Positions 1-34,327 of a DNA stretch of 34,327 nucleotides are shown one piece after another. The DNA lies in contig JAFWQT010000182.1 in NCBI GenBank assembly GCA_017508965.1, forward strand, positions 1 through 34,327. Direction: 5' to 3'. Made by a program: the position numbers and the translations under genes. Within the stretch, counting starts at the first letter, position 1. The number at the start of each line of letters is the position of its first letter. This DNA comes from Prevotella sp. (GTDB lineage: Bacteria > Bacteroidota > Bacteroidia > Bacteroidales > Bacteroidaceae). The notes beneath the pieces are model-generated. The model was not told the DNA's origin, searched no databases, and saw only the letters and a list, made by a program, of their open reading frames with translations.

Positions 1-35
1 AACACCTGAGAGTGGAATCAGGTCAGGTCGGGCAT

Positions 36-626
36 CTATCCCTCGAGCGAGATGAGGTCTACCAGTGTGTAAACCTTATACGACAGCAGGATGGGTTCCT
101 GCTCGTGCACACGGCGCTTGTTGGCGCTCACCTTGATGAACAGGTCGTTGCCGGTGATGGCGCTGCCTGCCTGACGCATCTGGTGACCGTCGTTGTCTTC
201 GTGCATCTTCGGTGCTCCGCCGTTGTTGGGAGCCTGTCCGCTGACGGTGACCTTCACGGGCTGCGAGGCAATGTTCTTGCCGCCGGCGTGCACATGAGCG
301 GCTGGAATGGTGTAGGTGCCGTTCTTCAGGGCGCAGATGATGAACGTATAGGTGATTGACGAGCTGCTGCTGGTGTGGCCGTTCACCATCTGGTAGGTGG
401 ACTGGCTCGAGGTGTAGGGACCCGTGATGATTTCCAGGCCCTCGGGCACGTTGCCGATGCGGAAGTCCTGGGCATCCTGGGTGTTGACTGTATAGGTGAG
501 GCGGAAGTTCTCTCCTGCCTCAACATGCGACGGGGCATTGACCGTCAGGCTCTGTGCACTTGCCGCCAGGCAAGCAACCGTCAACTGCAAAATGAGTAAA
601 AAATATCTCCTTGTCTTCATTTTCAT
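36..626 (-). CDS. batD: BatD N-terminal part, interrupted by in-frame stops
   Basis: N-terminal part of BatD, the large periplasm-facing membrane protein of the Bacteroides aerotolerance (Bat) operon. A signal peptide (MKTRRYFLLILQL...ASA) leads into an Ig-like beta-rich domain with the BatD-type sequence ILLSYKVYTLVDL. BatD is usually around 600 residues; here a TAG at 36-38 ends the frame after about 195 codons. The same frame continues with MPDLT, a second stop (TGA at 18-20) and FHSQV, which matches the expected BatD continuation. Two single-base changes (AAG to TAG, GGA to TGA) would explain this, so it is either a real pseudogene or poor sequence at the window edge. An ATG at 618-620 has AAGG six bases upstream and may be the true start. 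It follows batC by 12 bases, last gene of the operon seen here. Confidence 0.75.
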   Translation of the reverse strand: MKMKTRRYFLLILQLTVACLAASAQSLTVNAPSHVEAGENFRLTYTVNTQDAQDFRIGNVPEGLEIITGPYTSSQSTYQMVNGHTSSSSSITYTFIICALKNGTYTIPAAHVHAGGKNIASQPVKVTVSGQAPNNGGAPKMHEDNDGHQMRQAGSAITGNDLFIKVSANKRRVHEQEPILLSYKVYTLVDLISLEG

Positions 627-638
627 CCTTCGTATAAG

Positions 639-1319
639 TTACCAGTTTTTCTGAATGTTGCGGCGCTGGGGCTGCTGCATGGCTTTCTTCAGCCGCTGCT
701 GCGTGGCCTTCTCATTCTGGATGGCAGCGTTGAGCAGCTGTTCGGCATTCTCCTTGCTCATCTGCTCGTTCTGCTCCTGCTTCTTGTCCTGTTTCTGGTC
801 TTTATCCTTGTTCTGCTGTTTGTCCTGCTGTTCTTTCTTGTCCTGCTTCTGGTCTTTGTCCTTGTTCTGCTGCTTGTCCTGGTTCTGCTGGTTCTGCTTG
901 TTCTGTCGCTTGCAGAGGGCCAGGTTGTAGCGTGTCTCGTCGTCGGTCGGATTGTCGCGGAGCGACTGCTGATAGGCCTTTATCGCATCGCCATACATCT
1001 TCAGGTTCTGGCAGATCACGCCGATGTTGTGATAGGAACGCGAGCGGCGCAGCTTGTTGGTCTCGGCCTGTGCAGCCTTCTGATACTGCACGATGGCAGC
1101 CGAATCCTTCTGCTGCATCATCAGCGCACACCCGAGGTTGTAGAGTGCCTGCGGATTCTGGGCGTTGGCGGCCAGCGCCTTGCGGTATTCCACCTCGGCC
1201 TGAGCCCACTGCTTGGCCCTGTAGAGGCGGTTGCCGCCGCGGATATGCTGGCGGTCGGCCTGAGCGGAGGCCGTCAGCGAGGCAAATGCCAATAATATAT
1301 ATAATAGGTGTAGTCTCAT
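639..1319 (-). CDS. batC: BatC, TPR protein of the Bat operon
   Basis: Secreted or periplasmic tetratricopeptide-repeat protein (226 aa) of the Bat operon. A signal peptide (MRLHLLYILLAFASLTASA) is followed by about three TPR units at residues 22-135, with motifs such as NPQALYNLGCALM and SYHNIGVICQNLKMYGDAI. A very hydrophilic Gln/Lys/Asp-rich segment (about 140-185) follows, built from two near-identical 18-residue units beginning DKQQNKDKDQKQDKK. The tail is short and basic. The start overlaps the batB stop in an ATGA (1316-1319), so translation is probably coupled. TPRs presumably scaffold contacts with BatA/BatB; no enzymatic role is apparent. Confidence 0.87.
   Translation of the reverse strand: MRLHLLYILLAFASLTASAQADRQHIRGGNRLYRAKQWAQAEVEYRKALAANAQNPQALYNLGCALMMQQKDSAAIVQYQKAAQAETNKLRRSRSYHNIGVICQNLKMYGDAIKAYQQSLRDNPTDDETRYNLALCKRQNKQNQQNQDKQQNKDKDQKQDKKEQQDKQQNKDKDQKQDKKQEQNEQMSKENAEQLLNAAIQNEKATQQRLKKAMQQPQRRNIQKNW
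783..890. repeat. Two-copy 54-bp tandem repeat inside batC
   Basis: Two adjacent 54-bp units (starting at 783 and 837) differ at only a few third-codon positions. They encode two copies of an 18-residue Lys/Gln/Asp-rich segment, so copy-number change would keep the reading frame and simply lengthen or shorten the linker. Confidence 0.85.
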
Positions 1320-2338
1320 TTCTTCTTGAATAGTTTTACGTTCTTCAACAACGGATTCTTGCTTTCCAGCACGCAGACTTCGATGATGAGCAACAGCAGC
1401 ACCAGGATGCCAAAGGCCTGGAACTGTTCGTCGTACTCGCTATAGATGACGCTGGAGAGCTCGCCCTTCTGCAGCTTGGTCAGCTCGTTGTTGAGCTGTT
1501 CCTGCGCCAGGTTCGTGTTGTCCACATGGATGTATGCACCGCCGCCGGCCTTGGCCACGTCGCGGCACATCTGCTCGTTAAGGGCCGACATCACCTCCGA
1601 GCCGGTATTGTCGGTCATATAGCCGCCCTGACCGTCGGGGATGGGTGAGCCCTTGGGACTTCCCACACCGAGCACGAACACGCGGACGCCCTTCTTCAGG
1701 GCCTCGGCAGCCGCCTCGGTGGCACCGCCCTCATGGTCCTCGCCGTCGGTAATGACGATGATGGCGCGCCCTATCTTCTCCTGCTGTGTGAAGCTGTTGA
1801 GCGAAATCCTGATGGCCTCGGCAATGTTGGTGCCCTGTGTGGCAATCAGCGCGGGGTCGATGTTCTGGAGGAACATCTTAGCCGATACGTAGTCGCTCGT
1901 GATGGGCAGCTGTATGAAGGCATCGCCGGCGAACACCACCAGGCCCACCTTGTCGTTGGTAAAGTTGTCTACCATGCGCTCTACGAGCATCTTGCTCTTG
2001 TCGAGACGCGAGGGAACAACATCCTCTGCCTTCATCGAGTTACTGATGTCGAGCGCTATCATGGCCTCGATGCCATTTCGCTTCTCGCGCGATATCTTGG
2101 TTCCCATCTGCGGACGGGCAAGCATCACGATGAGCAGGGCCAGCGCCGCCATCAGCAGCCAGAACTTGACTTCGGGACGGAAGCGCGACACGTCGGGCAT
2201 CAGCTGCTTCAGCAAATCGGGGTCGCCGAACTTCTTCAGCTTTTTGCGGCGCCTGCCGATGGCATAGAACCGCAGGAGTGCCAAAACGGGTATCAGCACC
2301 AGCAGGTAGAGATATAATGGATTCTCGAAACGGAACAT
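1316..2338 (-). CDS. batB: BatB, VWA-domain membrane protein
   Basis: BatB-type von Willebrand factor A protein (340 aa). Hydrophobic segments at about residues 8-25 and 57-75 precede the VWA domain, and a C-terminal hydrophobic helix (about 308-325) follows, as in BatA/BatB. The MIDAS motif is intact (ALDISNSM; Asp97, Ser99, Ser101) with the later ITDGEDHEGG loop, so metal-dependent ligand binding is likely. It lies between batA (58-base gap) and batC (4-base overlap). Family knowledge: Bat proteins contribute to oxygen and envelope-stress tolerance in Bacteroides and spirochaetes; the exact biochemical role is unresolved. Confidence 0.9.
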   Translation of the reverse strand: MFRFENPLYLYLLVLIPVLALLRFYAIGRRRKKLKKFGDPDLLKQLMPDVSRFRPEVKFWLLMAALALLIVMLARPQMGTKISREKRNGIEAMIALDISNSMKAEDVVPSRLDKSKMLVERMVDNFTNDKVGLVVFAGDAFIQLPITSDYVSAKMFLQNIDPALIATQGTNIAEAIRISLNSFTQQEKIGRAIIVITDGEDHEGGATEAAAEALKKGVRVFVLGVGSPKGSPIPDGQGGYMTDNTGSEVMSALNEQMCRDVAKAGGGAYIHVDNTNLAQEQLNNELTKLQKGELSSVIYSEYDEQFQAFGILVLLLLIIEVCVLESKNPLLKNVKLFKKK

Positions 2339-2396
2339 CTGTTTATTTCGGTTTTATTTCATTCTACAATTCATGTCTTCACTCGCAGCAGGGCCG

Positions 2397-3395
2397 TTAT
2401 GGAATGCGGCGGAACCACGTGACGCGCAGGAGGATTTCAATCAGCAACGTGATGAAAGCCATCAGGGCAAAAGGCTGATAGGCCTCGTAGTGCCTCGAGA
2501 ACTTCTTCACGTTCATCTTCGTCTTCTCCAGTTTGTCGATATCTTTATAAATCTGCTTCAGCTCGGCCGTGCTCGTGGCGCGGTAGAAATGACCGTCGGC
2601 CATCGAGGCAATCTGCGTTAGGGTCTCGGTATCCACGTCGGCCTTCACGTTTATATACTGCACGCTGCCTCCCACCATCATCGGGTAAGGAGCCACACCC
2701 TTGGTTCCCACGGCAATGGTATAAACCCTGATACCCAGGCTCTTGGCTATCTGGGCAGCGGTGAGCGGCGAGATGTCGCCCATGTTGTTCGAACCGTCGG
2801 TAAGCAGAATCACCACCTTGCTCTTGGTCTTCGACTCCTTCAGTCGGCTCACGGCGTTGGCAAGTCCCATTCCCACGGCCGTTCCGTCTTCAATCAGTCC
2901 ACGTGCGGCAATGTCGGTACGCACGTTCTGCAACAGGTTGAGCAGCGAGGTATGGTCGGTGGTCATAGGGCATTGGGTGAAGGCCTCACCGGCAAAGATG
3001 GTCAGTCCGATATTGTCGTCGGGCCTGCCGCTGATGAATTCCGTGGCCACACTCTTGGCGGCCTCTATGCGGTTGGGCTTCAGGTCCTGTGCCAGCATAC
3101 TGGTGGAGACGTCCATGGCCAGCATGATATCGATACCTTCTGTGGTGCGCTGCCCCCAGCTGCTGTGCGTCTGCGGGCGGGCCAGGGCCAGCACCACCAG
3201 CACGAAGGTGAGCATGCGCAGGAAATCGGGCAGCCAGACAAGCTGCTGGCGCAGGCTCTTCGGCGCATAGCGATAGGCGTTGGTATCGCTCATCTGCATC
3301 GTGGGCTCGCTCTTCTTGCGGTAAAGCAGATACCATATCAGATAAGGTATCAGCAGCAGAAGCAGTAGCAGGTATTCTTTATTTAAAAATTCCAT
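2397..3395 (-). CDS. batA: BatA, VWA-domain membrane protein
   Basis: BatA-type VWA protein (332 aa). An N-terminal membrane helix (about 7-25) and a second (58-73, ending in the family signature ALARPQ) precede the VWA domain. The MIDAS motif AMDVSTSM is intact (Asp95, Ser97, Ser99), with a LLTDGSNNMGD loop and a C-terminal hydrophobic helix around 310-325. It is a paralogue of the downstream batB. The start lies 24 bases after the stop of the upstream BatD-like gene. It is probably a membrane complex partner of BatB, regulated with MoxR as in other MoxR-VWA systems (inference from the family). Confidence 0.9.
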   Translation of the reverse strand: MEFLNKEYLLLLLLLIPYLIWYLLYRKKSEPTMQMSDTNAYRYAPKSLRQQLVWLPDFLRMLTFVLVVLALARPQTHSSWGQRTTEGIDIMLAMDVSTSMLAQDLKPNRIEAAKSVATEFISGRPDDNIGLTIFAGEAFTQCPMTTDHTSLLNLLQNVRTDIAARGLIEDGTAVGMGLANAVSRLKESKTKSKVVILLTDGSNNMGDISPLTAAQIAKSLGIRVYTIAVGTKGVAPYPMMVGGSVQYINVKADVDTETLTQIASMADGHFYRATSTAELKQIYKDIDKLEKTKMNVKKFSRHYEAYQPFALMAFITLLIEILLRVTWFRRIP

Positions 3396-3419
3396 GTTCT
3401 CAATTTATCAGGTCAATGT

Positions 3420-4487
3420 TCAAAACAGCAGGGAAAGCTGCCAGACTATCCAGGCGAACAGCAACACACAGGCTGCGGCCAGAATGCCGATGGCCCACTT
3501 CAGCACCACGCGCGAACGCTGCGAGCGCACTTCCTGCTCGGTCAGCTTGGGCTCCACGCGCTCGGTCTCGGGCTGGTTCTCCTGCTTGGTTTCGTTGATG
3601 AACTGTATAGCGTTCACCAGGTTCATGTCGTTCTCGTTGATGAGCGTCGAATATTTGGCGAACTTCACCAGGTCGGCCGTGGTGAAGAGCTCCCTCAGCT
3701 CGGCTATCATGGTCTTGTCTTCGGCCTGCTGCAGGCGCTCAATAATCTCCGACGAGGTCATCTCCATAGCGTTAAATCCGAACCGCTCCTCGATGTATTT
3801 GCGCAGGGTATCGGTCAGACGGGTATAATATGCCTTCTGGTCTTCCGACGTTGGCATGCGGTCGGCCTTCAGCTGCTCTATCTCGCGCATGGCCCGCTGA
3901 TGGGGCAGCACACGCTTGATGATGCGCACGCGGGCGATGATGGGCTTGTTGTTCTTCAGGCGTGAACGCAGGTAGAACACCACGCAGACCAGAAGTACGA
4001 ACAAAACACTCAGCCAGAACAACGGTCGCCACTCGCTCCACGAGAAGGGATTGTCCTGAACGTTCTTCGGGGGGAAGAACTGTTCGGGATGAAGGGTGTC
4101 CACAGGAACGGTAAGCACCTTCAAGGCGAGGCTCTTGCTCTCGTAGCTCTTGCCGCCGGCCTTCACTTTCATGGCCGGGAGATAATAGAGATTCTCGTCG
4201 AACGAGGTCACAGTATAGACGCGGCTGACGCGTATCATGCCGTTGTCAAGGTCGGTGGTGTCGGCCGTGGTGGCCTCCAGCACTTCCACTCCGGGCGTGA
4301 TATACTCAGAGGGCTTGAACTGCGGGAACTCCAGCGGCTGCCCCTTCTTGAGCGATACGCTCAGCGTGACGTGTGCCTGCTCGCCGATAAGTATGCTGAT
4401 GGAATCGATACTGGATTCCACATTCACTTGAGCGGCAAGCACCAACGAGTTGAATAACAATGCGATATATAATGCAATCCTTTTCAA
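3420..4487 (-). CDS. BatD-like/DUF4381-type membrane protein of the Bat operon
   Basis: Membrane protein (355 aa) found between the DUF58 and batA genes in Bacteroidales Bat operons. A signal peptide (MKRIALYIALLFNSLVLAAQ) is followed by a periplasmic beta-rich domain (about 20-135) resembling a BatD repeat. A membrane helix follows near residues 155-172 (WLSVLFVLLVCVVFYL), then a helical cytoplasmic region similar to DUF4381 (TDTLRKYIEERFGFNAMEMT) and a last membrane helix near the C-terminus (ILAAACVLLFAWIVW). It lies 21 bases after DUF58. The domain name is from memory of the family; no enzymatic motif is visible. Confidence 0.75.
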   Translation of the reverse strand: MKRIALYIALLFNSLVLAAQVNVESSIDSISILIGEQAHVTLSVSLKKGQPLEFPQFKPSEYITPGVEVLEATTADTTDLDNGMIRVSRVYTVTSFDENLYYLPAMKVKAGGKSYESKSLALKVLTVPVDTLHPEQFFPPKNVQDNPFSWSEWRPLFWLSVLFVLLVCVVFYLRSRLKNNKPIIARVRIIKRVLPHQRAMREIEQLKADRMPTSEDQKAYYTRLTDTLRKYIEERFGFNAMEMTSSEIIERLQQAEDKTMIAELRELFTTADLVKFAKYSTLINENDMNLVNAIQFINETKQENQPETERVEPKLTEQEVRSQRSRVVLKWAIGILAAACVLLFAWIVWQLSLLF

Positions 4488-4508
4488 TGCTTTAACTAAT
4501 GGTATGTG

Positions 4509-5393
4509 TTAGATTCTTCCTTTGTTGCGCATCTTGAATAGCATCAGCAGCTGCTTCACGTAGTCTTCGTTGGTGGCCACGCTCACGTGGTCAACGTTGC
4601 TCTTGTTGAAGCAATCCTGCAGCTGGTGCTGACGGTTCATCCAATAAGCGGTATGGGCACGGCGCAGTTTCTTGCTGCTGGTGTCGATAAACATTTCGTG
4701 GCCCGTCTCGGCATCGCGCACCTTCATCAGTCCCACGTCGGGCAGGGTCTTGGCACGCTGGTCGTAGACCTGAATGGCCACCACGTCGTGCTTGCGGTTG
4801 CAGATGGTCAGCGCCTGCGAGAAGTCACGATGCGAATAGAAATCGCTCAGCATGAAGGCCGTGCAATGGCGCTTGGCCACGCTGCTGAGGAACTCTACGG
4901 CCATCGTCACGTCGGTCTTGCGACTCTCGGGATGGAAGTCGAGCATCTCGCGGATGATGTAGAGGATGTGCTTGCGGCCCTTCTTGGGCGGGATGTATTT
5001 CTCAATCTTGTCCGAGAAGAACACCACGCCTATCTTGTCGTTGTTCTGAATGGCGCTGAAGGCAAGGGTTGCCGCTATCTCGGTGACCATGTCTTTCTTC
5101 ATCTGTTGCTGCGTGCCGAACTCCAGCGAACCCGAAACGTCGATCAGCAGCATCACGGTCAGCTCGCGCTCCTCTTCGAAAACCTTGACATAAGGGCGGT
5201 GGAACCTGGCCGTTACATTCCAGTCGATATCGCGGACATCGTCGCCAAACTGGTACTCGCGCACCTCGCTGAAGGCCATTCCACGACCCTTGAAGGCCGA
5301 GTGGTACTGGCCGGCGAAGATATTGGCACTCAGTCTGCGTGTCTTGATTTCTATCTTCCTTACCTTCTTAAGTATTTCCGATGTTTCCATCAT
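4509..5393 (-). CDS. DUF58 domain protein of the MoxR/Bat operon
   Basis: DUF58 family protein (294 aa), the usual partner of MoxR ATPases. The family signature lies at residues 42-75: FSEVREYQFGDDVRDIDWNV, followed by an Arg/Pro-containing strand and an acidic EEER. The C-terminal half is a VWA-like fold with LLIDVSGSL (partial MIDAS DxSxS) and SDFYSHRD. No signal peptide or membrane helix is evident, so it is probably cytoplasmic. Two consecutive ATGs (5391-5393 and 5388-5390) are possible starts. A 7-bp tandem repeat fills the short gap to moxR immediately upstream. Confidence 0.88.
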   Translation of the reverse strand: MMETSEILKKVRKIEIKTRRLSANIFAGQYHSAFKGRGMAFSEVREYQFGDDVRDIDWNVTARFHRPYVKVFEEERELTVMLLIDVSGSLEFGTQQQMKKDMVTEIAATLAFSAIQNNDKIGVVFFSDKIEKYIPPKKGRKHILYIIREMLDFHPESRKTDVTMAVEFLSSVAKRHCTAFMLSDFYSHRDFSQALTICNRKHDVVAIQVYDQRAKTLPDVGLMKVRDAETGHEMFIDTSSKKLRRAHTAYWMNRQHQLQDCFNKSNVDHVSVATNEDYVKQLLMLFKMRNKGRI

Positions 5394-5457
5394 GCACTAT
5401 AAACTATGCACTATGAACTATGAACTATGAACTATGAACTATGAACTATGAACTATC
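5394..5457. repeat. 7-bp tandem repeat (AACTATG)n between moxR and DUF58
   Basis: About nine head-to-tail 7-bp units. Five are exact AACTATG (5416-5450) and the outer ones are degenerate (for example GCACTAT at 5394-5400 and AACTATC at 5451-5457). The array fills the whole gap from the moxR stop codon (5456-5458) to the DUF58 start (5393). Confidence 0.9.
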
Positions 5458-6451
5458 AAGGCACTTCCACCTTGTTGATAATCTTCGAAACGATTTCCTC
5501 GCTCGTCACGTTGGTTGCCTCTGCCTCGTACGACAATCCGATGCGATGGCGCAGCACGTCGTGGGCAACGGCACGCACATCCTCGGGCACCACATAGCCG
5601 CGGCGCTTGATGAACGCGTATGCACGGGCTGCCTTGGCCAGGTTGATGGAGGCACGCGGCGAACCGCCGAAGGTGATGAGGTTCTTCAGCTCGGAAAGTC
5701 CGTAGCGGTCGGGATAGCGCGTAGCGAAAACGATGTCGGCGATATATTGCTCAATCTTCTCGTCGAGATATACCTGGCGCACCACTTCGCGGGCGTTGAT
5801 AATCTCCTGAGCCGAGCAGACGGGACGAACGGTGGGCAGAGCACCCATGATGTTCTCGCGGATAATCTGCTTTTCCTCTTCGAGCGTGGGATAGTCGATG
5901 ACCACTTTCAGCATGAAACGGTCCACCTGTGCTTCGGGCAGCGGATAGGTTCCCTCCTGCTCGATGGGGTTCTGGGTGGCCATCACGAGGAACGGACTGG
6001 GCAGCGCAAATGTGTCGCTGCCAATCGTCACCTGATGTTCCTGCATGGCTTCGAGCAGAGCGCTCTGCACCTTGGCCGGGGCACGGTTGATTTCATCGGC
6101 CAGCACAAAGTTGGCAAACACCGGGCCGTTCTTCACCTGGAAGTTTTCGTCCTTCTGCGAATAGATCATCGTACCGATAACGTCGGCAGGCAACAGGTCG
6201 GGTGTGAACTGAATTCTGCTGAAATCGGAATCGATAAGCTGCGCCAACGTCTTGATGGCCAGCGTCTTTGCCAGTCCGGGAACACCTTCCAGGAGGATGT
6301 GACCGTCGCTGAGTAGCGAGATGAGGAGTGAGTCAACGAGATGCTTTTGTCCGACAATCACCTGGTCCATTCCATGAACGAGGTTAGTGACGAACCCACT
6401 TTGCTGTTCGATGCGAACATTTAATTCGCGAATGTCTATAGCTTCTGCCAT
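5456..6451 (-). CDS. MoxR-family AAA+ ATPase, first gene of the Bat operon
   Basis: MoxR-family AAA+ ATPase (331 aa, full length). Walker A is GVPGLAKT (56-63), Walker B is VLADE (116-120) followed by INRAPAKVQSALLEAMQE, and the sensor region contains MATQNPIEQEGTYPLPEAQ. The C-terminal helical lid includes SPRASINLAKAARAYAF. MoxR proteins act as chaperone-like ATPases that mature or remodel VWA-domain partners; DUF58, BatA and BatB downstream fit that role. A promoter with a perfect TAnnTTTG element lies 60 bases upstream, making this the first gene of the operon. Confidence 0.93.
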   Translation of the reverse strand: MAEAIDIRELNVRIEQQSGFVTNLVHGMDQVIVGQKHLVDSLLISLLSDGHILLEGVPGLAKTLAIKTLAQLIDSDFSRIQFTPDLLPADVIGTMIYSQKDENFQVKNGPVFANFVLADEINRAPAKVQSALLEAMQEHQVTIGSDTFALPSPFLVMATQNPIEQEGTYPLPEAQVDRFMLKVVIDYPTLEEEKQIIRENIMGALPTVRPVCSAQEIINAREVVRQVYLDEKIEQYIADIVFATRYPDRYGLSELKNLITFGGSPRASINLAKAARAYAFIKRRGYVVPEDVRAVAHDVLRHRIGLSYEAEATNVTSEEIVSKIINKVEVP

Positions 6452-6510
6452 AATTATTCTGTTTTTTAATTTGTACTCTTATCCGGTTAAATCTATTTTT
6501 AAAGGCAATG

Positions 6511-6518
6511 CAAAAGTA
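6511..6518 (-). promoter_or_regulatory. Promoter -7 element of the moxR-bat operon
   Basis: TACTTTTG on the minus strand matches the Bacteroidetes -7 consensus TAnnTTTG. It predicts a leader of roughly 50 bases before the moxR ATG. No good -33 TTTG was found at the usual spacing. Confidence 0.6.
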
Positions 6519-6620
6519 CAATTTTGGCAGGTGATTGGCGAATTATAGTGACTAAAAAGTATTAAAAAAGTTTCTAAAAACTTACATTTAAGAAACTTTA
6601 TAGGAATAATCAACCGATTT

Positions 6621-6752
6621 AAAGTCTGATTAAACTTCAAGTAAAGTCTGTTTGCCTATCAATTAAAGTCTATTTGATGGGCAATTAAAGTCTATTTGAC
6701 GGATAAATAAAGTCTAATTGATGGGCAGATAAAGTCTATTTGATGGGCAGAT
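6621..6752. repeat. Six-copy 22-bp tandem repeat upstream of moxR
   Basis: Six head-to-tail 22-bp units begin at 6621, 6643, 6665, 6687, 6709 and 6731, each starting AAAGTCT. The unit reads AAAGTCTATTTGATGG plus GCAGAT. Copies 3, 5 and 6 are nearly identical, copy 4 is more diverged, and copies 1-2 are degenerate outside AAAGTCT. The array sits between the terminator of the HU/LysM gene and the moxR promoter, about 100-240 bases upstream of the -7 element. The rest of 6452-6829 is AT-rich with no convincing gene. Confidence 0.93.
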
Positions 6753-6773
6753 AAAAGGTGCGTGCGGCGTATG

Positions 6774-6812
6774 AAAAAAGAAGATGTGCCAGTTTTGCGG
6801 CTGGCACATCTT
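6774..6812 (-). terminator. Rho-independent terminator after the HU/LysM gene
   Basis: A perfect 12-bp stem (AAGATGTGCCAG at 6781-6792 with CTGGCACATCTT at 6801-6812) closes an 8-base loop. On the minus strand it is followed by a run of six T (6774-6779). It lies 17 bases after the stop of the HU/LysM gene. Confidence 0.92.
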
Positions 6813-6829
6813 CAGGTTTATAGTTTTGC

Positions 6830-8278
6830 TTAACGCTTCTTCTTCACTTCAAGCTTCGGAATCTTTAGCGTTGAGCCTTCTTTTGCCACGGTAACGCCAT
6901 TGTGAACCATCACGTAGACTTCCATTCCGGGACCCAGATAGGCCTTCGAAACCTTCTCCAGCGTCTGGCCTTTGCGCACCACAACCGTCTGTTGCGTGCC
7001 CACAATGTTATAGGCACCTGTGCGGACGATGTTGCGGGCGTTGTTCAGCGCCTTCGGATTATTGTCTTCGCTGGCGGCTTCCTCAGCCTGCTGCTTGGCA
7101 ACCTCAGCTTCGTAGGCAGCCTTCTTGGCGGCTTCGGCCTCTTCGGCGGCCTTTGCCACGGCTATCGAGTCGGCCTTGGCTTTGGCTTCCTTTTCTGCTT
7201 CGAGCGCAGCCTTTATTTCGGCGGAATCCACTTTCTCAACGGTATCGGGAACCACGGCTGCCGGTTTTTCGGTCTCAGCAGGTGTCTCCTTCGACTTGCT
7301 GCCCATCTGATAACCAGCAAAATACATGAGTGCACCGAACAGGAGCGAGCCGAACAGCCACCACAACCATGCTTTCGAGCTCTTCGGCTCAGCAGGTTCT
7401 TCGGTTTCTTCGGGCTCGCTGGCAGGCATTTCGGCAGGTTCCGGCTCGGGCAGTTTCTCTGCTTCCGGCTGGGTTTCCTTCTCCATCACAGCGGCAATCG
7501 CGGGAGTCTCCTCCCCTACTTTTTCAGTCTGCTGTTCTTCGGCAGGTTCCGTTTCTTCTGCAATGGGTTGCGGCTCGGGTTCCTTCTGCTCAGGCTCAGC
7601 ATCTGCCTTGGGCTGCTCAGGTTCTTCAACGAGTGCCGACCGCACTTCCTCTGCCGCAACAGGAGCAACTTCCTTCACGACGACGGGAATCTCTTCCTGC
7701 GCCGGTGTCTCTTCCGCGGGAGCAGTCACTGTCTCGGTCTCTGCAACGGGTGCAACGGGTTCCTCAGCCGGCAGTTCTTCCTCCAGTTCTTCCTCGGCCT
7801 GTTCTTCTGGAACCGCATCGTCCATCAACTGCTCCAACTCGGGCTGCGGTTCTGTTTCAGCAGGTTCCTGAACAGCCTCTTCAACAATAGTTTCTGCGGC
7901 TGCAGGCTCTACGTTTTCCTCGTCGGCCACGACCACCTCCTCGGGCATGTCGTCGAAAGTCACACCGTCGTTAAGTGCCACGGTATCAAACTGTGCAAAC
8001 GGTTTGTTCACCAATTCCTTCATCACCGCATCGGCCGTGAAGGTAATCTTCGGGCGACCCTCGATGACGATACGTTCGCCTGTGTTCACATTCACACTTT
8101 CACGGTCCTTCACCTCAATCACCTTGAAGGTGCCAAGGCCTTTCACCTTGGCCTGCTTCTCGTAGTGAAGGGCATCGTTCAGCACGTCAACGACGGTGGT
8201 GAGGAAACGCTCGGCCTCCTTTTTCGATATCTTGTGCTTATTGCTCAAGTATAGCGCCAAATCCTGTATCCTAGCCAT
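6830..8278 (-). CDS. Membrane-anchored HU-domain protein with C-terminal LysM
   Basis: Unusual three-part protein (482 aa). Residues 1-95 are an HU/IHF-type DNA-binding domain (KVKGLGTFKVIEVKDRESVN, then NTGERIVIEGRPKITF). Residues about 110-298 are an extremely Glu/Pro/Ala-rich acidic linker. One membrane helix follows (about 303-323, AWLWWLFGSLLFGALMYFAG), then an Ala/Glu/Lys coiled coil (about 354-402) and a LysM-like domain (about 431-475, VVVRKGQTLEKVSKAYLG). There is no signal peptide before the HU domain, so the predicted topology is HU in the cytoplasm and LysM in the periplasm, suited to tethering DNA to peptidoglycan (inference). It overlaps the upstream HU gene by 8 bases and ends at a strong terminator. 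Confidence 0.85.
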   Translation of the reverse strand: MARIQDLALYLSNKHKISKKEAERFLTTVVDVLNDALHYEKQAKVKGLGTFKVIEVKDRESVNVNTGERIVIEGRPKITFTADAVMKELVNKPFAQFDTVALNDGVTFDDMPEEVVVADEENVEPAAAETIVEEAVQEPAETEPQPELEQLMDDAVPEEQAEEELEEELPAEEPVAPVAETETVTAPAEETPAQEEIPVVVKEVAPVAAEEVRSALVEEPEQPKADAEPEQKEPEPQPIAEETEPAEEQQTEKVGEETPAIAAVMEKETQPEAEKLPEPEPAEMPASEPEETEEPAEPKSSKAWLWWLFGSLLFGALMYFAGYQMGSKSKETPAETEKPAAVVPDTVEKVDSAEIKAALEAEKEAKAKADSIAVAKAAEEAEAAKKAAYEAEVAKQQAEEAASEDNNPKALNNARNIVRTGAYNIVGTQQTVVVRKGQTLEKVSKAYLGPGMEVYVMVHNGVTVAKEGSTLKIPKLEVKKKR

Positions 8279-8561
8279 TGCGTTCTCCTTTCTTTAGTTT
8301 TTCCTTGATGGAGGCTACGGGCTTGAAGCTGAGCACGAGCTTTGGCGGAACCAGCATACGCTGGCCCGTGCCCGGATTGACCACCACGCGCTCCAGACGT
8401 TTCTTTACCTCGAAAGTCCCGAAATTGTGCATCACGACATTGTCGCCTTCCTGGAACTTTTCGTTCATGGCATCGGTCATGGTATACACCATCTTCTGCA
8501 CATCGTCCTGCGTATATCCGGTACGCTGTGCCAGTTCCTGTATGAATTGTTTATTGTTCAT
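8271..8561 (-). CDS. HU-family DNA-binding protein
   Basis: Small HU/IHF-type histone-like protein (96 aa, normal length). The helical N-terminus (MNNKQFIQELAQRTGYTQDD) is followed by the beta-arm region with HNFGTFEVKKR and the DNA-inserting NPGTGQ. The C-terminus is basic (IKEKLKKGERNG). It lies 15 bases after rimO and overlaps the HU/LysM gene by 8 bases. The two HU-fold proteins are thus made from one transcript and could heterodimerise (inference). Confidence 0.9.
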   Translation of the reverse strand: MNNKQFIQELAQRTGYTQDDVQKMVYTMTDAMNEKFQEGDNVVMHNFGTFEVKKRLERVVVNPGTGQRMLVPPKLVLSFKPVASIKEKLKKGERNG

Positions 8562-8576
8562 CTTTCTGATTTACAA

Positions 8577-9899
8577 TTACTTATTTCTCTTTTCAACAAC
8601 TTCGCCATAGAGGTCGAACTCCTCGGAGTCTGTGATTCTCACATCGTAGAAGCGGCCTCTCTGCAACCGACGCCCGTAGGCGGGAATCAGCACTTCGGGG
8701 TCAACTTCGGGCGAACTGAACTCCGTGCGGCCAATATACCAGTCGCCTTCCCTCCGGTCGATGATGACTTTCAACACCCGACCCACCTTCTCGGCCTCAA
8801 GTTCTGCCGATATTTCCTGCTGAAGACTCATCAGGCGGTCTAGTCGGTTTCGCTTCACTTCTTCGGGCACATCGTCGGTATAGTGCTTTGCGCTGTAGGT
8901 GCCGTCTTCTTCGGAATAGGCGAAGGCACCCATCCTTTCGAATCTTGCCCAGCGGCTGAACTCCATCAGTTCTTCAAAGTCTTCTTCGGTTTCGCCGGGG
9001 AAGCCCACCATCAGCGTTGTGCGGATACGAATGCCCGGCACTTCGGCTCGCAGGCGGCGGATAAGGTCGTACGTTTCTTCCTTGGTCACATTGCGCTTCA
9101 TCCGGCTCAGCATGCGGTCGGTAATGTGCTGCAAGGCGATGTCGAGATAGTTGCAGACATTGTCGTTCTCGCGCATCACGCGAAGCAAGTCCCACGGGAA
9201 ATGGGTGGGATAGGCATAGTGGAGCCTGATCCATTCCACACCATTTATCTGAGCCATGCGCTCAACCAGCTCTGCGATATGCTGACGGCCGTCGATATCC
9301 ACGCCATAGTAGGTCAGTTCCTGGGCAATCACCTGAAACTCCTTCACGCCGCGGGCTACCAGTTGTCTGACTTCGTCGAGTATCTCGTCCATCGGCCGGC
9401 TGTGGTGACTTCCCGTAATGATGGGGATGGCGCAATAGGCACAATGGCGGTCGCATCCTTCTGCAATCTTCAGATAGGCGTAATGCTTCGGAGTGGTCAG
9501 CAGGCGCTCTTGCAGTCCGTCCTTCTCTGGGATGTTCCGCTCTCGCAGCAGGTCGTCGAGCAACTGCTTGTAGTTGAACTTTCCGTAATACCCGTCTACG
9601 CCGGGAATCTCAGCCTCCAGGTCGGCCATATAGCGCTCCGACAGGCATCCCATCACGTACAGACGGTCCAGTTTTCCTTCTTCCTTTCGCTCAACGAACT
9701 CCAGAATCGTGTTGATGCTCTCCTCCTTGGCATCGGCAATGAACCCGCAGGTGTTGATGACGGCAATTTCTCCCTGAGGGCGCTCGGCATCGTGGGTGCA
9801 CTTGAAGCCGTGGGCCTCGAAGAGCCCCATCAGCCGCTCTGTATCCACCAGGTTCTTCGAGCAGCCAAGAGTGATGAAGTCAACCGTATCTTTTTTCAA
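8577..9899 (-). CDS. rimO: RimO, ribosomal protein uS12 methylthiotransferase
   Basis: Radical-SAM methylthiotransferase (440 aa) that adds a methylthio group to the conserved Asp of ribosomal protein S12. The N-terminal MTTase domain has the three cluster cysteines Cys13 (TLGCSKNLVD), Cys51 (NTCGFI) and Cys85 (MGCLSERY). The radical-SAM CxxxCxxC is Cys149/Cys153/Cys156 (EGCDRHCAYCAIP). The C-terminal TRAM domain ends with VRITDSEEFDLYGEVV. TLGCSKN and the short TRAM end favour RimO over MiaB. It follows ftsY by 12 bases in one operon. Confidence 0.95.
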   Translation of the reverse strand: MKKDTVDFITLGCSKNLVDTERLMGLFEAHGFKCTHDAERPQGEIAVINTCGFIADAKEESINTILEFVERKEEGKLDRLYVMGCLSERYMADLEAEIPGVDGYYGKFNYKQLLDDLLRERNIPEKDGLQERLLTTPKHYAYLKIAEGCDRHCAYCAIPIITGSHHSRPMDEILDEVRQLVARGVKEFQVIAQELTYYGVDIDGRQHIAELVERMAQINGVEWIRLHYAYPTHFPWDLLRVMRENDNVCNYLDIALQHITDRMLSRMKRNVTKEETYDLIRRLRAEVPGIRIRTTLMVGFPGETEEDFEELMEFSRWARFERMGAFAYSEEDGTYSAKHYTDDVPEEVKRNRLDRLMSLQQEISAELEAEKVGRVLKVIIDRREGDWYIGRTEFSSPEVDPEVLIPAYGRRLQRGRFYDVRITDSEEFDLYGEVVEKRNK

Positions 9900-9911
9900 G
9901 ACAATTGCAGG

Positions 9912-10862
9912 TCATTTAAACAGAGAATCCACGAACTCGCGCTTGTTGAACAGCTGAAGGTCTTCCATGCCTTCTCCGAGTCCGATATATTTCACGGGCA
10001 CGCCGAGCTGGTCGGAAATTCCTATCACCACTCCACCCTTGGCAGTTCCGTCGAGCTTAGTGATGGCCAGCGAAGTAATCTGGGTGACGGCAGAGAACTG
10101 CTTGGCCTGCTCGAAGGCATTCTGTCCGGTAGAACCGTCGAGCACCAGCATCACTTCGTCGGGTGCGTCGGGAAGCACTTTCTTCATCACTTCCTTCACC
10201 TTCTTCAGTTCGTTCATCAGTCCCACCTTGTTGTGGAGTCGTCCGGCGGTATCAATAAGCACCACATCGGCACCATTGGCCTTGGCCGACTGAAGGGTAT
10301 CGAAGGCAACCGAAGCGGGGTCGGAACCCATCTGCTGCTTGATAACGGGCACTCCCACACGCTCGCCCCAGATGCAAATCTGCTCCACGGCGGCAGCACG
10401 GAAGGTGTCGGCGGCTCCCAGATAGACTTTCTTTCCGGCCTGCTTGAACTGCCAGGCCAGCTTTCCTATCGTGGTGGTCTTTCCCACGCCATTCACGCCC
10501 ACCACCAAAATAACGTAGGGCTTATGGTCAGAGGGAAGGTCCCAGTCATTCAGGTCTTCGTTGCCGTTCTCGGCCAGCAGCGCGGCAATCTCGTCGCGCA
10601 GTATGCCGTTCAGTTCCGACGTGCTCACATACTTGTCGCGCTGCACGCGTTCCTCGATGCGACGGATAACCTTCAGCGTGGTATCCACACCGACATCACT
10701 AGTGATGAGTACTTCCTCCAGGTCGTCGAGAACATCATCATCCACTTTCGACTTACCGGCAACGGCACGCGCCAGTTTGTCGAAGACACTCTGCTTGGTC
10801 TTTTCCAGTCCTTTATCGAGTGTTTCTTTCTTGTTCTTGTTGAAAAATCCGAAAAGTCCCAT
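9912..10862 (-). CDS. ftsY: FtsY, signal recognition particle receptor GTPase
   Basis: SRP receptor (316 aa), which docks SRP-ribosome complexes at the inner membrane. The acidic A-domain is reduced to a short Lys-rich N-terminus (MGLFGFFNKNKKE). The NG domain has the G1 loop GVNGVGKT (122-129), DTFRAAA (152-158), the DTAGR box, and TKLDGTAKGG as the specificity loop; GLGEGMEDL near the end is typical of FtsY. It is first in the ftsY-rimO-HU-HU/LysM operon, with a TAnnTTTG promoter element 20 bases upstream. Confidence 0.96.
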   Translation of the reverse strand: MGLFGFFNKNKKETLDKGLEKTKQSVFDKLARAVAGKSKVDDDVLDDLEEVLITSDVGVDTTLKVIRRIEERVQRDKYVSTSELNGILRDEIAALLAENGNEDLNDWDLPSDHKPYVILVVGVNGVGKTTTIGKLAWQFKQAGKKVYLGAADTFRAAAVEQICIWGERVGVPVIKQQMGSDPASVAFDTLQSAKANGADVVLIDTAGRLHNKVGLMNELKKVKEVMKKVLPDAPDEVMLVLDGSTGQNAFEQAKQFSAVTQITSLAITKLDGTAKGGVVIGISDQLGVPVKYIGLGEGMEDLQLFNKREFVDSLFK

Positions 10863-10881
10863 AAACGATTTATTTTCGCGG

Positions 10882-10889
10882 CAAAGTTA
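10882..10889 (-). promoter_or_regulatory. Promoter -7 element of the ftsY operon
   Basis: TAACTTTG on the minus strand fits TAnnTTTG and lies 20 bases from the ftsY ATG, giving a very short leader. An A/T-only tract lies just upstream of it; no clear -33 TTTG. Confidence 0.6.
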
Positions 10890-10975
10890 ATAAAAAAAAA
10901 TCACACGGAGTGATAATTTAGTCAAAAAAGACTTTTGCGGAGTCGCTTTTGTACCCCTGAAAGCCTAAAACGCAG

Positions 10976-11004
10976 AAAAAGCGGTACAGTCAAAACCATA
11001 CCGC
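10976..11004 (-). terminator. Terminator after the rpmB-rpmG-DUF4295 cluster
   Basis: GCGGTA (10981-10986) pairs with TACCGC (10999-11004), and on the minus strand the stem is followed by five T (10976-10980). It separates the ribosomal-protein cluster from the ftsY promoter. Confidence 0.7.
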
Positions 11005-11031
11005 CTTAGTATTCTGAATGATAAAATTCAA

Positions 11032-11190
11032 TTAGTTCTTGAAGAAATCCTTGACCTCTTCGTTGGGAACCATCTGCTCATCGAAGATGTAAGCACCAGT
11101 CTTGGGGCTCTTCACCATCTTGATAACCTTTGTATAAGCGCGACCATCCTTTGAACCTTCATGGAGGGTAGCAACGGTTTTCTTTGCCAT
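11032..11190 (-). CDS. DUF4295 small protein of the L28-L33 cluster
   Basis: A 52-residue basic protein beginning MAKKTVATLHEGSKDGRAYT and ending EEVKDFFKN. It matches the Bacteroidetes-specific DUF4295 family, which is regularly encoded directly after rpmG and before ftsY, as here (13 bases after rpmG). Its small size, charge and fixed position suggest a ribosome-associated role, but none is established. Confidence 0.9.
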   Translation of the reverse strand: MAKKTVATLHEGSKDGRAYTKVIKMVKSPKTGAYIFDEQMVPNEEVKDFFKN

Positions 11191-11203
11191 ATCCTAAATG
11201 CAA

Positions 11204-11392
11204 TTATTTAATTTCCTTGTGAAGAGTCATCTTCTTCAGGATGGGGTTATACTTCATGAGTTCCAGTCTCTCAGGAGTGTTCTTGCGGTTCTTAGTCGTA
11301 ATGTAACGGCTAGTTCCGGGCAGACCACTCTGCTTGATTTCGGTGCACTCCAGAATCACCTGGATGCGATTACCTTTAGCTTTCTTTGCCAT
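11204..11392 (-). CDS. rpmG: Large ribosomal subunit protein bL33
   Basis: bL33 (62 aa): [20 protein letters not shown], then [20 protein letters not shown] and a C-terminal [16 protein letters not shown]. It is the form lacking the CxxC zinc pairs (only one Cys is present). It lies 5 bases after rpmB in the same transcript. Confidence 0.95.
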
Positions 11393-11397
11393 GGTTG

Positions 11398-11661
11398 TTA
11401 TTCTCCTATCACTTTAATGTCTTTCCAATCCACATAGCCATTCTTCACAGCCTGCTTCAGGGCTGCATCAAGGCCTACTTTATTAATGAGACGCAAACCT
11501 GCGGCGCTAATCTTAAGGCTGATCCAGCACTGCTCCTCCACATAGTAGAATTTCTTGCTGAACAGGTTAACGTCGAAACTGCGCTTTGTGCGATGTTTCG
11601 AGTGAGAAACATTGTTACCTATCTGGGCTTTCTTTCCCGTAATCTGACAAATTTTAGACAT
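11398..11661 (-). CDS. rpmB: Large ribosomal subunit protein bL28
   Basis: bL28 (87 aa): [20 protein letters not shown], then [19 protein letters not shown] and the typical [18 protein letters not shown]. It is the first gene of the rpmB-rpmG-DUF4295 cluster, with a well-formed Bacteroidetes promoter about 50-80 bases upstream. Confidence 0.96.
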
Positions 11662-11712
11662 TTCTATCTACTTTTTTTGAGTCCTTAATTGATACTTATT
11701 CCAAACAGGGTG

Positions 11713-11743
11713 CAAAATTACAAACTTTTCTTGAATTAACAAA
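11713..11743 (-). promoter_or_regulatory. Promoter of the rpmB-rpmG-DUF4295 cluster
   Basis: The minus strand carries TTTG (11740-11743), 19 bases, then TAATTTTG (11713-11720). This matches the Bacteroidetes -33/-7 arrangement at near-ideal spacing, about 50 bases before the rpmB ATG. Confidence 0.75.
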
Positions 11744-11797
11744 ATAAATGATTAAAGAAAGTTGCAAATTAATGTTTTTTTTGAGAAACAGGGCACC

Positions 11798-12298
11798 TTA
11801 TTCGTCAAAAGTGTACTCTTTTAGGTAGTTAAGGAACAATTGGAGCGCATTAAAGGCTGCCGAAGAGATGTTCATGTCGCGGCCTTCGTCTTCGGTCAGC
11901 TTCATCGTCACCACGTTGTCGCGTGTTCCGCAGGCCAGCCAGATGGTACCCACGGGAATCTCGGGTGTTCCGCCGCCGGGACCGGCAATTCCTGTGGCTG
12001 AAATGGCAAAGTCGGTGTTCAGCGTCTTGCATGCTCCCTTCACCATCGCAATGGCCACTTCCTCGCAGACGGCCGTCTTTTCCTCGATGAGCTTCGGGTC
12101 AACACCCAGCAGCCGCTCCTTGATTTCGTCCACATAGCTCACGATGGAGCCTTTGAAGTAGTTGCTCGAACCGGGTGATGCCACGATGGATTCGGCGATG
12201 CGACCGCCTGTGCAGCTCTCGGCTGTGCCCAGCGTCATGCCCTTCTCATAGAGCAGCACGTTTATCTCCTTACTGATAATCTTGTTTTCGAATTCCAT
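11798..12298 (-). CDS. pncC: CinA C-terminal domain protein, NMN amidohydrolase
   Basis: Stand-alone CinA C-terminal domain (166 aa), the PncC family that deamidates nicotinamide mononucleotide in pyridine nucleotide recycling. Diagnostic motifs are TLGTAESCTGGRIAESI with the proposed nucleophilic Ser, FKGSIVSYVDEIK, and the loop SATGIAGPGGGTPEIPVGTI. The N-terminal COG1058 domain of full CinA is absent. It is the last gene of the map-tsaD-pncC operon, 32 bases after tsaD. Confidence 0.9.
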   Translation of the reverse strand: MEFENKIISKEINVLLYEKGMTLGTAESCTGGRIAESIVASPGSSNYFKGSIVSYVDEIKERLLGVDPKLIEEKTAVCEEVAIAMVKGACKTLNTDFAISATGIAGPGGGTPEIPVGTIWLACGTRDNVVTMKLTEDEGRDMNISSAAFNALQLFLNYLKEYTFDE

Positions 12299-12330
12299 TA
12301 TTGTCTGTTATTATAGATTCATGAATGTTC

Positions 12331-13359
12331 TTACTGGAAAGTGACTTTCGAGAAAGCAGGCTTGTCGATGGTACAGAAATCGTGGTCAAGATACTTGTAG
12401 TAGCCCACGATGCCTATCATGGCGGCGTTGTCGGTAGTATAGCTGAACTTGGGGATGTAGATGGTCCAACCGTATTTTTTAGCATGCTCTCGGAAGGCGT
12501 TGCGCAGTCCGTTGTTGGCGCTTACGCCTCCAGCCACGGCCACATGCTTGATGCCAGTCTGCTTGACGGCCACCCTGAGTTTCTTCATCAGAATGTCCAC
12601 AATGGTAAACTCCAGCGATGCCGCCAGGTCTTCCTTGTGATGCTCCACGAAGTCGGGGTCTTCTTTCACCCAGTCGCGCAGGTTATACAGGAACGAGGTC
12701 TTCAGTCCGCTGAAGCTGTAGTCCATTCCAGGTATCTGCGGTTCAGAGAATTTATAGGCATGGGGATTGCCCTGACGGGCCAGCCGGTCGATAATCGGAC
12801 CTCCGGGATAGCCCAGTCCCATCACCTTCGAGCATTTGTCGATGGCCTCGCCGGCAGCGTCGTCGATGGTCTGGCCCAGCACCATCATGTCGTTGTAGGC
12901 ATTCACCTTCACAATCTGCGAGTTGCCGCCGCTGACCAGCAGACAGAGGAAAGGCTTCGGCGGCTGTTCGTGGTCGTCTTCCGACTCTTTGATGAAATGG
13001 GCCATCACATGACCTTGCAGATGGTTCACATCGATAAGGGGGATGCCCAGCGAACGGGCAAAACCCTTGGCAAAGCTGACGCCCACCAGCAGCGAGCCCA
13101 TCAGTCCCGGTCCTCGTGTGAAGGCAACGGCCGAGAGCTGTTCCTTGGAGATGCCTGCCTGCTTGATGGCCTGGTCTACCACTGGCACCACATTCTGTTG
13201 ATGCGCACGCGAAGCCAGTTCCGGAACGACGCCGCCATAGGCTTCGTGAACAGCCTGCGAGGCCGTCACGTTGCTCAGAAGGATACCGTTCTTCAGCACG
13301 GCAGCCGACGTGTCGTCGCAACTGCTCTCAATGCCCAGTATGTATATATCTTTCTCCAT
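12331..13359 (-). CDS. tsaD: TsaD, tRNA threonylcarbamoyladenosine transferase
   Basis: TsaD/Kae1/Qri7-family ATPase (342 aa), which transfers threonylcarbamoyl to A37 of ANN-decoding tRNAs with TsaB, TsaE and TsaC. It shows ILGIESSCDDTSAAV at the N-terminus, the metal-binding HLQGHVMAHF, LLVSGGNSQIV, MGLGYPGGP and VAGGVSANNGLR. The ATG follows the map stop by 2 bases, so the two are almost certainly co-translated. Confidence 0.96.
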   Translation of the reverse strand: MEKDIYILGIESSCDDTSAAVLKNGILLSNVTASQAVHEAYGGVVPELASRAHQQNVVPVVDQAIKQAGISKEQLSAVAFTRGPGLMGSLLVGVSFAKGFARSLGIPLIDVNHLQGHVMAHFIKESEDDHEQPPKPFLCLLVSGGNSQIVKVNAYNDMMVLGQTIDDAAGEAIDKCSKVMGLGYPGGPIIDRLARQGNPHAYKFSEPQIPGMDYSFSGLKTSFLYNLRDWVKEDPDFVEHHKEDLAASLEFTIVDILMKKLRVAVKQTGIKHVAVAGGVSANNGLRNAFREHAKKYGWTIYIPKFSYTTDNAAMIGIVGYYKYLDHDFCTIDKPAFSKVTFQ

Positions 13360-13361
13360 TG

Positions 13362-14219
13362 TCAGTAAGTAAGAATCTCAAGTCCGTCCTCACGCATCAC
13401 GAACGTGTGCTCCCATTGCGCACTGGGTTTCTCGTCCCACGAGATGACTTCCCATCCATAGGGATCGTCCTCATCGACAAACACTTTCCACGAACCCATG
13501 TTAATCATCGGCTCGATGGTGAACACCATGCCGGGAACGAGCAGCATGCCTGTGCCCTTGCGTCCATAGTGAACAATATCAGGCTCTTCATGGAACTTCA
13601 GTCCCACCCCGTGTCCGCACAGGTCGCGCACCACGCCATAGTGATACTTGTCGGCATGTTTCTGAATGGCATTCCCGATGTCGCCCACGAAGCAATAGGG
13701 CTTGGCGGCCTCCATTCCCACTTCCAGGCATTCTTTGGCCACACGCACCAGCTGTTCCTTCTCGGGAGTGGTCTTCCCGATAATGAACATACGCGAGGCG
13801 TCGGCATAGTAGCCGTCGAGAATGGTCGTAAAGTCCACGTTGATGATGTCGCCCTCTTCCAGCACATCCTCTTCCTTAGGAATGCCGTGGCACACCACCT
13901 CGTTGATGCTCGTGCACACACTCTTGGGAAATCCCTCATAGTTCAGACATGCCGGGATAGCACCATGGGCCTTGCAATAGGCCATGCAGATGTCGTCTAT
14001 CTCCTGGGTGTTCATACCGGCATGAATCTGCCTTGCCACCTCGTCGAGCACACCAGTATTCACCACACCGGCCCTGCGGACGCCTTCAATCTGCTCTTCG
14101 GAAAGGATAAGGTCGCGCGAGGGCACCTCCTTTCCCTTATTTTCCCAATACATCACCCGCTTGTCCAACTCCGTGATGGGCTGGCCCGGCAGGCAATGCC
14201 ATCTTCTCTTTTTATTCAC
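13362..14219 (-). CDS. map: Type I methionine aminopeptidase
   Basis: Methionine aminopeptidase (285 aa), removing initiator Met. Metal ligands are in NVDFTTILDGYYADASRMF (two Asp), CGHGVGLKFHEEP (His), FTIEPM (Glu) and WEHTFVMREDGLEILTY (Glu region). A roughly 45-residue N-terminal extension (KKRRWHCLPGQPITELDKRV) precedes the catalytic domain and is usual in Bacteroidales homologues. The chosen start is GTG at 14217-14219; the next in-frame ATG would cut into the conserved extension. A promoter and a leader hairpin lie upstream. Confidence 0.93.
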   Translation of the reverse strand: MNKKRRWHCLPGQPITELDKRVMYWENKGKEVPSRDLILSEEQIEGVRRAGVVNTGVLDEVARQIHAGMNTQEIDDICMAYCKAHGAIPACLNYEGFPKSVCTSINEVVCHGIPKEEDVLEEGDIINVDFTTILDGYYADASRMFIIGKTTPEKEQLVRVAKECLEVGMEAAKPYCFVGDIGNAIQKHADKYHYGVVRDLCGHGVGLKFHEEPDIVHYGRKGTGMLLVPGMVFTIEPMINMGSWKVFVDEDDPYGWEVISWDEKPSAQWEHTFVMREDGLEILTY

Positions 14220-14242
14220 TTCTTACATTATATAATATATAT

Positions 14243-14283
14243 GCAGGTCTGCAAAGCGCCATTCCGGAATTTGCATACCTGCC
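14243..14283 (-). promoter_or_regulatory. Hairpin in the 5' leader of map-tsaD-pncC
   Basis: A 13-base arm GCAGGTCTGCAAA (14243-14255) faces TTTGCATACCTGC (14271-14283), with 12 of 13 positions complementary and a 15-base loop. It lies between the predicted start of transcription and the map GTG, so it would be in the mRNA leader. A terminator for the upstream HAD gene is an alternative, but there is no T-run after it. Confidence 0.55.
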
Positions 14284-14296
14284 TGCTAATTTGGTG

Positions 14297-14304
14297 CAAA
14301 ATTA
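14297..14304 (-). promoter_or_regulatory. Promoter -7 element of the map-tsaD-pncC operon
   Basis: TAATTTTG on the minus strand, with a possible -33 TTG at 14326-14328, just past the HAD stop codon. It predicts a leader of about 70 bases that contains the hairpin at 14243-14283. Confidence 0.6.
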
Positions 14305-14330
14305 CGACTAATTATTGAAAAACGTGCAAT

Positions 14331-14951
14331 TTATTTCAAATAATCGTATATTTCGTGCGTCCAGTCGGCTCCGTTGTCGGGACGGAAGGTGCGGATGCCC
14401 ATCTGACTGGCAGCAGCCACATTGCGCGGTCCGTCGTCGAGGAACAGGCATTCCGAGGGACTCACCTGTTCGGCCATAAGCACCTTGCTGAAGAACAACG
14501 GGTTGGGCTTCATCACCTTCAGTTGGAAACTCAGGTAGGTGGCATCGAAATAGTCGTGTATAGAATGTCCTTCACCGTCGAAATCACCGCTCTCTGCCCA
14601 CGACATCATATAGGGATTGGTGTTCGAGAGCAGAATCAGCCTGTAGCCTTCCTTCCTCAGCTGCTTCAGCACTTCCAGGTTTCTCCGGGGCACATCGGCA
14701 CGATAGCCCAGCCATGCATGCTTGCACTCCTCGAAAGAAAGCTCGCGGCCACACAGGCGCGACAGTTCCTTTCGGAAGTCCTCAGCCGTAATCTGCCCTT
14801 CCTCCAGTTCTCCGAAGATTCCCGTCTGCGTGTATGGGTCGAGCCATTTCTCGGCATCGGGAAGTCCCAACTGCGTGAAACGGCGCAGGGCCTCATCGTG
14901 GCTGATGGTGACAACCACGCCGCCAAAATCGAAAATGATGTTCTTTATCAT
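14331..14951 (-). CDS. HAD-superfamily hydrolase
   Basis: HAD-like phosphatase (206 aa) of the YihX/subfamily IA type. Motif I is FDFGGVV (nucleophilic Asp; the second Asp is replaced by Gly, usual in this subgroup). Motif II is LLSNTN, the motif III Lys is in MKPNP, and motif IV is FLDDGPRN. A helical cap occupies residues 15-85. The substrate is unknown; small sugar phosphates are typical for the group. It overlaps the metH stop by 4 bases, so it is the last gene of the DMP19-smpB-metH operon. Confidence 0.88.
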
Positions 14952-17725
14952 TCGTTGAAAAGATTTAGTTTATTCTTGCGTGCCTCTTCAAGCGTCAGCA
15001 GCTGTTCTTTTTCCTGCGTGTATTCCTCGCGTAGCTGCCTGTATTTCTCGCTGAGTTCTTGTTTTATGTCCGTCTCACCGTCACCGTTCAGCAGTCGGGC
15101 AGCCATGAGGGCATTCTGCGAGGCATCTTTCATCCACACCACCGGACCTTCATACACGGGAGCTATCTTCAGAGCCACATGCAACTGACTGGTAGTGGCG
15201 CCGCCTATCATGATGGGAATATTCAGGTGGGCCTTCTTCAGTTCATTGGCCACGTTTACCATTTCCTCGAGCGACGGCGTAATCAGTCCGCTCAGTCCTA
15301 TCAGGTCGACCTGTTCTTCGCGGGCCTTCTTCACAATCTGCTCGGCGGGAACCATCACGCCCATGTCGATGACTTCATAGTTGTTGCAGGCCATCACCAC
15401 CGCCACAATGTTCTTGCCGATGTCGTGAACGTCGCCTTTTACGGTGGCTAAAAGTATTTTACCTGCCTTCGCATGACCTTGCGTCTTGTCGGCTTCTATG
15501 TGGGGCTGCAGAATGGAGACGGCCTGTTTCATGGTGCGCGCCGTCTTCACCACTTGCGGAAGGAACATCTTTCCCTCGCCGAACAGCTTACCCACCACGT
15601 TCATTCCAGCCATCAGCGGACCTTCGATAATATCCACGGGCCGCGGATATTTCTGCAACGCCTCGGCAAGATCTTCTTCCAGATGGTCGCCGATGCCCTT
15701 CACCAAAGCCTGCTGAAGCCGTTCCTCGAGCGGAAGCGACAGTCGCGAAACATCTTCTTTCGGGGCAGCTGCAACGGCGTTACCTGCTTCAGCAGCTGCC
15801 TTCTTGGCGTCGGCCTCTGCCTTCAGGGCGGTAGCCAGTTCCACGAGCGACTCGGCAGCACCCTGCCTACGGTTCAGCACAACGTCCTCGATGGCCTCCA
15901 GCTGGTCCTGTGGAATATCGGCATAGGTCACCTTAGTGGCGGGATTCACAATGCCGAAGTCCATGCCCTGTTGGATGGCATGGTAAAGGAACACGGCATG
16001 CATGGCCTCGCGGATATAGTTGTTGCCGCGGAACGAGAAACTCAGGTTGCTCACGCCACCGCTGACGTGGGCTCCGGGCAGATTTCTCCGAATCCATCCG
16101 GCAGCGCGGATAAAGTCAACGGCATAGTTGTCGTGCTCCTCCATGCCCGTGGCGATGGCCAGCACATTGGGGTCGAAAATGATGTCCAACGGGTTCATTC
16201 CCACCCTCTCGGTCAGTATCTTGTAGGCGCGCTCGGCAATCTCTATGCGACGCTCGTAGCTGGTGGCCTGTCCCTGTTCGTCGAAACACATCACCACCAC
16301 GGCAGCACCGAAACGCTTCACGCACTCGGCATGACTTACGAACACCTCCTCGCCCTCCTTCAGCGAGATGCTGTTCACGATGCACTTGCCCTGCACGCAC
16401 TTCAGCGCAGCCTCGATGACTTCCCATTTCGATGAGTCAATCATCACGGGTACACGGGCAATCTCAGGCTCGGCGGCTATCAGGTTCAGGAAGTTCACCA
16501 TCTCTGCCTTGGCATCCAGCAGTCCGTCGTCCATATTGACGTCGATGACGAGTGCCCCGTCTTCCACCTGCCTGCGGGCAATGGCCAGGGCTTCGTCGTA
16601 TTGTTTCTCCTTCACCAGACGCAGGAACTTGCGCGAGCCGGCCACATTGCAGCGCTCGCCCACGTTCACGAACTTCACCTCTGGCGTCAGCATCAGCGGC
16701 TCCAGTCCGCTCAGCTGCATCACCTCTGACCGTGGCTGTGGCCTGCGGGGAGTCTGTCCCTTGGCCATTTCCACGTAGCGACTGATGAATTCGGGCGTGG
16801 TGCCGCAGCATCCGCCCAGAATGTTCACCAGTCCTTCAATGATGAATTCCTGCACCTGCGGACACATCGAGTCAGCCGTCTCGTCGTATTGCCCCAGTTG
16901 GTTGGGCAGTCCGGCGTTGGGATATGCACTAATATAATAAGGTGAATGCTGTGCCATTTCCTTCAGGAAGGGCTTCATCTGAGCCGCTCCGAACGAACAG
17001 TTCAGTCCCACGCTGAACACATCGAAGCTGGAAATGCTTGCCAGGAAAGCCTGCAGCGTCTGTCCGCTCAGCGTCCTTCCGGCCAGATCGCTCACGGTGA
17101 CGCTCAGCATCAGGGGCAGCTCCCTGCCCTTCTCTTCCATCACGCTGTGGGCGGCATCGATGGCAGCCTTGGCGTTCAGCGTGTCGAAGATGGTCTCCAC
17201 CAGCAGCGCGTCGACTCCGCCCTCGACCAGCGCCCCGATCTCTTCCCTGTAGGCCTCGCGCAATTCATCGTAGGTCAGGTTGCGGGCTGCGGGGTTAGCC
17301 ACGTCGCTGCTCATCGAACAGGTCTTGTTCGTGGGACCCACCGAGCCGCACACAAACCTTGGCCACTCGGGGGTGGAGAACTCGTCGGCCATCCGGCGGG
17401 CCATCCTTGCGCCCTCGTAGGCCATCTCCCGACAATAGTCCTGCAGGTGATAGTCGGCCTGACTGATGCGCTGGCTGCTGAAGGTATTGGTCGTGATAAG
17501 GTCGGCACCAGCCTCCAGATAGCGGCGGTGGATGTCCATAATGACAGTCGGGCGCGTCAGGTTGAGCATGTCGTTATTACCCGACATCATGCCTGGCACG
17601 TCGCGAAATCGGTCGCCCCGGAAGTCCCTCTCCGTCAGTCCATAGGTCTGAATCTCGGTTCCCATGGCGCCGTCGAGTATCAGTATTCGCTCACGGGCTA
17701 TGTCGTGCAGTCTCGTCTGCTTCAT
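14948..17725 (-). CDS. metH: Cobalamin-dependent methionine synthase without activation domain
   Basis: Methionine synthase MetH (925 aa): transfers methyl from 5-methyl-THF through B12 to homocysteine. The homocysteine domain (about 1-330) starts with [15 protein letters not shown] and carries zinc Cys residues in GLNCSFG and [10 protein letters not shown]. The pterin domain contains [15 protein letters not shown]. The cobalamin module has a helical cap and [12 protein letters not shown] with the B12-ligating His. The protein ends just after the cobalamin domain; the roughly 330-residue AdoMet-binding reactivation domain of E. coli MetH (1227 aa) is missing, so a separate activation protein is needed. 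It lies 1 base after smpB. Confidence 0.95.
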
Positions 17726-17726
17726 C

Positions 17727-18206
17727 TTAGTATCTCTTGAATGCGCGGTCCATCTCGCGGCGGTCTTCTTTCTCCTTCATGGTCTGCCGCTTGTCGAACA
17801 TCTTCTTACCTCGGGCCAGCGCAATGTCAACCTTGGCCCTGCCCTTCTGGTCGATAAACACCAGCGTAGGCACAATCGTGAAACCGGGCTGCTTGGTGTC
17901 TTCCGCCAGATGTCTTATTTCCCGGCGGTTCAGCAGCAGCTTGCGGTCGCGCTTCATCACATGGTTGTTGTACGAGCCGAAGCTGTAGGGCGCAATGCTC
18001 ATGCCCTTCACCCAAATCTCGCCGTTGTGAATGAAGCAGTAGGCATCCACGAGCGATGCCTTTCCCAGGCGGATGCTTTTTATCTCGGTTCCCGTCAGCA
18101 CGATGCCTGCCGTGTAAGTATCCACGAAGAAATACTCAAACGAGGCCTTCTTGTTCCTTATCTGAACGGGACTCTTCTTCCTCAGTTCTAATTCCTCTTT
18201 GTTCAT
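17727..18206 (-). CDS. smpB: SmpB, tmRNA-binding protein
   Basis: SmpB (159 aa), partner of tmRNA in ribosome rescue. It shows the characteristic [47 protein letters not shown] and a basic C-terminal tail ([20 protein letters not shown]) that enters the ribosomal A site. It overlaps the upstream DMP19-like gene by 4 bases (ATGA) and abuts metH. The tmRNA gene itself is not in the window. Confidence 0.96.
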
Positions 18207-18706
18207 TTCTCAATCGTTGCAAATTTCTCGATGTGGTCGTCCAGATAAACGGCCACCATCTGCGTCCACTGTTCCTCGTTCTCCACGAAGTCATCGTCCA
18301 TCTCGTCGAACTCGCTGTACTGTTCGAAGAGAGCCATGAACTCCTCGTCGGTGCAGTCGCGCTCAATCTCGGCGCCATAGCGGTTGTAGAGCGTATGGGC
18401 ATCGTACACCAGCTTTGAGAGGTCTTTCAGTCCCCATTGCTTGATGGCCTTTGCAAATGGATTCTTGAAGATGAACGGTCCGTAGCCATTATGGATGAGC
18501 TGCACGAAACCGCCGTCCATCACCTCGTCGCGCAGCGTCTGATATGCCAGCAGCGTAATCTGGTCGCTGTTCAGCTCGCCCATTGTCTCTGCCGTCAGTT
18601 GTCCGATACTGTCGTAGATGGCATTAGTGAAAAGGCCGACGAAGGCGTCCATTCCTTCCTCGGCTGCCTGCATAATAGCAGTCTCCTTTATTATGATTTC
18701 TTTCAT
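18203..18706 (-). CDS. DMP19/DUF4375-like protein
   Basis: A 167-residue acidic helical protein resembling DMP19/DUF4375: the core has [39 protein letters not shown] and a very acidic C-terminal part ([16 protein letters not shown]). Some DMP19 relatives are DNA mimics, which fits the acidity but is not shown here. I start it at the ATG 18704-18706, because the promoter -7 element at 18715-18722 lies inside any longer frame and would place the upstream ATG before the transcription start. It leads the operon with smpB, metH and HAD. Confidence 0.8.
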
Positions 18707-18714
18707 TGCGCGGA

Positions 18715-18746
18715 CAAAGGTACGAATAAGTGAGAACAAAACCAAA
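18715..18746 (-). promoter_or_regulatory. Promoter of the DMP19-smpB-metH operon
   Basis: On the minus strand TTTG (18743-18746), 20 bases, then TACCTTTG (18715-18722): a near-consensus promoter giving a leader of only a few bases. It belongs to the first unit of the 82-bp repeat. Confidence 0.65.
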
Positions 18747-18913
18747 AAAAGCTTGCTTTATTTTGTTTTGTCGAGCGATAGTACCTTCAGCGATAGCCAA
18801 AGGACGAATAAGTGAGAACAAAACCAAAAAAAGCTTGCTTTATTTTGTTTTGTCGATTGATAGTACCTTCGGCTTCTGCCAAAGGTACTAATAAGCGGGA
18901 ACAAAGCCCAAAA
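18715..18913. repeat. 82-bp direct repeat, two full and one partial copy
   Basis: Units start near 18722, 18804 and 18887 (spacing 82 and 83). Units 1 and 2 are almost identical from ACGAATAAGTGAGAACAAAA through TTTTGTTTTGTCGA and diverge slightly toward the end; unit 3 is cut short at the stop of the lipoprotein gene. Each full unit folds: ACAAAACC plus A-run faces TTTATTTTGTTTTGT around AGCTTGCT. Promoter-like TACCTTTG occurs at 18715-18722 and 18880-18887; in the middle copy it is changed to TCCTTTG. Confidence 0.9.
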
Positions 18914-18915
18914 GC

Positions 18916-19824
18916 CTACTTCATCTTATAATAGAACAGTTCCGGTCCCTTTGCAGGGAAGAGATACATGTATTCCACAAATTCGGGCTTTTTCTTCGTC
19001 ACCTCTTCAACAAACTTTGCAATCTGCTCGTCGGTGAGTTTGTTCAGATCAATACGGAATGTGCCGTCCTCGCCTTCGGTTGCCTTCAGTTTATCAGAGT
19101 AATTGATGCAAAAATTGCCTTCCTCTTCTCTAATCACGAAGTCCTCCTTTAGGTCGTTGTTCAGGAAGGCATCGATTTGGTAAATCAGCGGAGTGGCAAG
19201 GGCACCATCCACCAGCACACCCACACCAATCGTCTCGCCATCGATTTCGCTATACTGGTCGCTAATCACCACGCCCTTATACTTGCCGTCGTTCACTACC
19301 CTGCTCCCGAAATAGAACCCTTCGCTCTTTTCCTTAAACGTCTCGGCATTCACCGGCGCGGTCTCGATGTCAGCAACGCTGGCTTTCGGGATATAGGCAC
19401 TTTCTATTTCGCACCATTTATTGTAGACGCACACCTTGTAGAAGTCGCCTTCTTCTCCCAGCACCGGATAAACTGCGCCTTCATAGGTCAGCATGTCGGT
19501 ATTCAGTTCGAATCCTTCTTTGCCAGGCTGGTCAGACCATTGGTAAATCGTCTCGCAATAGTCGCTCTCGCAGTCCGACTCAGACCAGCACACCAAAGTA
19601 GGGCTGTTCTTGTCGGCCTCCTTGTAGAGTCCCTCCTCTTCAACGGTCACGACCACGAATTTCGTAAACGGCGGAGCACTCACCTTGAGCACGTTTCCCG
19701 TCTCTGCGGCCACCTCTGCTGCATCGGCAGCCTTTTCCGCACCTTTCTTATTGCTGCAGTTTACAGTCGTCACCATAAACATCAATCCCAGCAACACATA
19801 CATTCCGTTCTTCATAGTTTTCAT
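18916..19824 (-). CDS. Lipoprotein of unknown function, SH3-like region
   Basis: Exported lipoprotein (302 aa). The lipobox is TTVNC at about residues 20-24 after a hydrophobic h-region (MYVLLGLMFMV), followed by SNKKGAEKAADAAE, a typical post-Cys linker. Residues about 45-130 resemble a bacterial SH3-like domain (FVVVTVEEEGLYKEADKNSP, then YPVLGEEGDFYKVCVYNKWC). The C-terminal half is acidic and unassigned. Several paired cysteines (CWSESDCESDYCETI) suggest disulfides after export. A second ATG three codons in is also possible. No family is recognised with confidence. Confidence 0.75.
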   Translation of the reverse strand: MKTMKNGMYVLLGLMFMVTTVNCSNKKGAEKAADAAEVAAETGNVLKVSAPPFTKFVVVTVEEEGLYKEADKNSPTLVCWSESDCESDYCETIYQWSDQPGKEGFELNTDMLTYEGAVYPVLGEEGDFYKVCVYNKWCEIESAYIPKASVADIETAPVNAETFKEKSEGFYFGSRVVNDGKYKGVVISDQYSEIDGETIGVGVLVDGALATPLIYQIDAFLNNDLKEDFVIREEEGNFCINYSDKLKATEGEDGTFRIDLNKLTDEQIAKFVEEVTKKKPEFVEYMYLFPAKGPELFYYKMK

Positions 19825-19880
19825 AATTCAATGTTTTTTATTTGGTTTAAGAATAATTCTTATCGTGCCAGCGAAAAGTT

Positions 19881-19956
19881 ACTGACCCCACCCCTAACCC
19901 CTCCCCTACAGGGGCGGGGAGTTCGTTAGCCTCCCCTCGGGGAGGTTGGAGGGGGT
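19881..19956. repeat. GC-rich palindromic intergenic element, copy 1
   Basis: A run of C/G-rich blocks with internal hairpins (CCCCTACAGGGG and CCTCCCCTCGGGGAGG). Positions 19911-19956 are repeated in inverted orientation at 22811-22856 with only a couple of mismatches. It lies between the lipoprotein gene and a small secreted protein, and looks like a dispersed REP-type element. Confidence 0.85.
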
Positions 19957-19963
19957 CCATTTT

Positions 19964-20332
19964 TCACCTTGCCGCCCTCGTGCTAATCCTCTTCCCTTCT
20001 TTGCTCCAGGTATATATCCACGAACCTACCCTGCTGGTGAAGGTGTCGCCGGCCACGCCCAGCACCTCGCCTACCGACTGGGCACCGAAGGTGTGGAGCC
20101 GCCTGCCGCTCGCATCGTAGGTGATGTAGAAGCTCGAGCCCTGCTTGATGATATAGAACGTGGAACTATAGCCTTTCAGCTCACCCTGACTGGTGCTGAG
20201 CGTCCTAATCCGCTTGCCGTCCTGGTCGTAGATGTAGTACCACGACCGCGTCGTCTCAATGTGGCTGATGGTCTGTGCCTTCAGTCCCGTTGCCGCGAAG
20301 AGCATGAAGAGAAAGATGAGCAGATTTTTCAT
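19964..20332 (-). CDS. Small secreted protein of unknown function
   Basis: Exported 122-residue protein: signal peptide MKNLLIFLFMLFAATGLKAQ, then a beta-rich stretch with regularly spaced aromatic strands (RSWYYIYDQDGKRIRTL, STFYIIKQGSSFYITYDASG, GSWIYTWSKEGKRI). The three similar strands suggest a small repeat fold like WD/WG-type beta hairpins. Its function is unknown. A minus-strand TAnnTTTG promoter lies about 30 bases upstream, divergent from the carbonic anhydrase promoter. Confidence 0.75.
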   Translation of the reverse strand: MKNLLIFLFMLFAATGLKAQTISHIETTRSWYYIYDQDGKRIRTLSTSQGELKGYSSTFYIIKQGSSFYITYDASGRRLHTFGAQSVGEVLGVAGDTFTSRVGSWIYTWSKEGKRISTRAAR

Positions 20333-20362
20333 AAGCTATCAATATTTGTTAAATCTATGGGG

Positions 20363-20370
20363 CAAAGATA
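20363..20370 (-). promoter_or_regulatory. Promoter -7 element of the small secreted protein
   Basis: TATCTTTG on the minus strand fits TAnnTTTG, 30 bases before the start of the gene at 20332. It is arranged back-to-back with the carbonic anhydrase promoter. Confidence 0.6.
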
Positions 20371-20391
20371 ACTAAAATGCAGCATTTTCCG

Positions 20392-20399
20392 TATATTTG
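20392..20399 (+). promoter_or_regulatory. Promoter -7 element of carbonic anhydrase
   Basis: TATATTTG on the plus strand, 28 bases before the ATG at 20428. It supports that start over the upstream in-frame ATG at 20377, which precedes the promoter. Confidence 0.6.
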
Positions 20400-20427
20400 C
20401 ACTAATGTTTTAACGGTATTTAGCGAT

Positions 20428-20970
20428 ATGACAGACCAGATTATTGCCTACAACAAAAAATTCGTGGCCGAAAAGGGCTACGAGAAGTACATCACCGACA
20501 AGTATCCCGACAAAAAACTGGCGGTGCTTTCGTGCATGGACACCCGTCTGACAGAGCTGCTCCCCGCCGCACTCGGACTGAAGAACGGCGACGCCAAGAT
20601 TATCAAGAATGCCGGCGGACTGGTCATCTCAGCCTTCGACTCGGCCATGCGCAGCCTCATCGTGGCCGTCTATGAGCTGGGCGTCGAGGAAATCATGGTG
20701 GTGGCCCACTCCCATTGCGGAGCCTGCCACATGAGCTTCGACCATTTCCACCACGAGATGATTGCCCGAGGCGTGAAAGAAGAGACGCTCGGCACCATCC
20801 GCCAGTGCGGCATCGACCTCAACCACTGGCTCGAGGGATTCAAGGACACCCCCGAATCGGTCAGGAAGACCGTCGAGACCATCAAGACGCATCCTCTCAT
20901 GCCCCGCGACATCAAGGTGCGCGGCTTCATCATCGACTCCGAGACCGGCGCGCTCGAAGAAATCCTCTAG
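20428..20970 (+). CDS. Beta-class carbonic anhydrase
   Basis: Beta-carbonic anhydrase (180 aa), converting CO2 and bicarbonate. The zinc-site residues are clear: Cys36 and the Asp38-Arg40 dyad in LSCMDTRL, and His94 and Cys97 in VAHSHCGAC. KIIKNAGGLVI is the usual neighbouring motif. There is no signal peptide, so it is cytoplasmic and likely supplies bicarbonate for carboxylations. An earlier in-frame ATG (20377) precedes the promoter element, so I use 20428. It is followed by two secreted-protein genes on the same strand. Confidence 0.92.
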   Translation: MTDQIIAYNKKFVAEKGYEKYITDKYPDKKLAVLSCMDTRLTELLPAALGLKNGDAKIIKNAGGLVISAFDSAMRSLIVAVYELGVEEIMVVAHSHCGACHMSFDHFHHEMIARGVKEETLGTIRQCGIDLNHWLEGFKDTPESVRKTVETIKTHPLMPRDIKVRGFIIDSETGALEEIL

Positions 20971-21015
20971 CAACTATTACAGCTATTGAATCTATAGTAA
21001 CTATAGAAACTATAA
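20971..21015. repeat. Degenerate 9-bp tandem repeat before the FG-GAP-like gene
   Basis: Five 9-bp units, each with a central (A/G/T)CTAT core: CAACTATTA, CAGCTATTG, AATCTATAG, TAACTATAG, AAACTATAA. They fill the gap from the carbonic anhydrase stop to the next ATG and resemble the AACTATG array at 5394-5457. Confidence 0.7.
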
Positions 21016-21017
21016 AA

Positions 21018-21665
21018 ATGAAAAACCTCTTCATCCTCCTCATGCTTACCCCCATGCTGGCAATGGCCCAAGGCCTGAACGAGCAGGGAGCTTCGCTCGA
21101 CGCCCTTGTACCCCAGGGATGGGCACACCAGGAAGCCACGGGCGACCTCAACAAGGACGGCCTGCCCGACCTGGTAATCATCGCCACGCCTAACCATAAA
21201 GACAAAATTCTGGTGCGCGACGACGGCTACGAGATTAACATGAACACCCCGCAGCTAGCCATCTATTTCGGAAAGCAGGGCGGCGGTTACAAACTGTTCA
21301 AGCAATATCCCGACCTGATACCCGCCAGAGACGAGTACTGCATCGTGGAAACAACGCTCGAGGTGACCGACCGCGGCGCCTTACGGCTTGGCGTCTCCAT
21401 GTTCATGACCGCCGGCTCAGCCGACACTGGCGGCCCCACCTACACGTTCCGTTTCCAGAACGGCGACTTCTACCTGATTGGCAAAGACGAGATGGAGTTC
21501 TCGCGCTACTCGGGCAAGGCCACCGAAGTCAGCGAAAACTACCTCACCTGGAAGCGGCAGCAGAAGGACTTCAACATGTTCCGCGACAACGACAGCGAGG
21601 TGCGCGAGAAGTGGACCCGGCTGAAGCGCCGACCGCTGCAACGACTGGGCGACTTCAACTTATAA
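21018..21665 (+). CDS. Secreted protein with FG-GAP-like motif
   Basis: Exported protein of 215 residues: signal peptide MKNLFILLMLTPMLAMAQ, then a calcium-binding FG-GAP/VCBS-like loop GDLNKDGLPDLVIIATP (about residues 42-58) and a beta-rich body (LAIYFGKQGGGYKLFKQYPD). The C-terminus is basic. Families with this layout are usually periplasmic or surface proteins; the role is not known. The start is set by the signal peptide; the longer open frame upstream runs through the carbonic anhydrase gene in another frame. It lies 47 bases after carbonic anhydrase. Confidence 0.8.
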   Translation: MKNLFILLMLTPMLAMAQGLNEQGASLDALVPQGWAHQEATGDLNKDGLPDLVIIATPNHKDKILVRDDGYEINMNTPQLAIYFGKQGGGYKLFKQYPDLIPARDEYCIVETTLEVTDRGALRLGVSMFMTAGSADTGGPTYTFRFQNGDFYLIGKDEMEFSRYSGKATEVSENYLTWKRQQKDFNMFRDNDSEVREKWTRLKRRPLQRLGDFNL

Positions 21666-21695
21666 ACAACATTTTTATCAAACAAATAAACACTT

Positions 21696-22811
21696 ATGAA
21701 GAAACTGTCATTACTATTGGCCTTCATGGCCTTTGCATTAACTCCCTGCCTGGCACAGACGGGAACAGTCAACAACTTCAAAATCAAGCGGGGCACCAAC
21801 GTCAGCCACTGGCTGTCGCAGTCGGAGGCACGTGGCGAGATGCGTCGCCTGCACATCCAGGAAGAAGACTTCGAGCGGCTCGAGCGGCTGGGCTTCGACT
21901 TCGTGCGCATCCCCATCGACGAGGTACAGTTCTGGGACGAAAAGGGTAACAAGCTGCCCGAGGCATGGACGCTGCTCACCAACGCCCTCAACTGGGCTGG
22001 CAAGCACCATCTGCGTGCCATCGTCGACCTCCACATCATCCGCTCCCACTACTTCAACGCCGTGAACGAAGGAGGCAGCGCGGCCAACACCCTCTTCACC
22101 TCCGAAAAGGCACAGCAAGACCTCATCAACCTCTGGTATCAGCTGTCCGACGCACTCAAGGGCTACAGCAACGACTGGGTGGCCTACGAGTTCATGAACG
22201 AGCCCGTGGCCGACGATCACGAGCAATGGAACCAGCTGGTGGCAAAGGTTCACAAGGCACTCCGCGCCCGCGAGCCGCAGCGCACCCTCGTAGTGGGTTC
22301 CAACCGCTGGCAGGGCTACGAGACCATGAAGTATCTGAAGGTGCCACAGGGCGACAAGAACATCGTGCTCTCCTTCCACTACTACAACCCCATGCTCCTC
22401 ACCCACTACACGGCCTGGTGGACGCCCATCGGCAAGTATAAGGGCAAGATTCACTATCCGGGCATCATGGTGACGAAAGAGGACTTCGATGCTGCACCTG
22501 CCGACATCAAGGCCGAGCTGGAGCCCTACACCCGTCAGGTGTGGGACATCAACAAGATTCGTGAGGACTTCCGCGATGCCATTGCCGTTGCCAAGAAATA
22601 CGGCCTGCAGCTCTTCTGCGGCGAATGGGGCATCTACGAGAACACCGACCGCGAGCTGGGCTACCAGTGGACCAAAGACATGCTCACCGTGTTCAACGAA
22701 TTCAACATCGCATGGACCACCTGGTGCTACGATGCCGACTTCGGTTTCTGGGACCAGCAGCACGACTGCTACAAAGACAAGCCCCTCGTGGACCTGCTGA
22801 CAGGGAAGTAA
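21696..22811 (+). CDS. Secreted glycoside hydrolase family 5 enzyme
   Basis: GH5-type glycosidase (371 aa; cellulase/endoglucanase fold). After the signal peptide (MKKLSLLLAFMAFALTPCLA) come RGTNVSHWLSQSE, GFDFVRIPIDE and LRAIVDLHIIRSHYFN. The acid/base Glu169 is in YEFMNEP, His228/Tyr230 in SFHYYNP, and the nucleophile Glu310 in LFCGEWGIY. The catalytic domain is complete with no binding module, so it probably acts in the periplasm or at the surface on a beta-glucan or mannan; specificity cannot be read from sequence. It is followed at once by the GC-rich element that could end the transcript. Confidence 0.9.
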   Translation: MKKLSLLLAFMAFALTPCLAQTGTVNNFKIKRGTNVSHWLSQSEARGEMRRLHIQEEDFERLERLGFDFVRIPIDEVQFWDEKGNKLPEAWTLLTNALNWAGKHHLRAIVDLHIIRSHYFNAVNEGGSAANTLFTSEKAQQDLINLWYQLSDALKGYSNDWVAYEFMNEPVADDHEQWNQLVAKVHKALRAREPQRTLVVGSNRWQGYETMKYLKVPQGDKNIVLSFHYYNPMLLTHYTAWWTPIGKYKGKIHYPGIMVTKEDFDAAPADIKAELEPYTRQVWDINKIREDFRDAIAVAKKYGLQLFCGEWGIYENTDRELGYQWTKDMLTVFNEFNIAWTTWCYDADFGFWDQQHDCYKDKPLVDLLTGK

Positions 22812-22972
22812 CCCCCACCAACCTCCCCGAGGGGAGGCTAACGAACTCCCCGCCCTACGGACCTTCCCCACAGACCCACCCCCTGCCCCTCCCTAAAGGG
22901 TGGGGAGTAAATAGCCTTAAGGTAATCACTCCCCCTCCTCAGAAAGGAGGGGCTAGGGGTGGTTGATTAAAG
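22811..22972. repeat. GC-rich palindromic intergenic element, copy 2 (inverted)
   Basis: 22811-22856 is the reverse complement of 19911-19956 with a couple of mismatches, including the hairpin CCTCCCCGAGGGGAGG. A second related block (about 22874-22963, with CCCCTCCTcagaAAGGAGGGG and GGGGTGG) follows. Directly after it lies the broken end of the aldo/keto reductase fragment. Confidence 0.85.
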
Positions 22973-22987
22973 CTGGGCCCAACAATT

Positions 22988-23212
22988 CTAAATTCCTATT
23001 TTAACAAAAATCTCCTCGCGGGGCACTCCGCTATCCGCGATGCCCTGCCCCACCTCGGCCTCGTTCTCATAGCCCCGGGCCGTGTCGATATGCCTGAATC
23101 CCGCTTCCAGGGCCAGCCTCACGTTCTGCCGCGCCGTCTCGCCGCGCAACGTCCATGTGCCCACGCCAATCTGCGGAATCTCTAGCTTGTTGTTCATCAC
23201 AATCTGCCTCAT
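22988..23212 (-). pseudogene. Aldo/keto reductase, N-terminal remnant
   Basis: The first 74 residues of an aldo/keto reductase (normally about 280): LEIPQIGVGTWTLRG, then AGFRHIDTARGYENEAEVG with the catalytic Asp and Tyr. The frame stops (TAG) right after EEIFVKIGI, so the catalytic Lys and His and the rest of the barrel are lost. No continuation is seen in other frames; the lost part appears replaced by the GC-rich element at 22811-22972. A minus-strand TAnnTTTG element (23263-23270) remains upstream. Confidence 0.8.
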
Positions 23213-23262
23213 TTTCTTCGTATTAATTTAGTTTCTTCATAAACAATTCAAAAATAATGCCA

Positions 23263-23270
23263 CAAAAATA
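23263..23270 (-). promoter_or_regulatory. Promoter -7 element of the aldo/keto reductase remnant
   Basis: TATTTTTG on the minus strand, about 50 bases before the remnant's start, fits TAnnTTTG. Confidence 0.5.
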
Positions 23271-23292
23271 GCAATAATTCCCCGAATATGCC

Positions 23293-23300
23293 TAATTTTG
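23293..23300 (+). promoter_or_regulatory. Promoter -7 element of the DUF1294 gene
   Basis: TAATTTTG on the plus strand, 13 bases before the ATG at 23314; divergent from the element at 23263-23270. Confidence 0.55.
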
Positions 23301-23313
23301 CAGACACTTTTAA

Positions 23314-23607
23314 ATGAATTTATCATACAAGCCAATGATTCAAATCCTCCTTCACTACCTGTGGCCCTATCTCGCCATCATCAACGTTGCCACCTTCCTC
23401 ACCTTCGGCATCGACAAGTGGAAAGCCCGCCAGTCCAAGTGGCGCATCCGCGAGGCCTCCCTCCTGTTGCTCGCCGTACTTGGCGGCAGCCTGGGCGCAT
23501 GGCTCGGAATGCAAGTATGGCATCACAAAACCCTCCACACTAAGTTCCGCTACGGCGTCCCCGCCATCCTCATCATCCACCTGATAATCATAGGATTGCT
23601 GCTATAA
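23314..23607 (+). CDS. DUF1294 small membrane protein
   Basis: DUF1294 family inner-membrane protein (97 aa). Hydrophobic helices lie at about 10-31 (LLHYLWPYLAIINVATFLTF), 49-67 (LLLLAVLGGSLGAWLGM) and 81-97. The family signature is GIDKWKARQSKWRIRE before the second helix and HHKTLHTKFRYGVP after it. Its function is unknown. A second ATG (23335) is possible. Confidence 0.88.
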   Translation: MNLSYKPMIQILLHYLWPYLAIINVATFLTFGIDKWKARQSKWRIREASLLLLAVLGGSLGAWLGMQVWHHKTLHTKFRYGVPAILIIHLIIIGLLL

Positions 23608-23908
23608 TCTCAACGATAACGATAACCCTAACGATAACGATAACTTGTTATAAGGTCGCTTTGCTCGAAATTATCTTTAAAATTATCTTTAAAATTTTAT
23701 TACAGACTAAAAAGAACTACAGCCGAAGTTCAGAATTCTAAATATAATTTTAAATTCAATTTCAAGGGCGAAGCCCGACCAAAATATCTTTAACAAAAAT
23801 CTCCGCAAATCCAACAAATAAATTTATGCCAGATTTTTGAAGATTTTCGTTAAGTTTTCGTTTTCGCCATCGTTATGGTCATCGTTAAGGTCATCGTTAA
23901 GGTTAACG
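23608..23908. repeat. Gene-free stretch with 6-bp and 12-bp TAACGAT-type arrays
   Basis: A 301-base gap between two convergent genes. At 23612-23644 there are five 6-bp AACGAT-type units. At 23868-23915 there are three 12-bp units (CATCGTTATGGT, then CATCGTTAAGGT twice) plus TAACGTTAACGT, which runs over the stop codon of the hydrolase gene. The cores are complementary (AACGAT versus ATCGTT), so the two arrays face each other. Between them lie a direct repeat AAATTATCTTTAA (about 23668-23695) and a small hairpin GGGCGAAGCCC. No gene is seen. Confidence 0.8.
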
Positions 23909-25252
23909 TTAACGTATTACACTCAGCACATCCCGCAGCAGCCCATTGAAGTCAATCACATTGCCAGGCTTCGGCGAGTAGCCCAGCACTACCACCACCA
24001 GGTCGTGCGAAGGGAATATGAAGATGTCCTGCCCGTCGTGACCGTCGCAATAGAACATATCCTTCGGCACATCGGGGAACTTGCCGCACCTGTTCAGCCA
24101 GAAGAACGAGCCGTAGCGGCCCTCGCTGGCAGCAGCCGGCTTGCACGTATAGTCCACCCATCCCTCCGGCAGAATCCGCTCGCTGCCCACGCAGCCGTCG
24201 TCTAGGTACAGCTGCCCGAAGCGGGCATAGTCCAAGGCCGTGGCATAGAGATACGACGAGCCCACAGGCGTGCCGCTCATGTCCTGTTCGAATACCGCCC
24301 CTGCGATGCCCAGCCGTGCAAACAGCCTCGAGTACATATAGCGCAGGAACGCCTCGTCCGACGGGAAGCGGCTGCGCAGATAGCGCATCACGATGTTCGT
24401 AGTGCCGCTCGAGTATTGCCAGTGCGTGCGCGGAGCATGCTCCAGCGGCTTCATCAGCGCAAAGAGACCCATGTCGGTTTCGCAATGCAGCATGATGTTC
24501 ACGTCCGACCGGGCCCCGTAGTCCTCGTTCCATTCCAGTCCGCTCTGCATCTGCATCAGGTCGTTCAGCGTGATAGCCTTTCGCCCGTCGGCCTGCCATT
24601 CGGCGATGCCCGTCGGCGCATGAATGTCCAGCAGACTGTCCTTCACCATGATGCCAGCGAGCGCATTCACAAAGCTCTTCGCCATGCTCCAGCTCAGCAA
24701 CTTAGTGTCGCGGCCGATGCCCTTGTCGTAGCATTCAGCCACTACCCCGCCCTTGTGCACCACCACGAAGGCAAACGGATGGCCCCGATAGGCACGCTCC
24801 GCCACGAAAGCCTTCGCTATCGGCGCAAGCCTTTCCGCTACCGCGGAGTCGCCCAGAGGCAGCAGGGTCCCATGTGTAGAATCCTGCCCCGCCAGTCCCT
24901 CGCCTGTCACACCCGTCGGGAAGCGCTGCCCCCTCAGTTCATCTGCCGAGGCCCCGCGCAGCAAAGTCACGCCGTAGCCTTCTCGATATACGGCAGTAGA
25001 TTTGCCCCAGAGGAATCGGCTGGTCACCGTCTTCTTCTCATAGTCCACCCTGTTGCTTGTGTAGCGGATGAACGAAAAGTTCAGGTCAATCGCTTCCACG
25101 TCCTTCGCCTCCCGCCCCGAGACGAACACCGCCGAAGCCAGATTCTTTGCCGCATAGCCCGTGATGATAGGCATCATCCTGTTCAGGTAGATGAATCCGC
25201 CAACGATGGCAATCAGCAATGCGATGGCAACATATCGTAAGACTCTTTTCAT
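23909..25252 (-). CDS. Beta-lactamase-fold serine hydrolase
   Basis: Class C beta-lactamase/DD-peptidase-like protein (447 aa). An N-terminal membrane anchor (VLRYVAIALLIAIVGGFIYL) is followed by a long spacer and the catalytic domain. The SxxK motif is SMAK (in SWSMAKSFVNALAG), the second motif is YSSGTTN (Tyr), and the KTG position is HDGQ, typical of the wider family of esterases and peptidases rather than true lactamases. The ATG at 25250-25252 overlaps the stop of the upstream ATPase gene as ATGA, so I use it instead of the longer frame to 25300. It is probably periplasm-facing; the substrate is unknown. Confidence 0.87.
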   Translation of the reverse strand: MKRVLRYVAIALLIAIVGGFIYLNRMMPIITGYAAKNLASAVFVSGREAKDVEAIDLNFSFIRYTSNRVDYEKKTVTSRFLWGKSTAVYREGYGVTLLRGASADELRGQRFPTGVTGEGLAGQDSTHGTLLPLGDSAVAERLAPIAKAFVAERAYRGHPFAFVVVHKGGVVAECYDKGIGRDTKLLSWSMAKSFVNALAGIMVKDSLLDIHAPTGIAEWQADGRKAITLNDLMQMQSGLEWNEDYGARSDVNIMLHCETDMGLFALMKPLEHAPRTHWQYSSGTTNIVMRYLRSRFPSDEAFLRYMYSRLFARLGIAGAVFEQDMSGTPVGSSYLYATALDYARFGQLYLDDGCVGSERILPEGWVDYTCKPAAASEGRYGSFFWLNRCGKFPDVPKDMFYCDGHDGQDIFIFPSHDLVVVVLGYSPKPGNVIDFNGLLRDVLSVIR

Positions 25253-26409
25253 AGAACTTTTCTGCTCCATAGCCTCTGAAGAAATTGAGTTACAGGCCAA
25301 ACCTCTATTCCATTCAACATTCTTGGCCTGTCTTCCATAGACAGCATGATAAGTTTTGTATTAGGATGCTCTTCGCTGAAGGCTTTCAGTCCTTTTGTAT
25401 CATTCGACACCACATTATTAGACGATTTCACCTCGATCGCCACATCCACATTGCCTGTCATAACATCGCTGATCAAAGCATCCACCTCATATTTATTATC
25501 CAGCGTGCGCCAGTAACTTAAGGCTTTATCCTCGCCAAAAGTATATGATATAAAGGCTCGCAGTTCCTGTATGACAAAATGCTCCAACGCATGACCGTAT
25601 ATGTCCGTTCCTGGCACGAGTGTTCTGCGATGCAGCAGATGGTTGGGAATTGCCACGTCGAAATAGTAGAACTTAGGAGATTGCATGAGCCTGCGCTTCA
25701 CCACCTTGGTGTATGCAGGCAGATAAAAGCCTAACATTGTTTCTTCGAGGATAGCGAAATACTCCTTTACAGTCTTTGCCGACACACCGCAATCCTGGGC
25801 AATATTCGTGTATTTCACTATTTCTGCATTACTCATTGCTGCCACCTGTAAAAAACGGGTGAAAGAATCCAGCTGGCGCACAACCGCTTCCTCTACAATT
25901 TCCTGCTGCAAATAGTCGCCTATATAAGACTGTATGCGCTTGGAAGGATCTGCCACAAGATAATGACGGGGCAACATTCCATTGTTCAACGCGCGCTGAA
26001 GGTCAAAATCAGGTATCTCGGCACTCACCAACGGAAACAACGTAAATCTCAAAGCACGCCCGCCCAACAAGTTTGCACCACTTCGGCGAAGTTTACGAGC
26101 ACTGGAACCGCTGAGTATGAACCGCAATCCCCGATTCTCCATCAGCCAATGTACCTCATCGAGTATTTCTGGCACTTTTTGTACCTCGTCCACCACAACC
26201 AACTCTCCCTCGTCAAGCATCTCACATTCTTCCCTCAGCAAAGCCGGACGCAGTTGAAATGCCATACGGACATCCGTTTTCAACAGGTCGTAGAGACGTG
26301 CTTTAGGGAAAAGAGCCTTTAGCAGCGTACTCTTTCCTGTCTGACGACTACCCCATAAGAACAGGCTGTCGTTCTCTACTTCTCGAAGTTTTAGTATTCT
26401 CTCTAACAT
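25249..26409 (-). CDS. DUF4143-type AAA ATPase with PD-(D/E)XK-like C-terminus
   Basis: ATP-binding protein of the AAA_14/DUF4143 type (386 aa). Walker A is GSRQTGKS (20-27), Walker B is LVVVDEVQKVP (70-80), followed by ILSGSSARKLRRSGANLLGGRA. The C-terminal DUF4143 domain contains KYEVDALI and AIEVKSSN, an archaeo-eukaryotic-nuclease-like D...ExK pattern. The function is unknown; the family is common and mobile in Bacteroidales. The start is the ATG at 26407-26409, because the -7 element at 26428-26435 precludes the longer frame to 26439. Co-transcribed with the serine hydrolase. Confidence 0.88.
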   Translation of the reverse strand: MLERILKLREVENDSLFLWGSRQTGKSTLLKALFPKARLYDLLKTDVRMAFQLRPALLREECEMLDEGELVVVDEVQKVPEILDEVHWLMENRGLRFILSGSSARKLRRSGANLLGGRALRFTLFPLVSAEIPDFDLQRALNNGMLPRHYLVADPSKRIQSYIGDYLQQEIVEEAVVRQLDSFTRFLQVAAMSNAEIVKYTNIAQDCGVSAKTVKEYFAILEETMLGFYLPAYTKVVKRRLMQSPKFYYFDVAIPNHLLHRRTLVPGTDIYGHALEHFVIQELRAFISYTFGEDKALSYWRTLDNKYEVDALISDVMTGNVDVAIEVKSSNNVVSNDTKGLKAFSEEHPNTKLIMLSMEDRPRMLNGIEVWPVTQFLQRLWSRKVL

Positions 26410-26427
26410 ATTGCAACTATTTGGGGG

Positions 26428-26435
26428 CAAAGATA
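26428..26435 (-). promoter_or_regulatory. Promoter -7 element of the DUF4143 ATPase operon
   Basis: TATCTTTG on the minus strand, 18 bases before the ATG; this fixes the downstream ATG as start. Confidence 0.65.
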
Positions 26436-26469
26436 GCAAAAAGTCATCAACTATGCAAGAAAAAACGCT

Positions 26470-26545
26470 GAAAATCTGAAGTGCTACTTCCGAAATTCAG
26501 CGAAAATCTGAAGTACCACTTCCGAAATTCAGCGGAAATTTGATA
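26470..26545. repeat. 32-bp direct repeats with inner inverted repeat
   Basis: Two full 32-bp units (26470-26501 and 26502-26533) and a partial third. Each begins GAAAATCTGAAGT and ends CTTCCGAAATTCAGC, and contains the dyad GAAGTnnnACTTC with a different 3-base centre. The array lies 35-110 bases upstream of the ATPase -7 element. Operator sites are one reading; a mobile-element scar is another. Confidence 0.8.
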
Positions 26546-26582
26546 TATAACTTATTATTCATAGCGGAACCGAGGTACATTG

Positions 26583-26753
26583 CTATTGTTCTCCCTCTTC
26601 ATTCAGAGCCTTATAACAGTCTACCACCTCCCGCATCGACTTGATATACATCTTCAACCTTTTTCCGTCAAGTGGAGTACGATGACCATCTATCCAACAG
26701 AGTTCTTGGAATTCAAAGCAGATATTTTTATAGTCAATCTTCTTTTTGGGGTA
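26583..26753 (-). pseudogene. Probable C-terminal remnant of an unidentified gene
   Basis: An open minus-strand frame without a credible start. It reads IDYKNICFEFQELCWIDGHR, then TPLDGKRLKMYIKSMREVVD and CYKALNEEGEQ before a TAG. Its composition and codon pattern look coding, unlike the overlapping plus-strand frame. The family is not recognised. The surrounding 26546-26905 otherwise holds only the methyltransferase promoter. Confidence 0.4.
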
Positions 26754-26869
26754 TCATATCAGCGTTTCAGTATAGACTGATAAATACATAAAATCAAAAA
26801 CAGAATTTACTTACTATTAAAATATGTATAAAATTGGAGGAAATCGTTACGTCTTTCACGGAAAATTCG

Positions 26870-26877
26870 TATCTTTG
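26870..26877 (+). promoter_or_regulatory. Promoter -7 element of the R-M operon
   Basis: TATCTTTG on the plus strand, 28 bases before the methyltransferase ATG, fits TAnnTTTG. Confidence 0.6.
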
Positions 26878-26905
26878 CGTTAAATTTAATCATTATTATT
26901 CATAA

Positions 26906-28150
26906 ATGAGCAAATATAATGCAATTTCATTATTCTCAGGTGCAATGGGGTTAGACCTTGGAGTGGAAAAAGCTGGAATAGATATTAGACTCTGTATTGA
27001 AATGAACAAGAATGCTGTCAATACTATTCGGCGGAACACAAATATCCCTGTAATTGATAGGGACATAAACAGCATCCCAACACAGGAGATGTTGGATACG
27101 GCTGGACTGAAAGCTGATGATGTGTTTTTAGTCGTGGGCGGCCCGCCCTGTCAGGCCTTCAGCACAGCAGGTGCAAGAAGAGGACTTGACGACTTTAGAG
27201 GCAATGTTATAATTCAATATCTCAGAGTTATCACCGATATAAAGCCCAAATACTTTATTCTTGAGAATGTTAGGGGATTATTATCAGCCAAGCTGAACAA
27301 AGTGCCAAATGAGTATTGTGAATATGAAAATATCAAAGACATTAAAGGAAGTGTAATGTGTTTCCTGACTCAAGAATTCAGGAAGATGGGATATACAATT
27401 AGTTATGCTCTGTTCAATGCTGCAAACTACGGGGTTCCTCAGATAAGGGAAAGAATGATTATCTTTGGTTCAAGTACTGGTAATCGAATCCCTTTGCCAC
27501 AGCCTACCCACAGCCAGAATGCTATCAACGGAACTGCAAGATGGGTTACATTTGGCGATGTCGCTTCAGACTTGGTTAATGCAGACGAGGGAGATTTCAT
27601 ACCATTAAGAAACAAGACAGAGAAATACATGCAATATATAGGTGAAGGACAATACTGGACGTCTTTGCCAAATGATATAGCTAAAGAGGCGATGGGGGGG
27701 GCCTATGATTTACCTGGAGGGAGGACGGGCTTCTATAGACGATTAAGTTTTAAGCGACCTTCTCCTACCTTGGTTACAAGCCCGACCATGCCTGCAACCT
27801 TGTTGTGCCATCCGACAGAGTTACGTCCCTTAAGCATTAAGGAATATGCCAGGATCCAGCAATTCCCAGATAACTGGGAGTTTGATGGCGACCTCAATGA
27901 TATTTATAAGCAAATAGGCAATGCAGTTCCAGTAGGGCTTGGATACATGGCAGCTTCACAAATATTAAAATTTGAGCAGGGAGAATTGAATGGAAATGAA
28001 GACAACCACAATATAGTTCCTTATTCAAGATACAAAGGTACTACAGACAAAGAGTTCCCTCATATCTTTGAATTGACCCAAAAAGAATATAACCGTAAAA
28101 AACGTGCGGAAGAATCAAAAGAATTAAAATTAGCATTTTGTATCGACTGA
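26906..28150 (+). CDS. DNA (cytosine-5-)-methyltransferase
   Basis: C5-cytosine methyltransferase (414 aa), modification half of a type II R-M system. Motif I is LFSGAMGLDLG, motif IV is VVGGPPCQAFSTAG with the catalytic Cys82, motif VI is ENVRGLL, motif VIII is NYGVPQIRERMIIFG, and motifs IX-X include RPSPTLVTSP and IYKQIGNAVPVGLG. The target-recognition region lies at about 200-280. A run of eight G (27694-27701) sits in the frame inside this region. It lies 1 base before the endonuclease gene. The region from here on is AT-richer than the core to the left, suggesting transfer. Confidence 0.93.
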   Translation: MSKYNAISLFSGAMGLDLGVEKAGIDIRLCIEMNKNAVNTIRRNTNIPVIDRDINSIPTQEMLDTAGLKADDVFLVVGGPPCQAFSTAGARRGLDDFRGNVIIQYLRVITDIKPKYFILENVRGLLSAKLNKVPNEYCEYENIKDIKGSVMCFLTQEFRKMGYTISYALFNAANYGVPQIRERMIIFGSSTGNRIPLPQPTHSQNAINGTARWVTFGDVASDLVNADEGDFIPLRNKTEKYMQYIGEGQYWTSLPNDIAKEAMGGAYDLPGGRTGFYRRLSFKRPSPTLVTSPTMPATLLCHPTELRPLSIKEYARIQQFPDNWEFDGDLNDIYKQIGNAVPVGLGYMAASQILKFEQGELNGNEDNHNIVPYSRYKGTTDKEFPHIFELTQKEYNRKKRAEESKELKLAFCID

Positions 28151-28151
28151 C

Positions 28152-29114
28152 ATGGCTGCAACACTTAAGGAATTAATTGTTAAAGGTGGCTGTATCTATA
28201 TTACCGGGAATGCCACAACGAGAAACAAAAATAAATTTGAAACAATCGGTAGTAGATTTTCGACAATTGAAGTCTTTAAATCTACTCCTATCAGTACTTT
28301 CAATTCTTTTACAACAGTTGAAGGGGAACAATGCTTTCCTCCACTGACATCAAAAGAAGAGGATGCGTTAAGAAAATTGCAGAAAACACTGCAACCTACA
28401 TTGTCAATTGAAGAGAATTTTATAGTTATCCTCACAAAAGATTTTATTCAAAAACAAATTTTGGCAATTAACAACATGACATTAGAAGGTTTGAATGCCA
28501 ATCCTTTGTTGTGTAGGGCCTTGAAACTGAACACTCCTGATGAGTTCGTGAAGTTCTATATGTATTCCGCAATATCCAGAAGTATTGTAACATCTATGGG
28601 GTATTTAGTGCAAGACCTATTGTTATATTCTAGCCCAAATGTATATGACGGCAAGAATTATGAAACATCTTATGGAACAAAATGGGATGTTGTCATAGAA
28701 AAACTTGATGGTGTGAGAAGTTACATAGAAGTAAAATCCGGTCCAAACGACATGGATAAAACTCAGATTTTATCATATGACAAAGCTATTAATAAAGTAA
28801 GGAGAAATGGCGAAAATGCTTTTTGGGGCATTACTTATGGAAAAAAAGATGGAGTGTATGTCTCTACCAGCATTTTGGAAACCTATGTAGCAGACTGGCG
28901 CGACAAAACCTTAATTGGTGCTGAATTGTGGGATTATATCAGTGACAATAGCAATTATCACATGATATTGATGAATACGATACAGGCTACTGCAGATGCA
29001 TTTTTGGGTAGCGAAAGTTTAATAGAAGAAATTGACAAAAAAATAGAACTCTTATTGGATGATTTCAGACGAAAGTTTGAGACAATGGAAAATTTCTATA
29101 ATTCTCTATGGTAA
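28152..29114 (+). CDS. Type II restriction endonuclease, PmeII-like
   Basis: Putative restriction endonuclease (320 aa) of the PD-(D/E)XK fold. The active-site pattern is Asp179 (TKWDVVIEK) with Glu193-x-Lys195 in YIEVKSGPNDMDKTQ; the last resembles PmeII-type enzymes (recalled, not searched). The N-terminal half is unassigned and probably contacts DNA. The ATG follows the methyltransferase TGA by one base, so expression is linked. The cut site cannot be read from sequence. Length and layout are normal for a stand-alone orthodox type II enzyme. Confidence 0.8.
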   Translation: MAATLKELIVKGGCIYITGNATTRNKNKFETIGSRFSTIEVFKSTPISTFNSFTTVEGEQCFPPLTSKEEDALRKLQKTLQPTLSIEENFIVILTKDFIQKQILAINNMTLEGLNANPLLCRALKLNTPDEFVKFYMYSAISRSIVTSMGYLVQDLLLYSSPNVYDGKNYETSYGTKWDVVIEKLDGVRSYIEVKSGPNDMDKTQILSYDKAINKVRRNGENAFWGITYGKKDGVYVSTSILETYVADWRDKTLIGAELWDYISDNSNYHMILMNTIQATADAFLGSESLIEEIDKKIELLLDDFRRKFETMENFYNSLW

Positions 29115-29216
29115 GCCAGTATATCACAGCCGTCCATTCGTGGTGTTTTTCGCGCTCTTATAAATAAATGATTTCTCATTACATTTTCAAGCATGTAAAA
29201 GTTTATCATCACAATA

Positions 29217-29408
29217 ATGTCTACTATAGATTGTCATCCTATCAAGGCATATCAGGGTGCTATCAATGTGAATGTGGTAATTGGAACTTCCTTTCAGACT
29301 TCGCTACATCGTCTTCTGATGTACATGGTGGGGACTCAGGCAATAAACAGGAAAATGGATATTGTATTTGAGAATCATAATACTTATGGAAATAAATACT
29401 CGCATTAA
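29217..29408 (+). CDS. Possible small protein before the caspase-like gene
   Basis: A 63-codon frame starting MSTIDCHPIKAYQGAINVNV and ending in ENHNTYGNKYSH, overlapping the next gene by 23 bases. Codon choice is similar to the neighbouring genes and the overlap suggests coupling, but no family is recognised. An overlapping frame from 29168 (Cys/Tyr-rich) looks less like protein. It could also be a chance frame in a 271-base gap. Confidence 0.35.
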   Translation: MSTIDCHPIKAYQGAINVNVVIGTSFQTSLHRLLMYMVGTQAINRKMDIVFENHNTYGNKYSH

Positions 29409-30195
29409 TAAATGCGTTGTTTACATTATCGAGTCTCTACCAGATGGAGATTTGAAAACAGGCAGTAACCTTTATGATAAATTAAGGCAGGAATGGGCCT
29501 ATAATACAGATTATGAACCTAAATACAAGATTGTACATACCAAAAGAGAGCTGAACAAACTACTTCTGGATATTACTGAGTTAGTTAGCTCAAAGGATAA
29601 TCACAACTTCATCATTTTGCATTTTGAAACACATGGTAGTGAAAATGGTATGCATCTCGCCTCCCGAGAAATGGTACCCTGGATGGAATTGTTCTCTATG
29701 ATAAGACCTATAAACATTAACATGAATGATACACTTTTGGTTGTTTTATCCATGTGCGATAGTAAAAGTATTGCATATAATATCGAACCTAGGGAACGCT
29801 CACCTTTCAGGGGTGTTGTCGTCACAGAAAAGCCTTTGACAGCAGGATATCTTGATAGCATCTGGGATGAATTCTACAAAAACGTGATGAGTCACTTCTT
29901 CGAAGATAAAACACCACAGTATTTTTCAGATTTTACTCCTCAACATATTTGGTTCTTGAATCAAGAGTTTATTTTTGACATACATTCAAACTTGGAAGAG
30001 TACCACCCAGAACAATTCGCAGAGATGCAGGATTCCTTTACTCAAGAGTTTTATGAACTGCTTAAATCTCACCCAAATGAAATATTTTTTACGAGCCCCG
30101 AGTGTTATCTACTCTGGAGAGTGAATAAATGGAGAAGAAAAAAGAAACAGCTGCGAGATTATTATTGTTTTAAGGATATTACTGAAAAGGTATAA
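29386..30195 (+). CDS. Caspase/CHAT-like cysteine peptidase
   Basis: Unassigned 269-residue protein with the hallmarks of clan CD (caspase/CHAT) peptidases. A hydrophobic strand leads to the catalytic His-Gly (FIILHFETHGSENG, His83-Gly84); a second strand leads to the nucleophile (LLVVLSMCDSK, Cys124), 41 residues later as in CHAT proteins. After it come RGVVVTEKPLTAGYLDSIWD and EFYKNVM, like the small-subunit strand and helix. The C-terminal 80 residues are helical and basic (VNKWRRKKKQLRD). There is no TPR, signal peptide or membrane helix. I start at the ATG 29386; an upstream TTG (29362) is less likely. It lies 3' of an R-M pair, suggesting an effector role in defence (inference). Confidence 0.7.
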   Translation: MEINTRINKCVVYIIESLPDGDLKTGSNLYDKLRQEWAYNTDYEPKYKIVHTKRELNKLLLDITELVSSKDNHNFIILHFETHGSENGMHLASREMVPWMELFSMIRPININMNDTLLVVLSMCDSKSIAYNIEPRERSPFRGVVVTEKPLTAGYLDSIWDEFYKNVMSHFFEDKTPQYFSDFTPQHIWFLNQEFIFDIHSNLEEYHPEQFAEMQDSFTQEFYELLKSHPNEIFFTSPECYLLWRVNKWRRKKKQLRDYYCFKDITEKV

Positions 30196-30238
30196 ACATG
30201 AGTAAATCTGTAATTTTTCATATTGTAATGTCTGAGTT

Positions 30239-30817
30239 ATGGAATATATAAAAGACGAATATGGCCGTATTTGGAGAAAATATGATACGGCGATTAAGAA
30301 GAACAAAGCATCTGTAATAGATGCTTATAATAATGGTAAGTGCGAGAAAGTTATGAGACTTGAGCTTCCTATTAAAACATGCATTGCAGTTTTGAATGAG
30401 CTATACCAGAGTGGAATCAACGTAAGAAGATTCTATAAAGATTTGGGGCCTGTTTTTGGAGAAAGCTATGTGTTTTCTATTTCTGATCTCCTTAATGAGG
30501 GTGTCCCAAACAAGGTATGCTTTTTTTTCTTTACAGAAAAAGGTGACAAAAAGGAAATCAAATGTTTGTGTCTCGCTTCAATCGTTATCTGCATACTAAG
30601 TAAAGCTTTAGAAGACAGAAGGATAAAGCAAGGATACTATAATGCCGTACTGAAAAAATACAGCAAGTATGACTTTTCTCATCTTTCGCCAGAGAAGAGG
30701 GCTAAAGAAAAAGAAAGGGCAAAGAAAAAGTTGGAGCGAGAACAAGCAAGAAAAGAATGGGAGATGCGTCCAAAAATCATATACACCCCTATGGGTAATG
30801 ATAAAAGGAGAAAATAG
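30239..30817 (+). CDS. Basic protein of unknown function next to the caspase-like gene
   Basis: Unrecognised 192-residue protein. The N-terminus (MEYIKDEYGRIWRKYDTAIK) and middle are mixed alpha/beta, with a short hydrophobic stretch (KCLCLASIVICILSKAL, about 118-134). The C-terminal 45 residues are strongly charged (EKRAKEKERAKKKLEREQAR) and probably a single helix. An 8-T run (30521-30528) encodes four consecutive Phe. It lies 43 bases after the caspase-like gene on the same strand; a 17-codon frame (30198-30251) bridges the two. It could be a partner, regulator or substrate of the peptidase; no evidence decides this. Confidence 0.55.
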   Translation: MEYIKDEYGRIWRKYDTAIKKNKASVIDAYNNGKCEKVMRLELPIKTCIAVLNELYQSGINVRRFYKDLGPVFGESYVFSISDLLNEGVPNKVCFFFFTEKGDKKEIKCLCLASIVICILSKALEDRRIKQGYYNAVLKKYSKYDFSHLSPEKRAKEKERAKKKLEREQARKEWEMRPKIIYTPMGNDKRRK

Positions 30818-30886
30818 TCAAAACTGAAATAAAGATAAATAGTTTGGAAATAGATTAGGACATTAAAAAGACAAATTTAAGAATGT

Positions 30887-30902
30887 CAATGGAATTCCAT
30901 TG
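30887..30902. other. 16-bp perfect palindrome between convergent genes
   Basis: CAATGGAATTCCATTG is fully self-complementary. It lies in the 204-base gap after the plus-strand defence genes and before the 3' end of the minus-strand DUF3791/DUF3990-like genes. Confidence 0.8.
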
Positions 30903-30933
30903 GTTTCGGAACTTGGCCTATTGAGGTATTGGG

Positions 30934-30947
30934 GATAACATGTTATC
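30934..30947. other. 14-bp perfect palindrome between convergent genes
   Basis: GATAACATGTTATC is fully self-complementary and followed by TTTTATTT on the plus strand. It may be a weak terminator or a protein site. Confidence 0.75.
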
Positions 30948-31021
30948 TTTTATTTCTTCATTGGCATATCTTTTTAAAAGTTACACATTAATATAATATA
31001 TTCTCAGAATATGGCGGTATC

Positions 31022-31300
31022 CTACATCTTGCCTGTGGCAAGTTCTCTGTCAAGATAACCATAGATGTAAACAGGGCTTTGGAAATAGAGACCCGTCGAG
31101 GGATCCGTCAATTTAGCGTATGTCTCAGAGTTATAAACCGAGTCCAGTGCTTCCTGAAGTGACAATCCTCGCTCTTCCATCAGCATAAGTACGAGGTCTC
31201 GCACAGTACATTCGTTCATATAGTCTATTGTACTCATAGGCGCCTCAGCATTTGAATGGCTCGCCATGAAATCCGTGTATGTTCCATGATAGAGTTTCAT
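31022..31300 (-). CDS. DUF3990 start fused to a DUF3791-operon partner protein
   Basis: A 92-residue protein in two unlike parts. The first 12 residues (MKLYHGTYTDFM) match the start of DUF3990 proteins, normally about 150 residues. From about residue 25 (IDYMNECTVRDLVLMLMEER, then EALDSVYNSETYAKLTDPST) it resembles the small third protein of DUF3791-DUF3990 operons (helical, then SPVYIYGYLDRE). The simplest reading is an in-frame deletion that removed nearly all of DUF3990. It overlaps the upstream DUF3791 gene by 4 bases. Such operons behave like toxin-antitoxin modules by context only. Confidence 0.6.
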   Translation of the reverse strand: MKLYHGTYTDFMASHSNAEAPMSTIDYMNECTVRDLVLMLMEERGLSLQEALDSVYNSETYAKLTDPSTGLYFQSPVYIYGYLDRELATGKM

Positions 31301-31521
31301 ACAAGCGCCCCTCCTTGACGTTGGCAGTAACCTGCCATGTTTTGCTCCATGTCTTCAAAGCTTTGTGTATGAGCTACGTTATAGTGCTCATCCAGAAAGT
31401 TGATAGCCTTATAGCGGTTCAGATAGCGATAAGCCTGCGCCGCTGATAGACCGTAGCGGCGAGCAAACTCGCTGATAAAAATAACTATATATTCGGCTTT
31501 ATTGTGAATCTCTTGTGGCAT
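31297..31521 (-). CDS. DUF3791 domain protein
   Basis: Small cytoplasmic protein (74 aa) of DUF3791: KAEYIVIFISEFARRYGLSA followed by AQAYRYLNRYKAINFLDEHY and NVAHTQSFEDM. These proteins head short operons with DUF3990 and are suspected antitoxin-like partners; the function is unproven. A minus-strand TAnnTTTG promoter lies about 55 bases upstream. It overlaps the next gene by 4 bases. Confidence 0.75.
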   Translation of the reverse strand: MPQEIHNKAEYIVIFISEFARRYGLSAAQAYRYLNRYKAINFLDEHYNVAHTQSFEDMEQNMAGYCQRQGGALV

Positions 31522-31577
31522 GGATATATGACGTATTTTTTAAGGATATTATTTATTTGATTTTTGGTCTGTGGCTA

Positions 31578-31585
31578 CAAAGATA
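31578..31585 (-). promoter_or_regulatory. Promoter -7 element of the DUF3791 operon
   Basis: TATCTTTG on the minus strand, 56 bases before the DUF3791 start. Confidence 0.55.
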
Positions 31586-31695
31586 CACAAAATTTGGATT
31601 AAAGAAACGATTTGTGCGAAAAACTTGTGGAAAAAGTTTTTTAGTAGGTAGAATTAATGATGTGTAAACCTTTTAATCGGCAAGGAATTGCCACC

Positions 31696-31782
31696 ATGGA
31701 AAATATGAATAACTTAGACTTTGATTTCGAGAATGTGCCCAACGGATGGGCACTCTGCTTCAATGATGGATGCAAAATGTGA
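31696..31782 (+). pseudogene. DUF6078-like N-terminal stub
   Basis: A 28-codon plus-strand frame, MENMNNLDFDFENVPNGWAL then CFNDGCKM, ending in TGA. It resembles the start of DUF6078 proteins (VPxxWxxCFNxxCPL...), which are far longer. It overlaps antisense the 3' end of the winged-helix gene at 31714-31947, as if two broken genes were joined here. Confidence 0.35.
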
Positions 31783-31947
31783 ATGGGAGACCCCGTTCAC
31801 GATGCGGCGGATAGATTCGTTAGGCGTCTTTATTGCCCAAGTGGAGGTGTCAACAAGGTGGTACAGATTTCCTAATGTTGCATATCCTCCTTGTTCTCGC
31901 AGAGTGTTGATGACTTGCTGAGTCTGAGTCAATCTCTTTTCTTTCAT
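31714..31947 (-). CDS. Truncated winged-helix (HARE-like) protein
   Basis: A 77-residue protein with the pattern of HARE/HB1-type winged helices: TQTQQVINTLREQGGYATLG, then a Trp-Ala-x-Lys-Thr-Pro core (STWAIKTPNESIRRIV). In related proteins the RRIV helix is followed by a FFKIRPGLWAL strand; here it runs into unrelated sequence (HFASIIEAECPSV), antisense to the DUF6078-like stub. It is thus probably cut at its C-terminus. It lies 7 bases after the KilA-N gene. Confidence 0.55.
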   Translation of the reverse strand: MKEKRLTQTQQVINTLREQGGYATLGNLYHLVDTSTWAIKTPNESIRRIVNGVSHSHFASIIEAECPSVGHILEIKV

Positions 31948-31954
31948 AAAGCGC

Positions 31955-32773
31955 TTATTTCAACAATTTCCTGCCGCTATTGTTTTCCAAAACCTGCATC
32001 TGCTGGATGGCTATCTGATTGAGTTTAACGAGTCGCTCGCTCTGTGGCATACCGTCGTTGATGAGTACGGCATTGATATTCTCCATGTTCGAGAGACATA
32101 TGAGTTCGTTAATTGTGGCATAGTCACGAATATTCCCTTTCTTGTCTGGATTAGCATCGCGCCATTGCTTGGCGGTCATTCCAAACATGGCAATGTTGAG
32201 TACATCAGCTTCATCAGCATACTTCATGGCAGCCTGTTCGCGGGTGACCTCAGTGGGAATAAGGTGGCTCTTGATGGCATCGGTGTGAATGCGGTAGTTG
32301 ATTTTTGATAACTCGCGTTTTGCTGACCATGCAAGCTGCTCTTGCTCCTTGGCTTTCAGGCGTTGGAACTCCATCACAAGATAGAGTTCAAACTCCACAG
32401 ACACCCAATTGGCAAACTTGAAGGCTATATCGCGTTGAGCATACGTGCCTCCTCCAGCTCCGTTTTTCGTAAGGATGCCTATTGCAGCTGTGAGTTCAAT
32501 CCATTTGGTTGGGCTCATAGTAAAAGCGTTACTTCCTGCCTCAGTCAAAAGGGGGTCGAATTCGACCCCTTTAAAGTTGGGATTGTGTAATCTCTCCCAA
32601 AGTCCCAAATACTCCAAGGTGTTCTTCTGACGCATCCAGTTCTTTACCACGTCTTTCGGTTCGTTCTCATTCTTCTGCCGGGCTATATCGGTAATGCAGA
32701 TGTAGTCGATGCCGTTGACGGTCATCGTTCTGATGTTCACATCCTTTACCGTAATTACACTCTTTTTTGCCAT
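31955..32773 (-). CDS. KilA-N domain protein
   Basis: KilA-N domain protein (272 aa), a phage-type DNA-binding family. The domain spans about residues 15-125: DYICITDIARQKNENEPKDV, VVKNWMRQKNTLEYLGLWER, then GAGGGTYAQRDIAFKFANWV and FELYLVMEFQRLK. The C-terminal part is helical with TREQAAMKYADEADVLNIAM. Stand-alone KilA-N proteins of this size are frequent on Bacteroidales accessory islands, often next to broken phage or R-M genes, as here. The specific role is unknown. Confidence 0.87.
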   Translation of the reverse strand: MAKKSVITVKDVNIRTMTVNGIDYICITDIARQKNENEPKDVVKNWMRQKNTLEYLGLWERLHNPNFKGVEFDPLLTEAGSNAFTMSPTKWIELTAAIGILTKNGAGGGTYAQRDIAFKFANWVSVEFELYLVMEFQRLKAKEQEQLAWSAKRELSKINYRIHTDAIKSHLIPTEVTREQAAMKYADEADVLNIAMFGMTAKQWRDANPDKKGNIRDYATINELICLSNMENINAVLINDGMPQSERLVKLNQIAIQQMQVLENNSGRKLLK

Positions 32774-32776
32774 AGT

Positions 32777-33117
32777 TTTTGATTTGGATAGTTCCTTATT
32801 ATTATCTTTCTCAAATAGTCATTCTCAATATCAGTCAAAGACTCTATTAAAAGTTTTAAGTTATTTCTAACTGTACGTTAGTATGTAGTCAAATATGGGT
32901 TAATGTCATTAATGACAACCTTAGTAATATTTGAAAACTTCTGAAGCATGTGAAACAGCATGGCTCCGCCACCTACGAACGGCTCTATGTAGGTGAATTC
33001 TCGTTCATCGAGACCATTAGGCAGCAGGGCGTCAAGCTGCGGTAGCAACTGTCCTTTACCCCCAGCCCATTTCAGAAAAGGTTTCGCTTTTGTAGTTATT
33101 GGTCGAATATCTGTCAT
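32777..33117 (-). pseudogene. Dam-type adenine methyltransferase, interrupted and truncated
   Basis: N-terminal part of a D12-class DNA adenine-N6 methyltransferase. It has KPFLKWAGGKGQLLPQL and the SAM-binding IEPFVGGGAMLFHML, then VVINDINPYLTTY and a TAA at 32878-32880. The same frame continues after the stop with RTVRNNLKLLIESLTDIEND, as intact Dam enzymes do, until it meets the KilA-N start. The catalytic DPPY region is absent. It is a pseudogene with an internal stop and a lost C-terminal half. The start is taken as the ATG 33115-33117, behind a -7 element at 33140-33147. Confidence 0.85.
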
Positions 33118-33139
33118 TATCTGTGGAATTATTACCCTG

Positions 33140-33147
33140 CAAAAATA
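33140..33147 (-). promoter_or_regulatory. Promoter -7 element of the Dam remnant
   Basis: TATTTTTG on the minus strand, 22 bases before the chosen Met. It lies within any longer frame, so the upstream start at 33150 is unlikely. Confidence 0.5.
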
Positions 33148-33306
33148 CAAAAACTTTGTGAAAAATATTCATTCTGATAATAAAAAATGAGTTTTACATT
33201 ATTTTTCTTGGTCTACAAGAGATCTAAACTCTCGAAAATCTAATTAACGGGATCAAAATGATTTGGCCGTTTCAGGCAGTTCTCCGACCTTTGCGGTCAC
33301 AATTAT

Positions 33307-33486
33307 ATGAACAAAAGCCGGATGATGACACAGCGCGAACGAATAGCCTGGTATGTGTTGAGGGGGGAACTCATTGACAGCAAGTCGCTTTATGCTGCTT
33401 TCAGAGCACTCGGGGGCAACAGGAATGTCAGAGGAAGGGCTGCAAGGGCGGAATGGGTCGTAGTTCCTCATACCTTATTTTGTTAA
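33307..33486 (+). CDS. Possible small basic protein, or remnant
   Basis: A 59-codon plus-strand frame (MNKSRMMTQRERIAWYVLRG, then ELIDSKSLYAAFRALGGNRN and a basic end). It is open upstream to 33262, giving FGRFRQFSDLCGHNY before the Met, so it may be the tail of something longer. It looks more protein-like than the opposing minus-strand frame 33253-33471 (Pro/Ser/Cys-rich). No family is recognised. The rest of 33148-33474 shows nothing else. Confidence 0.3.
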   Translation: MNKSRMMTQRERIAWYVLRGELIDSKSLYAAFRALGGNRNVRGRAARAEWVVVPHTLFC

Positions 33487-33720
33487 TTCGTTAAACAGAG
33501 CCATTCCCTTCACCGTCAGCAGATATTTCTGGCGTGGGTGACGAGGGGAATCAGGATAGAGCATACGGACATAGCCTTCCTGTATAGCAGGGTTGAGATA
33601 ATGTTGCAAGAAGTTCTCACGATCTTTTAGCCCTACTGCGCTAATCATATCTTTTACCGACAACTCATTTTCACCTATAATCTGTATGAGTTGTATAATA
33701 TTCTGGTTATTGGGGCGCAA
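33475..33720 (-). CDS. C-terminal winged-helix part of a split Fic/AlbA-type protein
   Basis: An 81-codon frame with no ATG at its start (first codon TTG), ending the gene that enters from 33925. The sequence, NIIQLIQIIGENELSVKDMI then AVGLKDRENFLQHYLNPAIQ and EGYVRMLYPDSPRHPRQKYL, matches the C-terminal winged-helix seen in Fic and AlbA_2-type (schlafen-like) proteins (recalled). It starts inside the last bases of an 11-bp repeat array, in a different frame from the upstream part. Alone it is likely not translated from its own start. Confidence 0.55.
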   Translation of the reverse strand: MRPNNQNIIQLIQIIGENELSVKDMISAVGLKDRENFLQHYLNPAIQEGYVRMLYPDSPRHPRQKYLLTVKGMALFNELTK

Positions 33721-33925
33721 CTTGTCGGGTACTTGTCGGGTGCTTGTCGGTTACTTGTCCAGCACTTGCCGCCTGTTTCCATTCCTCGGGAGGATTCACC
33801 AGAAGATACCTGTTCTTTAACTCTTTGTTCTCTCCCATCAGCAAGTTCCGGAAAAAGAGTTCCAGGAAATAAACTTCTACACGCACGCGCGCAGGCGTGA
33901 GTTTTTTTGCGAAAAAAAATGCCAC
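33707..33925 (-). CDS. Upstream part of the split winged-helix gene
   Basis: A 72-codon frame from GTG (33923-33925), or from the ATG at 33836-33838 (MGENKELKNRYLLVNPPEEW). It enters the 11-bp repeats as QVTDKHPTSTRQV and ends at APQ. Linkers rich in QVT/STRQV repeats are known in Fic/AlbA-type proteins just before the winged helix, so this and 33475-33720 were probably one frame. Homopolymer runs (A8 at 33912-33919, T7 at 33902-33908) near the GTG make the first residues doubtful. The N-terminal catalytic domain of such proteins is absent. Confidence 0.45.
   Translation of the reverse strand: MAFFFAKKLTPARVRVEVYFLELFFRNLLMGENKELKNRYLLVNPPEEWKQAASAGQVTDKHPTSTRQVAPQ
33721..33775. repeat. 11-bp tandem repeat at the frame junction
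   Basis: Five 11-bp units on the plus strand: CTTGTCGGGTA, CTTGTCGGGTG, CTTGTCGGTTA, CTTGTCCAGCA and CTTGCCGCCTG (33721, 33732, 33743, 33754, 33765). Since 11 is not a multiple of 3, each gained or lost unit changes the reading frame of the minus-strand gene downstream. Confidence 0.92.
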
Positions 33926-33992
33926 TTTGCCACTAGCCCAGTGTTTATCGATGCTGAGGCGGTGGCATTATGGTGGCATTAGTGGCATTTTT
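33915..33992. repeat. 12-bp inverted repeat with extra GTGGCATT copies
   Basis: AAAAATGCCACT (33915-33926) is the exact reverse complement of AGTGGCATTTTT (33981-33992). Further copies of the core lie inside (TTGCCACT at 33927-33934; GTGGCATTA at 33962-33970 and 33973-33981). The element lies between divergent frames. Confidence 0.85.
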
Positions 33993-34023
33993 CACGATTT
34001 ATTTCGGTTTTTTGTGTAAAAAA

Positions 34024-34293
34024 ATGCCTGAAAAGTTTGTGCCGGAACAATACGAAACGGATGCCTGGGGAATGAGCCACTTCTTCGACGGCGTGCAGCA
34101 CGAACATTACAGCCAATTGCGCAAGGCGCTCTACGACCTGCTGGGACGGCGTGGCTACTTCCGATACAACAGCGGTGAACGAACTTTAGGCGAGAAGCAA
34201 CAACAGCAGATTGCCAGCATCTTCAAGCGCTTCGGCTACGACAATCCACCCGCGTTCGACCATTACGTGAAGGTGCTGCAACTTCCATTCTAA
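34024..34293 (+). CDS. Hypothetical protein
   Basis: An 89-residue protein (MPEKFVPEQYETDAWGMSHF, then DGVQHEHYSQLRKALYDLLG and a C-terminal FGYDNPPAFDHYVKVLQLPF). It is hydrophilic, with no membrane or signal segment. Codon use is GC-richer than in the R-M region and more like the core. The frame is open upstream to 33970, but that stretch is translated from the inverted repeat and is unlikely to be real. No family is recognised; it may be the tail of a larger mobile-element gene. Confidence 0.55.
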   Translation: MPEKFVPEQYETDAWGMSHFFDGVQHEHYSQLRKALYDLLGRRGYFRYNSGERTLGEKQQQQIASIFKRFGYDNPPAFDHYVKVLQLPF

Positions 34294-34327
34294 GTTTAAT
34301 CCGGGGAGTGCAAAAGGGTTGCACTAC

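Follow-up and report, generated by a model that had tools for sequence, protein, structure and literature searches.

The 269-amino-acid protein encoded behind a type II R-M pair in Prevotella sp. is probably a clan CD-type peptidase from an unnamed, rare and horizontally moving family, and would act as an effector added on to antiviral systems. This reading is supported by the genes themselves, by a conserved dyad, by the predicted order of structural elements, by defence neighbourhoods and by the differing partners of sister peptidases.

Gene layout of the locus

The window, i.e. the whole stretch of 34,327 nucleotides that we analysed, contains all four of the plus-strand ORFs described in the original prediction, with the same starts and stops, as well as the TAnnTTTG element ahead of the row and the 1-base gap between methyltransferase and endonuclease genes (Table 1). 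These first two genes are adjacent and both match Pfam families (the endonuclease with 53.7 bits against a cut-off of 22.5), so that they constitute a type II R-M pair. The widest gap in the row, 271 bp, which the original prediction does not mention, separates them from the peptidase gene; starting the latter at an alternative TTG at 29362 would lengthen its product to 277 aa. Two short ORFs lie inside this gap (29168-29371 and 29217-29408), neither with a significant match in the peptidase-family loci compared; it is uncertain whether the second, which overlaps the peptidase start, is a gene. No TAnnTTTG was found between 29114 and 29386, which weakly favours a single transcript, the weakness arising because this motif is commoner in the window than by chance (29 found against 16.4 expected, with 1 of 100 shuffles containing as many).

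Table 1. Features of the R-M–peptidase locus in the window
Feature	Position	Strand	Details
TAnnTTTG motif upstream of methyltransferase	26870..26877	+	TATCTTTG
C5-cytosine DNA methyltransferase, type II R-M	26906..28150	+	414 aa; Pfam PF00145 DNA_methylase 6.3e-60; PADLOC MTase_II 5.8e-97
Type II restriction endonuclease, EcoO109I-like	28152..29114	+	320 aa; Pfam PF14511 RE_EcoO109I 3e-14
63-aa ORF, uncertain gene	29217..29408	+	Overlaps peptidase start; codon score best in own frame, but short
Caspase/CHAT-like cysteine peptidase (predicted)	29386..30195	+	269 aa; dyad His83 + Cys124; acidic, pI 5.5
His83-Gly84 codons	29632..29637	+	Sequence; invariant in 25/25
Cys124 codon	29755..29757	+	Sequence; invariant in 25/25
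Basic orphan protein, 192 aa, probably coding	30239..30817	+	pI 9.6; codon score favours frame

The fourth gene had been proposed to encode a regulator or substrate, but in 301 genomes of the family it is held by the window's own genome only. The sole other match to its product in these genomes covers 34 residues and is antisense to an ORF for a transporter; searches of plasmids and of viral contigs gave no match. With no true relative in any of these sets, we rejected this gene as a conserved partner; it is an orphan, and the anticipated recurrence of the two genes together was not seen in the neighbourhood survey. The specific four-gene composite fared no better, since relatives of the endonuclease occur without the peptidase and the peptidase family also stands beside other systems. 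Two weak endonuclease relatives (L078 and L079) sit in R-M loci that, with genes judged by eye, lack the peptidase, and their genomes are absent from one set of five peptidase matches. As no other peptidase locus, again by eye, carries the R-M genes of the window, a single four-gene system was rejected.

The conserved dyad and family assignment

The original prediction had pointed to a dyad of His83-Gly and Cys124, which in the window peptidase stands in the contexts HFETH83G84 and LSMC124. His83, Gly84, Cys124 and also N110 and L117 are invariant in 25/25 aligned family members (including the short L051, which was excluded from the second tree), and because the other members are only 17–38% identical to the window protein, we take the dyad to be more than a chance pairing. 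In the AF2 model the elements E10-17, H25-37, E43-49, H53-67, E75-85, H99-112 and E118-122 follow one another in the caspase/CHAT order. Mean pLDDT in ten-residue blocks was 76–97 over residues 11–110 and 65–67 over residues 111–130, so the strand ahead of Cys124 is of moderate confidence, and most of the C-terminal part fell below 50. In the clan CD motif one hydrophobic strand ends in His-Gly and the next in Cys, and the invariant dyad is predicted to be placed in this way, at E75-85 and E118-122. The conserved dyad and the modelled element order thus support the proposed caspase/CHAT-type peptidase.

In Pfam, the window peptidase stayed below the gathering scores of Peptidase_C13 (PF01650; 18.3 bits against 22.8, E 0.0017), Peptidase_C14 (PF00656; 16.7 against 21.4, E 0.006) and CHAT (PF12770; 10.9 against 24, E 0.3). 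Among 22 family members, nine gave sub-threshold C13 matches at E values up to 0.1, and the best E value for CHAT was 0.0071. Neither the window protein nor the family profile matched a known family above cut-off or any sequence of a solved structure in the PDB with better than E 0.2, and PADLOC returned no match for the window peptidase. Ig families were absent from the Pfam matches, the C-terminal part being mostly of pLDDT below 50. By sequence and model, the 269-aa protein is a member of an unnamed family whose dyad is of the clan CD type.

Neighbourhoods of the peptidase family

In seven of the 25 peptidase loci the same strand carries a named defence system a short way upstream, the peptidase being downstream of the named genes in 7/7. 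These systems are two of type II R-M (window and L086), a type III Res, Hachiman, Lamassu, pAgo and DISARM. In L086, a D12 MTase, DpnII (1.3e-100) and an N4/N6 MTase end 16 bp from the peptidase, whereas in L087 HamA (PADLOC 1.6e-86) and HamB (E 0) precede it, overlapping by 1 bp when the first ATG is taken as the start. LmuA (5.2e-36), MC3 (5.6e-28) and a DUF3732 ATPase (8.1e-47) lie 6 bp upstream in L025, and a type III Res gene (E 0) 99 bp upstream in L046. In L048 the run consists of pAgo (6.1e-253), NOV_C (2.6e-18) and an unnamed 343-aa gene, which adjoins the peptidase at 49 bp, and in L047 DrmA (3.8e-201) and DrmB (2.4e-68) are separated from it by a res fragment. The suspected link to R-M therefore recurs with a different type II system, the DpnII operon of L086, in the window's own peptidase clade (support 99/98), and also with the type III Res gene. 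Homologues do co-occur with defence genes, R-M included, but more widely than with R-M alone: the restriction link is real, yet part of a wider defence association.

Near the peptidase in six further loci is a gene for a nuclease, a methyltransferase, CBASS or a membrane conflict protein, and in two more the peptidase follows unnamed genes; in the remaining 10/25 no defence gene was recognised, mostly by eye and not by gene-by-gene scans. Downstream of the peptidase, PDDEXK_9 lies at 38 bp in L014 and NOV_C at about 1 kb in L044. No MBL-fold family was present in five Pfam scans of 10 proteins each, covering a subset of the neighbours.

Neighbour ORFs (called by longest frame, 130 to 1300 aa long and centred no more than 4.5 kb from the peptidase) of a 23-locus test set, outside which L086 and L087 were found later, matched 130 PADLOC families at 1e-15, whereas control ORFs matched 29; these counts are redundant, since a single gene may hit dozens of models. 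The match lists, covering 25 of the 130 families and 25 of the 29 in the controls, do not name which ORF gave which match, and the strong test matches RmrA, RmrT and PDC-S22 are not assigned to a particular gene. The 17 control stretches, picked by round coordinates before gene reading, were taken from eight genomes (15) and from plasmids (two), all of which carry the peptidase family, and the test loci come from more sources than the controls. L004 and L005 (E 0.004–0.009) and 15 further Klebsiella records were dropped before counting. We also dropped L012/L018 (E 9.6e-6; a CHAT-like protein of another kind, next to a large repeat protein), L088 (E 2.4e-14; a peptidase–kinase fusion with His-Ser replacing His-Gly) and near-duplicates of L029 (L003/L016, L028 and L030), L024 (L002/L017) and L007 (L021). 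L024 is cut by a contig end, and the alignment row of L087 begins at 5678, inside the ORF, to skip 35 initial residues that form an unrelated basic stretch.

In the tree, sister peptidases have different partners (L025/L026/L029, L046/L047 and L014/L048). L026 and L029 share 90.7% identity across 1360 bp that start exactly at the peptidase start codon, upstream of which there is no DNA match beyond about 20 bases, a junction that rests on MAG contigs and could be chimeric. A phage origin was rejected, no relative having been found in 50,697 phage records or in viral contigs (two queries each). One branch of the family is carried by Klebsiella plasmids.

Proposed role and comparison with known systems

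As an add-on effector, the peptidase would be placed downstream of genes recognising or cutting foreign DNA. The host system, here the type II R-M pair, would act on incoming phage DNA, and its engaged state, when this act persists or fails, would switch the peptidase on, perhaps via the variable C-terminal part. The peptidase would then cleave either a partner protein, releasing its activity, or cell proteins, halting growth before phage release. Catalysis, trigger, substrate and abortive outcome are the elements that we infer here. The peptidase may also act alone, because no defence gene was recognised in 10/25 loci.

Those ten loci, judged by eye, would equally suit a self-contained single-gene defence that collects in defence islands, with the R-M neighbour incidental, as would the 271-bp gap in the window and the fact that partners differ even between sister peptidases. 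Single-gene CHAT defence exists, Borvo being a single gene. Borvo is named in a table passage of PMC10952713. We nevertheless regard this reading as unlikely, given the very short gaps in unrelated operons (the Hachiman overlap, 6 bp in Lamassu, 16 bp in the DpnII R-M operon and 49 bp in the pAgo run), the downstream position in 7/7 linked loci and the lack of TAnnTTTG in the window gap. A caspase that activates a pro-nuclease is shown in PMC12799240, and in a canu-like arrangement the substrate here could be the operon's own nuclease (in the window the EcoO109I-like enzyme), activated by cutting. The linked systems do contain nucleases by family match (the EcoO109I-like REase, DpnII, the Res endonuclease domain and NOV_C), L047 has a res nuclease fragment, and PDDEXK_9 and NOV_C stand downstream of the peptidase in L014 and L044. 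HamA and LmuA are likewise nuclease components. However, it is hard to see how one cleavage specificity would suit nucleases that are unrelated, DpnII needs no protease for its activity, and the five Pfam scans contained no MBL-fold family, which makes a canu-like role improbable.

Type I restriction enzymes are known to be under proteolytic control, and the operon position might suggest that the peptidase regulates its neighbouring system, R-M or other, by trimming or destroying components, instead of attacking the infected cell as an effector. We consider this very improbable, as the same family stands beside systems that share no component and two related R-M loci (L078 and L079) lack the peptidase. 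Finally, the want of a family match above curated cut-offs might indicate a protein that is inactive or unrelated to defence, a reading that the dyad invariant in 25/25, the element order and the defence neighbourhoods leave scarcely credible.

Returning to the add-on effector, we tentatively propose that this undescribed family of stand-alone caspase-like peptidases may be a general plug-in effector in bacterial immunity, one enzyme that restriction, Hachiman, Lamassu, pAgo and DISARM sensors would all use as their output. If so, DNA-cutting systems would gain a protease-driven suicide arm and, provided that the family works behind these systems, one executioner could be wired to many sensors. 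The shared-protease principle would then extend to restriction, and type II restriction is usually viewed as acting alone.

With the CHAT proteases (PF12770; Craspase TPR-CHAT and Borvo) the window protein shares a clan CD-type dyad and a putative role in phage defence, but it differs in its sub-threshold score, in having no PADLOC match and in that no Cas gene was seen beside it. Legumain and caspase (Peptidase_C13/C14) resemble it in sub-threshold profile matches over the His-Cys region, although it lies below both cut-offs. Within the window, the methyltransferase and endonuclease genes form an ordinary type II R-M pair with an EcoO109I-like endonuclease; what is added is the peptidase, found behind two unrelated systems of this kind (window and L086, the latter with DpnII). 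PrrC, an anticodon nuclease beside a type I system, is likewise an R-M-linked back-up effector, i.e. a second-line toxin beside restriction, but is a nuclease and not a protease. PMC12799240 describes protease–nuclease pairs in which antiviral systems of unrelated types have gained a protease gene again and again (Hachiman, AVAST, Lamassu, DRT and canu), and the present family is similar in recurring behind unrelated systems, Hachiman and Lamassu included, and in that the canu protease is caspase-related. In those pairs, however, the protease is a trypsin fusion (with HamA, Avs1a or LmuA) whose partner is an MBL-fold pro-nuclease, and the canu caspases have Ig-like domains, whereas here we find a short stand-alone peptidase, R-M, DISARM and pAgo genes as neighbours and no MBL nuclease among the neighbours scanned, the gene downstream in the window being the 192-aa orphan without an MBL match. 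By analogy, our best reading is that of a mobile accessory effector serving unrelated sensors, which may work like the protease–nuclease pairs of Hachiman, AVAST and canu, but belongs to another family and does so without an MBL pro-nuclease.

Neighbours of the peptidase and change of partner

Relatives of the predicted peptidase were collected stepwise by successive searches, and the 25 aligned members, the window's own included, were classed by hand from ORF maps and family scans of selected neighbours. A named system lies directly upstream on the same strand in seven of the 25, and six others have, nearby but in another placement, a gene for a nuclease, a methyltransferase, a CBASS component or a membrane conflict protein. 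Two members (L026 and L029) follow unnamed genes in a tight run; their large upstream genes are candidate new sensors, and the peptidase and AlbA_2 genes behind them are near-identical. No defence-type gene was recognised in the ORF maps of ten members (L006, L013, L015, L019, L027, L031, L045, L049, L051 and L059), of which L019 and L059 had single-neighbour family scans, one each, and some of which lie on stretches that end at contig ends. The two-TM protein beside the Rhizobium plasmid member (L007) might serve as a membrane target or as a pore-type partner.

Features of the window and of the loci that hold relatives of the peptidase (L handles, one stretch each)
Locus	Coordinates (strand)	Feature	Match or spacing
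Window	25249-26439 (-)	Candidate defence family PDC-S01 (PADLOC); ATPase-like by eye	3.2e-53
Window	26906-28150 (+)	C5 methyltransferase	Pfam, 6.3e-60
Window	28152-29114 (+)	EcoO109I-like endonuclease	Pfam, 3e-14
Window	29386-30195 (+)	Peptidase, type II R-M upstream	271 bp
Window	30239-30817 (+)	192-aa gene	
Window	31022-31521 (-)	Tandem 92-aa gene and DUF3791 gene	2.1e-22 (DUF3791)
Window	31955-32773 (-)	KilA-N protein	2.4e-17
Window	32812-33150 (-)	Broken N-terminal piece of D12 adenine methyltransferase	65-68% identity to DpnII-system methyltransferase of L086
Window	33475-33720 (-)	ORF with Fic-like C-terminal domain	6.7e-24
L086		D12 MTase, DpnII, 90 aa, 174 aa, N4/N6 MTase, peptidase	16 bp gap
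L087		AbiEi-type gene, short ORF, HamA, HamB, peptidase	1-bp overlap if first ATG used
L025		LmuA, MC3, DUF3732 ATPase, peptidase	6 bp gap
L046		Type III Res (match begins at model position 216), peptidase	99 bp gap
L048		pAgo, NOV_C protein, unnamed 343-aa protein, peptidase	49 bp gap
L047		DrmA, DrmB, Res nuclease-end fragment, peptidase	786 bp, drmB end to peptidase start
L047	7817-8317 (-)	Nuclease end of type III res gene, still present next to peptidase and adjoining DISARM genes	
L014		PDDEXK_9	38 bp downstream of peptidase
L024		HNH gene, divergent, and XRE-like gene (the latter by eye)	
L044		NOV_C; type II REase/MTase genes	About 1 kb downstream; 2.5-4.3 kb off
L050		N4/N6 MTase	362 bp downstream of peptidase
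L020		CBASS cyclase and phospholipase genes	About 2-4.5 kb upstream of peptidase
L007	5483-6412	TRADD-N-associated two-TM protein (7e-14)	71 bp downstream of peptidase
L026	388-3759	1123-aa gene before peptidase; no clear effector family	9 bp
L029	3227-6934	270-aa membrane-type and 965-aa LRR proteins before peptidase; no clear effector family	55 bp
L019	4857-5660	Divergent member on Klebsiella plasmids	Close to repB-family gene
L088	3303-5294 (-)	Divergent peptidase-like domain fused to protein kinase domain (by eye); His-Ser replaces His-Gly	

Related peptidases were found with different partners. In the tree, the window, L086 and L024 form a clade (support 99/98) with two distinct type II R-M systems and one HNH gene among its members, L046 (type III Res) groups with L047 (DISARM; 100/99), L014 (PDDEXK_9) with L048 (pAgo; 95/91), and L025 (Lamassu) with L026 and L029 (86/76 in one tree, 98/95 in another). 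The short MAG contigs behind the partner comparisons may be chimeric assemblies; read with this in mind, L026 and L029 are 90.7% identical in DNA across 1360 bp, from the exact peptidase start codon to the L026 contig end, and upstream of that codon no match extends beyond about 20 bases. L046 and L047 share 76.6% identity over a 1337-bp stretch that takes in the peptidase gene together with the nuclease-encoding end of res, past which L047 continues into DISARM genes, and from these sequences it looks as if one system displaced another around a retained peptidase.

At E 1e-15, 127 neighbour ORFs from 23 loci matched 130 PADLOC families, against 29 for 126 ORFs from 17 control stretches; because the families are redundant and matches were untraced to ORFs, these numbers serve as a ratio rather than as a significance test. 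Of the 29 control families, the 25 that were listed were mostly ATPase, helicase and regulator models, and one control stretch contains an annotated SIR2-family gene.

The peptidase and its likely role

The window peptidase gave sub-threshold Pfam matches only (C13, 0.0017; C14, 0.006; CHAT, 0.3), no match in PADLOC or NCBIfam, and nothing stronger than E 0.2 in PDB sequence searches. Identity to it among the 25 aligned members is 17-38%. His83-Gly84 and Cys124 stand where the original prediction had put them, and H83, G84, N110, L117 and C124 are invariant in 25/25, with W99, P140, F163 and Y164 nearly so. An AlphaFold2 model built from eight sequences (mean pLDDT 60, pTM 0.63) had ten-residue block means of 76-97 for residues 11-110 and 65-67 for 111-130, the C-terminal part being mostly below 50. 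Its elements run strand 10-17, helix 25-37, strand 43-49, helix 53-67, strand 75-85 (which holds His83), short strands 88-90 and 96-98, helix 99-112, strand 118-122 (which precedes Cys124) and helix 126-132, an order that we take to be that of caspase and CHAT cores. On this model, the peptidase likely belongs to clan CD.

Matches at family level occurred in 5/201 genomes with a single-sequence query (two weak) and in 6/291 with a profile query (one dropped later), at order level in 5/393 (one dropped later) and at phylum level in 9/395, each count including the window's own genome; two other classes gave 4/98 and 3/165, counts that include the genome on which the sample was centred. The samples behind all these counts overlap. 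The Klebsiella plasmid branch (L019) comprises 16 records, mostly about 110 kb and all typed non-mobilizable.

Unrelated sensors, a downstream position and changing partners fit together with an accessory effector, and it is towards this role that we lean. Its substrate would be either the partner nuclease, in a canu-like manner, or cell proteins, in an executioner-like one. That the peptidase is a self-contained defence gene, a reading to be set beside both the ten members with no recognised defence-type gene and the seven with a named system upstream, seems to us unlikely, if worth serious consideration. Little probability is given to a specific activator of the partner nuclease, for which the nuclease genes beside several members have to be weighed with the fact that these nucleases are unrelated, and less again to a regulator. 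An inactive or unrelated protein, for which the sub-threshold family matches stand beside the invariant His and Cys, is very improbable.

The locus in the window

The four predicted ORFs and their spacing agree with the ORF list and sequence, and the TATCTTTG element is present as described. Family matches identify the methyltransferase and endonuclease genes as an ordinary type II R-M pair. Two short ORFs lie in the gap between endonuclease and peptidase and had no significant match among the loci searched. Besides the window, relatives of the endonuclease were weak matches in 2/151 genomes, both in R-M loci without the peptidase (genes judged by eye). The window is contig 4 of an assembly with 188 contigs and an estimated completeness of 71%.

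The 192-aa gene has a coding-like codon score. Its expected recurrence with peptidase homologues did not hold up, no true relative being found in 301 genomes, plasmids or viral contigs: two of the 301 genomes matched, one being the window itself and the other giving a 34-residue match on the strand opposite a transporter ORF, which was also the sole match among the loci searched, and plasmids and viral contigs gave none. The protein may be either a passenger or a partner confined to this lineage.

Judged by its sequence, the D12 piece is possibly what is left of another R-M system that this island once carried, and the KilA-N protein and Fic-like ORF are possible signs of a mobile island. The 92-aa/DUF3791 tandem resembles a small toxin-antitoxin-type pair.

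Comparison with known systems

Among the matches listed in a search of open-access titles and abstract openings, we found no paper on the peptidase family or an R-M-peptidase operon. The words 'restriction', 'DISARM' and 'CHAT' have zero occurrences in the main text of PMC12799240. Further conflict systems, of the caspase, CARD-like and TRADD-N kinds, are covered in PMC7159879, PMC11090510 and PMC8195603, and Borvo and type III-E CRISPR are tabulated with a CHAT protease in PMC10952713. Caspase-nuclease canu loci are reported in PMC12799240, as are trypsin-nuclease pairs taken up by Hachiman, AVAST, Lamassu and DRT.
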